From positions 1 to 64,000 of the forward strand of contig NZ_CP061180.1 of assembly GCF_017355405.1 (NCBI RefSeq): DNA of 64,000 nt. The letters are read 5' to 3'. This document shows, piece after piece, positions 1-64,000 of this stretch. The position numbers and the translations under genes were made by a program. Source of the stretch: Roseomonas haemaphysalidis. GTDB lineage: Bacteria; Pseudomonadota; Alphaproteobacteria; Acetobacterales; Acetobacteraceae. The notes beneath the pieces are model-generated. The model was not told the origin of the DNA. It worked only from the letters and a program-made list of their open reading frames with translations, and searched no databases. The first letter of the stretch is position 1, and the number at the start of each line of letters is the position of its first letter.

Positions 1-212
1 AAGTAGGGATACGATAAGGTGGAGTTATCGCGCGTCGTACAGTGTGAGGGGATCTGCTTGGGTCGGAAAGCGACCCTTAGGTCGGCATCTCACATTGAAG
101 ATCGCCATCTACAGGCACAGTACCTACCGCCTAGGCGGCCGATGGATAAAAGACTGGAACGTTGACGCAATTCGCCTTTAAGTAGAACAATTGCATAGGG
201 AGAAATTTCGCT
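1..212. other. Intergenic leader, no gene seen
   Basis: No convincing reading frame or RNA gene is visible. The last bases carry a ribosome binding site (AGGGAGAA, about 197-204) that serves the TTG start at 213. The start of the window may cut an upstream gene. Confidence 0.5.
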
Positions 213-2786
213 TTGGATGCTCCCACTCATGGTTCGGACAGCAGCGTGGATCTTATTTCTGAAGCAGTTTCGCTACGGCCCTCCGATGAGGTCGAGCGGG
301 TTTGCTCCGTGCAACGGACCGGACTGCTGGATACGCCGCTGGACCCCCGCTTCGACAGGCTCACACGCCTAACAGCACGCCTCTTCGACGCGCCACTGGC
401 CATGGTCTCACTGATGGATAGCGACCGCCTGTGGCTCATGGCGGCAGTGGGCTTTGCTCAAGGCCTCAGCGCCCCTCGGGACGACACCTTCTGCGCTTAC
501 ACTGTCCTCGATCCGACCCAGCCCCTCATCGTACCTGACACCCGTCAGGATCCACGTTTTGCATCAAACCCCTTCGTCACCGGTCCTGAGAGTATCTGCT
601 TCTATGCAGGCGTGCCGGTGCTTGATGCAGAGAAACGAGTGCTTGGCAGTCTCTGCGTCTTTGACACCAAGCCTCGCCATCTTTCCAGCAGTGAAGTAGA
701 AACGCTGTGCGATCTGGCCTTCCAAGCTTCGGTCATTCTGCAGATGGAGCAAGCCGCCGCTGCACAGCGAGAGAGTGAGGAGCACCATCGCTGGGCCGTG
801 GCTTTGAGCCCGCAGAGCCAATGGGTCGCCGATGCCAACGGCAACCTCCTCGAAATCCGGGCTGAGTTCCTGGACCAGCTGGGCATGACACTTGATGAAG
901 TGCACGACGAAGGTTGGATACGTTCTGTGTTCCCGGACGATCAGGCAAGGGTCAGGGACACCTTTGTCCATTCGCTCCGGACGGGAGAGCGCATGGATTA
1001 TGAATTCCGGTTCTGCATGGTCGACGGCTCGCGACGCTGGGTGAGAAGCCGAGCAGCGCCGCGTCGGGATGAAGCGGGACAGATTGTCCGCTGGTACGGC
1101 GCTGTCGAAGATATCGACGACCGCAAGACGATAGAACTGGCAGTGGAGGAAGGACGGCGGCGCCTCGAAGGGGTCCTCGAGAGCACCACGGACTTTGTCG
1201 CCTTCTTCGACCGTGACTGGCGCGCGACTTACCTGAATCCGCACTTTCGCTGTATCGAGGCTTATGCCGAATTACTAGGCAAGGTCCTGTGGGAGGCTAT
1301 GCCAGACCTGATTGGCAGCTCGGTCGAGAAAAGCCTTCGACAGGCACAGGACAGCGGATCGCCGGTGAACCTGGAATGGTACAGTTCGCGCCTGGGTGGC
1401 TGGATGGATGTTCACGCCTATCCAACCCCGCAGGGCATCTCGCTGTTCATCCGCGACGTGACTGAACAGCACCAGCTGAGCCAGCAGCTGCTGCACCAAG
1501 TTGAGCATGATCCGCTGACTGACCTGCCCAACCGCACCCTCTTGCATAGCGAGTTGCGAGCACGTCTTGGGGGAAACCCGCAAGGCGTTGGGGGCCAGGC
1601 TCTGTTACGGCTGCGGTTGGACGGTTTTCGGTCTGCGACCGATACGTTCGGTCCGGCGATGGGGGAAGCGCTGATACAGCGCGCAGCCGAGCGGTTGCAG
1701 CACTTCGTGCAGGCTGGCTGCTTTGTCGCCGCCCTAGATGGGCCTGAATTCGCAGTGCTGCCAGTTAGTACGATACAGAGGCCAACCCTGGATGCTTTGG
1801 CGAATGACCTTCTCGACACTCTTGAGCGACCCTACAGCGAGAACGGCAGCACGATCCGCCTCAAGCTCAGCGTTGGCATTGCCCGGACACCCGACGATGC
1901 GCAGGATGCCGACCAGCTTCTCCAAGCCGCCGAGATTGCCATGTCCCAGGCAAGGAGCGGTGACGGGCAAGGCTACAGCCATTTCACGGCCAGCATGCGT
2001 CAGGGGCTCGAGAACCGACATCAGCTGGTTCGCGACTTGCGCGAGGCGGCGGAACGCTGCGAAATCAGCTTGGCCTACCAACCGCTCGTCGACTTTCCCC
2101 TAGGTCAGATCGGTGGTTTTGAGGCTCTGATGCGCTGGCGCCATCCAACGCGAGGCGCCGTGTCGCCGGCGGAATTTATCCCAGTGGCCGAGCAGAGCGG
2201 CGTGATCATGGAACTTGGCGCCATCGCTCTTCGCCAAGCGTGCCAAGACGCGATGACATGGCGGTCCCCTGTGCGCGTGGCCGTCAACCTATCTCCGGTC
2301 CAGTTCCGCGACCCAAAGCTGGTGGCCTTAGTCGCTCACATCCTCGAGGAAACTAAGCTCCCGGCATCCCGCCTCAAGCTGGAGATCACGGAAACAGTGC
2401 TGCTCGAGGACAGTGAGACGAACCTTGCAGTTCTGCACCAGCTCAAGGATCTCGGCGTACTGATTGTCCTCGACGACTTCGGGACTGGCTACTCCTCGCT
2501 CGGCTATCTCCAACGTTTCCCGTTTCATAAGTTGAAGATCGACCAGAGCTTCGTGCGCCCGCTGATCGAAAGACCCGAAAGCCAAGCCATCGTGCGGTCT
2601 ATCCTCGACCTCGCACGCGCCCTGGGGATCGACACCACGGCTGAGGGTGTCGAAACGCAGGAACAGCTGCAGTGGCTTGTCCGAGAAGGCTGTGGCCAGA
2701 TCCAAGGCTATTTGCTAGGGCGTCCGATGCCGGCCGGGGACGTTAACCGCTTCCTCCAGGACTTCGCATGCCCAAGGGGTCATTGA
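213..2786 (+). CDS. GAF-PAS-PAS-GGDEF-EAL cyclic-di-GMP phosphodiesterase
   Basis: A cytoplasmic multidomain signalling protein of 857 aa with no membrane segment. In order: a GAF domain (about residues 40-185), two PAS/PAC domains (about 195-425), a GGDEF domain (about 430-595) and an EAL domain (about 605-850). The GGDEF signature is degenerate (LDGPEF near residue 508), so diguanylate cyclase activity is unlikely. The EAL domain keeps its hallmark motifs: FEALMRW, NLSPVQF, LEITET, DDFGTGYSSL (near 753), AEGVET and IQGYLL. It should hydrolyse cyclic-di-GMP, with the GGDEF domain possibly acting as a GTP sensor, as known for similar hybrids. The start is TTG at 213, chosen because AGGGAGAA lies about 8 bases upstream. 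It stands alone; the next gene is on the other strand. Confidence 0.9.
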   Translation: MDAPTHGSDSSVDLISEAVSLRPSDEVERVCSVQRTGLLDTPLDPRFDRLTRLTARLFDAPLAMVSLMDSDRLWLMAAVGFAQGLSAPRDDTFCAYTVLDPTQPLIVPDTRQDPRFASNPFVTGPESICFYAGVPVLDAEKRVLGSLCVFDTKPRHLSSSEVETLCDLAFQASVILQMEQAAAAQRESEEHHRWAVALSPQSQWVADANGNLLEIRAEFLDQLGMTLDEVHDEGWIRSVFPDDQARVRDTFVHSLRTGERMDYEFRFCMVDGSRRWVRSRAAPRRDEAGQIVRWYGAVEDIDDRKTIELAVEEGRRRLEGVLESTTDFVAFFDRDWRATYLNPHFRCIEAYAELLGKVLWEAMPDLIGSSVEKSLRQAQDSGSPVNLEWYSSRLGGWMDVHAYPTPQGISLFIRDVTEQHQLSQQLLHQVEHDPLTDLPNRTLLHSELRARLGGNPQGVGGQALLRLRLDGFRSATDTFGPAMGEALIQRAAERLQHFVQAGCFVAALDGPEFAVLPVSTIQRPTLDALANDLLDTLERPYSENGSTIRLKLSVGIARTPDDAQDADQLLQAAEIAMSQARSGDGQGYSHFTASMRQGLENRHQLVRDLREAAERCEISLAYQPLVDFPLGQIGGFEALMRWRHPTRGAVSPAEFIPVAEQSGVIMELGAIALRQACQDAMTWRSPVRVAVNLSPVQFRDPKLVALVAHILEETKLPASRLKLEITETVLLEDSETNLAVLHQLKDLGVLIVLDDFGTGYSSLGYLQRFPFHKLKIDQSFVRPLIERPESQAIVRSILDLARALGIDTTAEGVETQEQLQWLVREGCGQIQGYLLGRPMPAGDVNRFLQDFACPRGH

Positions 2787-2845
2787 TCCTTCGAATCAAG
2801 CTTTGTGTTCTAGCTTCTGAAAGGGGCGGCACACCGGTTTAAACG

Positions 2846-2871
2846 TTATCGTTCTTGAGACTGAACGATAA
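2846..2871 (-). terminator. Hairpin after the globin-type chemoreceptor gene
   Basis: A perfect 9-bp stem (TTATCGTTC / GAACGATAA) with an 8-base loop begins 6 bases after the stop codon of the minus-strand chemoreceptor gene. The T tract that follows is weak, so termination is inferred from position and stem. Confidence 0.5.
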
Positions 2872-2876
2872 GTAGG

Positions 2877-4220
2877 TCAGGCGCTTCGCACCTGCCGCAG
2901 GAAGTCCCGCACCGACCCCGACAGTTCCTGCACCTGGCCGTTCAGCGCGCGCGTTTCCTGGTCCACCTCGCCGGTCATGCGGTGGCTTGTTGCGGCGGTG
3001 TCGCGCAGCCCTTCCATCTGCTGGTCCACCACCCGGTTGCCGTCCGCCGCGCCCTGCACGCTGCGCGAGATCTCCGCCGTGGCACTGCCCTGCTGCTCCA
3101 CCGCGGCGGCGATGGCCGTGGCGATGTCGCCCATCTCGCCCACCGTGGTGCTGATGCTGCGGATCGCCTGCACCGCGCCCTGGGTGGCGGATTGCATCTG
3201 CTCGATCTGCTGGCGGATGTCGTCCGTGGCGCGGGATGTCTGGCTGGCCAGCCCCTTGACCTCGCTGGCCACCACCGCGAAGCCCTTGCCGCTGTCGCCC
3301 GCCCGCGCCGCCTCGATCGTGGCGTTCAGCGCCAGCAGGTTGGTTTGCCCCGCGATGTCGCCGATCAGCCGCACCACGTCGCCGATCCGCCCGGCGGCAT
3401 CCGACAGCGTTTGCACCACCTGGTCCGTTTCGGCGGCGCTGCGCACGGCGCGGCTGGCGATGTCGGCCGACTGCGTCACCTGGCGCGTGATCTCGCGGAT
3501 GGAAGCGGTCAGCTCCTCTGTCGCGGCGGCGACGGTGTTGATGTTCTCGCTGGCTTCGCGCGCGGCGCCGGCCGCGGTGCCCATCCGCTCGCTGGCCAGG
3601 GCAGCGGTTTCGCCCATGCCGTGCACGCTGGTGGCCAGGTGCTGGGTGGAGGCCGTGACACCGTCGATCACGCCGTTCACGCCGGTTTCGAACCGCTGCG
3701 CGAAGCCGTGCATCAGGGCCCGGCGCGCGTCCTGCTCGGCCACCGCATAGGTTTCCAGCAGCACTTCCAGGTCCAGCCACGCGGCGGCGGACAGTGCCGC
3801 GGTCATGGCGGCATGCCTCCGCTGCTGCTGGCCGCGCCGCCAGCCCCAGCTTCCGGCCGGTGCCAGCCGCGCGACCACGGCGGCGGACACGGTGCGGTGG
3901 CACAGGGTCACGGCATAGGCCGGCGCGCCGTGCCGGTACAGCGCCTCGGCCAGGGCCTGCGCGGACGCGTAGAAGCCGTCGCCGAGCTCGCCGCAGATGA
4001 CGCGCTCCCAATGCGCCAGGCGCGGGCCGTGCACCGCCGGCTGCTCCAAGGCGTGGCGGATTTCCGGCCAGGGGTCGAAGGCTTGGTGCAGCTGTTTCAG
4101 CAGCACCGGAAGCGCTTGGCGGGCGAAGCCGGCGTTGCTTTGCAGCAGCAGGATGCTGTCCGGCGTCAGGCCAAAAGCATTTAGACGGTGACGGTGGGCA
4201 CGATCCGACGCGTCGATCAT
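2877..4220 (-). CDS. Soluble methyl-accepting chemotaxis protein with N-terminal globin-like sensor
   Basis: A 447-aa chemoreceptor without transmembrane segments. Residues about 8-115 resemble the protoglobin/globin-coupled sensor fold ([11 protein letters not shown], then the segment around [11 protein letters not shown]). The C-terminal half is a standard MCP signalling domain with the tip sequence [18 protein letters not shown] and [10 protein letters not shown]. Such proteins are cytoplasmic aerotaxis or redox sensors that signal to CheA. The position that carries the proximal heme histidine in HemAT (four residues before the conserved Gly) appears to be Leu84, with a His only at 87, so heme binding is uncertain. 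I place the start at 4220 because CAGGAG lies 8 bases upstream; an in-frame ATG at 4247 has no clear ribosome site. The upstream side is cut by an IS element at 4311. Confidence 0.8.
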
Positions 4221-4376
4221 GAGATGTCTCCTGTCAGGAGGCTTCATGCTTCTATCAGGATTGCTGCATTATGAATGTCACCAAAGAAACTCGTATTTCT
4301 AGCTATCGACTGACCTGTCCCCGTAGAAGTGGGCCGCCGATCGTGTGAGATCGGTGGTGCAATTTGGAGGGTTGGA

Positions 4377-4655
4377 ATGGCTCGGAAGCAGCACAAGCCT
4401 GAGGAGATCGTGGCCAAGCTCCGGCAGGTCGAGGTTCTGGTGGGTCAGGGCAAGACGGTGGCTGACGGTGCTCGGGCCATCGGGGTGACGGAGGCGACCT
4501 ATTATCGCTGGCGATCGGAGTATGGCGGCCTGAAGCTGGACCAAGTTCGTCGGCTGAAGCAGCTCGAGCAGGAGAACAGCCGCCTCCGGCGGGCAGTATC
4601 GGACCTGACGCTGGAGAAGGTGATCCTGAAGGAAGCCGCTTCGGGAAACTTCTGA
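4377..4655 (+). CDS. IS3-family transposase OrfA
   Basis: A 92-aa protein with an N-terminal helix-turn-helix ([15 protein letters not shown] then [11 protein letters not shown]) and a C-terminal leucine-zipper-like helix ([20 protein letters not shown]), as usual for IS3-family OrfA, which binds the terminal repeats. ATG at 4377 is chosen because GGAGGG lies 7 bases upstream. It ends four bases past a GGGAAAC heptamer that can pass ribosomes into orfB. Confidence 0.85.
4643..4649 (+). promoter_or_regulatory. Programmed -1 frameshift heptamer GGGAAAC
   Basis: In the orfA frame the bases read G GGA AAC, a classical X XXY YYZ slippery heptamer, followed by TTC and the orfA stop TGA. A -1 slip moves ribosomes into the frame reading LLSAARRRV, which runs without stop into orfB. 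IS3-family elements make their OrfAB transposase this way. Confidence 0.7.
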
Positions 4656-5545
4656 GCGCTGCCCGTCGTCGCGTCGCGGTGAACCATGTCACAGCGGCGT
4701 TGCAGGTCTCTGAGCGCACGGCCTGCCGGGTGCTGGGCCAGAACCGTTCGACGCAGCGCAAGCCGCGGCGGGCGGCCGACGACGAGGCAGCGCTGACCCG
4801 GGCTATTGTTAGACTGGCCAAGCAGTATGGCCGCTACGGTTACCGGCGCATCACCGCCCTGCTGCGCGCTGAGGGCTGGGCGTGCAACCACAAGCGGGTG
4901 GAGCGGATCTGGCGGGCCGAGGGGCTGAAGGTGCCACCGCGACAGCCAAAGCGCGGGCGGTTGTGGCTGAATGACGGATCCTGCGTGCGGCTACGCCCGG
5001 AGCGGGCGAACCACGTTTGGGCCTACGACTTCGTGGAGGACCGCACCCGGGACGGACGCAAGCTGCGGATGCTGAACGTGGTGGACGAGTTCAGCCGCGA
5101 ATGCCTGGCGATCCGGGTGGCGCGCAAGCTGAACTCCCTCGACGTCATCGACGTGCTGGCGGACCTGTTCATCCTGCGCGGGATCCCCGGGCACATCCGC
5201 TCGGACAACGGACCGGAGTTCGTGGCCACCGCGGTGAAGAGCTGGATCACCGGGGTGGGTGCCGGAACGGCCTACATCGAGCCGGGCAGCCCGTGGGAGA
5301 ACGGCTACGTGGAAAGCTTCAACGGCAAGCTCAGGGACGAGCTGCTCAATGCTGAGGTGTTCAACAACCTGGCGGAAGCCCGCGTGCTGATCGAGCAATG
5401 GCGCAAGCACTACAACACGGTACGCCCGCACTCCGCGCTGCGCTATCGGCCACCCGCGCCGGAGGTGATACTGACATTACCAGCCGTGCTGACGGGAACG
5501 CCAAGTCCCGCCGGTTCAACCCCACCCAGGCCGCCCGTACACTGA
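4649..5545 (+). CDS. IS3-family transposase OrfB (expressed as OrfAB by frameshift)
   Basis: The integrase half of the transposase. An HTH_21 segment ([19 protein letters not shown]) is followed by the rve/DDE catalytic domain: the first Asp in WAYDFVED, the second in IRSDNGPEF, and the Glu in [11 protein letters not shown], with the typical DD(35)E spacing and the C-terminal [10 protein letters not shown] motif. The frame opens at the frameshift site; GTG at 4679 is the first usual start codon but no ribosome site precedes it, so synthesis as a fusion with OrfA is more likely. No internal stop is present. Confidence 0.85.
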
Positions 5546-5579
5546 CATTTTGCTCGGATCACCTCATGGGGGCTGGTCA

Positions 5580-5840
5580 GTACCAGGCTGCCTCCACGCG
5601 AGAAAGACTATAAATGGTGATGAGCGCTGTCGACGCATGGCATACGATGCTAGAGAGTCAGTGGTTGCGTGAGCGGCCGGACGACATGCGTACACCGTTT
5701 GCCCGGTATCAGCCGGGTTCTTACGTCAACCTGCGCCGAACTCACGTAGACGCCTGCTGCCTTGTCCCATGCTGGATGTCCAGTTCGGGCAGCCATGCAA
5801 TCCGCCCGTGAATTGCTACCAAGCCGATATTGCTGAAAAA
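5580..5840. other. Gap between IS element and traA, nothing recognised
   Basis: A 65-codon open frame (5614-5811, plus) is present, but it has no recognisable motif, and composition does not support a gene. This is probably sequence downstream of traA disturbed by the IS insertion. Confidence 0.4.
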
Positions 5841-8800
5841 CTACCGCCCCGGCCCTCGGCCAAGCCGGATTCCTAGCCGCTGCTGCTCAGCCTCCTGCGA
5901 TCGTACCTGGGCCCGCTCCTGCGCCTGCACCGCCTGCTGCCCGTCTCGTACCGCGCTGACGGCCCGGCCGATCCCCGCCAGTCCTTCGCGTGACAGTGTG
6001 GCGGTGCCTGGGCCCGCTGTGTTGCTCGTCCCTACCACCTGCGCTCCGAGCCGCCGCTCTGCAGCATCGGCCATTGCATGGAGCTCCGCTGCTACCTCCG
6101 GCCACGCCAGCACTTCCCGCTGCCAGGCCTTGGCGACCTCCGGGCTCTGCCTGGCCACCATGCTATGCCAGTAGGCCTGTGGGCCTGTCTGAGTGCCCTG
6201 GGCCATGCTGGCTGCCCTGGCCTGCTCCACCGCCTCCACAGCCCGCCAGGCGCGCTGCGACAGCCCGGGCACCTTGACGCTGTCCCGGGCCCGCTGTGCC
6301 TCCACCTGTGCCACGTAGTCCGTCCCCGCCTTCTCGCGCGCCACGTCCTCGCGCTGCAGCCCGCTGACGATCGAGCCCGTCGCACTCCTGGCCCCAGCGC
6401 GGTCCAGCTGCGCCCCATGACCAGCGAACAGTCCTTCCCGCCCGCGCAGTGCCCCCAGTTGTTCCGGCCGCTCCCGCAGCCTCCGGGCCGCCTCGGCGCG
6501 GTCGCCCTGGCTGTCCTGGAGCAGGGCCACCAGTTTGGCCTCCGCCTGCCCTGGATCGCGATACGCCGCCCGGAGCCACTGCGCCCGGTCTGCGGCCTCC
6601 TGCCGTACTCTCGGATCCTGCTCCACCGCCCGGGCGATCTCCTCCAGGGTGCTCCCCCGCCCCAGAGCGTCGCGACCCGTCGGATCCCGGTAGGCCGGCA
6701 GCAGCGGCGGGGGTGGTGGCTCCAGCTTCCGCTCCGCCCAGTCCAGGTACTGCGCTGCCGCCTGATTGCTCGCCCGGGCCCGCTCGATCGGCGAGCGCAG
6801 CACGATTTCGCTGTCGGGTGCCAGCGGGTGAACGCCGCGGCGGTTGGCAAAGGCGGTCTGCGCCCGGGCTGTGCCTTCGGATCCCGCGTAGTCCAGCGTC
6901 AGGTCCTTGGCCCTCTGCCGCGACAGCGTCCGGGTAAGCCCTTCCCGGCTGCCCAGCTCGTCGCGGGCCCAGTGCAGCCGGACCCCCTCGCGGTGCCGCG
7001 TCAGCGCCACGTAGGCGCTATGCCGGTCCATCGCGGCGCTCGCCAGCACATGGGCGCGCTCCACCGTCACCCCCTGCGCCTTGTGGATCGTCGCCGCGTA
7101 GCCGTGCGTCAGGGCGTCGTAGTCCTTCACCGCGAATGAGACCTCGGGGGCTGGGGTGGCCGCGTCCTTCGGGTCGAGCCGCACCGTCAGCCGTGCCGCC
7201 TCGCCCTGCCCCTGGACGCCGGTCACCGTGCCCAGCGTGCCGTTCTTCACCGCCGTGCCGCCCTGCCCGTCCGGTGTGGCCCCCAGCGCCCGTTCGTTGC
7301 GCAGGAACATGATGCAATCCCCCACGGCCACAGGGCGCTCGCCTTGCGCGGTCTGGATGCTATGGTCCGGGCCGAGCGCCCCAGCCCCCCCGAGCTGCTC
7401 GCGTGCCAGCCGGTTCAACTCGGCCGCGTCCGCCCGTGTCGCGGCTAGCATCAGCTGGCTGCGACCGGACGCCTCTTGCCACCCTGCCAGCCAGCCCTCG
7501 ACCAGCGCCGCCCGGGCCTCCGCCTGCGTCGCGTGCCCCACCACCATGCCGGCCTGCTCGTAGCGGTCGAGGGCGGCGCCGGTCCGCCCAGTGGCCAGCG
7601 CGCGGGTGGCGTCTCTTTGCCACCCCTCTCGCTGCCGCCGCACCTCGGAGATCTCCGCAGCCCCATGCCGCTCCGCCAGCGCGCGGAATGCCGCCCCCGC
7701 CTCGATCGCCTGCAGCTGCTCCGGATCCCCCACTAGCACCACCTTGGCGCCCGCCTGCTGCGCGTGCTCCAGCACCCGCTGCATCTGCCGCGAGCCGACC
7801 ATCCCCGCCTCGTCCAGCACCAGCACGTCGCGGGCCGTCAGCTGCTCCCGCCCCCGCGCCCATTGCCACTCCAGGCTGGCGATGGTCCGCGAGGCGATGC
7901 CGCTGCCCGCCTGCAGCCCCTCCGCCGCGATGCCCGACAGCGTCGCGCCCCGTACCCGCAGCCCCTCGGCTTCCCAGGCCTCACGCGCCACGCCGAGCAG
8001 CGCTGACTTGCCGGTGCCGGCATAGCCTAGCACCAGCGACAATCCCTCCGCGCCGGCCAGGTGCCGCACCGCGTCGCGCTGCTCGTCGCTGAGCGTCAGC
8101 CCCCGCCCCTGCGCCTGCCGCAAGGCGCGGTCCTGCAGCCGTGGTGCCACTCCATGCGCCTGGGTCCCCGCCAGCGCCGCCGCATGCCCTTCCATGCGCT
8201 GCTCTGCCGCCAGCATGTCGCGCGTGGTCCAGCGCTCCCGCCCCGCCGCGTCCTGCCCTAACCGCACCAGCTCTGGTGCCCCCTCCACCCGGGCCATCGC
8301 CTGGGCGAACTGCTCTGGCCCATCCGAATGCCGGGACACGAACCGCGCCAGGTCCTGCCGGGTGAAGGTCGACTGCTGCTGCGTCAGGGCGTCGAGCACC
8401 ACCATGGGATCGGCCAGGATGCGCTCGCCATTGCGGCGCGCGATGGCGTCGTGCTCTGCCTGCCGCTCCGCCGCCTCGCCCCGCTCCGCCCGCCGCATCC
8501 CGGCCGGCCCCACCTTGTGCTGCGGCTCCAGCGCGATGCCCTGTGCTGCCAAACTGCGGTGGTCGATCCGCACATCGTGCCCCAGCGTGGCCAGCCGCTC
8601 GTTGGCCAGCTCGCCCCAGCGTGCCCGCCAGCCTTCCAGCAGGGCCGTGCTGTTCCAGTCGCGCTGCTTGGCCCCGAACGTCGCGTCCGACCCGTCCGCC
8701 TGCTGCCCCGGCACCACATCGCGCATGGTCAGCAGCACATGCGCGTGCGGCTTCGGTTGACCGTCCTCGCCCACCGGGCTGTGCACCGCGAGATCGGCCA

Positions 8801-9155
8801 CCATGCCGCGCGCCACGAACTGCTCGCGCACGAAGTCCTGGGCCAGGGCGATCCCCTCGGCGCGTGACAGCTCGCGGGGCAGCGCGAACTCCACCTCGCG
8901 GGCCAGCTGCGCGTCCTTCCTCTTCTCACCCACCTCCACCGCGTTCCACAGCACGCTGCGGTCGGCCCAGGCGGCCGGCGCGCCATCGGGCAGCAGAACC
9001 TCGGTGTGCAGCACATGCGCCTTGGCCGTGAAGTCGTGCGCCACGCCGGTGCGGTTGTCCTGCAGCCGTTCGGCCGCACGATACGCCGCCGCCGCCACCA
9101 CCGAACGTCCGGCACCACGCGAGATCACCTGCGCCGAGAGGTGGTAGATCGCCAT
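5841..9155 (-). CDS. traA: TraA-type conjugative relaxase/helicase (MOBQ)
   Basis: A 1104-aa protein that nicks the transfer origin and unwinds plasmid DNA. The N-terminal MobA/MobL relaxase domain has the candidate catalytic Tyr25 (AAAAYRAAERL) and the metal-binding histidines in PHAHVLLTMR (about 136-145). A RecD-like superfamily I helicase follows: Walker A GYAGTGKS (377-384), Walker B VLVLDEAGM (445-452) and the later motif YAATIHKAQGVTVERAHV. This arrangement is that of Ti-plasmid TraA. ATG starts at 9155. traC, traD and traG lie beyond a SUKH gene and are transcribed away from it, the usual divergent layout around oriT. The gene appears full length. Confidence 0.92.
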   Translation of the reverse strand: MAIYHLSAQVISRGAGRSVVAAAAYRAAERLQDNRTGVAHDFTAKAHVLHTEVLLPDGAPAAWADRSVLWNAVEVGEKRKDAQLAREVEFALPRELSRAEGIALAQDFVREQFVARGMVADLAVHSPVGEDGQPKPHAHVLLTMRDVVPGQQADGSDATFGAKQRDWNSTALLEGWRARWGELANERLATLGHDVRIDHRSLAAQGIALEPQHKVGPAGMRRAERGEAAERQAEHDAIARRNGERILADPMVVLDALTQQQSTFTRQDLARFVSRHSDGPEQFAQAMARVEGAPELVRLGQDAAGRERWTTRDMLAAEQRMEGHAAALAGTQAHGVAPRLQDRALRQAQGRGLTLSDEQRDAVRHLAGAEGLSLVLGYAGTGKSALLGVAREAWEAEGLRVRGATLSGIAAEGLQAGSGIASRTIASLEWQWARGREQLTARDVLVLDEAGMVGSRQMQRVLEHAQQAGAKVVLVGDPEQLQAIEAGAAFRALAERHGAAEISEVRRQREGWQRDATRALATGRTGAALDRYEQAGMVVGHATQAEARAALVEGWLAGWQEASGRSQLMLAATRADAAELNRLAREQLGGAGALGPDHSIQTAQGERPVAVGDCIMFLRNERALGATPDGQGGTAVKNGTLGTVTGVQGQGEAARLTVRLDPKDAATPAPEVSFAVKDYDALTHGYAATIHKAQGVTVERAHVLASAAMDRHSAYVALTRHREGVRLHWARDELGSREGLTRTLSRQRAKDLTLDYAGSEGTARAQTAFANRRGVHPLAPDSEIVLRSPIERARASNQAAAQYLDWAERKLEPPPPPLLPAYRDPTGRDALGRGSTLEEIARAVEQDPRVRQEAADRAQWLRAAYRDPGQAEAKLVALLQDSQGDRAEAARRLRERPEQLGALRGREGLFAGHGAQLDRAGARSATGSIVSGLQREDVAREKAGTDYVAQVEAQRARDSVKVPGLSQRAWRAVEAVEQARAASMAQGTQTGPQAYWHSMVARQSPEVAKAWQREVLAWPEVAAELHAMADAAERRLGAQVVGTSNTAGPGTATLSREGLAGIGRAVSAVRDGQQAVQAQERAQVRSQEAEQQRLGIRLGRGPGR

Positions 9156-9386
9156 GCCGCCCTATCGCCCGGATCGGCGACCGGTGCGAGCATCGTTGCG
9201 CCGCCATCAGACTCACCGTTCCGCGACGTCGCCGCAGGCGACGTATAAGCGCCATTTCTCCGCTTTGCTTTGGCATGACGGGATGGGCGGGTCTGCTATG
9301 GCGGTGACGATCTTGGGGGGTGACCTCGCCCGCCTGGAACTGATCTGCGATGCTGCGACCGACCCTGAATGTGGAGTTGATCGTCG

Positions 9387-9836
9387 ATGTGGGAACCCTA
9401 CCTGCGGGCTGTTCTGCCCGAGACCACCGCTGTTCACCGCCAGCGGCTGGAAAGCCTGCTCGGTCACCCGCTGCCGGACCACTACTGGTCGCTCGCCGTG
9501 GCGCACCAGGGCGAGGGCCTCGACGAGGACAGCATGGCCGACCCGCAGTTCGCCTCGCTGATCCTGCTGCTGGTGCTGCCTCCCGAGGAGGTCAGCCCGG
9601 ACGCGGTGAGCTACTGCGTCGAGACCTGCTGGCAGACCATGCGCGATCGGTATCCCCCCGGCCTGCTGCCCTTCGCCGATGACACCGGCGGCAACCTCTG
9701 GGCCTTCGATGCCCGCAGCCATCCCGAGGATCCCGCCATCGTCTTCATCGACCACGAGCTCGCCGGCGAGGACGGTATCTCCCCTGTCGCGCCCAGCTTC
9801 GATGCTTTGCTGGCGATGCTCGAGGCCGGCAGCTGA
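9387..9836 (+). CDS. SUKH (SMI1/KNR4) family protein, immunity-like
   Basis: A 149-aa protein recognised by the SMI1/KNR4 pattern: an early YWSLAVAHQGEGL segment, the central LLPFADDTGGNLWAFDAR core, and the closing IVFIDHE...VAPSFDALLAML. Members of this superfamily often act as immunity proteins against secreted polymorphic toxins, others have regulatory roles. No toxin gene lies beside it. It sits between traA and traC, where the transfer origin is expected. Start ATG 9387 has GGAG 11 bases upstream. The immunity role is inference; family membership is fairly secure. Confidence 0.7.
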   Translation: MWEPYLRAVLPETTAVHRQRLESLLGHPLPDHYWSLAVAHQGEGLDEDSMADPQFASLILLLVLPPEEVSPDAVSYCVETCWQTMRDRYPPGLLPFADDTGGNLWAFDARSHPEDPAIVFIDHELAGEDGISPVAPSFDALLAMLEAGS

Positions 9837-10035
9837 TCGCAATCGACGCATGGGCCAGGGCAGCGCTGATGCAGCGCTGCCAGCGTGCTGGAGGAGCATC
9901 ATCCCGTTGCCCGTCGCCAACTATTGCCGGCTCGATTCTTCCCTGAGGTAAGGGTTTCCCCTCGCGTCCCAGCGTGTCATCCCCCGCCGCGTAACGCCCG
10001 GACACCCCGCGGCACTGAGTAAGGGGGATCCCACC
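9837..10035. other. Candidate transfer origin (oriT) region
   Basis: A non-coding stretch between the divergently oriented traA side and traC, where Ti-type plasmids place oriT. It contains GTAAGGGTTTCCCCTC (9948-9963), which loosely resembles the GTAAG...CCCTC nick region used by MOBQ relaxases. The resemblance is partial and unproven. A ribosome site (AAGGGGGAT) precedes the traC ATG. Confidence 0.25.
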
Positions 10036-10389
10036 ATGGCACCACGCCGTCCGCGCGACATCGACGCTGAGCTACGCGCCCTGCAGGACAAGGCCCGCCT
10101 GCTGCGCAACAAGCAGAAGTCGCAGCTCGGCGAGCTGCTGCTGGCCACCGGCGCCGCCGACACCCTCGATCCCGACGCGCTCGCCGGCCTGCTCTTGCAC
10201 GGCCTCGAGCAGGCCAAGGCCAACCCACAGGCGGCCGAAAGCTGGCGTCAGCGTGGCGAGGCCTTCTTTCGTCGCACCACCAGTGGAGCCAACGGCGGTA
10301 GCGCAGCCACCGACGGCAAGCCCGCGCCCGCGACTGGTCGCATTGCGCGCCGCGATGCGGAGGACGCGGCACGCCCGGCTGCGGAGTAG
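10036..10389 (+). CDS. traC: TraC-like conjugal transfer accessory protein
   Basis: A small charged 117-aa protein. The N-terminal helix (RDIDAELRALQDKARLLRNKQKSQLGELLLATGA) matches the pattern of Ti-type TraC, thought to assist the relaxosome at oriT. The tail is Ala/Arg rich and low complexity. ATG 10036 follows AAGGGGGATCCCACC. It overlaps the next gene and heads a traC-traD-traG run. Assignment rests on sequence flavour and synteny. Confidence 0.65.
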   Translation: MAPRRPRDIDAELRALQDKARLLRNKQKSQLGELLLATGAADTLDPDALAGLLLHGLEQAKANPQAAESWRQRGEAFFRRTTSGANGGSAATDGKPAPATGRIARRDAEDAARPAAE

Positions 10390-10705
10390 CCAGGCCATCG
10401 CCCGCGCCGGGGCCGCCGCCGCCCGCGGTGATCACCGCGACTGGGCCGCAGCGCGCCGCGAGCGCACCCGCCAGCTGATCGAGCTCGGCGGCCTGGTGCA
10501 CAAGGCCGGACTGGTCGAGCTGGTCGATGATGACCGCGCCACGCTGCTCGGCGCCCTGCTGGAGCTAGCCGGACGGCTACGCGACGGCGAGGCATACGGC
10601 AGCGTGGAGGCCGCTGCCCCGGAGCATCTCTGCGCCCGCTGGCGGCATGCCGGGCTGCGCGCCTTCCATGCCGAGCGCGAGGCGGCACAGGCCGATCCCG
10701 CGTGA
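10355..10705 (+). CDS. traD: TraD-like conjugal transfer protein
   Basis: A 116-aa protein containing RTRQLIELGGLVHKAGLVEL, the hallmark of the small Ti-type TraD family (ELGGLVxKAGL). ATG 10355 is chosen over a far upstream GTG (10253) because it limits the overlap with traC to 35 bases. Its stop TGA (10703-10705) overlaps the traG ATG as TGATG, so translation is probably coupled. Confidence 0.7.
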   Translation: MRRTRHARLRSSQAIARAGAAAARGDHRDWAAARRERTRQLIELGGLVHKAGLVELVDDDRATLLGALLELAGRLRDGEAYGSVEAAAPEHLCARWRHAGLRAFHAEREAAQADPA

Positions 10706-12378
10706 TGGGTGTGCTGCATGGGCTGCGCCTGCTGGCCAGCCTGCTCCTGCTGCTGCTCGCCCTGCCCTTCGCCCTGGTCGGCTGGGCCTGGGTGTGCCTG
10801 CGCAGGATGGGCCCATGCGCCCTGGTCGGCGCGTTCCTCGGCTTGTCCTGGAACGCCGTCATCGTGCTCGAACCGCTCAATGGCCGCCACGCCGTGATCG
10901 GACTGCTGCTCGGCGCCCTCGTTGGCCTGGTGGTGGCGCTGGTCGAGCTGATCGGTCCCGCCTTCTCCGGCCGCGCCGCGCCCGGCACCTCGCACGGCTC
11001 CGCCGCCTGGGCCTCGCGCCGCGCCCTGCGGCAGGGGCTGGCCGCCCCGGCCCTGGCCCGCGATCCCGCTGCCCTGCTGGTCGGCCGCGATCCCGGCCGC
11101 CGTGGCGGCCTGCTGCGGCATGCCGGCCCCGCCCACCTGCTCACCATCGCCCCCACCCGCTCCGGCAAGGGCGTGGGCACCGTGCTGCCCAACCTCTTGC
11201 TCGCCGACCGCGCCATCCTTTGCGTCGACCCCAAAGGCGAGAACGCCCGCATCAGCGCCCGCGCGCGGCGGCGCTTCGGGCCTGTCTTCGTGCTCGATCC
11301 CTTTGGGGTGTCAGGACAGCCCGCCAGCGCCTTCGATCCGGCGGGGCTGCTCGACGCTGGCTCACCCGACCTCGCCGACGACGCCACCACGCTGGCCGAT
11401 GCCCTGGTGTTCGACCCGCCGGGACAGGTGTCGGACGCGCATTGGAACGAGGAAGCCAAGGCGCTGATCAGCGGCCTGTTGCTGCACCTCGCCTGTCGCG
11501 GCGCCCCAGGGCAGCGTGGGCTGCCCGCGCTGCGCCGGCTGCTCACCCTGCCGCCCGGCGACTGGCAGGCCCTGCTGCGCGCCATGCTGGCCGATACGGC
11601 GGCCGCCGGCGGGTTGGTGTCCCGCGCCGCCGCCCGCCAGCTCGGCAAGGCCGACCGCGAGGCTGCCGGCGTGCTGTCCTCGGCCCAGCGCCATACCCAC
11701 CTGCTCGACAGCCCGCGCCTGACCGCCTCGATGAGCCGGACTGACTTCCAGTGGAGCGACCTGCGCCAGGGCAGCGCCACGGTGTTTCTGGTGCTGCCGC
11801 CCGACCGCCTGACCACCTACAGCCGCTGGCTGCGCCTGCTGATCGCGCAAGGCATCCAGCAACTCGCCCGCACGCCGCAGCGGCCCAACACACCGCCAGT
11901 GCTGCTGCTGCTCGACGAGTTCGCCGCCCTCGGCCGGCTGGAGCCAGTGCTGCAGGCCGCCGGCCTGATGGCCGGCCTCGGGCTGCAGCTCTGGCCCATC
12001 CTGCAGGACCTCGCCCAGCTGCGCGCCGCCTACGGCCCGTCTGCCGCCACCTTCCTAGCCAATGCCGGGCTGATCCAGGTCTCGGCACCGGCCGACCTCG
12101 ACACCGCGCAGTGGCTGTCCCGGGCACTCGGCAACAGCACCGTGGTCTTCGAGACCGGCAGCACCTCCCGCTCCATCCCGGACAACCCCGAGGGCCACGG
12201 CTCGAGCAGCCACAGCAGTTCCACCCAGCTCACCGGCCGCCCCCTGCTCAACCCCGACGAGGCTATGCGACTGCACCCCGACCGGCAGGTGCTGCTGCGA
12301 CCGGGCCAGCGACCGGCATTCACCGCCAAGCTCAGGCATTACGAGGACAAGGAGTTCGCTGGGCTGGCGGACAGCTAA
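10705..12378 (+). CDS. traG: TraG/VirD4-type coupling ATPase
   Basis: A 557-aa inner-membrane ATPase that brings the relaxosome to the type IV secretion channel. N-terminal membrane segments lie at about residues 5-30 and 60-95. Walker A is APTRSGKGVGTVL (about 148-160) and Walker B is VLLLLDEFAALGRLE (about 395-409), typical of the T4SS-DNA_transf family. The downstream QLWPILQDLAQLRAAYG motif is also characteristic. The start ATG overlaps the traD stop. No trb/virB mating-pair genes occur in the window, so transfer needs a channel encoded elsewhere or in trans. Confidence 0.9.
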   Translation: MGVLHGLRLLASLLLLLLALPFALVGWAWVCLRRMGPCALVGAFLGLSWNAVIVLEPLNGRHAVIGLLLGALVGLVVALVELIGPAFSGRAAPGTSHGSAAWASRRALRQGLAAPALARDPAALLVGRDPGRRGGLLRHAGPAHLLTIAPTRSGKGVGTVLPNLLLADRAILCVDPKGENARISARARRRFGPVFVLDPFGVSGQPASAFDPAGLLDAGSPDLADDATTLADALVFDPPGQVSDAHWNEEAKALISGLLLHLACRGAPGQRGLPALRRLLTLPPGDWQALLRAMLADTAAAGGLVSRAAARQLGKADREAAGVLSSAQRHTHLLDSPRLTASMSRTDFQWSDLRQGSATVFLVLPPDRLTTYSRWLRLLIAQGIQQLARTPQRPNTPPVLLLLDEFAALGRLEPVLQAAGLMAGLGLQLWPILQDLAQLRAAYGPSAATFLANAGLIQVSAPADLDTAQWLSRALGNSTVVFETGSTSRSIPDNPEGHGSSSHSSSTQLTGRPLLNPDEAMRLHPDRQVLLRPGQRPAFTAKLRHYEDKEFAGLADS

Positions 12379-12804
12379 TCCAGTTCCCAACGATGTTCCG
12401 CGACCAGACAGCTAGGGGCCGGTGCTTGGCAGACCTTCACTCGATCCGGATCGTCATGTTTCGGATCAGGGGTCCCCTGCGGTCTGACCTGGATCGGGTG
12501 AAGACCCGTATTTCTTCCCCCCCCCCCAGCTTCGCGGAACGAAGCTGAGTGTCTTGAACCGCTCTCCGTCACGGGCGACCGCATGGCGGCATGTGCCGCA
12601 GCCTCGTTCAAGGCACAGATGGTGTCCAATGGCGTTCTCACCGACACTTCGCCAGTGAATCAGGTGAAGGCGGACAGCTCCAGATAGCCGCCGGAATCAC
12701 CCGCCGGCTGGCGGGCGATGCGCTGGCCTTGATCTCATGCTAGGAACAGCACCGATGCCCCTGCTGGCGAGAGCAGGGTCATCGGCGACATGGACCGCTT
12801 TCCG
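12379..12804. other. Intergenic region with C-tract and hairpin
   Basis: About 430 bases without a convincing gene. It holds an 11-base C run (12517-12527) directly before a 7-bp stem AGCTTCG / CGAAGCT with loop CGGAA (12528-12546). There is no T tract, so it is not a clear intrinsic terminator, though it could limit read-through from traG. The C run is a possible phase-variable or error-prone tract. Confidence 0.4.
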
Positions 12805-13455
12805 TCACCGGGGCGTGTGACCCGTCAACCCGTTCAGCAGTCCGGCCAGGCCACCCTGCCCCAGCTCGCCCTCATGCCGCGGCACGCCGCCCTGGGGCGT
12901 CGCGCGGTCAACCAGTTGGGGCAGCATGGTGCTCAGTTCGGCCAGCAGGCTGGAACGGTCGGTGCCGGCGTGCCGCGCGGCCTCGTCGAGGTCCTGCGGA
13001 TCGAAACTCGCCTCGAGCTGCTGCGGCGAAACCGCTTGGTTGGGACCCGGCGCCATCCAGGAGTCGACCTGCGACCCCAGCCCCTGCCCCCGCATGGTGC
13101 CAAGCAGGCCGCCGAGCCCTCCCAGCAAGCCGCCCAGCCCACCGCCCGAGCCACCACCGAGCAGGCCGCCCAACCCGCCCGACGTGGCCGAACCTCCGCC
13201 CAGCAGGCCACCCAGCAGCCCGCCGAGGCCACCGCTCGCCGACGATGCCGCACCGCCGCCCAGCAGGCCGCCCAGAATGCTGCCAAGCCCGCCGCCCGCC
13301 GTGGGGGCCGCCTGCATGTCGCCCGTCTGCGTGCCGCTGGCCTGGGCATGCTTCATCAACTGCTGGATGAGCAGCGCCACGGCGGCCATCTTCACCGTAT
13401 TGCTCATGCCGCCGCCCAAGCCACCGCCGGACTGCCCGAACAGAGAATTGCTCAT
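12805..13455 (-). CDS. YidB / DUF937 family glycine-rich protein
   Basis: A 216-aa protein. Residues about 15-125 are repetitive Gly/Leu-rich sequence (repeats of GGLLGG type), and the C-terminal part carries the YidB-type domain: LGSQVDSWMAPGPNQAVSP, then a helix DLDEAARHAGTDRSSLLAEL and LPQLVDRATPQG. The family is widespread and functionally uncharacterised. The start at 13455 (MSNSLFGQ) is favoured because GGAAAGG lies about 9 bases upstream; the frame is open to 13497. The gene appears to stand alone. Confidence 0.8.
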   Translation of the reverse strand: MSNSLFGQSGGGLGGGMSNTVKMAAVALLIQQLMKHAQASGTQTGDMQAAPTAGGGLGSILGGLLGGGAASSASGGLGGLLGGLLGGGSATSGGLGGLLGGGSGGGLGGLLGGLGGLLGTMRGQGLGSQVDSWMAPGPNQAVSPQQLEASFDPQDLDEAARHAGTDRSSLLAELSTMLPQLVDRATPQGGVPRHEGELGQGGLAGLLNGLTGHTPR

Positions 13456-13553
13456 GTTGCCGTTGCCTTTCCAAGGATCTCGGGAAACAACGTCCACACC
13501 GGCAGTTCTGTTGTCGGGGGCCCGCCGCTTTCACGGCGGAGGGCGGCCCGTGC

Positions 13554-14522
13554 CTATTCGGCGCGGATGCCCGCCTCGCGCACCAGGGTCGCCATGCTGT
13601 CGCGCCCCTCGCGCACGAAACGCGCGAACTCCACTGGCGAAGAGCCCACCGGCAGCGCCACGATCTGGTCCAGCCGCGCCCGCACCTCGGGGTCTACCAG
13701 CGCCGCCGCCACGGCCGCGTGCAGCCGCTCTGCCACGGCGGCTGGCGTGCCGGCGGGGGCGAACAGCGCGCACCATTCGGCAATGGTCAGCCCCGGCAGC
13801 CCTGCTTCCGCGAAGGTTGGCACGTCCGGGCGCGAGGGCAGCCGCGCCTCTGTGGCCACCGCCAGGATGCGGGCTCGCCCACTATCGGCGACCGGCCCGG
13901 CCGAGAGTGCGGTGATGAAGCAGCCGTCCAGCACCCCCGCCGCCAGGTCGCGAGCCGCATCCGCCCCGCCGCGATAGGGCGCGTGGGTCAGATCGATGCC
14001 CGCCAGTCGCTGCAGCTGCACCAGCGCCAGGTGTCCCGCCGTGGCGTTGCCCTGCGTGCCAATGTTCAGCGCGCCCGGACGGGCCTTGGCGAGGGCCACG
14101 AACTCCGCCAGCGTCCGCGCCGGGCTGTCTGCCTTGACCGCCAGCACCTGCGGAAAGGTGGTGGCCAGCGTCACCGGCAGGAAGGCCGTGGTGTAGTCGA
14201 AGGACAGCCCGCGCAGCAGGCTCGGATTGACGAGGTGCGAGGAGGCGTCCCACAGCAGCGTGTGCCCGTCTGGCGCCGCCTGCGCCACGGCCGCGCCGCC
14301 GTTGGAGCCGCTGCCGCCTGTGCGGTTCTCCACCACGACGCTCTGCCCCAGCCGCTCGCCCATCCGGGGGGCGAGGACCCGGGCCGCGCTGTCCGCCGCG
14401 CCCCCGGCCGCGAAGGCCACGACCAGGCGGATGGGCCGCATGGGGAATGTCCCCTGCGCCCGCACCAAACAGGGCGTGGCGAGAGCCGCGGAAACGCCCA
14501 GCAGCGCGCGACGATGCAACAT
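13554..14522 (-). CDS. Tripartite tricarboxylate transporter substrate-binding protein (Bug/TctC family)
   Basis: A 322-aa periplasmic binding protein with an N-terminal export signal containing HRRALLGVSAALATP, possibly Tat-type. The Bug/TctC fold is seen in PMRPIRLVVAFAAGGAADS, VVENRTGGSGSNGG, the HAPYRGG loop and LPSRPDVPTFAEAGLPG. Members bind carboxylates for TctAB membrane partners. No tctA/tctB genes lie nearby, so it is an orphan binding protein, common in Acetobacteraceae and Burkholderiales. ATG 14522 is favoured (GGGGAGAAAG about 9 bases upstream) over GTG at 14540. Confidence 0.88.
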   Translation of the reverse strand: MLHRRALLGVSAALATPCLVRAQGTFPMRPIRLVVAFAAGGAADSAARVLAPRMGERLGQSVVVENRTGGSGSNGGAAVAQAAPDGHTLLWDASSHLVNPSLLRGLSFDYTTAFLPVTLATTFPQVLAVKADSPARTLAEFVALAKARPGALNIGTQGNATAGHLALVQLQRLAGIDLTHAPYRGGADAARDLAAGVLDGCFITALSAGPVADSGRARILAVATEARLPSRPDVPTFAEAGLPGLTIAEWCALFAPAGTPAAVAERLHAAVAAALVDPEVRARLDQIVALPVGSSPVEFARFVREGRDSMATLVREAGIRAE

Positions 14523-14791
14523 GGACCGCTTTCTCCCCACCCTGGATGCAGACTTTCTTGCCCGGATGGGAAGCCACCCCTGCCCGCCCCGTCAAGCCTG
14601 CCGATGTCTACCCGCTTTTGCTGAGGGACGGATGACGCATCCGATCCGCCGCGCCAGTCGGCTCCGACCGCCCGAACGGAGTGGTGCAGCGGCGGGCATG
14701 GTTGCGGATGGGTGAGGTGCAACGAACGGAACCAAGGTCGCGCAGCCGGAGCTGCAGCAGGCCAGGGCCGTACGTCCTCCTGTCCGCGCTA

Positions 14792-15775
14792 TCAGCCGCG
14801 CACGGAAAACCGCTCCAAGGCCGTCAGCCGGCGCATGGGCAGCTCGACTGGCCGGCCGTAGATGCTGTCGCAAAGGAAGGCGCATTCCTGTTCCTGCGCC
14901 CCCTCCGGCACGTCGGTGTACCAAGCGCGCGGCTGGTCGTTGACCTCGCCGTTCCAGCGGTAGCCGCGGGCCTTGAGCGTGTCCTTGTGCTGGAACGGCG
15001 CGTCAGCTGCCCAGATGCGCCAGCTGGCCTGCCGAGCGGTCTCTAGCAGGCGGGCCAGGCCAGTGACACCGGAGCGCAGCAGGGGGCGGGCCAGCACCTG
15101 CAGCGTGGCGTGGCAGTCGTGCACGGCGCGATGGCCGTCGAAGAACAGCCCATGCTTCATGGCGAGGTAGCCGAGCTTGCTGCCCTCGAAGCCCTCGGCG
15201 GCCCAGTCCACCTGCTTCAGGGAGCAGGCCCAAGGCTTGGTGGCGAAGGCGTTGCAGAACGCCTCGGCGAAGCGGCGGTCAAAGGCAGCGTTGTGGGCGA
15301 TCACCAGGGCGGCGGGGGCGACGAACTGCGCCACCTCCGCCGGGTCGATGCTGTGGCCGGCGACCATCTCGTCGGTCAGGCCGGTCAGCGCGGTGATGGC
15401 GGGTGGGATGGGTTCTGCAGGCTGCCGCAACCGGCTGAAGGGCTCGCCCACCGTGTAGACGGTGCCATCCAGCCCGTAGGTGAAAGGCAGCAGGGCGAAC
15501 TCGATGATCTCATGCTGCAGCGGGTCGAGGCCGGTGGTCTCGAGGTCGAGCAGCAGACCCAGGCGTGTCGGCACACCAGACGGGGCGTGCAGCGGCGGCG
15601 GCGGCGTGATCCGTCGCAGCACACGGTAGTGCCCGCTGTTCTCCAGCAGGGCTGCCATGGCCTCGAGTTGCGAAGCATCAGGCAGGTCATTCAGCGCATC
15701 CGGCATCGCAGGTGCATGCCCGCGTTGCCGTTCTGGCGCCAGATGGTCAGAGCGCGAACGAGGACGGTCCGCCAT
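14792..15775 (-). CDS. DEDDh 3'-5' exonuclease (DnaQ-like)
   Basis: A 327-aa protein with an RNase-T/DnaQ exonuclease core. ExoI is LLLDLETTGLDP (Asp77, Glu79), ExoII is VIAHNAAFDRRF, and ExoIII is GHRAVHDCHATLQV with the catalytic His and Asp. A C-terminal domain (about 245-327) contains KDTLKARGYRWNG and AWYTDVPEG, seen in a subgroup of stand-alone exonucleases. It may trim DNA in repair or act in plasmid maintenance. The true start is uncertain: ATG 15775 or ATG 15706 (MPDALNDL), neither with a strong ribosome site. Confidence 0.8.
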   Translation of the reverse strand: MADRPRSRSDHLAPERQRGHAPAMPDALNDLPDASQLEAMAALLENSGHYRVLRRITPPPPLHAPSGVPTRLGLLLDLETTGLDPLQHEIIEFALLPFTYGLDGTVYTVGEPFSRLRQPAEPIPPAITALTGLTDEMVAGHSIDPAEVAQFVAPAALVIAHNAAFDRRFAEAFCNAFATKPWACSLKQVDWAAEGFEGSKLGYLAMKHGLFFDGHRAVHDCHATLQVLARPLLRSGVTGLARLLETARQASWRIWAADAPFQHKDTLKARGYRWNGEVNDQPRAWYTDVPEGAQEQECAFLCDSIYGRPVELPMRRLTALERFSVRG

Positions 15776-15985
15776 TCCGGCTTGGCTGTCGCCTGTGTCC
15801 GAGCCGCAGCGTCCGGCTCCGTTTCAGGGCGGAGCCCCGCTCGACCTGATCCGAACGACCCGGCCGCAGGGTTTGCAGGAGGCCAGCTGTGGCCTGACGC
15901 AGATGGTCCTTTGCCGGTCGCTGCAGGGTGACTAACCGGGTGATCGCGGACTGCTGAGCGCGGCGGCACTCTGCCCGCTGATCTG

Positions 15986-16090
15986 ACGGCCGCCACCCCG
16001 GATGAGATCACCAAGGCCCTGGCCTGTACGCTGCGCTACGACGCCCGCGGCAAGCCCCGCCCGTCCGGCGGCCAAATGGTCGCCATTTGA
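15986..16090 (+). pseudogene. Fragment of an unidentified gene
   Basis: A short open frame reading ATPDEITKALACTLRYDARG and ending at TGA 16088-16090. It has the feel of a fragment of a conserved helical protein rather than random sequence, but it has no start and overlaps the next fragment in another frame. I cannot name the parent. Confidence 0.3.
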
Positions 16091-16352
16091 CACCAAGCTG
16101 GCCGATGCCTTCGCGAAGGCCAAGGGCTAGCCGGTACCACCCAACGAGCTGCTACGGATCGGCGCGCAGGGTTTTGCGGTTAACGAGCTGCAGCGTTTTT
16201 TGGTGCGGCGGGAATACCCGGTGGTGGTGGACGGCATCTTCGGCCGGGGCACCGACGTGGTGGTGCAGCAGTTCCAGCAGGCACGCGGCCTGAAGCCGGA
16301 CGGGATCGTCGGCGCGGCGACCTGGGCCATGCTGCGGGATGGCGAGCGATAG
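16065..16352 (+). pseudogene. Peptidoglycan-binding protein remnant
   Basis: Translation gives FDTKLADAFAKAKG, an in-frame TAG (16128-16130), then a complete PG_binding_1 repeat: LLRIGAQGFAVNELQRFLV, VVVDGIFGRGTDVVVQQFQQ, GLKPDGIVGAATWAMLRDG, ending at TAG 16350-16352. This is the domain found at the end of many cell-wall hydrolases and phage endolysins. The internal stop and lack of a start mark it as the 3' end of a decayed gene. Confidence 0.65.
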
Positions 16353-16374
16353 GGCGGTTGCCCTACCGCTCGCC
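16341..16374. terminator. Bidirectional hairpin after PEP-CTERM gene 1
   Basis: Two 15-base arms, GGCGAGCGATAGGGC and GCCCTACCGCTCGCC, pair with one mismatch around a 4-base loop. It starts 7 bases beyond the stop of the minus-strand PEP-CTERM gene and overlaps the stop of the converging peptidoglycan-binding remnant. Confidence 0.6.
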
Positions 16375-16380
16375 ACAGCG

Positions 16381-16950
16381 TCACGCCTTGCGGCGGCGGA
16401 CCATCGCCAAGCCAGCCAAGCCGGCGCCGAACAGCGCGATGCTCATCGGCTCGGGTACGGAGGTCGGGGTCGAGACGGTCCAGGCGCCGCTCACAGCGCA
16501 GGTGGCTGTGTCGATCCTGCAGGGGGACTGGGCCTGAGCAACGAGGCCGCTGGCCGTAGAACCCGTGCCGGTGAGGCGAGCATCGTAGCTGCTGCCATCA
16601 TAGACGAGGCTGCTCCCGGTCACGTTGCCGACGCTGTCAAACGCCAGGGCGAAATTGATCATGCCAGTCACGAAGCTTGGGCCGACACCATCACGACCGA
16701 TGGTCATGCTGATGAAGCGATCAACATCGCCGCGAAGCGTGGTCTGATTGCCGTTGGCATCGCCGTTGCCGACGATGGAGAAGACGGTCTCAGCGGACGT
16801 CAGCACCAGCTGGATGTTCAGCGGCACGGGGGCAGCAGCGCCCGGCTGTGACACGCCAGCGAAATTATAGATCACCGCAGCCTCGGCCGAAGCGAGCGGC
16901 GCGACGGCAACGGCGGTCATCAAGGCAGCAGCAGCGAAAATGGACTTCAT
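16381..16950 (-). CDS. PEP-CTERM sorting-domain protein (paralogue 1)
   Basis: A 189-aa exported protein: signal peptide MKSIFAAAALMTAVAVAPLA (cleavage near ASA/EAA), a beta-rich middle, and a C-terminal sorting signal beginning VPEP, followed by a hydrophobic helix (SIALFGAGLAGLAMV) and a basic tail RRRKA. Such tails are processed by exosortase and proteins reach the surface or biofilm matrix. No exosortase gene lies in this window. The start at 16950 follows GGGAGGGGATACCT. The promoter 29-46 bases upstream matches the sigma-54 GG-N10-GC rule. The C-terminal tail is nearly identical to that of the neighbouring paralogue. Confidence 0.85.
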   Translation of the reverse strand: MKSIFAAAALMTAVAVAPLASAEAAVIYNFAGVSQPGAAAPVPLNIQLVLTSAETVFSIVGNGDANGNQTTLRGDVDRFISMTIGRDGVGPSFVTGMINFALAFDSVGNVTGSSLVYDGSSYDARLTGTGSTASGLVAQAQSPCRIDTATCAVSGAWTVSTPTSVPEPMSIALFGAGLAGLAMVRRRKA

Positions 16951-16978
16951 AGGTATCCCCTCCCGGAATACAGTGGGA

Positions 16979-16996
16979 GGTTGCAAAACCCATGCC
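16979..16996 (-). promoter_or_regulatory. Sigma-54-type -24/-12 promoter of PEP-CTERM gene 1
   Basis: On the minus strand the sequence is GGCATGGGTTTTGCAACC, with GG at 16996-16995 and GC at 16984-16983, exactly ten bases apart, close to the consensus TGGCAC-N5-TTGCA. The predicted transcript start (about 16971) leaves a 5' leader of about 20 bases carrying the ribosome site. The same 18 bases occur before paralogue 2. Confidence 0.65.
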
Positions 16997-17019
16997 TATG
17001 CGATTTTGGCTCTAAATCT

Positions 17020-17084
17020 ATTGCGTTAAACGGCCGATTAAGAACCGGCGCGCACGATCTGTAAAGAATATGAACGGGGTGTCA
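17020..17084 (-). promoter_or_regulatory. Conserved upstream elements of PEP-CTERM gene 1
   Basis: Two short elements shared with paralogue 2 at the same distances from the promoter: TAACGCAAT (complement of 17020-17028, 24 bases beyond the -24 GG) and a 29-base block at 17056-17084 that matches the other copy at 23 of 29 positions. Their fixed spacing suggests binding sites for an enhancer-binding activator. Confidence 0.45.
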
Positions 17085-17157
17085 GGTAGCGACGGCTATC
17101 GGGCTATCCCGTCTAGCGGGACTATCCACTGCGCTCAGTCGAGCGTGGGGGCATGCC

Positions 17158-17325
17158 GAATTGGTCCGCGGCGGCCATGCGTGGGTGTACCGGCAATACA
17201 TGACCGACCGCTCGCTACTGCCGCTGGAGGCAGAGGCCCGGGCGGCGCGGCGGGGGCTGTGGTCGCTGCCTGAGCGCGAGCGTATCCCGCCCTGGGCGTG
17301 GCGTCGGCAGCAACGGCGGAGATAA
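17158..17325 (+). pseudogene. Thermonuclease (SNase-like) C-terminal remnant
   Basis: Translates to ELVRGGHAWVYRQYMTDRSL, LEAEARAARRGLWSLPER and RIPPWAWRR before TAA, which is the C-terminal part of staphylococcal-nuclease-type proteins (family pattern LVxxGxAWVYR...AxxxxxGLW...PPWxWR). The N-terminal catalytic half is absent, so it is a truncated, non-functional piece left between the two PEP-CTERM genes. Confidence 0.65.
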
Positions 17326-17330
17326 ATGCC

Positions 17331-17368
17331 GCACAGCGCACGGTGGGATATCCCACCGTGCGCTGTGC
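17331..17368. terminator. Perfect 38-bp palindrome, bidirectional terminator
   Basis: The arms begin GCACAGCGCACGGTGGGA and meet at a central TA with no loop, giving a perfect 38-bp palindrome. It begins 7 bases after the stop of PEP-CTERM gene 2 and 5 bases after the stop of the converging SNase remnant, the position of a shared terminator. A T tract is missing. Confidence 0.55.
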
Positions 17369-17374
17369 TTGCCA

Positions 17375-18031
17375 TCACGCCTTACGGCGGCGAACCACTG
17401 CCAGACCAGCGAGGCCAGCACCAAACAGCGCGATGGACATCGGCTCGGGGACGGTGGTGGTGGTGGTCTGCACGCCACTGAATGTGCAGCCCGGCTGACT
17501 GTCGTTTGCTGTGCAAAGGCTGGTGCCGTCGCTGGCGAAGCGCCCGAAGACAGATGCGGTGCCGTCAAACGACAGCCACGAGTTTTCCATGCCGGTGTCG
17601 ACGCGGACGAGGCCTGAGAGCAGACCACCCGCGGCCACGGAGATATCAATCCGGAAGCGGGCCTGATCAGGAAGGCCGAAGGGCGGCGGCGTCACAAAGT
17701 CATTCAGGTCAAAGCTGACCGTGCCGCGCCGCTGTGGCGCGTTGAAGAGGTTGAACGACAGGCCCACGACCCCTTCGAGCTGCGTCGGGCGCGTGCCAGT
17801 GAAGTTGAAGTTGTCCGAATAGGCGCTGAAGCCGTTCAGGGCGGCTTCATCCGTCACCGCCAGCGTGAAGCTGGTGATCACCGGCAGTGTGGCTCCGGTG
17901 TAGGGCGAAGAGGTCGGGCTCTGCGTGGTGTGCGTTGTCTGCGTGAAGCTGTAGATCACGTCGGCCTGGGCCGAGGTGAGCGGTGCGGCGGCCAAGGCGG
18001 CAACCAAGCCAGCGGCGATCAACGACTTCAT
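17375..18031 (-). CDS. PEP-CTERM sorting-domain protein (paralogue 2)
   Basis: A 218-aa exported protein with signal peptide MKSLIAAGLVAALAAAPLTS (cleavage near AQA/DVI), a beta-rich body with two cysteines in CTANDSQPGC, a Thr-rich linker, and the C-terminal VPEP motif, hydrophobic helix and RRRKA tail. It should be sorted by an exosortase encoded elsewhere. The start at 18031 follows GGAGGGGATACCC. It shares its ribosome-site region, its sigma-54-like promoter and its C-terminus with paralogue 1, while the bodies differ, so the pair probably arose by duplication followed by divergence of the exposed part. Confidence 0.85.
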   Translation of the reverse strand: MKSLIAAGLVAALAAAPLTSAQADVIYSFTQTTHTTQSPTSSPYTGATLPVITSFTLAVTDEAALNGFSAYSDNFNFTGTRPTQLEGVVGLSFNLFNAPQRRGTVSFDLNDFVTPPPFGLPDQARFRIDISVAAGGLLSGLVRVDTGMENSWLSFDGTASVFGRFASDGTSLCTANDSQPGCTFSGVQTTTTTVPEPMSIALFGAGLAGLAVVRRRKA

Positions 18032-18060
18032 GGGTATCCCCTCCTGGAACAGATACCTCC

Positions 18061-18078
18061 GGTTGCAAAACCCATGCC
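18061..18078 (-). promoter_or_regulatory. Sigma-54-type -24/-12 promoter of PEP-CTERM gene 2
   Basis: The minus strand reads GGCATGGGTTTTGCAACC, identical over 18 bases to the copy before paralogue 1, with GG at 18078-18077 and GC ten bases later. Predicted transcript start is near 18053, just upstream of the ribosome site. Confidence 0.65.
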
Positions 18079-18101
18079 GGTACAATTCAGCTTACGATTC
18101 C

Positions 18102-18165
18102 ATTGCGTTACGATTTTGGTGGCGACCTGCACTCGCGATATGTAAAGATCACGAACGCGTTGTCA
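18102..18165 (-). promoter_or_regulatory. Conserved upstream elements of PEP-CTERM gene 2
   Basis: TAACGCAAT (complement of 18102-18110) lies 24 bases beyond the -24 GG, exactly as in paralogue 1, and the block at 18137-18165 (TGACA...CTTTACA on the minus strand) matches the 17056-17084 block. These are candidate activator sites. Confidence 0.45.
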
Positions 18166-18188
18166 TGGTACGCAGAGTGACCCTAAGT

Positions 18189-19448
18189 TCAGTAAGCCAG
18201 TACCCGTAGGATGTCCTCCAGCCGCGTCGTGTAGCGCGGTGACAGCCGCTGCGCCCGCGTCGCCCAGCTGCGCGTGAAGCCCGTCGCCGCCACACGCAGC
18301 GTGCCTCGCCCGTAGCGGGCGTTGATCGCGTCCATCACCCCCATGGTCTTGGCCGAGGCCTGGGGACTGCGCGTGGCAAACAGCCGCTGCTGCTGCCCGG
18401 CCGGCACCAGGTCGTTGAGGATCACCCCCGCCTTGGCGTAGCGGAAGCCGTCCCGCCACAGCGGCTCCAGCAGCCGCACCGTCTCGCTGATCAGCGACCG
18501 CGTGTCGCTGGTCGGCTCCATGCGGCAGGCGCGGCTGGCGCTGTACTGCCGCCCCTGCTCGTGCGGGTTAATGTGCAGGAACACCGATAGGTGGCAGGCC
18601 TCCAGCCCGTCCGCCCGCAGCTTCTCCGCCGCCCGCGCGGCATAGGCCGCCGCCGCCTCGCGCATGTCGTCCCAGGTGGTGACCGGCCGGCTGAAGGAGC
18701 GCGTGCAGGCCAGCCCCTTGCGGGTGGCCGCCAGCAGCTGCAGCGGCAGGCAGGACACGCCGCGCAGCTCCATCTGCACCCGCGCGCCCACCACGGTCAG
18801 CCCGTCGCGCACCGCCCGGGCGTCCAGGTTTATGAAGTCGGCGATGGTCTCGATGCCGCTGGCCTGCAGCTTCTCGGTGGTGCGGCGGCCGATGCCCCAG
18901 ACCTCATCCACCGGCAGGCGGCGGTACCAGTCGGCGCGCACCTCTGGATCGGTGAGGTCGCACAGCCCGCCCAGTTCTGCGTGGTCTTTGGCGATGCCAT
19001 TGGCCAGCTTGGCGATAGTCTTGGTCGGCCCCCAGCCAACGCAGGTGGGGATCTTCGCTACCCTTCGCACCTCCTGTCGCAGCCCAGCGCAGAAGCTCTG
19101 GAGATCCACAGGAATGTCCAGGTCCAGGAACATCTCGTCGATGCTGTAGGACTCCACCCGGGGCACCCGCGACACCAGCACGTCGTACACCCGCCGGCTC
19201 ATGTCGCCATACAGGCTGTAGTTGGACGGCAGCCACTGCACCTCACGCAGGTCGCGGCGGTCGCGCACCAGGTGCCAGGCGTCGCCCATCTTGATGCCCA
19301 GCGCCTTGGCCTCGGGGGTGCGGGCGATGGCGCAGCCGTCATTGTTGGACAACACCACCACGGGCTGCGCTCGGAGGGTCGGGGCGAAGGCGCGCTCGGC
19401 CGAGCAGTAGAAGCTGTTGCCGTCAATCAGGCCGTAGACGGCGGGCAT
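18189..19448 (-). CDS. umuC: Y-family translesion DNA polymerase, UmuC-like
   Basis: A 419-aa error-prone polymerase subunit for replication past lesions. The catalytic motifs of UmuC are present: YGLIDGNSFYCSAERAF with the first metal-binding Asp, VVLSNNDGCAIAR, and VESYSIDEMFLDL with the second acidic pair. The helix-hairpin-helix (VWGIGRRTTEKLQASGI) and little-finger region follow. ATG 19448 comes one base after the stop of a decayed umuD-like gene. The polymerase looks intact, and would need UmuD from elsewhere if it functions. Plasmid-borne umuDC operons are common and raise mutation rate under SOS. Confidence 0.9.
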   Translation of the reverse strand: MPAVYGLIDGNSFYCSAERAFAPTLRAQPVVVLSNNDGCAIARTPEAKALGIKMGDAWHLVRDRRDLREVQWLPSNYSLYGDMSRRVYDVLVSRVPRVESYSIDEMFLDLDIPVDLQSFCAGLRQEVRRVAKIPTCVGWGPTKTIAKLANGIAKDHAELGGLCDLTDPEVRADWYRRLPVDEVWGIGRRTTEKLQASGIETIADFINLDARAVRDGLTVVGARVQMELRGVSCLPLQLLAATRKGLACTRSFSRPVTTWDDMREAAAAYAARAAEKLRADGLEACHLSVFLHINPHEQGRQYSASRACRMEPTSDTRSLISETVRLLEPLWRDGFRYAKAGVILNDLVPAGQQQRLFATRSPQASAKTMGVMDAINARYGRGTLRVAATGFTRSWATRAQRLSPRYTTRLEDILRVLAY

Positions 19449-19449
19449 C

Positions 19450-19789
19450 TCACACCCGCTCGCGCACCAGGCTGGCGACCACGGCCCAGATCTCCGCCCC
19501 CTCGCCCAGTAGCAGTGGCTCGCGGTCGGCCTAACCGGAACGCAGCCACCACTGCCCGGCATGCCAGCGCAACTGGCCGAGCAGCACCTCACCGCCGATC
19601 ATGATGATGGCCACCACGCCGGAGCGGGGCTCGGCCGCCGCGTCGACGATCAGCACGTCGCCAGGCAGGATCCCTCGCCGGGCGAGGGCCTCGCCCAGGG
19701 TGATCGCCGGCGGGCGACACAAAGCCGGTGGTCTCGGCGCCCGTGTAGGCGCCCTGCGGCGACAGGTCGGGATGACGCGGCGGGGGCAT
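19450..19789 (-). pseudogene. UmuD-like gene, frameshifted and interrupted
   Basis: From ATG 19789 the frame reads PRHPDLSPQGAYTGAETTGF, typical of UmuD N-termini. One extra C in a CCC run near 19720 breaks the frame; the downstream frame gives PAITLGEALARRGILPGDVL, then VVAIIMIGGEVLLGQLRW, a TAG at 19531-19533, and finally LLLGEGAEIWAVVASLVRER before TGA 19450-19452. In alignment the catalytic Ser (GDSM) corresponds to GEAL and the catalytic Lys (VKRL) to LGQL, so the protease dyad appears lost as well. The gene is directly upstream of umuC. Confidence 0.7.
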
Positions 19790-19808
19790 GCTGCGCGCTC
19801 AAGCGGGA

Positions 19809-20060
19809 TCAGGGCGTGCTGAAGCTGTACCCGATCCCGCGACCCACGGCCTTCGCCTGGGCCAGGAGTTCGGGCAGGGCGTCGAGCGGGCCGAGTGGGG
19901 CGCGGGACAGCGCCACGATCGGATCGCCTATTAGGGTCATCACCTCGAAGTCGAGCTGTCCCTCCTCGGTAAGCGTCACCCAACAGCGATGTGGCGCGAA
20001 GGCCGCCTTGACCTGCTGCCGCACTGCTTCGGCCTGTGCCGCGTCGAAGGACGCGGTCAC
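19809..20060 (-). CDS. Hypothetical protein
   Basis: An 83-aa protein with no recognised motif. It begins with a helical stretch (AAQAEAVRQQVKAAFAPHRC) followed by a beta-like segment (WVTLTEEGQLDFEVMTLIG). Its ATG overlaps the stop of the gene upstream as ATGA, indicating translational coupling. It may belong to a plasmid mutagenesis or stability operon reading toward umuD-umuC, but nothing in the sequence shows a role. Confidence 0.55.
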   Translation of the reverse strand: MTASFDAAQAEAVRQQVKAAFAPHRCWVTLTEEGQLDFEVMTLIGDPIVALSRAPLGPLDALPELLAQAKAVGRGIGYSFSTP

Positions 20061-20410
20061 AGCCGCAGGACCGCTTGGCCGAAGGCGTCGCGCGCCGCCA
20101 TCAGGGCGCCGAGGCTGCGCTGGTGCAGCTTGGCGCTGGCGGCGTCGCCGGGGTCGATCTCGCTGCCCATGTCCTCAGCCGCTTCGACGCCTTCGGCGAG
20201 CTGGCCGTGCACCTCGTCCAGCAGTTCGCGGAGGTCGTCGGCCTCCATGGTGGTGGCCCAGCCACTCAGCACATCGGCGGCCTCACGCGTCAGGCGACCG
20301 GCGTCGAGGCCGCGGGCGATCAGGCCGGAGATGCGCTGCAAGGCTTCCTTGGCGGGATCGGTAGCCGCACGGGGGGGGGGCAGAGACTGGCGGCGGGTGG
20401 GCGTGGGCAT
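20057..20410 (-). CDS. Hypothetical helical protein
   Basis: A 117-aa acidic, largely helical protein (for example ADDLRELLDEVHGQLAEGVE). No known domain is recognised. The start at 20410 (MPTPTRR) is chosen because GGAG lies 9 bases upstream; ATGs at 20425 and 20449 lack ribosome sites. It is translationally coupled to the following 83-aa gene. A run of nine G residues (20371-20379) in its N-terminal part is a potential slippage site. Confidence 0.55.
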   Translation of the reverse strand: MPTPTRRQSLPPPRAATDPAKEALQRISGLIARGLDAGRLTREAADVLSGWATTMEADDLRELLDEVHGQLAEGVEAAEDMGSEIDPGDAASAKLHQRSLGALMAARDAFGQAVLRL

Positions 20411-20658
20411 GGCGGGGGACTCCATGTGGGAAGCAGATCCTATAATCATGAACGAAAGTAGAACAAACCTTAAGCGCGACCACGTGATTTGCGTGTCGCG
20501 AAAATTCTACCCAGGCTGCTTATGGCGTTTGCTGTGGCACCGCCGCCCTACGGTCGTCCGGGGGGACAGCGAGGGGTTGCCGCCGCCTGGACCCTCTGTG
20601 TCCGGGCGGCGTGCAGACAGGATGTCAGGCTTGAAGTCCAAGCAATGGAGGCCTGCGA

Positions 20659-20946
20659 ATGCCCCCCTCCCTTATCGAACGTGGCGTCTACTCGGCTGAT
20701 GGCTTAACCAGCGAGAACCACGTGATTGTTGTCGTTCTCGATCTGCTCAAGGTGTTGAGCAAGCGGGGAGCAAAGCCACCTCCTTTGCCGTCTAATCCTC
20801 CGAGCCTCGTGCCCTGCTCCATCGTGATCACTGAATGGGATGATCCAAATGGAGTCCGGCTAGGACGTGTGCGCTTCGTTCATCGGGATGGCGCGGACCT
20901 GTTCAATCAGATCTGGCAGATGTCTGATCCGACTAGCGCACGATAA
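20659..20946 (+). CDS. Hypothetical protein
   Basis: A 95-aa protein without recognised domains. ATG 20659 is well supported by GGAGG 8 bases upstream. The middle (VIVVVLDLLKVL) could form a buried strand or helix. It lies alone between the umuC-side genes and the transposon remnant, and could be part of the plasmid core or recently acquired. Confidence 0.45.
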   Translation: MPPSLIERGVYSADGLTSENHVIVVVLDLLKVLSKRGAKPPPLPSNPPSLVPCSIVITEWDDPNGVRLGRVRFVHRDGADLFNQIWQMSDPTSAR

Positions 20947-20987
20947 CTCACAGGGGCGGATCGCGAACCAGTGGCGCGCGTGGTGAC

Positions 20988-21230
20988 CTATGAGTTCGAC
21001 ATAGATCGCAAGACATCCGCCAGGTCGCGGAAACAGCGTTTATGCATAGGAAACACCAGCGCATAAGCGTCGGAGATCAATGCTGGCTCCTCATCATCAC
21101 CGTCATATTTCTGTTTCCATCGGAGCCCGGCGACGAGAACCATCAATGCGGCCCGAAGCGATCCCTCCGCGCCCGCCGCATACGCTTCCACGAGGTCCGC
21201 AGCTATGGCGTAGCTGATCGTTTTCGACAT
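20988..21230 (-). CDS. Hypothetical protein
   Basis: An 80-aa protein starting MSKTISYAIAADLVEAY, with a helical first half and RWKQKYDGDDEEPALISDAY in the middle. No family is recognised. Start 21230 has AGGAAA about 9 bases upstream; the frame is open to 21317. An inverted repeat (ACGATAA / TTATCGT, 21352-21372) lies about 120 bases upstream and may belong to its control region. Confidence 0.45.
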   Translation of the reverse strand: MSKTISYAIAADLVEAYAAGAEGSLRAALMVLVAGLRWKQKYDGDDEEPALISDAYALVFPMHKRCFRDLADVLRSMSNS

Positions 21231-21503
21231 GGCGCTTTTCCTAAATGGGCGCACCACGCCATAGAGCCTTCTAGCAGCTGAGATTGCGGCCAGCACCATC
21301 ACGATCTGGTGCGACAACAGAACATTTCAGGCCGCCGCCGCAATCATATGCACGATAAGTATGTATTATCGTTCCTAACAAATTGACATGCGCGATTGTC
21401 CCGACTGCCGCCGATACAGCTGCTTAAAAGTGGGGCTGGGCGCCACGTGCCCTCTACGAAACCGGCAGGGGTACGGTGATCGATAACGTCTCCCCTGCTC
21501 GCC

Positions 21504-22384
21504 TGGAGTGGCCCCCGATTCGACCGGACACGGGGCATAGACCTGAGGGCCTAGGCTTACGCCTGGGCATACGCCTATGCCGAACGATCCGACGCGTGTT
21601 GAAATTATCACCCGCCGAGAGCGGCGCCGCGACTACAGTGCCGACCACCAGCTGCGGTTGGTCGAGGGAACCATGCAGCCGGGTATGACGGTCTCGGCCG
21701 TGGCCCGCCTGCACGGTGTCTCAACTAGCCTGCTGTTCGGGTGTAGGCGGCACATGGGCGAGGGCGGCAGGGCCGCTATCCAGGCCGACGACGACGTGGT
21801 GGCCGCAGGGTGGCTGCGTGAGCTGGAGGGCCGCGTCATTGCCCCGGCCTCGAACTTGCGCTGGTCCTCCGATGGTTTGGAGATCCCGTGCTGGAACGGC
21901 GAGGTCGTCCGACTGGCGTTCGCCATCGACACCCACGACCGCGAAGTCATGGCCTACGTCGCCACCACCAGTGGCATCAGGAGCGAGATGATCCGGGATC
22001 TCATGCTGGCCTGCGTCGAGCGGCGGTTCGCCGCCCTACGGGCGCCCCACCCCGTGCAGTGGCTGGCCGACAATGGCTCGGCCTACACACCGCCCACGAT
22101 ACGCGGGAGATCGCCGTGGCGCTGAACCTGCTTGTCTGTTTCACACCCGTCCGCAGCCCTGAGAGCAACGGTGTCAGCGGAGCCTTCGTGAAGAATCTGA
22201 AGCGCGACTACGCCCACATCCACCCCAGGCCCGACGCTGCTACCGTTCTGCAGCAGCTCCCGACCTGGATCGAGGACTACAACGACGTCCACCCCCACAA
22301 GGGCTTGTAGATGCGCTCACCCAGTGAGTTCATCCGTGCCCAGTCTTAACCAGCCCCGTGTCCGGTTTGAGGGGGGCAACTCCA
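21504..22384 (+). mobile_element. IS3-family (IS2-like) element, internally deleted
   Basis: Bounded by long inverted repeats: the left end reads TGGAGTGGCCCCCGATTC then ACCGGACACGGGG, and the complement of the right end reads TGGAGTTGCCCCCCTC then AACCGGACACGGGG. The interior is 881 bp, far shorter than the usual 1.3 kb, and the transposase inside is broken. Both ends survive, so it could still be moved in trans. No clear target duplication is present. Confidence 0.75.
21577..22349 (+). pseudogene. Degenerate IS3-family transposase
   Basis: The start (VEIITRRERRRDYSADHQLR, VSAVARLHGVSTSLLF) is an OrfA-type helix-turn-helix. It runs straight into the middle of an OrfB integrase (NLRWSSDGLEIPCWNGEVVR, QWLADNGSAYT), so the OrfA end and OrfB start are deleted. 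A frameshift near 22090 moves the rest (FTPVRSPESNGVSGAFVKN, WIEDYNDVHPHKGL) into another frame, and a TAG follows KGL. No functional transposase can be made. Confidence 0.75.
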
Positions 22385-22569
22385 GCGCCCCCTTGTTTGG
22401 CGTTGCTTCCGAGCCGTTCGCACTATGAACCCCGAAGGCCGGAAATGCTGGAAGGGGGATGCCCTGATCCACGACGCCGCACCAGGAACGGACAGGGGAC
22501 ATAGATGGCGGGCCCAGGGGCCGTGACGAGCGGGATTAACCTATCTATCCGAGTCGCAGAAATACGTGG

Positions 22570-22767
22570 GGAATCCAGTGAGCCTTCACCTGTTGAGGAA
22601 TCGAGTGAGCGCACAGGCTGACCGGGGAAATGAGTGAGCAAGGCAGGGAAAGGAGTGAGAAGGCCTATCGAGAATCAAGGACTTGCGAACGCTGTCCCGA
22701 GGAAAGGAGTGAGCAACCTAATAGTAGAATCTCTAATAGCTTCTAGTAGCTCGGCTCACTCCTTTCC
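22570..22767. repeat. Iteron array and putative replication origin
   Basis: Five direct copies of a 14-bp unit with consensus GGAAAGGAGTGAGC lie at 22570-22583, 22597-22610, 22626-22639, 22647-22660 and 22701-22714, and a perfect inverted copy at 22754-22767 just before repA. Between the fifth and the inverted copy is an A+T-richer stretch with repeated CTAATAG. This is the layout of an iteron-controlled oriV: direct repeats for initiator binding and an inverted copy as operator for repA autoregulation. First copies are less conserved (GGAATCCAGTGAGC). Confidence 0.8.
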
Positions 22768-22787
22768 TCAGGGACTTTTACGCAGCG

Positions 22788-23750
22788 ATGCGGCAGTGTC
22801 GGCCCATGGGAACGGTGCATGAGCTGCTGGAAGCCAAGGGACGAAAGGGCGCATTGGAAGCGGGCATCGACCGGTCCGTTGTCGAAGCGGCCGCTGCCTA
22901 CCTTGCAGACGAAGACAATGGCCTCGGATTTGCCTATTCCGGCTGGGCGCAATGCGCTTTGCCTCATAAGCGTCTGGCAAACGACGCGCCCTGGGGCATT
23001 ATCTCCGAACGCGTAAAATTAATGGTAGAACCAGGTCGCCGCCAAGTTGTCAGCTCGGATGGACAACAAAGCTTTGAGTTCGTAGGCGTCCCTTTCGGCA
23101 GCCATGCTCGACTCATTCTGCTTTATCTACAGACTGAGGCGCTTAGAACAGGAAGCCGGGAAGTAGAACTGGGAGGATCCATGCGCGGATGGTTGGCGCG
23201 TGTTGGAATTCCAGCAGGCGGAATGACAGGGAAGTCAGTCCGAGACCAAGCTGAACGCATTTCCCGATGCAAGTTAACATTTGATATTTCAACGGGAGGG
23301 CGAGCTTCGGGTCTAGTGCAACAGACTATCGTTGACCGCGCCCTCTTTATTGAAGGTGAGGAGGGCCAAGGGTCGCAGGGCCGTCTCTCTTTAGAAACGG
23401 CCAAACTAAGTGAAGGCTTCTTCGAGCAGCTGCAGAAACATCCTGTTCCACTAGAAGAGGCTGCTATTAAAGCTCTTAGCAACAATGCACCCGGCCTAGA
23501 TTGTTACCTTTGGCTAGCATATCGCCTGCACGCCCTCCGAGATGATCGGCTAGTCCCTTGGACTGCCCTCAAGGCACAGTTCGGCACTGGTTTTTCGAAA
23601 CTTTACCATTTTAAAAACAAATTTCCTGGCACATTAGCCCTGGCTACTGCCGTATACCCAGGAGCTAATGTTGAGGTTACAGACGCTGGTGTAATTCTCA
23701 AGCCGTCCAGGCCTCCCGTCGCGCCGAGACAAATTTCTTCAGGCCGATAA
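22788..23750 (+). CDS. repA: Plasmid replication initiator RepA (RepA_C family)
   Basis: A 320-aa initiator that should bind the adjacent iterons. Recognised by the RepA_C pattern: PWGIISERVKLMVE, FVGVPFGSHARLILLYLQTE, GSMRGWLARVGIPAGGMTGK and the C-terminal DCYLWLAYRLHAL. This family drives low-copy plasmids in alphaproteobacteria. Start ATG 22788 is tentative; ATG 22806 (MGTVHELLEAK) is an alternative, neither with an ideal ribosome site. Base composition is clearly lower in GC than the tra and transport regions. An iteron copy in inverted orientation follows the gene at 23783. Confidence 0.85.
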   Translation: MRQCRPMGTVHELLEAKGRKGALEAGIDRSVVEAAAAYLADEDNGLGFAYSGWAQCALPHKRLANDAPWGIISERVKLMVEPGRRQVVSSDGQQSFEFVGVPFGSHARLILLYLQTEALRTGSREVELGGSMRGWLARVGIPAGGMTGKSVRDQAERISRCKLTFDISTGGRASGLVQQTIVDRALFIEGEEGQGSQGRLSLETAKLSEGFFEQLQKHPVPLEEAAIKALSNNAPGLDCYLWLAYRLHALRDDRLVPWTALKAQFGTGFSKLYHFKNKFPGTLALATAVYPGANVEVTDAGVILKPSRPPVAPRQISSGR

Positions 23751-23782
23751 ATTTCATCGGCCCTGCTCCATATCGGAGATAC

Positions 23783-23799
23783 GGCTCACTGGATTCCCC
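23783..23799 (-). repeat. Inverted iteron copy downstream of repA
   Basis: The complement reads GGGGAATCCAGTGAGCC, identical over 17 bases to the first iteron region at 22568-22584 but in opposite orientation. The initiator could therefore bridge sites on both sides of its own gene. Confidence 0.65.
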
Positions 23800-23878
23800 G
23801 CCCTCATTGGAGGACAAATGGGGTCAAGTGTTCATGAAGCGAAATGGCAACCGCATAGTTGCCGCCTCCGCCCCGCCC

Positions 23879-24514
23879 CTATCCATTTGATTCAACTTGG
23901 CCCTCGATAATTAGAGAGCGCCCCCCGAGTTCCTTTTCGATCTGCGAAATTTCCTCCGAGAGCCGAACAATTTGCCGAGCAAGGATTTCCCGGCGCCTAA
24001 TCAAGTCATCCCTACGTTTCACCGCAGAGGCATCCACTGGCTTTATTTCGGATAGAAACCGCATGATCTCCGATCTTGCGGCTTGAGGGCGAACCAAACC
24101 GCGGTTCCGAGCCAACGGCATGTGGTGCTCCGGCACTAAGGTCAAGTAGTACGCGGCGCTGTAGCTACGAGGAAGTTCAGCCTCCCTGAAACGACCTCTC
24201 TCAACGGCTTCGGCTACCTCCCGTAGCTGGTAGGCCACTGCACGTCCGAATGGAAGCTGCGGCAGGATCTTAGATTCGAACTCGCCTTTATTGGCCGTGA
24301 TTGCATGTAAAAGATAACGCCCGATGGACAAGAAGCGCCTTTGCGCCTCGTCCCAAAGCTTTCCGATTTCCCGGACATAGTCCTCAGGGCGGTTTAACGG
24401 GACTATGGTCGCTGCGAAATCCTCAGAGCGAGATGTCGTTGATATGATGGGCGCTGCAGCTGCGCGAGCCTTGATGTCTCTGGACGAAAAAGTTTTTAGA
24501 GGAGGCTTAGACAT
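23879..24514 (-). CDS. Putative partition DNA-binding partner of ParA
   Basis: A 211-aa protein whose start overlaps the end of parA by 8 bases, the usual place for the centromere-binding partner. It has no ParB/Spo0J motif. The centre (WDEAQRRFLSIGRYLLHAI, LPFGRAVAYQLREVAEAVER) resembles DUF3102-like helix-turn-helix regions in which a long helical segment precedes a DNA-recognition helix. The C-terminal third (RRDDLIRRREILARQIVRL and following) is a likely coiled coil for dimerisation. I infer a ParB-analogue role from position only; no match to a named family is claimed. Confidence 0.5.
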   Translation of the reverse strand: MSKPPLKTFSSRDIKARAAAAPIISTTSRSEDFAATIVPLNRPEDYVREIGKLWDEAQRRFLSIGRYLLHAITANKGEFESKILPQLPFGRAVAYQLREVAEAVERGRFREAELPRSYSAAYYLTLVPEHHMPLARNRGLVRPQAARSEIMRFLSEIKPVDASAVKRRDDLIRRREILARQIVRLSEEISQIEKELGGRSLIIEGQVESNG

Positions 24515-25238
24515 CGACCGACACCTTCATACCGAGAGCGTGCATGGCGAATGTGAAGACACCGCGGACATCGGACAGCCCGTTCGCTCCCTTCATTTCT
24601 GCCACTCCTAAGCCTATTTCATCGCTCACTCGAATGCTTTCGTAGAGGCGGATATCGAATGGGCATAGGTCGCCAGCCTCTATGAGGCGCTGCTTGGCGC
24701 GGTCGAAACTACCCGCGGAACGCATTGTCAGATTGAGCACAAAAGCTGAAGGTCTCTGTTCACGGCGGATAAAAGCCATCCACTCAACAACCGATCGCAG
24801 GTCACCAGCTCCTTGTCCTGTCGGCACGAGAACAAAATCAGCCAGGAGGAGAAGATGACGCATTTCTACAGGAGAAGCGTCCACACCAGGAGGCGTATCA
24901 ATGACGAGGAGGTCTAATTTTCCCAGAGCCTCAGCCTGATGCATGGCTTCTTGAAGCCTAGACAAAGGGATAGCTACGTTCGGGATGTTGACAGCTTCGT
25001 CCGGTCGAACTGCGTACCAATTGGTGAGGCCACGTTGTGGATCGAGGTCGATTGTTGCTACGCGTAATCCAGCGTGTGCTGCGAAGACAGCCAAATTCCG
25101 CGTCAGACAGGTTTTGCCACTCCCACCTTTGCCTGATGAACAAACCAAAATTTTAGGACGCGCCAATTTGGATGGAGAAGCTGCTATGTCCCGCATTTTG
25201 ACCCGAGCCGCTTTTCTGCTGCGTGTCGTCGCTTTCAC
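24507..25238 (-). CDS. parA: ParA-family plasmid partition ATPase
   Basis: A 243-aa Walker-type ATPase that segregates plasmid copies on the nucleoid. Deviant Walker A is SSGKGGSGKTCLTRNLA, the A' motif is TIDLDPQRGL, and Walker B is LLVIDTPPG. Length fits the small ParA (type Ib) group without a long N-terminal DNA-binding domain. I place the start at GTG 25238 because AGGAG lies about 10 bases upstream; ATG 25196 lacks a ribosome site and an in-frame ATG at 25310 would precede that site. It is followed by an overlapping partner gene and, with repA, forms the maintenance core. Confidence 0.88.
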   Translation of the reverse strand: MKATTRSRKAARVKMRDIAASPSKLARPKILVCSSGKGGSGKTCLTRNLAVFAAHAGLRVATIDLDPQRGLTNWYAVRPDEAVNIPNVAIPLSRLQEAMHQAEALGKLDLLVIDTPPGVDASPVEMRHLLLLADFVLVPTGQGAGDLRSVVEWMAFIRREQRPSAFVLNLTMRSAGSFDRAKQRLIEAGDLCPFDIRLYESIRVSDEIGLGVAEMKGANGLSDVRGVFTFAMHALGMKVSVDV

Positions 25239-25329
25239 CGCAACCACTCTCCTCCAAACTCGAAAATGCTTACCGAGACCTGAATAACACTGGAAGCTGT
25301 GGCTCAGCAACCTGACGTCGGCTGCAAGG

Positions 25330-25344
25330 TCTTACGGCGTAAGA
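25330..25344. promoter_or_regulatory. 15-bp palindrome upstream of parA
   Basis: TCTTACGGCGTAAGA is a perfect 7-1-7 palindrome about 92 bases upstream of the parA start. Position suggests an operator or centromere (parS) half-site; no second copy was found nearby. Confidence 0.4.
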
Positions 25345-25914
25345 TGTGAGGAGGAGCGTTATCCATATCGCTTCAAATTGCAGGACGCGATGACCATGCA
25401 CAGTCGGGTGGGGTAGAGACCGTGCAGCTTTCGACCGTAGAGTCAGTATATAAATTCACGGCGGCAGAACTGCGGTCGAGTACAGCGTCACAAAGCGGGC
25501 TGCCTTGAGCGAGCAGTTCCGCATACCTTAGGTCGGCTTGGTGTCGCGGACGGACCACCGCCTAAGGACCTACCGGCGCCATCGACGCCGGCGTGGTGGA
25601 GCTTGGAGCTCAGCCCGCCGCAACTGCGGCCGAACGCATCTGCGGCAGTGCGTAGGGCGGCACCAAGCGCGGCGCAGTAAGCCTCGCAAGCGGTGCTATT
25701 TAGTAGCAAAATCCCGTCCTTGTGCGGGTTCTAGCGGAGCACCTCGATTAGCATCTCTCTGCAGCCACGCAGGTATCGGGGCCGCCAGAATGATGGCCGC
25801 TCGACAACAAGCCCAGCGCCTTGCGCGTGCCGCGGCATGACGAGTTGCTCTGAAATAATCAGATTGGCGTCCTTATGAAGGCGAAGCGCCGGCTCATCAT
25901 GCTGCCATAGGAGA
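25345..25914. other. Scar region with IS5-like transposase debris
   Basis: No intact gene. On the minus strand around 25560-25660 a frame reads AADAFGRSCGGLSSKLHHAG, which resembles the GRSRGG(F/L)(S/T)(T/S)K(I/L)H motif of IS5-family transposases, but it is followed by unrelated sequence and stops. The rest shows nothing recognisable. Confidence 0.4.
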
Positions 25915-26112
25915 CGCTGCCTGGAAGCCGCGCGTCAGAGCCGCCCGATGCTGCCACGCCGAGGCCATGCCGGCGATGCTACCGGCTAGCGCCAGCAGCA
26001 AGGCCGGCACACGCGGGTCGCCCAGCACGGCAACCACGCCTTCAACACCCTTGGACCCGATCGAGGGTACCAGACAGGCGTCCAACATGGCCCGGAAAGC
26101 ATCGCCCGCCGC
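25915..26112 (-). repeat. 198-bp partial copy of the 57-kb membrane-protein gene
   Basis: Matches 56815-57012 base for base apart from about six substitutions, at a constant offset of 30,900. The minus-strand translation carries VPSIGSKGVEGVVAVLGDPR and LLLALAGSIAGMASAWQHRA, internal parts of the membrane protein encoded at 56548-57228. It has no start or end of its own and abuts the broken istB, so it is a transposed or recombined gene fragment. Confidence 0.85.
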
Positions 26113-26489
26113 CCCAGGCGGATGCAGCTTAGCGCGATGGCCACGGCCAGATGCGTCTAGCCCGTGCCGGTGCCGCCGACCAGCACCGCGTTGCGCTGAT
26201 CATCGAGGAACGCACCGGTGGCCATCTCCCGCACCAGCCCCTCGTTGATCGGGGTGTCCGCGAAGTCGAACTCGGCGATCTCCTTGATCAGCGGCAGCTT
26301 GGCCACGCCGACCTGATAGCGGATCGAGCGCGCCTGCTTCTCGGCAATCTCGGCTTCCAGCAGAGTGCCGACCAGCTGCTGCGCCGGATACTGCCGCTTG
26401 AGCGCGGTGCTGAGCAGCTCGTCATAGGCGGCTTTCATGCCCACCAGCTTGAGCTCGCTCATCAGCTCCAGCACCTGATGTCGTTCCAT
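26113..26489 (-). pseudogene. istB: istB helper ATPase, interrupted and truncated
   Basis: The N-terminus is normal IstB (MERHQVLELMSELKLVGM, IRYQVGVAKLPLIKEIAEFD). The Walker A motif reads GGTGTG, then TAG, then THLAVAIALSCIRLG: the codon of the essential lysine has become an amber stop (26157-26159). The frame is then cut off at about 26112 by the duplicated fragment. Both lesions remove the ATPase that IS21 transposition requires. Confidence 0.8.
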
Positions 26490-27987
26490 GACTTTGGCTC
26501 CTGAGGGTGTCGTAACGGGCGCAGTCGGCGATCGGCTCATGCCGCAGCCGCAATGCGTCGGGGGTGGCGATGTCCGGCGGGGTGGTTGCGGGGCGCTGGC
26601 GCGACAGGGCGTTCAGCACCACATCGCTGCTGCACAGGCCTGCCGCGAGCGCCTCGACGCAGGCGGCCTCCACGGCGGGCAGACCGTCCAGGGATACGGC
26701 CTGCAGGATGGCCACCATCTGCCGGTCGCCATCCACGCTGCCACGCAGCCGCCCCTGCACACGGCCCAGGGCGCTGGGCAGCACCCAACCCTTGAACGGG
26801 GCACCATTGCGCAGCGCACCGGGCTTGCGCGCCAGCACCGGCACGTAGTGCCAGGGATCGTAGACGATCTGCTCGCGGCCAAAGCAGCGCGGATGCTCGC
26901 CGACCACCTGCCCGTCCTGGCGGATCAGGATCCGCTCGGCATAGGCATGCACCTCGACCGGCCGCCCGACCGCCTGCGCCATCACCGAGTAGCGGTTCTT
27001 GTCATAGGCCACGAGGCAGGTTTTGGAGACGGCCGAGGTCCGGGCGTTGAACCCGTCGAACGTCCCGACATAGGGCACCAGGGCGGGCCGCTCCTGCTCG
27101 AACATCTCCCACACCGGGCAGTCGCGGCGCTCGGGATGCGGGTGGCTGCGGGCGTAGAGCACGCATTGCTCGAGCAGCCAGCCATTCATGTCGTGCAGCG
27201 AGGCGAACTTCAGGCGTGGTTTAAAGAACCGGTTTCGCACCAGGCCGACCTGGTTCTCCACCTGACCTTTCTCCCAGCCCGAGGCCGGTGTGCAGGCCGT
27301 TGGCTCGACCAGGTAGTGGCTGCACATCTGCAGGAACCGGCGATTGAACTGTCGCTCGCGCCCCACCCCGACGACGTCGACGGCTGTGCGCATGTTGTCA
27401 TAGATGCCGCGCTGACAGGTGCCGCGGAAAAACGCGAACGCCTTGTCATGCGCATCGAACACCATCTCCTGGCTTTCGCGCGGATAGGCGCGCACGAACA
27501 GCATCCGGCTGTGACACAGCCGCTTCTGCGCCACCCGCACCGCGACCGTGGCGCCGTGCAGCACGACGACCTCCTGCGACCAGTCGAACTGGTACGCCTC
27601 GCCGGGCTCAAAGCTCAGTGGGATATAGGCGTCTGAGGTCGCCGTGCCGCGCTGCCGCTGTCGCGCCCGGGCGTAGCGGCGCACGGTATCATAGCCACCG
27701 GTGAACCCCTGCTGCTGCAGGTCCTCGAACACGCGGATCAGATCGAGCCGCTCACGACTGGGCAGCCGCTCATTGGCGCCGAGCCGCTGCTCCAGCAACT
27801 GCGTCCAGGCTCCGAGCTTGGGCCGCGGCTGCACCTGACGCTCGTAGGTGAAGGCTGTCTCGCCCGAGCGCAGCACCCGCCGCACCGTGTTGCGCGCCAG
27901 ACCCAGCTCGCGCGTGATCTGCTTGATCGACTTGCCGTCCACGAAATGCGCCCGACGCACCCGGGCCATCATGTCCACCGTCAGCAT
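26422..27987 (-). CDS. istA: IstA transposase of IS21 family
   Basis: A 521-aa DDE transposase. An N-terminal helix-turn-helix (SIKQITRELGLARNTVRRVL) precedes the catalytic core: Asp in YQFDWSQEVV, Asp in IYDNMRTAVD, Glu in KGQVENQVGLV, followed by the IS21-specific Mu_DDE-type C-terminal part (YDKNRYSVMAQAVGRPVEV). ATG 27987 has a purine-rich AGAGGGGGAGCGGG upstream. The last 23 codons overlap istB by 68 bases, longer than usual, so the C-terminal tail may not be original. Without IstB the element should be immobile. Confidence 0.85.
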   Translation of the reverse strand: MLTVDMMARVRRAHFVDGKSIKQITRELGLARNTVRRVLRSGETAFTYERQVQPRPKLGAWTQLLEQRLGANERLPSRERLDLIRVFEDLQQQGFTGGYDTVRRYARARQRQRGTATSDAYIPLSFEPGEAYQFDWSQEVVVLHGATVAVRVAQKRLCHSRMLFVRAYPRESQEMVFDAHDKAFAFFRGTCQRGIYDNMRTAVDVVGVGRERQFNRRFLQMCSHYLVEPTACTPASGWEKGQVENQVGLVRNRFFKPRLKFASLHDMNGWLLEQCVLYARSHPHPERRDCPVWEMFEQERPALVPYVGTFDGFNARTSAVSKTCLVAYDKNRYSVMAQAVGRPVEVHAYAERILIRQDGQVVGEHPRCFGREQIVYDPWHYVPVLARKPGALRNGAPFKGWVLPSALGRVQGRLRGSVDGDRQMVAILQAVSLDGLPAVEAACVEALAAGLCSSDVVLNALSRQRPATTPPDIATPDALRLRHEPIADCARYDTLRSQSHGTTSGAGADERAQAGGHESRL

Positions 27988-28078
27988 CCCCCCCGCTCCC
28001 CCTCTGAGGAGGGGCAGCATCTCAAATTCAGGGGGTCACTTTTGAATGCCGATCACCCCGACAGAGGGGTCAATCTTC

Positions 28079-29731
28079 GGGTCTGACTCAATTTCGCTGC
28101 TGTCGCGTGGTGCCGTGGAATGGTGTTCATCGCAGGAACGACCATGACCTCGAGATTTGACTTCGCATCCCTGGTGCCGCCCGGGCTGAGGGTCGACACG
28201 GTGGTCGACCATCACGGAGTGCTGGTGGTGACGGCCCGCAGCAGCGCCAGCACGGCTTCTTGCCCACTGTGCGGCACGCCCTCGCACTCCGTGCAAAGCC
28301 GCTACCTGCGACAGCCAGCGGATCTGCCCTGTGCAGGTCGCCGCGTGCGCCTACAACTGCTGGTGCGCCGCTTCCGGTGCGGGCTCGAGAGGTGCCACGC
28401 CAGATATTTGCCGAGCGGTTCGGCACGGGGGTGCTGGCCGAGAGGGCGCGTCGCACCGGGCGGCTGGATGAGATCGTTCATCATCTCGGTCTGGCTCAGG
28501 GTGGCAGGCCAGGCCCCGCCTTCGCCCAACGACTGATGCTGCCCGCCAGCAACGATACGCTGCTCCGCGTCGTGCGGCGGCGAGCCTCGCCTCGCATCGG
28601 GCCACTGGCCGTCGTTGGCATCGATGACTGGGCTTGGCGCCGCAATCATCGCTACGGCACGATGGTCTGCGATCTCGAACGTCGCAGCGTGGTGGCCTTG
28701 CTGCCAGACCGCGAACCATCGACCGTCGAGAGGTGGTTGCGGCAGCATCCCGGCATCCACGTCGTGTCGCGCGATCGCGGCGGTGGCTACGGTGAGGCCG
28801 CGGCGCGAGCCCTGCCCCATGCAGTCCAGGTCGCCGATCGCTGGCACCTGATGGAAAATGCCAGCACTGCGTTCCTCGACGCCGTGCGCCTGTCCATGCG
28901 GGCAATCCGAGGAGCACTCGGCGCCACGACCATTGACCCGGCGCTGCTGACCGCGGCCGAGCGACTGCAGCACGAAGGCTTCCTTCGGCGCGAGGATACT
29001 GCGCGGCAGATCCTCACCCTCAAGCAGGCGGGCCACTCGATCAAGGAGATCGTGCGTTGGACGCGACATAGCCGGTGGCTGGTGCGCCAAACCATCCAGG
29101 GCGTACCGAGCGAGGTATTCCGTACGCGGCAGACGTCTCTGCAGGCCTACCTGCCGACCCTGCAGGCCGAATGGCAGGCGGGATGCCGCAACGGGGCGGA
29201 ACTCTGGCGCAGGCTCCAAGAGCAGGGCTTCAAAGGCTGCTTGCGCGTCGTGGCCGAATGGGCGGCACGGCGGCGGCGCGCGGAGCTGATGCAGGCGCAG
29301 GGCCTGCAGAAGACACCATCAGCCCGTATGCTGGCCCGGCTGATGACGATGGCGCGACAGCATCTGACCCGGGCCGACAGCGTGATCGTGGCGGCTATCG
29401 AAGCGGGTGTGCCCGGCCTCGCCGACGCCCGGCGTCTCGTGGACCAGTTCAGGATCATGATCCGCACCAAGGTCGTGGGTGGTCTGGAGGCGTGGATCAA
29501 ACAGGCCCAGACCAGCCTGATCGCCCCGCTGGCGCGAGGAGTCGCCAAGGATGTCGCCGCCGTCCGGGCTGCCATCACCGAACCCTGGTCGAACGGGCAG
29601 ACCGAGGGACAGATCAACCGGCTGAAGATGATCAAACGGCAGATGTATGGTCGCGCCAAGCTCGACCTGCTGGAAGCAAGGCTCATCGGTGCCCCGTAAG
29701 CGCACAGCTATCAGGGAAACTGCGTCAGACC
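28079..29731 (+). mobile_element. ISL3-family element inserted in the IS21 terminus
   Basis: The left end reads GGGTCTGACTCAATTTC and the complement of the right end GGTCTGACGCAGTTTCC, with an 8-bp direct repeat CAATCTTC at 28071-28078 and 29732-29739. ISL3 elements make 8-bp duplications. With the element removed the flanks join to GGGGTCAATCTTCCACGCCGATC, a terminal repeat unit of the surrounding IS21. Inserted after the IS21 and fairly recently, judging from the intact duplication. Confidence 0.8.
28144..29699 (+). pseudogene. ISL3-family transposase with a frameshift
   Basis: ATG 28144 (AGGA 6 bases upstream) opens a zinc-finger N-terminal part (SCPLCGTPSHSVQSRYLRQP, LLVRRFRCGLERCHARY). 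Around 28385 the frame must shift for the rest: PRQIFAERFGTGVL, VVGIDDWAWRRNHRYGTMVC, VQVADRWHLMENASTAFLDA, ending GQTEGQINRLKMIKRQMYGR. The expected join (VRRFRCxxxxCPRQIFAERF) shows that one frameshift separates the zinc finger from the catalytic domain. It is either a true mutation or a sequence error. Confidence 0.75.
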
Positions 29732-29962
29732 CAATCTTCCACGCCGATCCACAGCTCATCCCACGGAAGCCCGACTGAGATACGGCCTACAGTGCCAATT
29801 AAGGCACCTCGCCGTCCTCTTCTGCATCGGGACGATAAGCCGAGAATCGCGTTCCAAGGATCGCAGACCAATGTCGGGGAAGGGTGGAAAGCGGTCATAG
29901 TCTTGGCCAGCAAGAGACTCGTGTCCGCTTCCGTTCTCCCATCTCACCCGTGCTTCCGCAGA

Positions 29963-30985
29963 TCAGTCTTGCATCGTGACGACAACGTTGCCGAACGCGC
30001 CATGGCCGAGATGGTCAAGCGCGGTCGGTAGCTCGGACAACGGGTAGCAGGAGTCTATGACCGGCTTGATGCCGGCATGGTCCACAGCCCGGACAAGTCG
30101 TTCCAGTGCGCTTCGACTGCCGGTGCCGATGCCATGGATCGTCACATCCTTGAGCATCAACGGCATTGCGGGGGCCGTGAAGTCAAAGCCGGCAAGCGCA
30201 CCGATCTGACAGACCTTGCCGCCGACCGCTGCCAACTCGACGGACTGGCCGAGGTGTGCACCACCGATGACTTCCAGGACGACGTCCGCCCCTCGATCAC
30301 CTGTGAGCCGGTAAACCTGCTCCATCCAGTCGTCACGTTCAGCGAAAATGAAGTGGTCAGCCCCAATCTGTCGTGTTCGCTCCTCATCCTCGGTACGACC
30401 ACAGACGATCACCTCAGCACCGTGCGCCTTGGCGATCTGCAACCCGAAAAGGGCCACCCCCCCGGTGCTGGGGATGAACACCGTGTCGCCCGCGCGAAGG
30501 CCGGCGCGTTCAACCAGCCCGAACCAAGCCGTGAGGCCGGCCACTGGCAGGGTGCAAGCCTGTCGATCATCCAACGACGCGGGTGCCCGGACGAGCCAAT
30601 CTTCCGGCATGGCAAGGTACTCGGCGAGTACGCCAGGATAGTAACCTCCGAGCGTCCTGTATGCCGGCGTTCGGGCTGTGCCCGGGCGCAGTCCATCGAT
30701 CCAGTCCGGCGTGGCGGTCGAGATCACACGATCCTGCATGGCGAACCGTGACGCTCCCTCGCCCAATCCTACAATTTCACCCGCCAGATCGGAGCTGGGC
30801 GTGAACGGGAAGCGGAGCGGCAGACCGCGGCCCGTCTCGATCACCATCTTGTCGCGATAGTTGAGCCCCACCGCCGCGACGCGGACAAGGACCTCACACG
30901 GGCCGGGCACTGGGACCGGTACATCGCGCAACCTCAGATGCTCACGCCCGATCGCATCGATCTCCCACCGCCGCATTGTCGTCAT
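29963..30985 (-). CDS. Zinc-independent MDR family NAD(P)H oxidoreductase
   Basis: A 340-aa medium-chain dehydrogenase/reductase. The N-terminal GroES-like part (GPCEVLVRVAAVGLNYRDKM, SDLAGEIVGLGEG) and the Rossmann domain (STGGVALFGLQIAKAHGAEV, then GADVVLEVIGG) are clear. The cysteines of zinc-dependent members are absent, which points to quinone-oxidoreductase-like or crotonyl-type reductases. Substrate cannot be told. ATG 30985 is preferred, with GAGGAG 6 bases upstream. A LysR regulator gene is divergent, 123 bases away, and is its probable regulator. Confidence 0.85.
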   Translation of the reverse strand: MTTMRRWEIDAIGREHLRLRDVPVPVPGPCEVLVRVAAVGLNYRDKMVIETGRGLPLRFPFTPSSDLAGEIVGLGEGASRFAMQDRVISTATPDWIDGLRPGTARTPAYRTLGGYYPGVLAEYLAMPEDWLVRAPASLDDRQACTLPVAGLTAWFGLVERAGLRAGDTVFIPSTGGVALFGLQIAKAHGAEVIVCGRTEDEERTRQIGADHFIFAERDDWMEQVYRLTGDRGADVVLEVIGGAHLGQSVELAAVGGKVCQIGALAGFDFTAPAMPLMLKDVTIHGIGTGSRSALERLVRAVDHAGIKPVIDSCYPLSELPTALDHLGHGAFGNVVVTMQD

Positions 30986-31108
30986 CCCGATCTCCTCGTT
31001 CATGGCGGGCGGCATTATGCCCGTTGCTCAGGAGATAGCTGGGGGCATTGTTGACGAAAATGACCTATGACCGGCACGATCTATTGCGCCTGGAAGGTAC
31101 AATCCATG

Positions 31109-32002
31109 ACGCCAAGCGAATTCGCCGAAGTGCGGGCATTTCTTCTGGTGGCCAGTGAGCGGAGCTTCCGCCGCGCGGCAAAGCGTCTTGGGGTATCACC
31201 TTCGGCACTCAGCCGGACGATACGCTCACTGGAGGAGCGCCTGAACGCCCGGCTTCTGAATCGAACGACGCGCAGCGTGGCGCCGACAGAGGTAGGACAA
31301 ACGCTGTATGACCGTGTGGTGCCCACCATGCAGGCGATGACCGCCGCCATGCGCGACGTGGGCGGACACGCCAGTTCTCCGTCGGGCACGGTCCGAGTCA
31401 ACCTGCCAAGTATAGCAGCGGACCTGACGATCGGTCCCAAGCTGGGTGCCTTCGCCGCGGCCTATCCCGCGATCCGGCTCGATCTGGTCGTGGACAATGA
31501 GATGGTCGACGTCGTGGGTGCCGGGTTCGACGTTGGCGTCCGCTCCGGCGACCAAGTCGGCCGCGACATGATCGCAGTGAGGCTCTCGCCGGACTTGAAC
31601 ATGGTGGTTGTCGGTTCGCCAGCCTATTTCGCCGATCGCCCTCCTCCCTGCTCACCACGCGACTTGGCCAGCCATCGCTGTCTCACCTACAAATGGGCGA
31701 AGACCGGCGCGCTGATGCCCTGGGAGTTTGACGGGCAGAAGGGGCGGACAACGATACTCGTCGACAGTCTGCTGACGGCAAACGACACCGATGTGCTAGT
31801 TGCTGCTGCTTTGCAGGGCGTGGGTGTGGCTTACCTCGCCGAAACGACCGCGCTGCCGCACCTTGCCGCCGGTCGATTGGAACGTGTGCTGGACGGGTGG
31901 AGCAGGCCTGTTCCAGGTTTTCATTTGTATTATCCCGACAAGACGCGCATGCCACCAGCGGTCCGGGCTTTCATCGACTTCATGCGATTACGTGATGACT
32001 AA
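31109..32002 (+). CDS. LysR-family transcriptional regulator
   Basis: A 297-aa regulator: winged helix-turn-helix at residues 1-60 (FAEVRAFLLVASERSFRRAA, SPSALSRTIRSLEERLNARL, LNRTTRSVAPTEVG), then a periplasmic-binding-like effector domain (VDVVGAGFDVGVRSGDQVG). ATG 31109 has GGAAGG 8 bases upstream. It is divergent from the MDR gene, a typical pairing in which the LysR protein controls its neighbour from the shared spacer; ATTGTTGACGAAAAT (31046-31060) fits a T-N11-A box. Confidence 0.9.
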   Translation, partial: TPSEFAEVRAFLLVASERSFRRAAKRLGVSPSALSRTIRSLEERLNARLLNRTTRSVAPTEVGQTLYDRVVPTMQAMTAAMRDVGGHASSPSGTVRVNLPSIAADLTIGPKLGAFAAAYPAIRLDLVVDNEMVDVVGAGFDVGVRSGDQVGRDMIAVRLSPDLNMVVVGSPAYFADRPPPCSPRDLASHRCLTYKWAKTGALMPWEFDGQKGRTTILVDSLLTANDTDVLVAAALQGVGVAYLAETTALPHLAAGRLERVLDGWSRPVPGFHLYYPDKTRMPPAVRAFIDFMRLRDD

Positions 32003-32153
32003 TGGCGAGAGTCTGGTGTGGGTCGGGGGCGGCGCTAGCTGCCCCAGCCACAGGGCCTACCGCTGCCGGGGGTGGAAAGCGGTCTAAGATGCTGCATGGT
32101 ACTGCCACCGACTTGGCCGGCCACCTTGGTCGTTCAACAGAGAGGGGCGCTCA

Positions 32154-32618
32154 ATGACGCTGCGCAGTTTGGCGACCTTCGCATGGCAGGCCGACTACGG
32201 GCAGTTCTACCTGATCGACCCCGAGGACACGGCCTTCCTACCGCCCACTGAGATAACGGCCGAGATGGAGATGCGCCGTCTCCAAGCCCTTCCCTGCGGC
32301 CTCGTGATCTATACGGAGGGGTGCTTGCAGCAGCATATCCGCATCGCCATCCACGACGCCGAGCCCGATCATCCGCAGCAGGATCCGATCAGCGGTGAAC
32401 CATGGACCCAGGTGGAGACGAGCGACGCACGATTTCCCTCGCGAAGGTTCGCAATCACCAGCCCGTCCATGCCTGATGCCTTGCCCGGTGGCCCTTTCTT
32501 CTTCCTAGACACCGATAGCTACCGAGTTCGCGTCAGCTGGAAGGAGTTCCAGGGCAGCCGGGACGACAGCGTTCCCGTCGAGCCGGATGTCATAGAGTTG
32601 ACGCTCTGGCCGAGCTGA
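32154..32618 (+). CDS. Hypothetical protein, possibly ComJ-like
   Basis: A 154-aa protein. The pattern ADYGQFYLIDPED near the start and RFAITSPSMPDALPGGP with DTDSYRVRVSWKEF near the end recalls ComJ-type nuclease inhibitor proteins, in which an early SYHQF motif and a late beta-sandwich occur. The similarity is weak and I would not assign function from it. ATG 32154 follows AGAGAGGGGCGC. No nuclease partner is next to it. Confidence 0.4.
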   Translation: MTLRSLATFAWQADYGQFYLIDPEDTAFLPPTEITAEMEMRRLQALPCGLVIYTEGCLQQHIRIAIHDAEPDHPQQDPISGEPWTQVETSDARFPSRRFAITSPSMPDALPGGPFFFLDTDSYRVRVSWKEFQGSRDDSVPVEPDVIELTLWPS

Positions 32619-32765
32619 TCCACCGCACGAGAGATGCCGAAACGTCTGCAAAGGGTCGCCTGCTGCGGTAGCCCTTTCGGCCGGAGCTTGCATCGGATCA
32701 GGTGGGAAGCGGACTTCTTTGCGACCGGCATCTGCCAGCGCATCTGTCAGAGCTATAGTCTCCGC

Positions 32766-33218
32766 ATGAGCGGCGCCCCTCGCATTTCATTACTCCTCGA
32801 CCTGCCGGAAGGACTCGATAAGCTGCGAGCCAAGGCCGCTGGAGAGGGCTTTCGCTTTATGGAAAAGCTTGCTGCCGAATGGCTCTCCGGTGCGAATAGA
32901 TTTGCCGGGCCAGGTGAGGTGCTCCTCGGTGCTTTTCAGGCGACGGAACTCGTCGCGGTCGGAGGCCTCAACCGTGACCCTTATGCAGACCAAGCTGGTA
33001 TCGGTCGGCTGCGACACCTGTACGTAAAGAAGTCTGCACGCCGCTCCGGCTTGGGCACTACCCTCGTACTTCAGTTACTCGGCCACGCCGAAGGCACCTT
33101 CCATTCAGTCCGGCTCAAGACAGACACGTCGGAAGCCGCTGACTTCTACGTCAGCCTTGGCTTTTGGCCTGTGCAGGACAGGACTGCCACCCACGTCAGG
33201 TGGTTTCAACGATCATAG
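32766..33218 (+). CDS. GNAT-family N-acetyltransferase
   Basis: A 150-aa acetyltransferase. Motif A is present (GRLRHLYVKKSARRSGLGTT), with the acetyl-CoA pyrophosphate loop R-R-S-G-L-G-T, and the C-terminal motif B-like AADFYVSLGFWPV. Acceptor unknown. The frame is open from 32634, but ATG 32766 starts the conserved domain and fits family length. Monocistronic. Confidence 0.8.
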   Translation: MSGAPRISLLLDLPEGLDKLRAKAAGEGFRFMEKLAAEWLSGANRFAGPGEVLLGAFQATELVAVGGLNRDPYADQAGIGRLRHLYVKKSARRSGLGTTLVLQLLGHAEGTFHSVRLKTDTSEAADFYVSLGFWPVQDRTATHVRWFQRS

Positions 33219-33334
33219 AGGTCTGCTTTGGGGCGGCTGCGGACATACTCGGCTGCCGAACCATGGCACCGGCGCGCCCCCTGTAGGTCAGGACCGATAT
33301 TAAAACTTTTTATCGTGCTTCCTGAGTCGTTGAA

Positions 33335-33362
33335 CAGGCGCTTCCGATCTAGGAAGCGCCTG
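33335..33362 (-). terminator. Hairpin after the transmembrane chemoreceptor gene
   Basis: A perfect 11-bp stem CAGGCGCTTCC / GGAAGCGCCTG with a 6-base loop, 19 bases past the chemoreceptor stop. On the minus strand a T-containing stretch follows only after about 20 bases, so termination is likely but not textbook. Confidence 0.55.
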
Positions 33363-33381
33363 CCTTGCACGAGGTTGCTGA

Positions 33382-35073
33382 CTAGGCGGCGCGGACCTGG
33401 GTGACGAAAGTCTTGACCTCGCCCGTCAGCTGCTCGGACTGCCGTGACAGTTCCCCCGCCGCCGCCAGCACCTGACTGGCCGCCGCACCGGTGTCGTTGG
33501 CGTTGCGGCTGACGGCACCGATGTTCAGCGTCACCGCCTCGGTCGCCTGGGCGGTGCGCTGCACAGTGCGGGCGATCTCGCCGGTGGCCGCACTCTGCTC
33601 CTCCACTGCGGCGGCAATGGTCACCGTGATCGCGCTCATGTCGTCGATCGCGCTGGCGATGCCCTGGATCGCGCCCACCGCCTGCTGCGTCGCCGCCTGG
33701 ATCTGCGCGATCTGGGCGCCGATTTCCTCGGTCGCTTTGCCGGTCTGCTGCGCCAGGCTCTTCACCTCGCTGGCCACCACCGCGAAGCCTTTGCCGGCTT
33801 CGCCCGCCCGCGCCGCCTCGATCGTCGCGTTCAGCGCCAGCAGGTTGGTTTGCCCCGCGATGGAGGTGATCAGCCCGACCACGTCGCCGATCCGGCTGGC
33901 GCCTTCCGCGAGCGCGCGCACCGTCGCATCCGTTTGCCGCGCCCGCTCCACCGCCTGTCCGGCAACGCCGGAGGCCTGGGTCACCTGCCGGCTGATCTCG
34001 ATGATCGAGGAGCTGAGCTCCTCGGCCGCCGCCGCGACCGTCTGCACCCCGCCGCCGGCCAGCGCTGCCGCGTCACTGACTTCGCTCGCCTGGGTGTTGG
34101 TTTGCTGTGCCGTCACCGACATGGCGCGGGCCGTGGCTTCCAGTTCGGTCGAGGCAGAGGACAGGATGCCCACCATGTTGCCCACCCGCCGCTCGAAACC
34201 CTGCACCAGCGTATCGACCTGCGCCGCACGCTGTTCCCGCCCCGCACGTGCCTCCGCCTGCTCGACCGCCAGACGGTCGGCGGTTGCCATGTTGTCGCGG
34301 AACACCTGCACCGCCACCGCCATGCCGCCAATCTCGTCGCCGCGGCCCACACCCGGGATCTCAACGGTCATGTCGTGGTCCGCCAACCGGCGCATCGCCG
34401 CCGTCATCGCCGAGACAGGACCCGAGATGCTGCGGATCATCGATATCCCGACCACGAGGCAAGTGACCAGCATCAGGGCCAGAAGGACCCCGATCCAGGT
34501 CATGCCGCTTGTGCCTACCTCGTTTGCATGAGTGGCCAGCATGTCGGACTGCCGTCCCTGGAAGGCCACCACTTTCTCGATGGCGCCGCGCAGCGCGACG
34601 CCTTCGTTACGGATCTCCGTCGCAAGCAGGGCCTCCGCTTTTTCCCGCTGGCCGTTCTGCTCAACCAGGGCAGCAAATTTCTGCTCGGCGGTCCTGAACC
34701 GATCCCAGCTGGTACTGACCGCGCTTGCGAGTTGTCGTTCTTCGTCTAGGTCAGCGCTTGCTTCATAATCCGCGAAGGTCTTGATAAAGATCTGCCGGGC
34801 TTCGGCATTCTTGTTGTTGAGATCGGCCCGCATTTCGGCGGTCGGAGCGATCAATAGCAAGCCATCCGTGACGCGGATCCGTTCAATCTGGGTGGCCATG
34901 CTGGATAGCCACCGTAAGCCACGCACATTCTCGCTGATCGCCGAGGTGGACGCATTCAGCTGCTTCATCTCACGCATCGCATACAGGCCAAGCATGGCCG
35001 CGCACAGACAGATGACAGAGAACGCTGCGATAATTTTAATGCGGACGCTGAGATTGCTGAGGAAAGACAACAT
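33382..35073 (-). CDS. Transmembrane methyl-accepting chemotaxis protein
   Basis: A 563-aa chemoreceptor: first membrane helix [20 protein letters not shown] (about 14-33), a periplasmic four-helix-bundle-type sensor (about 35-185), second membrane helix [20 protein letters not shown] (about 192-211), a HAMP domain, and a long MCP signalling domain with [20 protein letters not shown] and [13 protein letters not shown]. Sensed ligand unknown. Start 35073 (MLSFLSNLS) is favoured over 35100 because the first helix sits correctly and AGGAG is about 12 bases upstream. No che genes are near, so it relies on a chromosomal chemotaxis system. Confidence 0.92.
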
Positions 35074-35335
35074 GGCCGATCTAGCTCCTAGGCAGTGCAC
35101 CAGATGCTAGTTGTGTCTAGTTAACGCCCCCTTTCGGCATGTCATTCTCTGCGTTGATACAGAGCATTCTCAAAAATACTCGCCTCTTTGCGCTAGCAAA
35201 CGAAGCATCAGCTAGACCAAAAGCCTGCCACCTTGGCATTGTTCGGCGTCGGCCTATTACCTCGCTCTGGTGCGCCGTCGCAGGGCCTGATGTATAGCGC
35301 GCAAGGTTCCTGCCGCGCGCCTCCTCTCAACATCC

Positions 35336-35605
35336 CTAATGAGAAGTTATCGTGCTAAGGAGCGCTTGTGAGTGAGCTTTTCCGGTAAGCAAATAGGACG
35401 CCGTGTTGTTAGCCGGAGCGGAGCAAAATCGCATCCGTACCGCAGTGTCTTCGGCGACATCCGAGGTGACCTGGATCGGTCCGTCATGCATGGCTATGAT
35501 GGTCTGCTCCAATCCTAGCCCAAGCCCGGCGCCCCCAAGGCTGCGCTGCAGCATGTCACCCGCGCCGGGCTGATTCCAGAATTTAGCTAGCGCTTCCGGT
35601 GACAA
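35336..35605 (-). pseudogene. Histidine kinase C-terminal fragment
   Basis: Only the end of a HATPase_c domain is present: the G2 box LGGAGLGLGLEQTIIAMHDG and the last strand DTAVRMRF. The N-terminal dimerisation and ATP N/G1 boxes are missing; the sequence begins abruptly next to ISL3 debris. The tail after RMRF is probably read-through beyond the original end. Confidence 0.6.
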
Positions 35606-35622
35606 TGACGAGGTTGTGCACG

Positions 35623-35707
35623 GTAGACCGCTGGCACCTTTTAGAAAATGCGAGCGGGCCTTCCTTGACGTTGTCTACGGCTTCGTGAGGCAAATACGGC
35701 AGGTGTA
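35623..35707 (+). pseudogene. ISL3-family transposase fragment
   Basis: Translates as VDRWHLLENASG, and after a one-base shift AFLDVVYGFVRQIRQV then TAG. It corresponds to the ADRWHLMENASTAFLDAVRL region of the transposase at 28144-29699, but from a different, older copy. Located where the histidine-kinase fragment is cut off. Confidence 0.6.
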
Positions 35708-35763
35708 GGGTGGCGCCATCGTCTATCCGTTACAGGCCTTATCCCCGCCTCCTTGTCCCGGCA

Positions 35764-36783
35764 TCACACGGTGCGCGTGACCTTCAGCAAATTAGCTGGT
35801 GCATCCGGATCCAGGCCTAATCCCGAGGCCAGCCGGGGGATTGCGCCATAGAAGCTTTGCAAAGCGGCCACTGGTGCTATGCGTGACGGCAGTCCTGGTA
35901 CCACCGGCAAGGCTACCGCACCTGCTGGCCCGGCGCCCGCCACTAGCAGTCGCCCTCGTAGCGTTAGGATCCTATCAAGCACGGCTTTCGCCTGTAGCTC
36001 CGCGGCGTCGCTTTGCAATAGTGCCAGGACAGGGAACCCGCTCCTCACGAGTTCCACAGGACCATGCAGGACTTCCGCGGTGCTGAAGGCCTCGGCATGG
36101 ATGCGGCAGGTCTCCTTCCACTTTAGCGCCATTTCCGCAGCGATGCCAAAGCCCGGGCCACGGCCAAGCACAAAGCGCCCGGCCGTGCCAAGCGTCGCCA
36201 GCATGGGCAGCCAGTCTAGCGCGGCCGCAGCCTCCAGGGCCGCTGGCAATGCCGCCACCTCTCGCATCAGGGCCAGGTCGCCGCTCCAATGCGCCGTGAG
36301 CTGCAGAAAGGCGGCCATGGCCGTGAGGCACGACTTGGTGGCAGCCACGCTGAGTTCCGGGCCAGCCGCCAGCGGGATCGCCACCTCACACCGCGCGGCC
36401 AGCGGCGAGTCCGGGTCGTTGACGAACCCCACCACCAATACGCCGCCCGCACGGGCCGCCTCGGCCAGCCGCAGCAGATCCGGGCTGCGGCCAGATTGCG
36501 ACACGACGAGCAGCAGCCCTCCCGGCATCACCAGCGGCCGACCATAGACCGACGCGACCGACGGACCTAGTGAGGCCACCGGCCGGCCCAGCAGCGTCTC
36601 CACCAGATGCTTGCCATAGGTGCAGGCGTGGTCGGAGCTGCCGCGGGCGCAGGTGGCGACCTGCGCCGGCGGCGCGGCGCGTAGCCGCTCGCCCAACCGC
36701 GCAAAGGCGGCGCCGCTCTGCGCGATCTGCCGGCGCACCGCGTCGGCGGCTTCCGCCGCCTCCCGTGCCATCATCGATGTCAT
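35764..36783 (-). CDS. SIS-domain aminosugar isomerase/deaminase (GlmS-isomerase/NagB-II/AgaS type)
   Basis: A 339-aa protein with two SIS domains and no glutaminase domain. Diagnostic segments: CARGSSDHACTYGKHLVE, VVSQSGRSPDLL, VAATKSCLTAMAAF and MALKWKETCRIHAEAFSTAE followed by HGPVEL, ending with the family signature DPDAPANLLKVTRTV. Relatives deaminate glucosamine-6-phosphate (NagB-II) or deglycate fructosyl-amino-acid-6-phosphates (FrlB/FraB). It is the last gene of a sugar-transport operon and 20 bases follow the ROK kinase stop. Which amino-sugar phosphate it handles cannot be decided from sequence. Confidence 0.82.
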   Translation of the reverse strand: MTSMMAREAAEAADAVRRQIAQSGAAFARLGERLRAAPPAQVATCARGSSDHACTYGKHLVETLLGRPVASLGPSVASVYGRPLVMPGGLLLVVSQSGRSPDLLRLAEAARAGGVLVVGFVNDPDSPLAARCEVAIPLAAGPELSVAATKSCLTAMAAFLQLTAHWSGDLALMREVAALPAALEAAAALDWLPMLATLGTAGRFVLGRGPGFGIAAEMALKWKETCRIHAEAFSTAEVLHGPVELVRSGFPVLALLQSDAAELQAKAVLDRILTLRGRLLVAGAGPAGAVALPVVPGLPSRIAPVAALQSFYGAIPRLASGLGLDPDAPANLLKVTRTV

Positions 36784-36802
36784 CGTCGCGGTGTCCCTCG
36801 TG

Positions 36803-37702
36803 TCAGATGGCGGCCAGCGCCTCTGCGCCGATCAACGCGGCACCGAGCACGCCAGAGGAATGGCCCAGGCTGGCGGGCCGGATGGGCGTGGTGAAGGGCG
36901 CCGCCATGGCCTGCCGGGCGACCGCCTCGCGCCCCTGGTCGAACCACAACGGCAGGGCGGAGGCGCCGCCGCCCAGCACGATCACGTCCGGGTCCAACAG
37001 ATTGACCCAGTTGCCGACGGCGCGGCCGAACGCCGCCGCCGCCTCGTCCAGAAGCCGCGCCGCCAAGGGATCGGTGCCGGCGCGCGCGGCGATGGCGGCC
37101 AGGCCGGCGGGCTCGCCCCCCAGGGCGCGATAGCGCCGCTCCAGCGCGGTGCCGGACAGATACTGCTCGGCGCAGCCCTGACGGCCGCAGTAGCAACGCC
37201 GTCCGCCCGGCTCCAGGCAGGCATGGCCCCATTCGCCGGCGATGCCGTGCCGCCCGGGCCACAGCGCGCCGTCCACCACCAGCCCACCGCCGATGCCTGT
37301 GCCCAGCGTCAGCCCCAGCACCATGCGGTGGCCGCGCCCGGCGCCGAGCCGCGCCTCACTCAGCGCGAAGGCATGTGCGTCGTTGATGATGGCGGGCGGC
37401 AGGCCTGTTGCCTCACGCAGCAGGGCCGCCAGCGGCGCGCCGTCCAGCCACGGCAGTACACAGTTGCGCACCTGCCCGCTTCCGGTCTCGATCGAGCCCG
37501 GCAGGCCGAGGCCGAGCGTCACCGGTCCGCCCGCCGCGTCCCGCGCACGGCGTACCAGTCGCGCCAGCTGTGCCACCAACGGCTCTACTCCGCGACGCTC
37601 GGTCGGCTCCCGCTCGCGCAACAGCGGCGTATCGAAGCGCGCGCCGGTCAGCGCCACCTCGACCTTCGTACCGCCGAGGTCGATGCCGATGTGATGCGAC
37701 AT
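36803..37702 (-). CDS. ROK-family sugar kinase
   Basis: A 299-aa kinase. Phosphate-binding motif IGIDLGGTKVEVAL at the N-terminus, the sugar-binding NDAHAFALSEARLGAG, LTLGTGIGGGLVVDG, and the ROK zinc motif GEWGHACLEPGG followed by CYCGRQGCAEQYLSG. Closest in pattern to N-acetylglucosamine and fructose kinases. In this operon it would phosphorylate the incoming amino sugar before the SIS enzyme acts. Seven bases separate it from the ABC ATPase gene. Confidence 0.88.
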   Translation of the reverse strand: MSHHIGIDLGGTKVEVALTGARFDTPLLREREPTERRGVEPLVAQLARLVRRARDAAGGPVTLGLGLPGSIETGSGQVRNCVLPWLDGAPLAALLREATGLPPAIINDAHAFALSEARLGAGRGHRMVLGLTLGTGIGGGLVVDGALWPGRHGIAGEWGHACLEPGGRRCYCGRQGCAEQYLSGTALERRYRALGGEPAGLAAIAARAGTDPLAARLLDEAAAAFGRAVGNWVNLLDPDVIVLGGGASALPLWFDQGREAVARQAMAAPFTTPIRPASLGHSSGVLGAALIGAEALAAI

Positions 37703-37709
37703 CTGCCCC

Positions 37710-38774
37710 CTAGCCCCGGGCCAGCGCCGCGCCGTCGGGGCGGAAGACGTGCAGCAGGCCGGGCATGGCGCGGAACTGCCGCATCTCGCCGGCGCGCGGC
37801 ATCGGCCCGCGCTCGGTCAGGCGGATGGCGATCTCGATGCCCGCCGCCTCGGCCAGCAGCAGCGTCTCGGCGCCCAGCGGCTCCACCACGCGGATGGTAG
37901 CGGGGAAGGCATCCCGTGCACCAGGCTCGGCGGGGACGATGTCTTCCGGCCGCAAGCCCAGCACCACGGCGCCGTCCGGCACGCCGGCGGGGGCCGCAAA
38001 GGTCAGTCCGGGCGCCACCTCGGCCCGGCCGGCGGCGACACGGGCGGGCAGCTGGTTCATTGCAGGCGCGCCGATGAAGCCGCCGACGAACAGGTTGACC
38101 GGGCTGCCGTAGATCTGCATCGGAGCGCCCACCTGCTCGATGCGGCCGTCACGCATCACCACCACGCGGTCGGCCAGCGTCATTGCCTCCACCTGATCAT
38201 GCGTGACGTAGACGATGGTGGTGCCGAGTGCCTGGTGCAGCTTCTTGATCTCGGTCCGTACCGTGTTGCGCAGCTTGGCGTCGAGGTTGCTCAGCGGCTC
38301 GTCGAACAGGAACACCGCCGGGCGACGCACCATGGCGCGGCCCATCGCCACGCGCTGGCGTTGGCCGCCGGAAAGCTGGCCAGGCTTGCGGTCCATCAGC
38401 GCGTCGAGGCCGAGGATACCGGCAGCCTCATCCACCCGCTGGCGCACCTCAGCCTTGGCTACGCGGGCGACTTCTAGCCCAAAGCCCATGTTCTGCCGCA
38501 CTGTCATGTGCGGGTAGAGCGCGTAGTTCTGAAACACCATGGCGATGTCTCGGTCCTTCGGCTCCAGATGCGTCACCACCCGCCCGGCGATCTCGATCTC
38601 GCCGCCCGAGGTCTCCTCCAGCCCCGCGATCATGCGCAGGGTCGTGGACTTGCCGCAGCCGGAGGGGCCGACGAGCACGATGAACTCGCCATCGGCGACA
38701 TCCAGGCTCATGGGGTGGACGACGGTGTTGCCGTTGAAGCGCTTCTCGACGGCGCGCAGGCGGAGTTCGCCCAT
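37710..38774 (-). CDS. Sugar ABC transporter ATPase (UgpC/MalK type)
   Basis: A 354-aa ATPase: Walker A GPSGCGKSTT, Q-loop FQNYALYPHM, signature LSGGQRQRVAMGRA, Walker B VFLFDEPLSNLD, H-loop VYVTHDQVEAMT, then a C-terminal TOBE/OB domain as in carbohydrate importers. It energises the two permeases encoded upstream in the same operon. The start is separated by three bases from the stop of the lyase gene. Confidence 0.92.
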   Translation of the reverse strand: MGELRLRAVEKRFNGNTVVHPMSLDVADGEFIVLVGPSGCGKSTTLRMIAGLEETSGGEIEIAGRVVTHLEPKDRDIAMVFQNYALYPHMTVRQNMGFGLEVARVAKAEVRQRVDEAAGILGLDALMDRKPGQLSGGQRQRVAMGRAMVRRPAVFLFDEPLSNLDAKLRNTVRTEIKKLHQALGTTIVYVTHDQVEAMTLADRVVVMRDGRIEQVGAPMQIYGSPVNLFVGGFIGAPAMNQLPARVAAGRAEVAPGLTFAAPAGVPDGAVVLGLRPEDIVPAEPGARDAFPATIRVVEPLGAETLLLAEAAGIEIAIRLTERGPMPRAGEMRQFRAMPGLLHVFRPDGAALARG

Positions 38775-38777
38775 GGT

Positions 38778-40265
38778 TCAGCTCCTGTCGATCAGGCGCG
38801 CGACGGCGCCATCCAGCTCGGTCTCCGCGGCGGCCTCGGCGGTGTCCAAGGCGTCGAGGCGGGCGGTACGGTCGGCCAGCGTGGCACTGTATCCAGTGAG
38901 GCTGGCCGCCAGCGCGCCGGGGCCGCCGGGCAGGGTGCGCACGGCGACGAAATGTTCCGGGCTGGTGAGCTGGCGCAGCTCGACGGGGGAGAGTGCCGGG
39001 GGCCGGCCGGCGACCTCGGCGAAGGCCGCCGCGAAGCGCATGTCGTCCAGCGACGACAGGCCCCTGCCGGCCTCGATCAGCTGGCGCGACAGCAGGGCGG
39101 CCACCTCATGCGCCTGGCGGAAGGAGAGGCCCTCCTGCCGTACCAGCGAATCCGCCAGCTCGGTCATGCCCAGGCAGGCGGCGTCGATGGTGGCGCGCAC
39201 GCGGTCCTCGCGGATGCGCACGGCGGTGATGAAGTCGGTCAGCAGCGGCAACAGGCGAGAGGCGGTGTCGAAGGCGGCGTAGCCGGCGGCCTGGGTGGGG
39301 CCCTCGGCGTCGTTCATGTCGGTGAAGGGCGTGTTGTGCAGCGTGCCCATGACCACGTCGCACTGGCCCATGCCGTGCGAAGCGAGCAGGCGCATGTGCT
39401 CAATCGGCACCGGGTTGCGCTTCTGCGGCATGATGGAGCTGACCTGCACGAAGCTGTTGGGCACGTAGAGCTGCGCCATCTCGAAGGAGGACCAGGCATT
39501 CAGGTCCTGGATTACGCGGCCGAGGTTGATGAACAGGATCTTGGCCTGCGCATAGGCGCTGGCGAGGTAGTCGGCGGCGGCGATGCAGCCGTAGCTGTTC
39601 TCCTGGAAGGTCGCGAAGCCGAGCAGCGCTGCCATGCGGGCGCGCGACAGCGGGAAGCCCGTGGTGGTGATGGCCGCCGCCCCCATGCTGCACCGGTCGG
39701 CGTCGGCATGGGCGTGCAGCAGCCGGTCGATGTCGCGCAGCAGCACCTCGGCGAAGGCGCAGAGGTAATGGCCGAAGCTGGTGGGCTGCGCCGGCTGGCC
39801 ATGGGTATAGGCAACGATCAGCGTGTCCGGCTCGCGCCCAGCCACCTCCAGCAGCCGCTGCGCCAGCGCGCAGACCTGCCGCAGCAGCCCGCGCAGCCGC
39901 GCCTTCAGCGCCATCTTGAAGATGGTCACGTCCATGTCGTTGCGGCTGCGCCCCGTGTGCAGCCGGCCGGCGAGATCGCGCCCCACCCGCTGGCCCAGCA
40001 GGTGCTCGGTGACGAAGAACAGGTCCTCGAACTCGCCGGTATAGGTCATGCCCGCGAAGTCGGCCTCGCGCTGGATGGCGGCGAGGGCGGAGAGGATGCG
40101 GGCGGCATCCTGCGCCGAAAGGATGGCCTGCTCGGCCAGCATCACCGCATGGGCGCGGTTCACACGGTCCAGGTATCCACCGAAATGGCGGCGCGTCTCG
40201 TCGAATAGCGGCGCCAGCACGGCATCGCGGTAGGCAGGCGCGGGGAAGCGGCTGTCGTCTTGCAT
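38778..40265 (-). CDS. Argininosuccinate lyase-family enzyme (divergent ArgH)
   Basis: A 495-aa member of the fumarase/aspartase superfamily. Conserved regions: AGRLHTGRSRNDMDVTIFKM (C1), VAYTHGQPAQPTSFGHYL (C2, with the catalytic Thr-His) and the signature loop VSSIMPQKRNPVPIEH (C3). Relatives eliminate fumarate from N-substituted aspartates, for example ArgH, adenylosuccinate lyase and EDDS lyase. It is unlikely to serve arginine synthesis: it lies inside a sugar-transport operon and the motifs are divergent (GRSRNDMD instead of GRSRNDQV). An N-linked aspartyl sugar is a plausible substrate; this is inference. ATG 40265 lies five bases after the permease stop. Confidence 0.8.
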   Translation of the reverse strand: MQDDSRFPAPAYRDAVLAPLFDETRRHFGGYLDRVNRAHAVMLAEQAILSAQDAARILSALAAIQREADFAGMTYTGEFEDLFFVTEHLLGQRVGRDLAGRLHTGRSRNDMDVTIFKMALKARLRGLLRQVCALAQRLLEVAGREPDTLIVAYTHGQPAQPTSFGHYLCAFAEVLLRDIDRLLHAHADADRCSMGAAAITTTGFPLSRARMAALLGFATFQENSYGCIAAADYLASAYAQAKILFINLGRVIQDLNAWSSFEMAQLYVPNSFVQVSSIMPQKRNPVPIEHMRLLASHGMGQCDVVMGTLHNTPFTDMNDAEGPTQAAGYAAFDTASRLLPLLTDFITAVRIREDRVRATIDAACLGMTELADSLVRQEGLSFRQAHEVAALLSRQLIEAGRGLSSLDDMRFAAAFAEVAGRPPALSPVELRQLTSPEHFVAVRTLPGGPGALAASLTGYSATLADRTARLDALDTAEAAAETELDGAVARLIDRS

Positions 40266-40270
40266 CGGGC

Positions 40271-41122
40271 TCAACCCTTCAGGCCGGTCAGCGCGATGCC
40301 ACGGATGATCTGGCGCTGGAAGAACAGGAACAGCAGCAGCGTCGGCACCGTGGCGACGGCGGCGCCAGCCATGACCAGCGGCCATTCCGTGCTGTTCTCG
40401 CCGGAGAAGAAGGCGAGGCCGACGGGCAGCGTGTAGAGCGTGCGGTCGTTGGTGACGATCAGCGGCCAGAGGAAGGCCGACCAGTTGGACAGGAAGGTGA
40501 AGATGGCCAGTGCGGCGAGGGCCGGGCGCACCAGCGGCATGGCGATGGTCCACCAGATGCGGAACTCCGACAGGCCGTCGACCCGCGCGGCGTCCAGCAG
40601 CTCGTCCGGCACGGAGTTGAAGAACTGCCGCATCAGGAAGGTGCCGAAGCCGGTCATCAGCCCGGGGAACATGATGCCCCAATAGGTGTCGATCCAGCCG
40701 AAGCTGCGCGCCATGACGTACCACGGGATGACCAGCATCTCGGTCGGCACCATCATGGTGGAGAGGATCAGCACGAAGACCAGCCCGCGCCCGCGGAACC
40801 GGTATTTCGCCAGCGTGTAGCCGACCAGGCTGTCGAAGAAGAGCACGGAGGCGGTGGTGGCCAGCGCCACCAGCACCGAATTGAGGAACCACAGCGGGAA
40901 GCGCCCGTCGCCTAGGATTTTAGCGTAATTCGCCAGCGTCGGCTGCGCCGGCCACATCGACAGGGTGAAGACCTCTGCGCCCTGCTTCAGCGAGGTGACG
41001 AAGGCCAGCCATAGCGGCAGCACCATCAGCAGCCCGCCCAGGAACAGCAGTGCCCAGATGCCCCAGCGGCCGAGGTCGCGGCGGCGCGCGATGCCGGTCG
41101 CGCCGTTCATACTGGTGCTCAT
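40271..41122 (-). CDS. Sugar ABC transporter permease (MalG-like)
   Basis: A 283-aa inner-membrane permease of the carbohydrate uptake type 1 family with about six membrane helices and the EAA loop (ELLDAARVDGLSEFRIWWTI followed by PLVRPALAAL). The start ATG overlaps the preceding permease stop as ATGA. Pairs with the other permease to form the channel. Confidence 0.9.
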   Translation of the reverse strand: MSTSMNGATGIARRRDLGRWGIWALLFLGGLLMVLPLWLAFVTSLKQGAEVFTLSMWPAQPTLANYAKILGDGRFPLWFLNSVLVALATTASVLFFDSLVGYTLAKYRFRGRGLVFVLILSTMMVPTEMLVIPWYVMARSFGWIDTYWGIMFPGLMTGFGTFLMRQFFNSVPDELLDAARVDGLSEFRIWWTIAMPLVRPALAALAIFTFLSNWSAFLWPLIVTNDRTLYTLPVGLAFFSGENSTEWPLVMAGAAVATVPTLLLFLFFQRQIIRGIALTGLKG

Positions 41123-42003
41123 TGGGGCTGCTTCCCCAGCACGCGCAGCTGCACCAGGGTGATGGCCAGCAGGATCATGAATAGCACCACCGTGCCGGCC
41201 GAGGCATAGCCCATGTCGAAGCGCACGAAGGCGGTCTGGTAGATGAACATCACCAGCGGCTTGGTGGCGTTCAGCGGCCCGCCCTGGCCCTCGCTGGTCA
41301 TGTTGAACACCTGGTCGAAGATGCGCAGCAGCTGGATGGTGTTGATGATGACCAGGAACACGATGGTGGGCTTCAGCAGCGGCAGGGTGATGCGCTTCAG
41401 CACCTGCCAGGCGCTGGCGCCGTCGATCCGTGCGGCCTCGTAGTAGTCGCCGGGGATGGCGCGGATGCCGGCCAGAAAGATCACCACGTTGAAGCCCAGG
41501 CTGGTCCAGACCATCGCCGCGCTGATGGCGGGCAGGGATTGCGACGTGGAGAGCAGGAAGGGCTGCGCGGGCACGCCGAAGCGGCCCAGGATGTCGTTGA
41601 ACAGCCCGATCGGCGGCGGCTGGTAGAACCAGCGCCAGATCCAGGCGACGGCGACGGTGGAGACCAGATAAGGCAGGAAGTACAGCGCCCGCAGCAGCCC
41701 CTGGCCGCGCGTCACCTTGTCTAGAAAATAGGCGATGGCGAAGGACAGGATCAGCCCGCTGGGCAGGCCATAGAGCACGTACCAGGCGCTGTTCCACAGC
41801 GCCTGCCAGAACACCTCGTCTTCCCACAGCCGGAGGTAGTTGTCCGCGCCCGCGAAGCGCGGCGGGCGGCCCAGCAGGCTCCAGCGATGGAAGGACAGCC
41901 AGAAGCTGTCCAGCGCCGGGTAGAAGCGGATGACGCTGTAGAACACTGCCGGCACCGCCAGGAAGGCATAGGCCCAGAGCGCTTGGCGCTGCCGGATGGT
42001 CAT
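41119..42003 (-). CDS. Sugar ABC transporter permease (MalF-like)
   Basis: A 294-aa permease with about six membrane helices and an EAA loop (DYYEAARIDGASAWQVLKRI followed by TLPLLKPTIVF). First helix at about residues 10-30. ATG 42003 follows the binding-protein gene by 13 bases. Its end overlaps the next permease by four bases, showing translational coupling. Confidence 0.9.
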   Translation of the reverse strand: MTIRQRQALWAYAFLAVPAVFYSVIRFYPALDSFWLSFHRWSLLGRPPRFAGADNYLRLWEDEVFWQALWNSAWYVLYGLPSGLILSFAIAYFLDKVTRGQGLLRALYFLPYLVSTVAVAWIWRWFYQPPPIGLFNDILGRFGVPAQPFLLSTSQSLPAISAAMVWTSLGFNVVIFLAGIRAIPGDYYEAARIDGASAWQVLKRITLPLLKPTIVFLVIINTIQLLRIFDQVFNMTSEGQGGPLNATKPLVMFIYQTAFVRFDMGYASAGTVVLFMILLAITLVQLRVLGKQPQ

Positions 42004-42016
42004 GGGATCGCGGCCC

Positions 42017-43291
42017 TCAGCGGTCGTAGAAGTCGTCGAGCACGGCCTGCTCGCGCCGCGCCATGCGCCTGACCGCCTCGGCCGCCGGGCGGTTGTTGGC
42101 CACCGCATCGTCCACCGCGTCCAGCAGCGCCTGGCGCTGGCCCAGCTCATCTACCAGCAGTGTCGCCTGGCCGTATTCCAGCCCCTTGATGAAAGGACCG
42201 ATCTTGGGGTCGGCCAGGTTGGTGGGGGTGGTGGCGATCGCCTTGCGCGCCGGCAGCTCGCCCACCTTGCCCAGCCAGCCGGCCATCACCTCGGGGCTGG
42301 CGAGGAAGGCCACGAACTTCGCCGCCGCCTCCAGCTTGGCGCCCGTCGCGCCGCGGGTGATGCCGTTGGCCCAGAAGGAGGGCGAATTGGCGCGCTTGCC
42401 GTCATGCGTCGGCAGCTCGGCCACGCCGTAGTCCAGGTCCGCCTGCCCGTTCAGCGCAGCGAGGCGGAAGGAGCCGTCGATGTTCATCGCGGCGCGATGC
42501 GCGCGGAAGGCGGTGACGTCGTCGGTCATGAAGCCGGGGAAGCCGACCTTGTCCTTGCGGATCAGGTCCAGGTACCAGCCCATGGCGGCGGCGCCGGCCG
42601 GCGAATCATAGGCCACCTTGCGGCCATCCGTCGAATAGGGCTCGCCGCCGAACTGCCGTACCAGCACGTCGCGCAGCCAGTTCACGCCCTGGCCGGAGGG
42701 CTGCATGGCAGCGCCCGCCACGGTGATATTGCCCGCCGCGTCCCGCTGCGTGAGCTTGATTGCCATCTCGCGGAATTCGGCCAGCGTCGCCGGCGGCTTG
42801 GCGGGGTCGAGCCCGGCCTTACGAAACAGCTCCTTGTTGTAGAACAGCGCCAGCGAGCGCACGGCGGTGGGCAGCGCGTAGTACTTGCCCTCGGACTTCG
42901 CGGCACCCACCAGTGGGAAAAACTCCGCCTCGATCGCGGCGGCGGGGAAGACGCTCTCGGGCAGCGGCTGCAGGTAGCCGCCCTTCAGGTATTGCGGCAG
43001 CCAGCCAAAGAAGAGGTTGACCACGTCCGGCCCGGTGCCCGCCGGCACGGCGGAGGCGACCTTGGTGCTGAAATTAGCGTAGGGAAAGGTCTCGTGCTTC
43101 ACGCGGATGTTGGGGTTCTGCTTCTCGAACTCCGGGATCAGCGCGTTGACCGTGGTCTCCTTGGCGGGAAACGCATACTGCCAGTAGGTGATCTCGGTCC
43201 GCGCCTGCGCCAGGGCCGGCATGGCCAGGCCCGCCGCCGCCGCGGCCGTCGAGGCCATCAGAGCCCGCCTGCTCAGGATCATCCTTGCCAT
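42017..43291 (-). CDS. Sugar ABC transporter substrate-binding protein
   Basis: A 424-aa periplasmic binding protein (carbohydrate cluster B type) with a twin-arginine-like signal (ILSRRALMASTAAAAAG, cleavage near ALA/QAR). The mature part has YWQYAFPAKETTVNALIPEF, GPDVVNLFFGWLPQYLKGGY, YYALPTAVRSLALFYNKELF and other features of sugar-binding proteins. Start 43291 has GGAGG about 5 bases upstream; 43282 is an alternative. First gene of a seven-gene operon and divergent from the ROK regulator, with a palindromic operator 40 bases upstream. Confidence 0.9.
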   Translation of the reverse strand: MARMILSRRALMASTAAAAAGLAMPALAQARTEITYWQYAFPAKETTVNALIPEFEKQNPNIRVKHETFPYANFSTKVASAVPAGTGPDVVNLFFGWLPQYLKGGYLQPLPESVFPAAAIEAEFFPLVGAAKSEGKYYALPTAVRSLALFYNKELFRKAGLDPAKPPATLAEFREMAIKLTQRDAAGNITVAGAAMQPSGQGVNWLRDVLVRQFGGEPYSTDGRKVAYDSPAGAAAMGWYLDLIRKDKVGFPGFMTDDVTAFRAHRAAMNIDGSFRLAALNGQADLDYGVAELPTHDGKRANSPSFWANGITRGATGAKLEAAAKFVAFLASPEVMAGWLGKVGELPARKAIATTPTNLADPKIGPFIKGLEYGQATLLVDELGQRQALLDAVDDAVANNRPAAEAVRRMARREQAVLDDFYDR

Positions 43292-43330
43292 CCCCACCTC
43301 CGGGCCGTGGCGCGTCGCGCCGGGCCGTTT

Positions 43331-43349
43331 AAATCCAATGATTGGATTT
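43331..43349. promoter_or_regulatory. Perfect palindromic operator in the divergent promoter
   Basis: AAATCCAATGATTGGATTT is a perfect 9-1-9 palindrome in the 94-bp space between the binding-protein gene and the ROK repressor. It is A+T rich in a GC-rich setting, as usual for NagC/Mlc/XylR-type sites. It probably binds the neighbouring ROK repressor and controls both directions. Confidence 0.7.
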
Positions 43350-43385
43350 GATCGGAGCCGGCGCTGTCTGTAAAGCCCCAACTGC

Positions 43386-44609
43386 ATGCCTGCCCCCTCA
43401 CTCGCCGGCACCAACCTGGCCCGCGCCAAGGGCTTCAACCGCCGCGTGGTGGTGGAGGCGCTGCGCCGCCACGCCCCCTGCAGCCGGGCGGAGCTGGCGC
43501 GGCTCACCCGTCTCTCGCCGCAGACCATCTCCAATATCGTTGCCGAGTTCCTGGACGCCGGGCTGGTGCAGGTGGAAGGCCGGCGCGCGGGCCCCGGGCT
43601 GCGCGGACAGCCGCAGGTGGACCTGACGCTGAACGCCGACGCGGCAATGGCCATCGGCCTGTCGCTGGAACATGACAGGCTGCGCGCCATGGCCATGAAC
43701 CTGGACGGCACCGTCCGGGCGGAATGGAGTGCGCCGATCGCCGATGCCCGCCCCGCCGCTCTGCTGCCCCGCATCGCCGAGGCCGTGGCGGCGCTGCGGC
43801 TGGAAGTGCCGGCGCAGCCCTGGGGCGTGGGCCTGGCGATGCCCGGCCCCTTTGCCACCGTGCCGCACAGCTTCGCGGGCCCCACCACCCTGCCGGGCTG
43901 GCAGGGCGTACCGGTAGCCGAACGTGTCAGCGTATTGCTTGGGCTGCCGGTGCTGGTGGAACGCGATGCCGCTGCCGCTGCTCGCGCTGAGTACCTTTAC
44001 GGCCATGCGCGGGACCTACGCAGCTTCTTCGTGCTACATTTCGGGCGCGGCCTCGGCGGCAGTGCCTTCGGCGACGGTCAATTGCTGCGTGGTGCCCGTG
44101 GCAATGCCGGCGAGATCGGGCTGATGGTGTCCGTGCCCGGCGGGCGCCCGCACCCGGGCGGGCCAGATGGCTGCCTGGAAGCTTATGTTTCGCTGCACGC
44201 GCTGTCCGACAGGTTGGCCGAGGCAGGGCTGGGACGGGTCATGCCGGGCCTGGACCATCCAGTGCTGCGCGACTGGATCGCTGAGGCTGCCAGCCATCTG
44301 CGGCCCGCCATCGGGGTGGTCGAGACGCTGTTTGACCCGGAAGCGATCCTGCTGACAGGGCATCTGCCGGCACCTCTGATGGCGGCGCTGATCACGGCGC
44401 TGGATCCCCTGCCGCCTTCCATCGCCGCCCATAGACAGCGCCGGCTGGCCAGGGTGATAGCCGGAGCGACGGGAGCCGACAGTACAGTGCTCGGTGCAGC
44501 GACGTTGCCTTTCTACGACTGGTTGGCCCCGGACACAGAGGCACTTCGCAAGCCCAAGCAGGAGCAGGCAAGCGAACTACCGCGGGTTAAGGACTGGTGG
44601 CGTTACTAG
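43386..44609 (+). CDS. ROK-family transcriptional repressor (NagC/XylR-like)
   Basis: A 407-aa regulator with an N-terminal winged helix-turn-helix (SRAELARLTRLSPQTISNIV) joined to a ROK sugar-binding domain. The ROK part keeps VERDAAAAARAEYLYG and a glycine loop (FGRGLGGSAFGDG), but the metal cysteines and the ATP site typical of kinases are not recognisable, consistent with a regulator that senses a sugar or sugar phosphate. Divergent from the transporter operon across the palindromic operator. ATG 43386 is the natural start. Confidence 0.88.
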   Translation: MPAPSLAGTNLARAKGFNRRVVVEALRRHAPCSRAELARLTRLSPQTISNIVAEFLDAGLVQVEGRRAGPGLRGQPQVDLTLNADAAMAIGLSLEHDRLRAMAMNLDGTVRAEWSAPIADARPAALLPRIAEAVAALRLEVPAQPWGVGLAMPGPFATVPHSFAGPTTLPGWQGVPVAERVSVLLGLPVLVERDAAAAARAEYLYGHARDLRSFFVLHFGRGLGGSAFGDGQLLRGARGNAGEIGLMVSVPGGRPHPGGPDGCLEAYVSLHALSDRLAEAGLGRVMPGLDHPVLRDWIAEAASHLRPAIGVVETLFDPEAILLTGHLPAPLMAALITALDPLPPSIAAHRQRRLARVIAGATGADSTVLGAATLPFYDWLAPDTEALRKPKQEQASELPRVKDWWRY

Positions 44610-44840
44610 CTGTCTAGTTGCGAACGGTTTGGCGTTCCCAACGATGATACGGGCTTTGGCGATATCCTGCGGCCCGGCCTGACCGGTAGGCTTTGCACCG
44701 CGGAGCTTTCGTCGGATAGTAAGGCGCTCGGCAACGACCTGGTTTGGCGTCTGGCCCTGCAGGACCCGAAGTTCCTGTATGTAGTCAACAACCTGCTGAA
44801 GTCGTAACCGGAGCGGGTCGCTACTGATCCGAAGTGGTTG
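44579..44840 (-). pseudogene. Unidentified coding fragment
   Basis: An open minus-strand frame with coding character but no start codon reads LRLRLQQVVDYIQELRVLQG, TPNQVVAERLTIRRKLRGAK and GPQDIAKARIIVGNAKPF before TAG at 44579. I do not recognise the parent. It overlaps the end of the ROK regulator gene and has a stop just upstream, so it is probably a gene remnant. Confidence 0.4.
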
Positions 44841-44878
44841 CTACTGACCGGTTATAACGCCAGATAATCGTGCGTTCG

Positions 44879-45661
44879 TTATGGCACCACGGCGATAGGC
44901 CGTTTTGTCAAAGGGTGACGCAGGACTTCCAGAGGGAGGCCGTAGATCGCCTCCAACTGCCCCGGGTTCATCAGTTCGTTCGGTGCGCCGCGGAATATCA
45001 ACTGCCCCCGACGCAGCGCAAGGATGTCGTCGCAGTACCGGGCTGCCATATTGATGTCGTGCAGCACCACGACCGCGCCGGTGCCGCGCTCCCGGCTGAA
45101 GTGCTGCACTAGTTCCAACACCTCGATCTGATGCGCGAGATCCAGCGCCGCAGTCGGCTCATCCAGCAGCAGGCAGCCAGCATCCTGGGCGATCAGCATG
45201 GCGAGCCAGGCGCGTTGCCGCTCGCCGCCGGACAGGCTGTCCACGACCCGCCCGGCGAGGGGCTCCAAACCGCTCAGCGCCAAAGCTTCGGCGACCTTGG
45301 CACGGTCCGTGGCGCCGAAGCGGCCCAGCGCGCCGTGCCAGGGGTAGCGGCCCTGCGCCACCAACTCACATACCTGCATGCCGTCGGTGGCCGGCATGTG
45401 CTGCGGCAGATAGGCGACGCGCTGCGCGTATTCCCGCGTGCCCCAATCCCGTAGCGGACGGCCGCCGAAGAGCAGGCTGCCGGTCGTGGGCGCCTGCTGG
45501 CGGGAGAGCAGCTTCAACAGGGTCGATTTGCCGGAGCCATTGTGGCCGACCAGCCCGATGATTCGTCCTGCTGGTAGCGTCAGGCGCAGCGGGTGCAGCA
45601 ACGTCCGGCCGGGCACCGCGAAGCCGGTGTCGCGCAACTCGTAGAATGGGGCGCCTGTCAT
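44879..45661 (-). CDS. fhuC: Iron-siderophore ABC transporter ATPase (FhuC-like)
   Basis: A 260-aa ATPase with Walker A GHNGSGKSTL, signature LSGGERQRAWLAM, Walker B CLLLDEPTAALD and H-loop VVVLHDINMAARYCD, the usual FhuC/FecE form. Last gene of the siderophore cluster; its ATG overlaps the fhuF stop (ATGA). It would drive the fused permease FhuB. Confidence 0.9.
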   Translation of the reverse strand: MTGAPFYELRDTGFAVPGRTLLHPLRLTLPAGRIIGLVGHNGSGKSTLLKLLSRQQAPTTGSLLFGGRPLRDWGTREYAQRVAYLPQHMPATDGMQVCELVAQGRYPWHGALGRFGATDRAKVAEALALSGLEPLAGRVVDSLSGGERQRAWLAMLIAQDAGCLLLDEPTAALDLAHQIEVLELVQHFSRERGTGAVVVLHDINMAARYCDDILALRRGQLIFRGAPNELMNPGQLEAIYGLPLEVLRHPLTKRPIAVVP

Positions 45662-46365
45662 CGTTTTGCGGCCGGCAGCGGGCAGGTCGAACAATAGTCT
45701 AGTTCCTCGATCAGGTAGCGCAGGCAGCAGACGCGGCGCTCGCGCCGCGCGTCGGCGCCCCGATAGCGCACCGGGCGGTACAACGGGTTGCCGCCGCCGC
45801 CGGGCAGCAGGCGGTTGTCCAAGAAGCCTTGCGCCGCCGCCAGCCCGGGGGCCGCCGGCGCCAGCGTCCCGACCTGCCGCACGACGTTCTCGAAGACGTT
45901 CCCCGCATTGCTCCACAGCACGCGCGGTGCGATGCCGCCCACCGCCGCCAGCGCGTCGATCAGCGGCGCCAGATGGTGCTCGCGCAGCGTGGCGAAGCGG
46001 TCAGCCGCATCCACGCCACGGCCTGGTCCCGGCAGGCGGAGGGCAATGGTCTGCCCTTCGGGCGCCAGCACGACGCCGACCTCTCGCAGCGCCAGCGGCA
46101 GGTCGAGGTCCAGCAGCAGGTTGGCCGCCAGCCCCGGCACCAGCCAAGGCGCGACGTGGTGCTTGAACCACAGCGAGGCACAGGCGCGGCGGTCCGGCGG
46201 CATGGCGTAGCGGCGGCCGAAGCGGGCCAGCGCGTCCTCCAGCACGGCGGGCTGCAGCAGTTGGAGGCCGGGCATGGCGTCGCAGGCGGCCTCGGTCGGC
46301 AGCAGCGTGGTGGCGTAGCGGGCCAGCGGACCGGTCAGCAGCCGGGCGAGGATCGGCAGGGTCAT
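45658..46365 (-). CDS. fhuF: FhuF-like ferric-siderophore reductase
   Basis: A 235-aa cytoplasmic protein ending with the FhuF [2Fe-2S] signature: RRVCCLRYLIEELDYCSTCP (Cys-Cys-x10-Cys-x2-Cys). Upstream LWFKHHVAPWLVPGL and LWSNAGNVFENV fit the family. FhuF reduces iron in hydroxamate-type siderophores to release it. Overlaps fhuB and fhuC by four bases each, so the iron release step is made with the importer. Confidence 0.85.
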   Translation of the reverse strand: MTLPILARLLTGPLARYATTLLPTEAACDAMPGLQLLQPAVLEDALARFGRRYAMPPDRRACASLWFKHHVAPWLVPGLAANLLLDLDLPLALREVGVVLAPEGQTIALRLPGPGRGVDAADRFATLREHHLAPLIDALAAVGGIAPRVLWSNAGNVFENVVRQVGTLAPAAPGLAAAQGFLDNRLLPGGGGNPLYRPVRYRGADARRERRVCCLRYLIEELDYCSTCPLPAAKR

Positions 46366-48299
46366 CGGCGGGCCAGCAACCAGATGACGTAGGCACTGCC
46401 CATCAGCGTGGCGACCAGCCCGGCCGGCAGCTGCCAGGGGAAGGCGGCGGTGCGCCCCAGCCAATCCGCCAGCGCTATCACCAGCGCGCCCGCCAGCGCG
46501 GCGCCGGCCAGGTGCGGCAGCGGCCGACGAAGCCCCAGCATCCGCGCCAGATGCGGCGCCATCAGCCCGGTGAAGCTCAGCGGCCCGACCAGCAGTGTGG
46601 CGGCAGCGGTCAGGCCGGCCGTCAGCAGGAGCAGCGCCAGCCGGGCGCGGCCCAGCGCTAACCCCAGCCCCCGCCCGACCGCGGGACCCAGGGGCAGCAG
46701 CGTCAGCCAACGCGCCGCCAGCGGGGTGGCCAGCAGCAGGGGCACCGCGACCGCGACAGCCAGCCACGCATCCTTGACGGTCACCGTGTAGGTGGAGCCT
46801 GCCAGCCAACCCAGCAGCAAGGCCATGCGCGGGTCGCCGCCGGCCAGCAGCAGGACCGTCACCGCGCCGGCCAGCATGGTCAGCGCTACCCCGGCCAACA
46901 GCATGTGGTCTGGCGAGAAGCCGCTGCGGCGACCCAGCAGCAGCAGCACCGCCAGCACGCTCCCAGCCCCCATCGCGGCCAGTCCGGTGAGCAGCAGCCG
47001 GTCGGTACTGCCCAGCAGCAGCACGCCCAGCATCATCGCCAGCCCCGCCCCGGCGGAAACGCCGAGCAGCTCCGGGCTGGCCATCGGGTTACCGGTCAGC
47101 CGCTGGATCAGCACGCCCGCCGCGCCGAGCATGGCGCCGGCGGCGAGCGCCGCCACCAGTCGTGGCGCGCGCCAGGTCAGCAGGGGCTCCAAGGCCGCGC
47201 CGCCGGCCCAGTGCCAGGTGCCGTCGGGCAGCCGCCCCAGGCAGAGCGCCACGCCCACCGCCAGCAGCAGCGCGACCCCCAGCAGGAGCAGCGGCCCGGC
47301 CGGACGCGCCACCTTCGCCAGAGGCACGTCGGCCACCGGCCCGGCCATGCCGCGCGGCATGCGGCGCATGAGCCACAGCAGCAGCGGCGCGCCCAGCAGC
47401 GCGGTGACGCCGCCGGCCGGGATGTCTGGCCCGGCCAGCAGCCGCAGCGCCTGGTCGGTCATCGCCAGCAGGCCGGCCGCAATCAGGCTGCCCCAGAGCA
47501 TCCGCTGCCCGGGCGTGCGCGCGCCCGTCACCCGCGCCAGCGCCGGCCCCGCCAGCCCGACGAAGCCGATACCGCCCGCCGTTCCCGCCACGGCCGCCCC
47601 CAACAGCACGGCGACGCCGAGGCCCAGCGCGCGGATTAACGGCAGCGGCAGGCCAAGGCCGCGCGCCCCGGCCTCGCCCAATTCCAGCAACGCCAGCGGC
47701 CGGCGCAGCAGGGCCGCCAGCACCGCGGCACCCCCCAGCCAGGGCAGCAGCGCCAGCGGCATGGACCAGCTGCCCTGGCCCAGGCCGCCCGCCAGCGTGA
47801 TCCAGAGGTCGGACAGCGCCTCGAAGTTCAGCAGCACCAGGGCCCTGTTGCCGGCATCCAGCGCCAGCGAGACCACCAGCCCGGCCAGGATCACCGCCAG
47901 CGGCGCGAAGCCCTGCTGCCGGGACAGCAGCAGCACCAGCAGCATCGCCAGCACGGCGCCGGCCGTGGCGACGAGCGGCTGGCCCAGCGCCAGCCAGCCC
48001 GGCGCCCAGAGCGTCACGGCCGCCAGGGCCAGCCGCGCGCCGGCGAAGATGCCCAGCGTGCCCGGCTCCGCCAGCGGGTTGCGCAGCACCTGCTGGAACA
48101 GCGCGCCCGCCAGCCCCAGCGCGGCGCCGCACAGCAGCCCCATCGCTAGGCGCGGCGCCAGCGCGTGCCACAGCAGGATGCGGTGCAGCGTGTCGCCCTG
48201 GGCCAGGGGGGCGGCCGAGAGCAGGAACAGCAGCAGCGCCGCGCCTATGCTCAGCAGCGCCAGGATCGCGGTCGGCCGGGGCATGTGCCGCTCAGCCAT
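46362..48299 (-). CDS. fhuB: Fused Fe3+-hydroxamate ABC permease (FhuB-like)
   Basis: A 645-aa inner-membrane protein made of two FecCD-type halves, each with about ten helices: the first includes GAALGLAGALFQQVLRNPLA, the second GAMLGAAGVLIQRLTGNPMA. Length matches FhuB (about 660). It forms the whole channel by itself and works with FhuD and FhuC. Start 48299 overlaps the end of fhuD by eight bases. Confidence 0.92.
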   Translation of the reverse strand: MAERHMPRPTAILALLSIGAALLLFLLSAAPLAQGDTLHRILLWHALAPRLAMGLLCGAALGLAGALFQQVLRNPLAEPGTLGIFAGARLALAAVTLWAPGWLALGQPLVATAGAVLAMLLVLLLSRQQGFAPLAVILAGLVVSLALDAGNRALVLLNFEALSDLWITLAGGLGQGSWSMPLALLPWLGGAAVLAALLRRPLALLELGEAGARGLGLPLPLIRALGLGVAVLLGAAVAGTAGGIGFVGLAGPALARVTGARTPGQRMLWGSLIAAGLLAMTDQALRLLAGPDIPAGGVTALLGAPLLLWLMRRMPRGMAGPVADVPLAKVARPAGPLLLLGVALLLAVGVALCLGRLPDGTWHWAGGAALEPLLTWRAPRLVAALAAGAMLGAAGVLIQRLTGNPMASPELLGVSAGAGLAMMLGVLLLGSTDRLLLTGLAAMGAGSVLAVLLLLGRRSGFSPDHMLLAGVALTMLAGAVTVLLLAGGDPRMALLLGWLAGSTYTVTVKDAWLAVAVAVPLLLATPLAARWLTLLPLGPAVGRGLGLALGRARLALLLLTAGLTAAATLLVGPLSFTGLMAPHLARMLGLRRPLPHLAGAALAGALVIALADWLGRTAAFPWQLPAGLVATLMGSAYVIWLLARR

Positions 48300-49179
48300 G
48301 CGGCGCCCGCCCGGGCAGCAGCGCCGCCAGCTGAGCCGCGAAGCGGATGGCGGAGAACACGCCGCCGCTCGGATAGATCACCGGCATGGCGAGCACCCGC
48401 CCCTCGCGCACCGCCGGCAGGGCCTGCCAGAACGGGCTGTCCCGCAGCCGCGCCAGGGCCCGCGCCGTCTCGGCGCCCCGGTCGAAATGCACGATCGTGG
48501 CATCGGCCATCCCGGCCAATGACTCGATGCCGGTGGAGGCGACGCCGGCGGCGTTGCTGCGCCCGGTCCAGGCGTTGCGCAGGCCCAGCCGCTGCAGCAC
48601 CGCGCCGATCATGCCGTTGGCGCCGAACACCGCCATGTGGCGGCCATCCTCTAGGAAGCGCGCCGCCAGCACCGGCCGCCCGGCCCAGTCCGTGAGTTGC
48701 GCCGCCGCGGCCGCCAAGGCGGGGGGGAGCAGGGCGGCCTGGGCCCGCGCCTCGGCCTCGCGCCCGGTCAATGCGCCGATCCGCGTTAGCAGCGCCTCGG
48801 CATGCTCCAGCGGCTGGCCGTCCGGTGCGAAGGCGGGCAGCCAGGCGACGCGGGCGATCCGCTCTAGGCGCTCGAGTGCCGGCGCCTGCCAGGACGGGGC
48901 CAGGATCAGCTCCGGCTGCAGCGCCTGCAGGAATTCCAGGTGCGGTTCCTGCGGCGGCCCGAGATCCGGCACGCCCGGCGGCACTGGCGGCTGCGCCACC
49001 AGCCGCTGGTAGAGCGGGATGTTGGCCAGGGCCGCCGGCACCACGCCGAGGCTCAGCAGGCACTCGGTCAGCAGCAGGTCGAGCGAGACGACGCGCGGCG
49101 CCGGCCCCTGGATCTGCCCCTGGGCCGATGCCGGCCATGGCCAGGCGGCGGCCAGCATCGTGCGGCGGCGAAGCCTCAC
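48292..49179 (-). CDS. fhuD: Fe3+-siderophore-binding protein (FhuD-like)
   Basis: A 295-aa periplasmic binding protein of the helical-backbone class. GTG 49179 overlaps the receptor stop (GTGA) and opens a signal with LRRRTMLAAAWPWPASAQ. The mature protein shows VVSLDLLLTECLLSLGVVPA, LQALQPELILAPSW and FDRGAETARALARLRDSPFW, as in FhuD/FecB. It hands the ferric siderophore from the outer membrane receptor to FhuB. Confidence 0.88.
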   Translation of the reverse strand: MRLRRRTMLAAAWPWPASAQGQIQGPAPRVVSLDLLLTECLLSLGVVPAALANIPLYQRLVAQPPVPPGVPDLGPPQEPHLEFLQALQPELILAPSWQAPALERLERIARVAWLPAFAPDGQPLEHAEALLTRIGALTGREAEARAQAALLPPALAAAAAQLTDWAGRPVLAARFLEDGRHMAVFGANGMIGAVLQRLGLRNAWTGRSNAAGVASTGIESLAGMADATIVHFDRGAETARALARLRDSPFWQALPAVREGRVLAMPVIYPSGGVFSAIRFAAQLAALLPGRAPHG

Positions 49180-51596
49180 CAACGGTAGTTCAGCGCGGCG
49201 AACCAGGTGCGTGGCGCGCCGTAGCGGCAGCCAGTCGCGCCCGAGCAGGTGAAGTAGTCCTCGCCCAGGATGTTGTGCGCGTTCAGCGAGACCGAGGCCC
49301 CCGGCAGCTTTGGCAACAGTGTGTCGAGGTCGTAGCGGATCGAGGCATCGACCAGCACGTAATCGGGAACGTCTCTGCTGAATCCTGCAATATTGGTCTC
49401 GCCCACGTAGCGCGCGCCGGCGCCGATCTTCAGGCCGGGCACGCCGATGCCATCCAGCTTGACGTCGCCCCAAAGCGCCACGGTGTTGTAGGGCGTCAGC
49501 GAGACACGCTGGCCCTTCTGGCTGGCCAGCGTGCTTTCGGTGGTACGCGCGTCGGTATAGGCATAGGACGCGACGAAGCCGAAGGGGCCGTATTCGCCCT
49601 TCGCTTCCAGTTCCACGCCCTGCGAGCGGACCTCACCCGCCTGGATCGAGAAGTTGCTGTTCACCGGATCGGCCACCAGCGCGTCGGTCTGCGTCAGCCG
49701 GTAGGCGGCGGCGGAGAAGATCAGGTCGGTGCCCGGCGGCTGGAAGCGCAGCCCGGCCTCGTACTGCGTGCCGCGCGTCGGCGTGAAGGCGGCGCCCAGC
49801 CGGTCGGTGCCGATGTTGGGCGCGAAGGACTGGCTGAAGCTGGCATAGGGCGCGATGCCATTGTCGAACAGGTAGACCAGCCCGGCGCGGCCAGTGAAGG
49901 CGCTGTCGTCCTGGCTGGTCACGGCGTTGGTGTGGAACACCGTGGTGTCGCGCCCGGACCAGTCGTGGCGGCCGCCCAGCGTCAGCACCAGCCGGTCCAG
50001 CCGGATCTGGTCCTGCAGGTAGAGGCCGACCTGGTCGCCCTCGGCGCGACTGCCGGAATCGATGCCGCGGTTGACCAGCGGCCGGCGGCCGTAGACCGGG
50101 TTGTAGAGGTTGATGGAGGGCGTGGTGCCGGAAAGGTAGCGATGCGAGTTGTAGCGGGCGGAGAAGTAGTCGATGCCTGCCAGCAGGGTATGCGACAGCG
50201 GCCCGGTCCGGAACTTGGTCTCCAGCGAATTGTCGGCGGTGAAGCCGGTCGAGGCCTCCTCCCGCTGGCTGAGGCCGCGCGTGACGGTGCCGTTGGCCGC
50301 CAGCGCGCCGAAGGTCAGGTAGTCCCAGTTGCCGGAGGAGGTGAAGTAGCGCGCGCCGCTGCGGAAGGTGACGACATCGTTGAAGCGGTGTTCGAACAGG
50401 TAGCCGGCGGTATAGGCATCGACGTCGAAGCGGTCGAAGCCGGGCTCGCCGTTGAAGTAGCTCCGCGTGATGGTGCGGGCGCGCACCGGCGCGTAGGGCA
50501 GGGGGGCGGCGAACTGCGTCTCGGTATGCTGGTAGCTTGCCAGCAGCGTGAGCGAGGTGTCGTCGTCCGGCTTCCAGGTCAGGGCCGGTGCGATGTACTG
50601 CCGGTTGTCCTCCACGTGGTCCACCCAGTTGTCGGACTTCCGCCACAGGCCGGTGAGGCGGAAGCTCAGCGTGCCATCCTCGGTCAGCCGGCCGCCGTAG
50701 TCGGCGGCCAGGCTGCGGCGGCCGTAGCTGCCGGCGCCCAGGTTCAGCTCGCGCAAGGTTTCCTCAGTCGGGCGCTTGCTGGTGGCGTTGACCAGTCCGC
50801 CGGGGCTGAGCTGACCGTAGAGCACTGAGGCGGCGCCACGCACCACCTCGATCCGCTCCAGCCCGTAGGGTTCCTGTGCCAGCCCGTAGACATTCGGGTT
50901 CAGCCGCAGCCCGTCCCGCAGCACGCCGCTGTAGCCATCCGCGACGTTGAAGCCGCGGATGGTGAAATCGTCCGCCATGCGGCTGAAGGTCGCCGCCTGG
51001 GCCGTCAGGCCCGGGGTATAGGCCAGCGCCTCTGTCACGCTGGCGGAGTCCGTGGCGCGGATCTGGTCGGCGGTGACGATCGAGACCGACTGCGGCGTCT
51101 CCAGCAGCGGCGTATCGGTTTTGGTGCCGGTGCTGCCGATCGTGGCCGAATAGCCCGGCACCGGGCTCCAGCTGCGTAGCGGGCTGGCGGTGACGTTGAC
51201 CTGAGGCAGCAGCAGCGCGCCGCCGGAACTGCTGGCCGGTGCGGGCGCCGGCGGCAGGCGGCTGAGCACCACCGTGCGATCGGCGCCGATCCGGCCGGCG
51301 AGGCCGGTGCCGGAGAGCAGCCGTCGCAGGGCGTCCTCCCGCGTCAGGCTGCCGGACACGGCCTGCGAGGTGGCGCCCGACACCATCGCGGCCTCAGCAG
51401 TCACCTGCAACCCGCTTTGCCGCGCGAAGGCGTTCAGTGCGGCGCCGAGCTGCTGGGCCGGGATGTTGAAGGCGATGCCGGCTGGTCGGCTGGCGGCCGG
51501 CTGCGGCTGCGCGGCGGCGGGGGCAAGCGGCACGAAGGTAGCCAGGGTCGTGCCGACGAGTAACCAGGTGGCGCGGCGGAGGCGATGGGGCATCAT
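49176..51596 (-). CDS. TonB-dependent siderophore receptor with signalling domain
   Basis: An 806-aa outer-membrane receptor. After the signal peptide (about 1-29) comes an STN/secretin-like domain (about 40-110, FNIPAQQLGAALNAFARQSG), which talks to the anti-sigma regulator. Then a TonB box and plug (LETPQSVSIVTADQIRATDS, FTIRGFNVADGYSGVLRDGL, EVVRGAASVLYGQLSPGGLV) and a 22-strand barrel ending in a C-terminal aromatic (LNYRW). The layout matches FpvA/FhuA-type receptors controlled by FecI/FecR. Hydroxamate ligand is inferred from the adjacent fhu genes. Confidence 0.92.
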   Translation of the reverse strand: MMPHRLRRATWLLVGTTLATFVPLAPAAAQPQPAASRPAGIAFNIPAQQLGAALNAFARQSGLQVTAEAAMVSGATSQAVSGSLTREDALRRLLSGTGLAGRIGADRTVVLSRLPPAPAPASSSGGALLLPQVNVTASPLRSWSPVPGYSATIGSTGTKTDTPLLETPQSVSIVTADQIRATDSASVTEALAYTPGLTAQAATFSRMADDFTIRGFNVADGYSGVLRDGLRLNPNVYGLAQEPYGLERIEVVRGAASVLYGQLSPGGLVNATSKRPTEETLRELNLGAGSYGRRSLAADYGGRLTEDGTLSFRLTGLWRKSDNWVDHVEDNRQYIAPALTWKPDDDTSLTLLASYQHTETQFAAPLPYAPVRARTITRSYFNGEPGFDRFDVDAYTAGYLFEHRFNDVVTFRSGARYFTSSGNWDYLTFGALAANGTVTRGLSQREEASTGFTADNSLETKFRTGPLSHTLLAGIDYFSARYNSHRYLSGTTPSINLYNPVYGRRPLVNRGIDSGSRAEGDQVGLYLQDQIRLDRLVLTLGGRHDWSGRDTTVFHTNAVTSQDDSAFTGRAGLVYLFDNGIAPYASFSQSFAPNIGTDRLGAAFTPTRGTQYEAGLRFQPPGTDLIFSAAAYRLTQTDALVADPVNSNFSIQAGEVRSQGVELEAKGEYGPFGFVASYAYTDARTTESTLASQKGQRVSLTPYNTVALWGDVKLDGIGVPGLKIGAGARYVGETNIAGFSRDVPDYVLVDASIRYDLDTLLPKLPGASVSLNAHNILGEDYFTCSGATGCRYGAPRTWFAALNYRW

Positions 51597-51619
51597 GGAG
51601 TCAACCTGCTTCCTGTCAA

Positions 51620-51638
51620 GCGAATGCGAGGCATTCGC
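51620..51638. promoter_or_regulatory. Palindrome in the leader of the TonB receptor gene
   Basis: GCGAATGC-GAG-GCATTCGC, an 8-3-8 perfect inverted repeat, lies between fecR and the receptor, 23 bases upstream of the receptor start. It may be a regulator site or a leader hairpin at the ECF-sigma-controlled promoter. Confidence 0.4.
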
Positions 51639-51706
51639 GTATTGGACAGCAGACGAAGAGCGCGGCGGGAACTTTCACATCGCAGAACAAAAACACCGAA
51701 AAAAAC

Positions 51707-52690
51707 TTAGGTGCCCGCCGTGAGGACAAAGACCAATCGGGTCAGCGTCCTGACCCGCCCGCCGGCGGGCTGCACCAGTGCCGCCAGGGCCCGGCCAATG
51801 TCACGCAGGTCGTAGCTGCCGGTGACGCGGCGCGCCGCCAGCGCGGGGTCGCGCAACACGATCCAGCCAGGATGATAGTCCTGCAGCGTCTCCACCACCT
51901 CGGCCACCGTTGTGTCCTCGACGAAGAGCAGTCCGTCGCGCCAGGCGGCGACCTCGGCGGGCGGCAGGCGGCCGCGACGCGCCGCGCCGTCGGCCCGCCG
52001 GATCGTCATCCGCTCGCCGCCCCCCAGCTCCGCCACCACGGGCGGCGTCGCGGTACTGTAGGCGAGGCGGACGCGGCCATGCTGCACAGCGACATCCAGC
52101 TGCGCCTCGCCCAGCCGCAGGTCGAAGGCGGTGCCGATGACCGTCACCTCCAGCCCCGCGGCGGTGACGATGAAGCGGCGCGCCGTGTCCGGTGTTACCT
52201 CGAAGAACGCCTCGCCACGCAGCAGCACCACGCGGCGGTCGCCGGGGCTGTCATCCGCGGCGATGGCGCTCCGCGGCGCCAGATGCACGGTCGTGCCATC
52301 GTCCAGGACCAAGCGGCGGGTCTCGGCCGTGCCGGTCGCCTGTTCCCGCCGCCACCAACTGCGGGCGCCGGGCGAGGTGACGGCGAGCAGGGCCGAGGCC
52401 GCCACGGCAGCCCCGCCTAGCACCAGCCGCCGGCGCCGCAGCGGCCGCCTGGCTAGGCCCGGCGGCAGCCCAGGTGCCTCCCACCGTGCCGCGAACGCCG
52501 GAGGCACCTCGCCCAGCAGCGTCCAGGCTTGCTCGGCTCGCTGCCAGGCATCGCGGTTCGCCTGGTCCCGCGCCTGCCATGCGGTCCATTCGGCGCGCAA
52601 CGCGCCGTCCTGCGGCGTGGCCTGCAGCCGCAGCAGCCACGCCATGGCCTCCGCCAGCGCGCTATCCCCGGACGCCCGATCCATGCTCAT
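51707..52690 (-). CDS. fecR: FecR-type anti-sigma/signal transducer
   Basis: A 327-aa inner-membrane regulator. The N-terminal cytoplasmic region (DUF4880: ALAEAMAWLLRLQATPQDGA, WQARDQANRDAWQRAEQAW) would hold the sigma factor; one membrane helix follows (LVLGGAAVAASALLAVTS, about 90-107); the periplasmic FecR domain has RLVLDDGTTVHLAPRSAI and GEAFFEVTPD, then a C-terminal STN-like part. It receives the receptor signal and activates FecI. Start 52690 has GGAG 6 bases upstream; gene lies between fecI and the receptor. Confidence 0.9.
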   Translation of the reverse strand: MSMDRASGDSALAEAMAWLLRLQATPQDGALRAEWTAWQARDQANRDAWQRAEQAWTLLGEVPPAFAARWEAPGLPPGLARRPLRRRRLVLGGAAVAASALLAVTSPGARSWWRREQATGTAETRRLVLDDGTTVHLAPRSAIAADDSPGDRRVVLLRGEAFFEVTPDTARRFIVTAAGLEVTVIGTAFDLRLGEAQLDVAVQHGRVRLAYSTATPPVVAELGGGERMTIRRADGAARRGRLPPAEVAAWRDGLLFVEDTTVAEVVETLQDYHPGWIVLRDPALAARRVTGSYDLRDIGRALAALVQPAGGRVRTLTRLVFVLTAGT

Positions 52691-52784
52691 GGCACTCCGC
52701 TCTCGGCGGCGGCCGGGGCGACATGCCCAGGTCGCCCTGTCCTTGCCGCGAAGACGAACCATGGCGCGGCTTTTTTCACGGCGA

Positions 52785-53303
52785 TCACCGGGGCGGCCCA
52801 CTATGGTCCAGCGCTGCGGCGATCTGCAGCAGCGCGCCATGCACCAGCCGGTGCGCCGTCGGCACCGAGACACCGAGCCGGGCGGCGACCTCCTGCAGCG
52901 TGTAGCCCCCGAAGCGCTGCATCTCCACCGCGATACGAGCATTATCCGGCAGTGCGGCCAGCACGGCCGCGACGGCCTGCACCTGCTGCTGATGGATGCT
53001 GTCCTGTTCCGGCGTCTGCCGGTCGGCCGGCGCCATCCATGGCACCGGGTCCCGCTGCCACCGCTGCTCAACGCTGCGCCGGCGTGATTGGTCCCAGGCC
53101 AGGTTGCGGATGACGCGGTACAGATAAGCGAGCGGATTCAGGAAGCCGGGTGCCGGTGCATCCCGCGCCATCGGATCAATCCGTAGAAAGGCGTCCTGCA
53201 CCAGATCCTCGGCCTGCACGCGGCTGCCGGTCAACGAGGCCGCGTAGTCGATCAACGCTTTCCGATGCGCTGCGTAGAGCGCCGAGTTGCGGTCTTGCGT
53301 CAC
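52785..53303 (-). CDS. fecI: FecI-type ECF sigma factor
   Basis: A 172-aa sigma-70-family factor with region 2 (LTGSRVQAEDLVQDAFLRI, AYLYRVIRNLAWDQSRRR) and region 4 (LQEVAARLGVSVPTAHRLV). It should direct transcription of the receptor-fhu genes when the siderophore is present. Preceded by a Fur-box-like sequence, so iron starvation would allow its expression. First gene in the cluster. Confidence 0.9.
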   Translation of the reverse strand: MTQDRNSALYAAHRKALIDYAASLTGSRVQAEDLVQDAFLRIDPMARDAPAPGFLNPLAYLYRVIRNLAWDQSRRRSVEQRWQRDPVPWMAPADRQTPEQDSIHQQQVQAVAAVLAALPDNARIAVEMQRFGGYTLQEVAARLGVSVPTAHRLVHGALLQIAAALDHSGPPR

Positions 53304-53365
53304 GGCACACGAGGTCCACGGAATGGTGCACGGCTATGGCGCCGCACTGAAGCAACATGTACCTG

Positions 53366-53386
53366 AAATGAGAACGATTATCAAAT
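53366..53386 (-). promoter_or_regulatory. Fur-box-like operator upstream of fecI
   Basis: The minus strand reads ATTTGATAATCGTTCTCATT, which fits the Fur consensus core GATAATGATAATCATTATC and the common variant TGATAAT-N-GTTCTCA. It lies 63-83 bases upstream of fecI. It explains iron control of the cluster. Confidence 0.7.
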
Positions 53387-53659
53387 AGGCTAGCTCTCTA
53401 TTAAATTTGGGGCCGGGTTCCCCTTAATCGTCGATGAGCAAGCATGTGGCTGCGCGTCATCGCGCATGAAGCTTCGCTTGCAGGGGCTGGACGGTGGGAA
53501 GCGTTCATGGAGGCCATCGGCCGGCCCCACTCATCAAGTGCCATCCTTCAGTGAAGATTCGTCAGTCGTGATCTGACTTTGCCATGAGGAGGCCAGAGAC
53601 CCAGTCAACGGAGGCACGGGTGCGCGGAAAGGATTGTGGCAGATCACCCATCCGGTGCG

Positions 53660-53953
53660 TCAGTCGAAGGGCGGCACCATGACCGTCATACCGGGCCTTA
53701 GCCCCGGGAGGTGGTCGCGGACTGCCGGGTAGTGCGGCTCGCCGGGACGGTAAGTGAGCCGTGCGTCGCCGATCATCCCTCCTGGCCCCTCAGCACGTAG
53801 ATCCAGCACGATGGTCCCGTCAGGCAGCATCGTCGCGATCCCGATACTCGGCGTCTGGCCGGCCAGCTCGGCCACCAGGCCGGTCGGTTCCGCGGCGGCG
53901 CCAGACGCCAGCACGAAAAGCGCCAGGGGAATGGCGAAAGGGCGGAAGGCCAT
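53660..53953 (-). CDS. Small exported protein of unknown function
   Basis: A 97-aa protein with a signal peptide (FAIPLALFVLASGAAAEP, cleavage near AAA/EPT) and a compact mature part (SIGIATMLPDGTIVLDLRAE, LPGLRPGMTVMVPPFD). No family recognised; the size suggests a periplasmic factor. Start 53953 has AAGGAGCAGCACC upstream. Located alone between the iron cluster and a gene-poor stretch. Confidence 0.6.
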   Translation of the reverse strand: MAFRPFAIPLALFVLASGAAAEPTGLVAELAGQTPSIGIATMLPDGTIVLDLRAEGPGGMIGDARLTYRPGEPHYPAVRDHLPGLRPGMTVMVPPFD

Positions 53954-54427
53954 GGTGCTGCTCCTTATCCCTCGGCGTGACGATCAAGGAGGCTTAAGGG
54001 GGCCAGAAGGGCCCGCTCGCACTCGGCATGGTCCAGGACCGGAGATGTGACGTCAACCGACCCTCTCCCGCCAGGACTCCACGACCTCGCCGGAGCGGCA
54101 TGCCGTCAGGGACGAGATTCCAGCGGCGGGAGGAGCCTTGACCATATCGTTTCCGTGGCACCGTGCAGGACTGCATCGGTCAGGAGCAGCTGGAAGGGAA
54201 ACAAAGCCGACCGGTGGTTCGCTAGTTGTGCGGCGTGGGATCGACCTCTTCAGGCCACCGTTGGTGCCATGTGATCAGCGTGGGGAGGTGATCCTGGACC
54301 GGTCTCCGCGCAATCATCACGTTTCGGCCAATGCACGTCGTGGGAGCTTGCCGGTTCGCGCGAAGCCAGGGCTTGTTGCCGCGATGGCCACCGGCCATCG
54401 ACTCTGAACCGATGGAAAGCCCAGCTC
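53954..54427. other. Gene-poor stretch, nothing recognised
   Basis: Open frames here are short with no motifs and no ribosome sites. I see no RNA gene, repeat or IS end. Confidence 0.4.
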
Positions 54428-54931
54428 ATGACCTCACGACGTCTTCTGCTTGCCTGCACGATGGCCCTGCCGCTGTTGCCGAGGCCAGGCCATGCCCAGG
54501 CCGCGCTGGGGCTAGCGGAACGGCGCGCCATCGCCGCCTATCGGCAGGACAAGTGGCCGGCGATCGAGCAAGGCATCCAGCAGGCTGCGGGCTTTGCGGT
54601 GCCGGTCGAGGTGGAATGGGACCAACTCACCATTCCGGGCGATGCCGCGCACTACGCCGATGATGCCTTCTTCGGCAAAACGATCTTCGAGCCTCTGACG
54701 ACCGCCCTGCGCGGCATCACCCGCGACGAGATGGGTCGCGACGCACTCCGCGCAAAGCTGAAGCGCATCCACGTCCGTTACGACGAGAAGACGGTCCCCG
54801 CCTCGAACTACCCGAACGGGCTGACATTTGCTGAAGGCGTGCTGGACATCAACTGGCGTCCGTTCGCCAATGTGCACGACCTGCAGCCCCGCATCGACGC
54901 GCTGACGCAGATCCTGGAAAAGAATCTTTAA
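54428..54931 (+). CDS. Exported hypothetical protein
   Basis: A 167-aa protein with signal peptide (RRLLLACTMALPLLPRPGHA, cleavage near AQA/ALG). The mature part is mixed helix and strand (EWDQLTIPGDAAHYADDAFF, LKRIHVRYDEKTVPASNYPN, VLDINWRPFANVHDLQPRID). I do not recognise the family; the ordered sequence suggests a folded periplasmic protein. A GATGGAAAGCCCAGCTC sequence precedes the ATG. Confidence 0.6.
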   Translation: MTSRRLLLACTMALPLLPRPGHAQAALGLAERRAIAAYRQDKWPAIEQGIQQAAGFAVPVEVEWDQLTIPGDAAHYADDAFFGKTIFEPLTTALRGITRDEMGRDALRAKLKRIHVRYDEKTVPASNYPNGLTFAEGVLDINWRPFANVHDLQPRIDALTQILEKNL

Positions 54932-55095
54932 ACCCGACAAGCCCCTCCGGACAGCGGGGCGGGGTGGCCGGCAAGCGGGACCACACCGATGTTCGTGGCG
55001 GAAGAACTCGGCATACCGGCTGGCCAGGACGCAGACATGAGCAGCGAACAACGCCTTTGAAGGCGCGAAACAACGAGGCCTGGGCGGAGCGTGGC

Positions 55096-56436
55096 GTGCG
55101 ATGGCGGGCGCTGCTGGCCCTACTGCTCGGAGCGGCCCTGGCCACCCTCCCCAGTACGCTCTTCTCCATAGTACTGTTTCACCATATGCAGCGCCTGGCG
55201 CTGCCCATGTTTTCCGTTGCACTGTTTTATCCGCCCTATCCGATCGGCCTTTTTCTGGCGTCACTGCCTGCGGCGGCATTCCTTGATCGGTTTGGTCCAA
55301 GGCGCATCTTTCTCGTTTCAATTGCGCTCGTATCCGCGCTTTCAATCGCCGCGGCACTGCCCCTCGAACCCTGGGTGCTGATCGGTCTGCGATTCTTGCA
55401 GGGCATGGCTTCGGCGGGTCTGCTTGTCGCCTGCCTCGCCCTTGTTCGACCGGTGTTTGGCGAGGCGCGCCAGGGCATCGGACTGGGCTTTGTGGTCGTG
55501 GCAGGCGTGGCCGGCGCAGCCCTGTTGCCCATGCTGCTTGGACTAGCTGCGAGCATCGGCCCCGCAGGCCCTGTGCTGATCAGCCTGCTTCTTGTCCTGA
55601 CCGTCTTTGCTATGGGATGGCAGGCCCTGCCAGCGGGTGTGCCGAACGCCGTCCTCGATGTCATGGGGACGGTACTGAATTTCCTGTCGCTCGGTCTGCT
55701 GCTAGGTGCATTACATTTTGCGCGGTTCCGGCCGTGGCTGAGCTTGGCGCTCTTTATCTCAGGTTTGCTTGTCCTGACGCTCTGGGTTTGGCGGCAGAAA
55801 GGCCGAACGGTGTCCGTACTGCCCCTCGACCTGCTGATGCGGCCAGAGTCCCGCTACGCGGTGGGAGCCGCATTGCTTGGCGGCCTGGCCATCGCGGCCA
55901 TCGGTACGTCGACACCGTCCCGCCTGATGGTCGGCGAAGCGGTTTCGCCGGAAGCACTAGGCCTTCTGCTGCTGGTTGCTGCGGCCGCGACGATCCTGGC
56001 CGCCTGTCTGGGTGGCTGGGGTATCCAGCGGTGGTCAGGCTGGCAGGCTGCCATGGTCGGAGCCTTGTTCCTGACGGCTGGCGTAGCGATGCTCGCTCTC
56101 CCCTGGGGCGGCATGGCCGGCGCCTCGGTCGCCGTGGTGATCCTGGGTGCCGGTCGGGGACTCTTTGAAAGCGGCAATGCCCGTGCCCTGGTCGGTGATG
56201 CACCACCGGGGCGGGAAGCGGCGGCGGCCGGCCTGCTGGTCGCTGCCGGCGCCCTGGGTGGCGTGCTGGCGCCCTTCCTGACGTTGCTGCTGTTCCTGCT
56301 CGGGGAACCAGCAGGTGATGATCCGGACAATGCCTTCCCTGCCGGCCTCGGCCTGCAAGGGCTTCTGGTTCTGCTGGCAGCATGGCTCAGTAAGGGCGGG
56401 GGCAAGCCGTCTCCGCCAACCCGCCGCAGCGCGTAA
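55096..56436 (+). CDS. MFS-family transporter
   Basis: A 446-aa integral membrane protein with about 12 to 14 helices and MFS features: the loop 2-3 segment AAFLDRFGPRRIF corresponds to motif A (GxLaDrxGrrxxl), and a second half repeats the fold. Likely a drug or metabolite exporter of the DHA2-like kind, substrate unknown. The open frame extends to 54964, but GTG 55096 has GGAG 6 bases upstream and sits just ahead of the first helix; this start is tentative. Confidence 0.8.
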   Translation: MRWRALLALLLGAALATLPSTLFSIVLFHHMQRLALPMFSVALFYPPYPIGLFLASLPAAAFLDRFGPRRIFLVSIALVSALSIAAALPLEPWVLIGLRFLQGMASAGLLVACLALVRPVFGEARQGIGLGFVVVAGVAGAALLPMLLGLAASIGPAGPVLISLLLVLTVFAMGWQALPAGVPNAVLDVMGTVLNFLSLGLLLGALHFARFRPWLSLALFISGLLVLTLWVWRQKGRTVSVLPLDLLMRPESRYAVGAALLGGLAIAAIGTSTPSRLMVGEAVSPEALGLLLLVAAAATILAACLGGWGIQRWSGWQAAMVGALFLTAGVAMLALPWGGMAGASVAVVILGAGRGLFESGNARALVGDAPPGREAAAAGLLVAAGALGGVLAPFLTLLLFLLGEPAGDDPDNAFPAGLGLQGLLVLLAAWLSKGGGKPSPPTRRSA

Positions 56437-56547
56437 GCGGCCGCCCAGGCGGCGGGCGCCAGGGCAACAGCTGCTGCGTTCGATCCGTGGCGATCTGGTC
56501 AAGGGCTGGCACGGCCGAAGGCCGCGTACCCAGGCGCTGTCCGCTGG

Positions 56548-57228
56548 CTATTGCAAACCGTGCAGCACATGGGCCAGCGCCAGCAGCAGCCCGCCCAGGC
56601 TGGCCAGCAGCGTCGCCCAGTCCCACCTCCGGCGCGCTGCACCCGCCGCGATGCGTTTCACCAAGGTCGTCAAGGCTTCGGCGGTGAGTCGGGCGAAGAA
56701 CCACAGCATGAGGGCATTCAGCGCCAACAGGGTGCCGCCCACCGGCCGCAGCGTGGACAGCAGGAGAAGCAGCGTCGCCGTGCCGCCGAAGCGGCTGGTT
56801 TGCAGGGCATCGCCCGCTGCCTGGAAGCCGCGCGTCAGCGCCGCCCGATGCTGCCACGCCGAGGCCATGCCGGCGATGCTACCGGCCAGCGCCAACAGCA
56901 GGGCCGGCACACGCGGGTCGCCCAGCACGGCAACCACGCCTTCAACACCCTTGGACCCGATCGAGGGTACCAGCCAGGCGTCCAACATGGCCCGGAAAGC
57001 ATCGCCCGCCGCTGGCAGTCCTGGTGGCCAGCTCCGGTCGTCGGCACCCAGCAGCACCACGAAAGGAAGCAGCACCAACCCGGTCCAGCACGCCGCGGCG
57101 GCCACACGCTGTGGCCGCGCCGCCGCCGGACCGCCGGCGGCGAGAAAGGCGGCATGAGCGGCATGGCGGTCCGCAGGCGCCGGCTCGGGCGCCGGGCCGG
57201 TCCAACCGCGGCTGTCGATATCCATCAT
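56548..57228 (-). CDS. Membrane protein of unknown function next to SPFH pair
   Basis: A 226-aa protein with about four membrane helices (CWTGLVLLPFVVLLGA, VPALLLALAGSIAGMASAW, GTATLLLLLSTL, WDWATLLASLGGLLLALAHV). No family recognised. It starts 358 bases from the divergent SPFH gene, so co-regulation is possible. An internal 198-bp part is duplicated at 25915-26112. The start at 57228 (MMDIDSRG) follows a GGGGGG run; the frame is open to 57324. Confidence 0.7.
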   Translation of the reverse strand: MMDIDSRGWTGPAPEPAPADRHAAHAAFLAAGGPAAARPQRVAAAACWTGLVLLPFVVLLGADDRSWPPGLPAAGDAFRAMLDAWLVPSIGSKGVEGVVAVLGDPRVPALLLALAGSIAGMASAWQHRAALTRGFQAAGDALQTSRFGGTATLLLLLSTLRPVGGTLLALNALMLWFFARLTAEALTTLVKRIAAGAARRRWDWATLLASLGGLLLALAHVLHGLQ

Positions 57229-57586
57229 GCGGCCCCCCGTCCATGGCAGGCTGCAGGATGCCTCACCGACGCCCCCGCCACCATTGGGCAGGCAGATGAT
57301 CCCTGCCACGGGAAGCCGAAGCATCAGCGGTCATGGTAGCAGCGGCAAACCCGTGCGTCCCATAGGCTGGCAGCCCACAGGGAACTTCGCCATGCCACTA
57401 GGCCACCGGCGCACAGCGGATCGCTGGGTCAGGCCCTCACGATCATGCCGATCACCTGCGATGCCTTCACCCGGGGCGCGCAGCCGCGTCATCGCTGTTT
57501 CGCGAAGGACCACCCCCATCACCGCCAGGTTCGACTGCCCCTCCCCCGCCTTGTCGGTGCACGAGGCCCCGACTAGCATGCAGCCC

Positions 57587-58585
57587 ATGGCCGAGATCTC
57601 CTGGTTCTTTTCCTACCGCCACCTGCGGAGCGAGGCATCGAGCCACGTGATCACCTTTCGGCGCGGCCAGCGAGTGCGTTCCGGCCGCGGCCTCGCCTTC
57701 TGGTTCCGTCCGGATCGCACTTCGATCGTTGAGATCCCGGCCGACGACCGCGACACGGACTTCGTGTTCCAGGCACGTTCGCGCGATTATCAGGTGATGA
57801 CGGTGCAGGGCACCATCACCTGGCGCGCGGCGGAGCCGGAAGCGCTGGCGTCGCGCGTGGACTTCACCATCGACTTGCGCACTGGCAGGCTGCGCACCGA
57901 CCCGCTGGACCGCATCGCCAGCCTCTTGATCGGTCTCGCTCAGTATCAGGCGGCCCGCTACGTGGAGCACCGCGCCGTGCACGACCTCCTGGCCGAGGGC
58001 GCGGCCCCGTTGCAGGACGGCATCGCCGCCGCGCTGGCGGCCGACCCCCGGCTGCGCGAGATGGGGCTGGCCGTGGTGACAGTGCGCATCGCCGGGCTGA
58101 GCCCCAGCGCCGAGCTGGCGCGCGCGCTGGAAACGCCCACCTTCGAGCGGGCCCAGGGGCTGGCCGACGAGGCCGCTTTTGCTCGCCGCGCCCAGGCGGT
58201 GGAAAAAGAGCGCGCGATCGCCGAAAACGAACTGTCCACCAAGGTGGAGCTGGCCCGCCGGCAATCCGCTCTGATCGCCCAGGAAGACGAGAATGCCCGC
58301 CGCACCGCCGAGGGCCGCGCCGAGGCCGGGCGCATCGCCGCCGAGGCGGAAGCCGGGCGCATCCGGGTGGTGGAAGCCGCGCGCAACGCCGCCGAGGGCG
58401 AGCGTCTGGCGTTGCTACGCGACGCCGACCCGGCGGTGCTGCAGGCCCAGGTGTTGCGCGCCTTCGCCGACAAGCTGACGCGCATCGACACGCTGAACGT
58501 CACCCCCGACCTGACGGCGGCACTGGGCGGGCTGCTGCGGTCGCCCGCCGCCGCTCCGCGCGGGAGCGACGCGCCCGCGCCGTGA
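57587..58585 (+). CDS. SPFH/Band-7 domain protein
   Basis: A 332-aa SPFH-domain protein. It begins MAEISWFFSYRHLRSEASSH with no membrane helix, then the Band-7 fold (HVITFRRGQRVRSGRGLAFW, VQGTITWRAAEPEALASRVD, REMGLAVVTVRIAGLSPSAE), and a long charged helix (about 185-285) with alternating Ala/Glu/Arg that would form a coiled coil. SPFH proteins build ring scaffolds at membranes. Start 57587, or 57578 (MQPMAEIS); ribosome site weak. Its stop overlaps the next GTG start (GTGA), so it is co-translated with the NAD-kinase-like gene, implying a functional pair. Confidence 0.82.
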   Translation: MAEISWFFSYRHLRSEASSHVITFRRGQRVRSGRGLAFWFRPDRTSIVEIPADDRDTDFVFQARSRDYQVMTVQGTITWRAAEPEALASRVDFTIDLRTGRLRTDPLDRIASLLIGLAQYQAARYVEHRAVHDLLAEGAAPLQDGIAAALAADPRLREMGLAVVTVRIAGLSPSAELARALETPTFERAQGLADEAAFARRAQAVEKERAIAENELSTKVELARRQSALIAQEDENARRTAEGRAEAGRIAAEAEAGRIRVVEAARNAAEGERLALLRDADPAVLQAQVLRAFADKLTRIDTLNVTPDLTAALGGLLRSPAAAPRGSDAPAP

Positions 58586-59769
58586 CCGGCGCCCTCGCCC
58601 CCCGGCTGGTGCTGGTGACGCGCGAAACGGAGTATGACGGGCTGCTGGCCCGCCACGCCACGCGCGGCCAGGCCGTGGCCTTTCTGCGCCGCCGTGCCGA
58701 GGAAGCCGCCGGGCCGGCGGACTTCCAGACCCTGGACCAGCTGGAAGCGCAGCGCGCGCATGTCGCGGCGCTGCTGGCCGAGATCCGGGCCGGCGCGCCA
58801 AAGGGCTGGCGTATTGCCAGCGTGCGCCGGACGGAGCTGGACCGCTTTCTGTTCGCGCCCGAGGATGTGGTGGTGGCGGTGGGCCAGGACGGGCTGGTGG
58901 CCAACCTGGCCAAATACCTGTCCGGCCAGCCGGTGATCGGCGTCAACGCCGAACCGTCGCGCAACGCCGGCGTGCTGGTGCCGCACACGGCCGCGGCCGC
59001 CGCTGCCATGCTGCCGCGTGCCGCCGCTGGCACGCTGCCCACCGAGCCGCGCACCATGATCCAGGCGCAGCTCGACGACGGCCAAACGCTGCTGGCGCTG
59101 AACGAGATCTTTGTTGGCCACAGGAGCCACCAGTCGGCCCGCTACAGCCTGCACCACGCGGGGCGGCAGGAAGCCCAGTCCTCGTCCGGGCTGATCGTTG
59201 CCAGCGGCACCGGCGCCACGGGCTGGGCGCTGTCCATCTCGCGCGCGACGGGCGTCACGGTGGATGTGGCGCCGAATGAGCCGGCGGCGGTGTTCCTGGT
59301 ACGCGAGCCCTGGCCCAGCCGTGCCACGGGCGCCAGCCTGTCGTATGGCCGGCTGCAAGGCGACGAGGCCTTGCTGGTGGTGTCGCGCATGAACGAGGGC
59401 GGGGTGGTCTTCGCCGATGGCATCGAGGCCGACCGGCTGGACTTCGCCTGGGGGCGGACGCTGCGAGTGTCCGTCGCCCGGCAGCAACTGCGCTTTGTGC
59501 CGGGCAGCCCGCCGCGCCCGCCTGCCGCCGCGCGCGTTGACCCGCTGAAGCGCCGGGGCCCGGTGCGCGTGGCGCCGGCGGTGGCCGCCGCGCCGCCGCC
59601 CGCCGCCCCGCCCGTCCAGCGGCGGCGGCGCTGGCGCCGCGGGTTGCTGCTGTTGCTGCTGGCTGCTCTGGCCATACCATTGGTCCGTGGCTGTGACACC
59701 CGCGCACCGCCGCCTCGCCAGCTCGGCCCCGGTGAAAAGGCCCCGTTATCGGACAAGCTCGCGCTCTAA
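58582..59769 (+). CDS. NAD-kinase-like protein with C-terminal membrane anchor
   Basis: A 395-aa protein with an NAD-kinase/diacylglycerol-kinase-type fold: VVVAVGQDGLVANLAKYLSG (about 95-114) occupies the GGDG position as GQDG, then VIGVNAEPSRNAGV, LALNEIFVGHRSHQSARY, and the region SSGLIVASGTGATGWALSI (about 203-221) typical of NADK. After residue 315 comes a Pro/Arg-rich linker and a single hydrophobic helix (LLLLLLAALAIPLV, about 353-368). Standard NADKs have GGDG and no anchor, so substrate and activity may differ. The GTG start overlaps the SPFH stop. Confidence 0.78.
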   Translation: MTGALAPRLVLVTRETEYDGLLARHATRGQAVAFLRRRAEEAAGPADFQTLDQLEAQRAHVAALLAEIRAGAPKGWRIASVRRTELDRFLFAPEDVVVAVGQDGLVANLAKYLSGQPVIGVNAEPSRNAGVLVPHTAAAAAAMLPRAAAGTLPTEPRTMIQAQLDDGQTLLALNEIFVGHRSHQSARYSLHHAGRQEAQSSSGLIVASGTGATGWALSISRATGVTVDVAPNEPAAVFLVREPWPSRATGASLSYGRLQGDEALLVVSRMNEGGVVFADGIEADRLDFAWGRTLRVSVARQQLRFVPGSPPRPPAAARVDPLKRRGPVRVAPAVAAAPPPAAPPVQRRRRWRRGLLLLLLAALAIPLVRGCDTRAPPPRQLGPGEKAPLSDKLAL

Positions 59770-60003
59770 CAAGGCGGCGTGCGGATGCGCGCGGAAGACA
59801 TTGCCCCTGAGACCGAAGCCACAAAGGGTCGTGGTCAGCACCACCGCATCAAGGGCGGGCCACCAACGCCTCGCGTGCGCCGCCGGATCGTCCGCCACCT
59901 GTACTGTCAAGTGACCTGGAAAAACGGAGCGGCCGTTGCGACGCGTCCGCGCGGTTACCGCTGTGCCGGAAGGACAGCGGGCGATGTCCTCTGATCCATC
60001 GCA

Positions 60004-60651
60004 TCAACGCGGACCTGCGCTCATACCGTCCAGCAGCGCCGTCGTTTGCTGTCGGATGTCTGCCCAATCTGGGAGAAATTGCGCTGCCAGCGTGACCTGC
60101 ACGGCACTGTCTCCCCGCATCCACCACAACTGGCAGCTCAGTCCGGACTGGCACATCATCAGGATGCAAAGATGCTCCGGCCGCCCGTCCGCATAGAGAA
60201 TCAGTTCACGCAATCCCTGGATGCCCCCGAGTCGTAGCAGGCCTGGCGGCGCCTCGCCTGCTTCGGGGACCAGCGATGCCAGCCGGAAGCCGGGCGACAG
60301 GGCGAACTGATCGATCATGCTGTTTTGCCACAGCGCCAGAAACCGGGTTCTTGGGTCCGGCAGGGTTGCCAGCGCCTCGACACGCGTGGTGGCGGACAAG
60401 TCCTGGAGCAGGATGTCTAGCAGCCCGTCCGCGTAGCCCAGTCTGTGCTGTGCCGGCGGGGGATGCATCCCCGGCCAAACTGGCTGCAGCCTCAGCGTTT
60501 GGGTGAAACCTCGGGGCGGTGGTTGAATACCGTCTTGTGGCAGCAATGCCGACGGCACGACATAGCGTTGCCCCGCGACTTCGGCCGACACGATCGTGGA
60601 AGCCTGAAGCGATGGTCCAAGGAGGAGGAGAACCAGGATAGAACGGATCAT
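60004..60651 (-). CDS. Exported hypothetical protein
   Basis: A 215-aa protein with signal peptide (IRSILVLLLLGPSLQASTIV). The mature part has mixed strands and two or three cysteines (HLCILMMCQSGLSCQLWWMR). Family not recognised. Possibly a periplasmic binding or stress protein. ATG 60651 is the only plausible start. Confidence 0.6.
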   Translation of the reverse strand: MIRSILVLLLLGPSLQASTIVSAEVAGQRYVVPSALLPQDGIQPPPRGFTQTLRLQPVWPGMHPPPAQHRLGYADGLLDILLQDLSATTRVEALATLPDPRTRFLALWQNSMIDQFALSPGFRLASLVPEAGEAPPGLLRLGGIQGLRELILYADGRPEHLCILMMCQSGLSCQLWWMRGDSAVQVTLAAQFLPDWADIRQQTTALLDGMSAGPR

Positions 60652-60839
60652 CGGACTTCAAAGGCCGACAGATGTAACATTGCGGATGGCACGTCACACG
60701 AATGCCGCATGCTCGACTGCCCCTGTCATCCATTCGTTCAAAATTCAGAATGAAAATGCATCCGTCACTGGCCAGGCGAACAGCCCGGCAGCACCCGGCT
60801 GAGCGTCCTCGCCACGATACCTACCCCCGCAGCCCATCG

Positions 60840-61271
60840 TCACCGTGCCGCCAGCCGCTGCAGCATGACCCCCAACAAGGTCAGCAGCACGCTGCCCAAG
60901 GTGGCTGCCCCTGCTGCCAGGACTGCCCTAAGCGGACCGGCATCCAGCGCTTCCTCCAGCCACCACAGTCCCAGGATGAACAGGATGGTCCACGGGCCGA
61001 GCAACAACCAGTCCAACGTTCGGCTATGGAGCACATCATCCTTGGAGGCGAAGCTTATGCCGATGGCCAGCAACCCTGCCACTGTACCGATACCAGCCGC
61101 CAACGCCACCCGCCCCAGCGACACGCTGTCCAACTCATGCTCGATCCGCCCCGCCAATGCGATGGTCATCGCGACCACCGCCCCGCGCAGGAGCCAGCGT
61201 GCCAGATGGCGGAGGGTGCTGTTGGTGGAGGGATGAGAAGGTCCACGGTCGTGACCTGAGCTGTGCATCAT
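60840..61271 (-). CDS. Small membrane protein, unknown function
   Basis: A 143-aa protein with four predicted helices (AVVAMTIALAGRI, VALAAGIGTVAGLLAIGISF, LLLGPWTILFILGLWWL, LAAGAATLGSVLLTLLGVML). No family recognised. The first 20 residues are polar. It lies between the hypothetical exported protein and the DUF1772 pseudogene. Confidence 0.6.
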   Translation of the reverse strand: MMHSSGHDRGPSHPSTNSTLRHLARWLLRGAVVAMTIALAGRIEHELDSVSLGRVALAAGIGTVAGLLAIGISFASKDDVLHSRTLDWLLLGPWTILFILGLWWLEEALDAGPLRAVLAAGAATLGSVLLTLLGVMLQRLAAR

Positions 61272-61432
61272 GCTTCTGCCTAGCGACTTGGCGAAGACGT
61301 TTCTACTGCTTGCGGATGTCAGCCTGCCCGCTGATCCACATGAGGATCGCTGTCCTGCGAAGCGGCTTCGCTTGGAAATGCAAAGTTATCGCACCTCAAA
61401 GCGTGCTCGTAGGATCAGGGGGGGGGCGGAAT

Positions 61433-61913
61433 TCAAACCTGGTAGGTGATGAGGAGGCTGCAGGCGAACAATAGCGCTGCGGCGGAGCCGAGTGCGCTCC
61501 TGGCACCGTGCAGACTGCTCCAGAGACGCAGCAAGTGACGGCTTTCCGCCCCCGCGTCCTCCGGCTGCATCGTCATCAACTGCTTGTTCGTCGGCATGAT
61601 GACCAGCATCGTGAACGGCCAGTTGGCGAGCCGCAGCAGCCTTCCCACCATCCACTGCTATTCGAGCAGGTAGTACCAGGCAACGAGCCCCGCGGCTCCT
61701 CCCAGCACGGCCAGGCCGGCCTGGATGGGCAGAGCACGTCTGTAGCTACTGCCACTGCGCGAGCAGGGGCTCATCTCCCAGGCCCATCCTGGCGGGATGT
61801 TCGACGAGAGTGATGTAGAGCGCGGCCCCAGCAAACAGGGTCGCAGCGACAAGGGCAATAAGGCCAAAGACCACCTGAATTCTCCTCTGGTGCGCTACGG
61901 GAGACGCGACCAT
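61433..61913 (-). pseudogene. DUF1772-type membrane protein, frameshifted
   Basis: From ATG 61913 the frame reads FGLIALVAATLFAGAALYIT then VEHPARMGLGDEPLLAQWQ and hits a stop (61746). The next frame continues SYRRALPIQAGLAVLGGAAG, then TAG (61658-61660), and after it WMVGRLLRLANWPFTMLVIM and GAESRHLLRLWSSLH. Together they form one DUF1772 protein (anthrone-oxygenase-like membrane family) broken by one frameshift near 61745 and one nonsense codon. Confidence 0.75.
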
Positions 61914-62171
61914 GCCTGATGCGTCTCCCCGATACCGATCGGGTTGAGACGCCGAGGCTGAGAAGAGCCCGTCCAAGGATGGGTGCAGGAGCGACCAACC
62001 TGCCACTCTATTTTCGGCGCGGCCACAATGCCGGATGCCCATGGAGATGGCAACGCGCTTATCGAGCGATCCAGTGCCCGGTGACGGCTTGCTTCGGTCA
62101 GAAGCGAACCAACCGATGCGCGCAAGCTGTCTCATGCAACGGTCGGAGACTTCTAACTCTCCCCCGTACCC

Positions 62172-63014
62172 CTACGACGCGGGAAGCTTCATCTTCATAA
62201 GATCCCGGATCAGCGCCGTGTCCGCAGGCGAAACCGGGTTGTAGACGATCATGCCGAGATCCGACCGTTCCTCGACCACGAAGGAGGAGTATTCCAACTC
62301 GATGACGCCGAGGGTCGGATGGCGCAGGCGCTTGGTTCCCCCGCCATGGGCACCCACTTCGTTCTCCCGCCAGAGCGCCGTGAACTCAGGACTGATCTGA
62401 CACAGCTCGTCCACCAGCTGGCTGACCTCGGACATAGCGCCAGCCCGCGCCGCATCCGCGCGGAAGGCACCGACCACAAAGCGGGCGACGCTTTCCCAGT
62501 CGTGCTGAGCAGCGCGGACCCGGGACTGGCCGAACATCAGGCGCAGGATATTACGCTGCCCGGGGGGGAGGGCGCCGTAGTCCGTCAATACCGCCGCGGC
62601 CGCCCGGTTCCACGCCAACACATCCCAGGTGGCGGTCTTGATGATCGCGGGACTGAACTCAAGCGCGTCGAGCAGCCGCTGCAACCGCGGCGACACGCCA
62701 TCGGCCGCCCTGTAGCGCACCTCCGGCGGTCGTCCGAGGCCGAGCAGGAACAGATGCTCGCGCTCCATGTCGGTCAGCATAAGCGCGCGAGCGATCCGGT
62801 TCAGCACCTCGGCGGAGGGAGCACCGCCCCGTCCCTGCTCCAGCCAGGTGTACCAAGTGACGCTGATATTCGCGCGCCCGGCGACCTCTTCCCGGCGCAG
62901 GCCCGTCGTCCTGCGGCGGGATGTGGAGAAGCCCAGAGCTGCGGCGTCCAGGCGACTGCGCCGGTCTTTGAGGTAAGCGCCCAACCCGCTTTCCGCTGCC
63001 GCTAGACCAATCAA
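62172..63014 (-). CDS. XRE-family regulator with MmyB-like domain
   Basis: A 280-aa regulator. An N-terminal helix-turn-helix (TTGLRREEVAGRANISVTWY, TWLEQGRGGAPSAEVLNRIA) precedes an MmyB-type ligand-binding domain (SPRLQRLLDALEFSPAIIKT, DVLAWNRAAAAVLTDYG). This class often controls an adjacent oxidoreductase gene. TTG 63014 is the apparent start; the ribosome site is poor. Divergent from the SDR gene, 92 bases apart, so it is the likely regulator. Confidence 0.85.
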   Translation of the reverse strand: MIGLAAAESGLGAYLKDRRSRLDAAALGFSTSRRRTTGLRREEVAGRANISVTWYTWLEQGRGGAPSAEVLNRIARALMLTDMEREHLFLLGLGRPPEVRYRAADGVSPRLQRLLDALEFSPAIIKTATWDVLAWNRAAAAVLTDYGALPPGQRNILRLMFGQSRVRAAQHDWESVARFVVGAFRADAARAGAMSEVSQLVDELCQISPEFTALWRENEVGAHGGGTKRLRHPTLGVIELEYSSFVVEERSDLGMIVYNPVSPADTALIRDLMKMKLPAS

Positions 63015-63106
63015 GATGGTGGACCTTATACCCCGATAACGTCACAGCTTTAACAGGGTCAGGAGGAGGTGGATATCCGTCGAAGGACAGCAAACAGGCT
63101 TTCGAC

Positions 63107-64000
63107 ATGCGTGTGTTCGTGACCGGCGCGACCGGGTTCATTGGGTCGCGGCTTATCCCCGAACTCATCCAGGCCGGGCATCAGGTGCTTGGCCTCACCC
63201 GCTCGGCCGCCGGTGCCGAGAGGCTCGCGGCCCTGGGCGCGCAGGCGCATCGTGGGGCGCTGGATGACTTGGTCAGCCTGCGCCGCGGCGCCGCAAAGGC
63301 TGATGGCGTCATCCATTGCGCCTTCGACCACGACTTCTCGAACTATGCGACCAATTGCGAGAATGACCGGCGCGTCATTGAGGCGATCGGCACGGAGCTT
63401 GCCGGCTCCGACCGCCCGCTGGTCATCACCTCCGCCATTGGGATGGGCAGCCCGGGCCACGGGGAACCTGCACGGGAGGAGATCTTTAACCTCGACCACC
63501 CAAACCCTCGCCGAGCCTCCGAGTTCGCCGGCGGGGCACTGTTACAGGCCGGCGTCAACGTCTCAGTCATGAGGCTGCCGCAGGTCCACGACACCATCCG
63601 GCAGGGCCTGGTCTCGCCGCTGATCGAACTGGCCCGTGCTAAGGGCGCCGCCGCCTATGTGGGCGACGGCCTGACCCGATGGTCGGCGACCCATATCACC
63701 GACGTCGCTCGCCTCTACCGGCTGGCATTGGAAAAAGCGAAGCCGGGCGGCCGCTACCACGCGGTGGATGAGGAGGGTGTGACGGCCCGTGATATTGCGG
63801 AGGTCATCGGGCAGGGCCTGCGTGTGCCGGTGATCTCGATCCCGCCCGGCGAGGTGCAGGACCATTTCGGACCGCTCGGCATCTTCGCCGACCTCGACAT
63901 GCGAGCCTCCGGGCTATGGACGCAGAAGCGGCTGGACTGGAAGCCGAGGGGGCCAGGCCTGCTCGAGGACCTCCGGGCGATGGACTACGGAGCTATTTGA
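63107..64000 (+). CDS. SDR-family NAD(P)-dependent oxidoreductase/epimerase
   Basis: A 297-aa extended SDR. The dinucleotide site is VFVTGATGFIGSRLIPELIQ (residues 3-22, GxxGxxG). Downstream are DGVIHCAFDHDFSNY, LVITSAIGMGSPG and the substrate-side SATHITDVARLYRLALE. The usual YxxxK is not clearly kept, so it may be an atypical SDR5-like reductase. The stop codon coincides with the end of the window, so it is complete. Divergent from the XRE regulator. Confidence 0.85.
   Translation: MRVFVTGATGFIGSRLIPELIQAGHQVLGLTRSAAGAERLAALGAQAHRGALDDLVSLRRGAAKADGVIHCAFDHDFSNYATNCENDRRVIEAIGTELAGSDRPLVITSAIGMGSPGHGEPAREEIFNLDHPNPRRASEFAGGALLQAGVNVSVMRLPQVHDTIRQGLVSPLIELARAKGAAAYVGDGLTRWSATHITDVARLYRLALEKAKPGGRYHAVDEEGVTARDIAEVIGQGLRVPVISIPPGEVQDHFGPLGIFADLDMRASGLWTQKRLDWKPRGPGLLEDLRAMDYGAI

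Follow-up and report, generated by a model that had tools for sequence, protein, structure and literature searches.

The DNA analysed here, called the window, corresponds to bases 1-64000 (64,000 nucleotides) of the 109,709-base contig C4, one of the eight contigs that make up a genome (G000) of 4,898,652 bases. Two genes encoding PEP-CTERM proteins, referred to below as the twins, lie on its minus strand, with the following features in and between them.

16381..16950, minus strand: PEP-CTERM gene 1, 189 aa (TIGR02595 26.1 bits, cut-off 16; PF07589 26.2 bits, cut-off 20.7)
16387-16458: sorting signal of gene 1
17331..17368, no strand: perfect palindrome of 38 bp directly past the gene 2 stop codon, read by eye
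17375..18031, minus strand: PEP-CTERM gene 2, 218 aa (TIGR02595 25.9 bits, cut-off 16; PF07589 24.6 bits, cut-off 20.7)
17381-17452: sorting signal of gene 2

Read from their ATG start codons at 16950 (gene 1) and 18031 (gene 2), both proteins carry the C-terminal PEP motif, hydrophobic stretch and basic cluster by which exosortase A substrates are recognized, and both match TIGR02595 as well as PF07589. The gap upstream of gene 1 extends over 424 nt to the gene 2 stop codon, and that upstream of gene 2 over 157 nt to a polymerase ORF. The palindrome is a possible terminator dividing the gene 1 and gene 2 units; a terminator scan in its vicinity returned only a 6-pair stem at 17329-17343, not above shuffle level.

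Contig C4 encodes a MobA/MobL relaxase, a TraG/VirD4-type coupling protein and RepA, and because of these genes it is regarded as a plasmid or plasmid-derived, which agrees with the plasmid-like character that the original prediction had assigned to the segment. Searched against a plasmid collection, the proteins of gene 1 and gene 2 gave zero matches, and the DNA at 16200-19600 matched plasmids solely in the polymerase part of the query (among the best 20 of 332 records). Against genome contigs, gene 1 aligned at six loci, in all of them starting only at residue 96, while gene 2 matched at least 16 entries of a protein database at E ≤ 1e-3 (best 7996 candidates scored), the first being the window's own protein. 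The ORF directly upstream of gene 2 (18189-19592) encodes a Y-family DNA polymerase whose best matches reside on Acidiphilium, Acidithiobacillus and Lichenicola plasmids, which would point to a host among the Acetobacteraceae. The same contig also bears a gene for a GAF-PAS-GGDEF-EAL protein (213-2786); c-di-GMP turnover by GGDEF-EAL proteins is often tied to biofilm.

The shared 18-mer and the -24/-12 core

As the original prediction had noticed, an identical 18-mer, GGCATGGGTTTTGCAACC, stands ahead of both genes on the minus strand, in exact copies at 16979-16996 and 18061-18078. The bases between it and the ATG number 28 for gene 1 and 29 for gene 2, equivalent to the predicted distance of 29-30 bases when counted inclusively. 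The window contains no further copy with three mismatches tolerated (shuffle expectation, 0.09 matches), and in the whole 4.9-Mb genome the exact sequence occurs only twice, each time before one of the twins. At up to three mismatches there are eight genomic matches, four of them before PEP-CTERM genes (reversed-pattern control, 0); among the six inexact sites, with one to three mismatches, a PEP-CTERM gene follows the one-mismatch site and one three-mismatch site. The original prediction had called for a genome search for the 18-mer before other PEP-CTERM genes; its exact form is limited to the twins, and therefore the signal common to the genome is a looser core rather than the 18-mer. Within the 18-mer of each gene, this core reads as follows.

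16983..16996, minus strand: sigma-54 -24/-12 core GG-N10-GC of gene 1, scoring 13.7, its final C 32 nt ahead of the start codon
18065..18078, minus strand: sigma-54 -24/-12 core GG-N10-GC of gene 2, scoring 13.7, its final C 33 nt ahead of the start codon

The fit to the sigma-54 rule (GG, ten bases, GC) that had been read in the twins extends to most PEP-CTERM genes of the genome. The 98 nt that lie between 110 and 13 nt ahead of each start codon were scanned with a matrix whose weights were set by hand after the sigma-54 consensus (threshold 11 bits). Of the 18 PEP-CTERM genes, 14 have a GG-N10-GC site there, as against 0 of 92 control ORFs (Fisher p 1.7e-14), a comparison that is not fully even, because PEP-CTERM starts were hand-chosen and control starts mechanical, and in which the 18 genes are not 18 independent cases, since some of them are paralogs. 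These 18 genes comprise all matches over the cut-off in the genome to TIGR02595, a model that also exceeds its cut-off in 2 of 14 control genomes; L027 and L028, under the cut-off, were left out. The control ORFs came from mechanical calls across C4, inside the window as well as beyond it, and in three chromosomal stretches, excluding both twins and the PEP-CTERM ORF that adjoins the exosortase gene xrtA. When 5000 pieces of 110 bases were drawn at random from the window, 50 of them attained a score of 11.2. The base preceding GG in the twins is A or C, not T, which counts against the sigma-54 reading.

GG-N10-GC is missing in L022, L024, L025 and L026. The -12 element of L022 reads GG (GG...GG), hence its place outside the 14, and L025 and L026 are weak-scoring PEP-CTERM genes. 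L024 (C4:93666-93734, beyond the window) appears as a broken copy similar to the L018 PEP-CTERM gene: a stop codon interrupts its signal peptide, and the core is missing. Contigs C4 and C5, which represent 3.6% of the genome, hold 5 of the 18 PEP-CTERM genes (binomial p 3e-4) and 3 of the 14 that bear the promoter (p 0.012), an enrichment to be taken as a hint only, because the genes are not independent and C5 is only putatively a plasmid.

Two other search patterns were discarded. The loose pattern GGCAYGNNNNNTGCW alone proved poor evidence, with 58 genome sites against 44 for the reversed control and nine at PEP-CTERM genes; in its subset ending in TTGCW, whose rows were read by eye, 8 of 16 sites were at PEP-CTERM genes. 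An initial consensus, TGGCAYGNNNNWTGCW, gave eight sites (reversed control, 0), four of them at PEP-CTERM genes, and misses the twins. Separately, a sigma-54-like core, GGCATGCGCTTTGCA, was observed at L095 (C1:2858864), shortly before an ORF that by eye resembles a TctC-type substrate-binding protein and could be a non-PEP-CTERM sigma-54 target.

The TTTACA box and the composite promoter

Of 167 proteobacterial PEP-CTERM genes considered by Haft et al. (2006, PMC1569441), 99 are preceded by a motif 1 with TTTACA at its end, which a spacer of 62.8 ± 10.6 nt separates from a sigma-54 motif 2, and PrsR was proposed as the activator; more than 65% of the genes are single-gene units with over 200 nt of non-coding upstream DNA. 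The TTTACA activator box, the second half of the switch, had been absent from the original prediction, as had the 2006 publication of this layout, and is present in both twins.

17060..17065, minus strand: TTTACA, 3' end of the predicted PrsR box (motif 1 of Haft et al.) of gene 1, 63 nt before GGC
18141..18146, minus strand: TTTACA, 3' end of the predicted PrsR box of gene 2, 62 nt before GGC

Like the region depicted in that paper, the twins have a TTTACA-ended box, a spacer near 62.8 nt (63 and 62 nt, with the published motif 2 edges possibly a few nt off) and a GG/GC core, and each may have an upstream region of its own. Of 14 upstream regions screened for TTTACA, a set that includes L022 and lacks L013, eight have it in exact form. 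The composite TTTACA-N57-65-GGC-N8-TGC has 11 sites in the genome versus one for the reversed control, and eight of the 11, both twins among them, lie before PEP-CTERM genes on C1, C3, C4 and C5. These eight promoters and ten from same-family relatives form a set of 18, all at PEP-CTERM ORFs, in which the gap between TTTACA and GGC spans 61-64 nt although 57-65 was permitted, and equals 62 or 63 nt in 16 (binomial p 3e-9 if the nine gaps are equally likely). Compared with the spacer in the consulted text of Haft et al., this spacing is tight.

The similarity of TTTACA to TTGACA could suggest that it is the -35 box of a sigma-70-type promoter driving the genes. Such a role is scarcely credible, given that zero sigma-70-like sites were found at 16200-18300 and that a distance of 62-63 nt to GG-N10-GC (16 of 18 promoters) is unlike -35/-10 spacing.

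A slightly stricter form of the composite, searched in 38 genomes including our own (21 of the same family and 16 at class level), was found in 16 of them. Same-family relatives gave 13 matches (reversed control, 2) in 6 of 21 genomes and zero in the other 15. Ten of the 13 precede a PEP-CTERM ORF, whereas at L121 the ORF ran off the locus, at L122 it is not PEP-CTERM and at L123 it is unclassified. The 16 class-level genomes yielded 18 matches, many of them probably due to chance because the reversed control gives eight; for the 14 of these 18 sites that had loci, a PEP-CTERM ORF was recorded at none, some ORFs running off the locus, and L134 showed a degenerate PEP-CTERM-like end.

Searched with a sequence-only profile trained on the ten promoters of relatives, this genome yielded nine matches with E-values of at most 10 (8.6e-4 to 0.13; best 150 of 293 candidates scored). 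Eight precede PEP-CTERM genes; gene 2 is one of these and the L013 gene another, the latter found although the stretch examined there has no exact TTTACA. Gene 1 was absent from the genome-wide matches (again among the best 150 of 293 candidates), and when the profile was run on the window alone gene 2 was returned and gene 1 was not; the assignment of gene 1 therefore relies on its exact core, TTTACA and the shared 18-mer. The ninth match, a PrsR-type composite promoter at C1:393439-393532, lies about 240 nt before the gene of a protein of 716 aa that combines CBM60 repeats with a GDSL lipase domain (L157:969-3119, equivalent to C1:393768-395918; no TIGR02595 match listed there), and the IHF-like position considered in the last section scores 3 of 9 in it.

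Alternatively, the 18-mer might merely have been left over when one gene was recently duplicated together with its upstream DNA, and be no conserved control element. Gene 1, gene 2, L015 and L017 do have signal peptide, C-terminus and ribosome-site leader in common, and the likeness of the twins lies mainly in those parts. Nevertheless, gene 1 is nearest to chromosomal L015 (86% identical), whereas gene 2 agrees with gene 1 at just 51% of aligned positions and is 47% identical to its chromosomal paralog L023; the 150-nt upstream regions of the twins share 71% gapped identity, where the pairs listed span 54-75%; and PEP-CTERM genes that differ plainly from one another have a similar core and TTTACA spacing ahead of them, both in this genome and in relatives. 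To judge from their sequences, the twins do not resemble the products of a fresh tandem duplication. In view of the paralog identities, the composite sites and the core enrichment, a recent duplication alone appears highly improbable as the origin of the 18-mer.

Regulators and exosortase on the chromosome

The original prediction had called for a genome check for rpoN, prsK/prsR and an exosortase, and all of them are present, each on the chromosomal contig C1. One rpoN was found (C1:763114, 382 bits). PrsR (587 bits, cut-off 502.6) and PrsK (435 bits, cut-off 300), neither of which reaches its cut-off in any of 14 control genomes, adjoin each other at C1:2300587-2304017, with PrsT (452 bits, cut-off 312) next to them. 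XrtA (278 bits with TIGR03109, cut-off 208) is also encoded on C1, where the sole exosortase match of the genome (PF09721) sits, in accordance with the earlier view that the segment on C4 lacks an exosortase. A C1 stretch of about 21 kb comprises PrsK, PrsR and PrsT, XrtA with several of its associated proteins, a chain-length protein, and a sugar transferase near EpsB_2 (358 bits, below that family's cut-off, which is 393); a PEP-CTERM gene directly follows XrtA. The PrsK/R/T and exosortase locus is a further likeness to the systems in the consulted portions of Haft et al.

It could be argued that the sigma-54 promoters obey another enhancer-binding protein, NtrC-, NtrX- or FlbD-like, instead of PrsR, since C1 encodes three other long TIGR02915 matches (333-364 bits), all under the cut-off. 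This alternative is very unlikely: PrsR itself exceeds its cut-off, 8 of the 11 composite sites are at PEP-CTERM genes, and a TTTACA box at 62-63 nt is the motif 1 associated with PrsR in the published description available to us.

Taken as a whole, the twins are best explained, with high probability on the sequence evidence, as PrsR-type sigma-54 units that are regulated and sorted by chromosomal machinery, and the interpretation offered by the original prediction is supported to that extent. The genome sequence itself shows the elements, how they are spaced, that they are enriched at PEP-CTERM genes, and where the regulators and the exosortase are encoded; binding, transcription start, RpoN/PrsR dependence and XrtA processing are inferred. 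Gene 1 and gene 2 would be separate transcription units, each with a PrsR box, its terminal TTTACA at about -94 to -88, and a GG/GC core at -24/-12. Transcripts would start near 16971 for gene 1 and 18053 for gene 2, with leaders of about 21-22 nt that include the ribosome site. Chromosomal PrsK would phosphorylate chromosomal PrsR, which, bound to the box, would touch through a DNA loop the polymerase carrying sigma-54 from the chromosomal rpoN, so that the promoter opens. The twin proteins would then be exported and processed by chromosomal XrtA alongside exopolysaccharide production. Since the regulators and the exosortase reside on C1 and the twins on the plasmid-type C4, the plasmid genes are predicted to answer to chromosomal regulators, and the plasmid would bring cargo that plugs into the chromosomal sorting regulon.

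That PEP-CTERM systems of other bacteria use RpoN with PrsK/PrsR, as the original prediction stated, has precedents in Haft et al. (2006) and in two further reports. In Aquincola tertiaricarbonis RN12 (PMC9850573), the transcription start of pepA was mapped downstream of GG/GC motifs and its transcription depends on RpoN1; Zoogloea PEP-CTERM genes are under RpoN and PrsK-PrsR control, as summarized in PMC9012009. Like pepA, the twins are PEP-CTERM genes with GG/GC motifs, here known from sequence. In the portions of that study available to us prsT lies directly downstream of pepA, whereas the twins are far from the prs/xrt locus and on another replicon; the systems in the accessible part of Haft et al. 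likewise differ from a plasmid-type contig with twin cargo genes whose regulators are elsewhere. The mechanism was published as early as 2006 and has been studied experimentally in Zoogloea and Aquincola, and the twins are a clean further example of it. With a control logic that dates from a 2006 prediction and is backed by experiments in Betaproteobacteria, the surprise is modest. The significance of the finding lies in a predicted full PrsR/sigma-54 PEP-CTERM regulon divided between replicons, with the regulators and the sole exosortase found on the chromosome and part of the PEP-CTERM cargo on other contigs, a plasmid among them.

An IHF-like element between box and core

The consensus of IHF sites is WATCAANNNNTTR, and its reverse complement, YAANNNNTTGAWW, describes a third element located between box and core at a fixed offset of 46 nt from the C of GC. 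Its form in the twins is weak.

17016..17028, minus strand: IHF-like element TAACGCAATAGAT of gene 1, 5 of 9 consensus positions
18098..18110, minus strand: IHF-like element TAACGCAATGGAA of gene 2, 6 of 9 consensus positions

Over the 18 promoters the match averages 6.22 of 9, against 4.39 in the best of 500 spacer shuffles, and reaches at least 7 in ten of the 18. The opposite orientation of the consensus also beats all shuffles, with lower values (5.0, at another offset), and the shuffles are lenient, and exceeded in both orientations, because the region is A+T-rich. Given that the element was spotted by eye on the same 18 promoters, the fair test comes from other promoters. Among held-out promoters of this genome, the IHF-like scores were 7 in L011, 8 in L012, 6 in L015, 5 in L018, 3 in L019, 2 in L022 and 8 in L013, and three held-out same-family composite sites scored 6, 8 and 6. 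Of the 14 class-level composite sites only L134 attained 6, scoring 9, and the three composite sites of this genome away from PEP-CTERM genes scored 3, 4 and 3. Altogether, a score of at least 6 was reached at 7 of 10 same-family held-out sites, versus 0.7% of window positions and 1 of 17 other composite sites. The genome encodes IhfA (125.3 bits, cut-off 120.25).

In IHF-assisted sigma-54 promoters such as those of nif genes, an activator site is followed by an IHF site and then by the -24/-12 core. The order of the candidate sites is the same here, with IHF binding predicted and the site weak in the twins. No published description of a position-locked IHF-like element between the two motifs was found in the open-access literature, where PEP-CTERM and IHF, searched by abbreviation, gave no report on both, the Geobacter co-mentions in the text available being reference-list entries. 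Neither was any mention of such an element found in the accessible portions of Haft et al., which sets the present promoters apart from the arrangement described there, and YAANNNNTTGAWW between motif 1 and motif 2 is possibly an undescribed extra part. We lean slightly towards the view that PrsR-type promoters, in this family at any rate, have three parts, in which YAANNNNTTGAWW would bend the DNA, probably via IHF, and go with the 62-63 nt spacing, and that plasmid cargo bearing such promoters would obey the PrsK/PrsR/RpoN of its host. If this is true, the repertoire of surface proteins would spread on plasmids while control and sorting remain chromosomal. The three-part layout is testable. 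In the same-family relative G021, ahead of the L122 ORF that is not PEP-CTERM, and that either was the wrong ORF to choose or represents another kind of regulon member, the composite promoter carries a strong IHF-like site (8 of 9).
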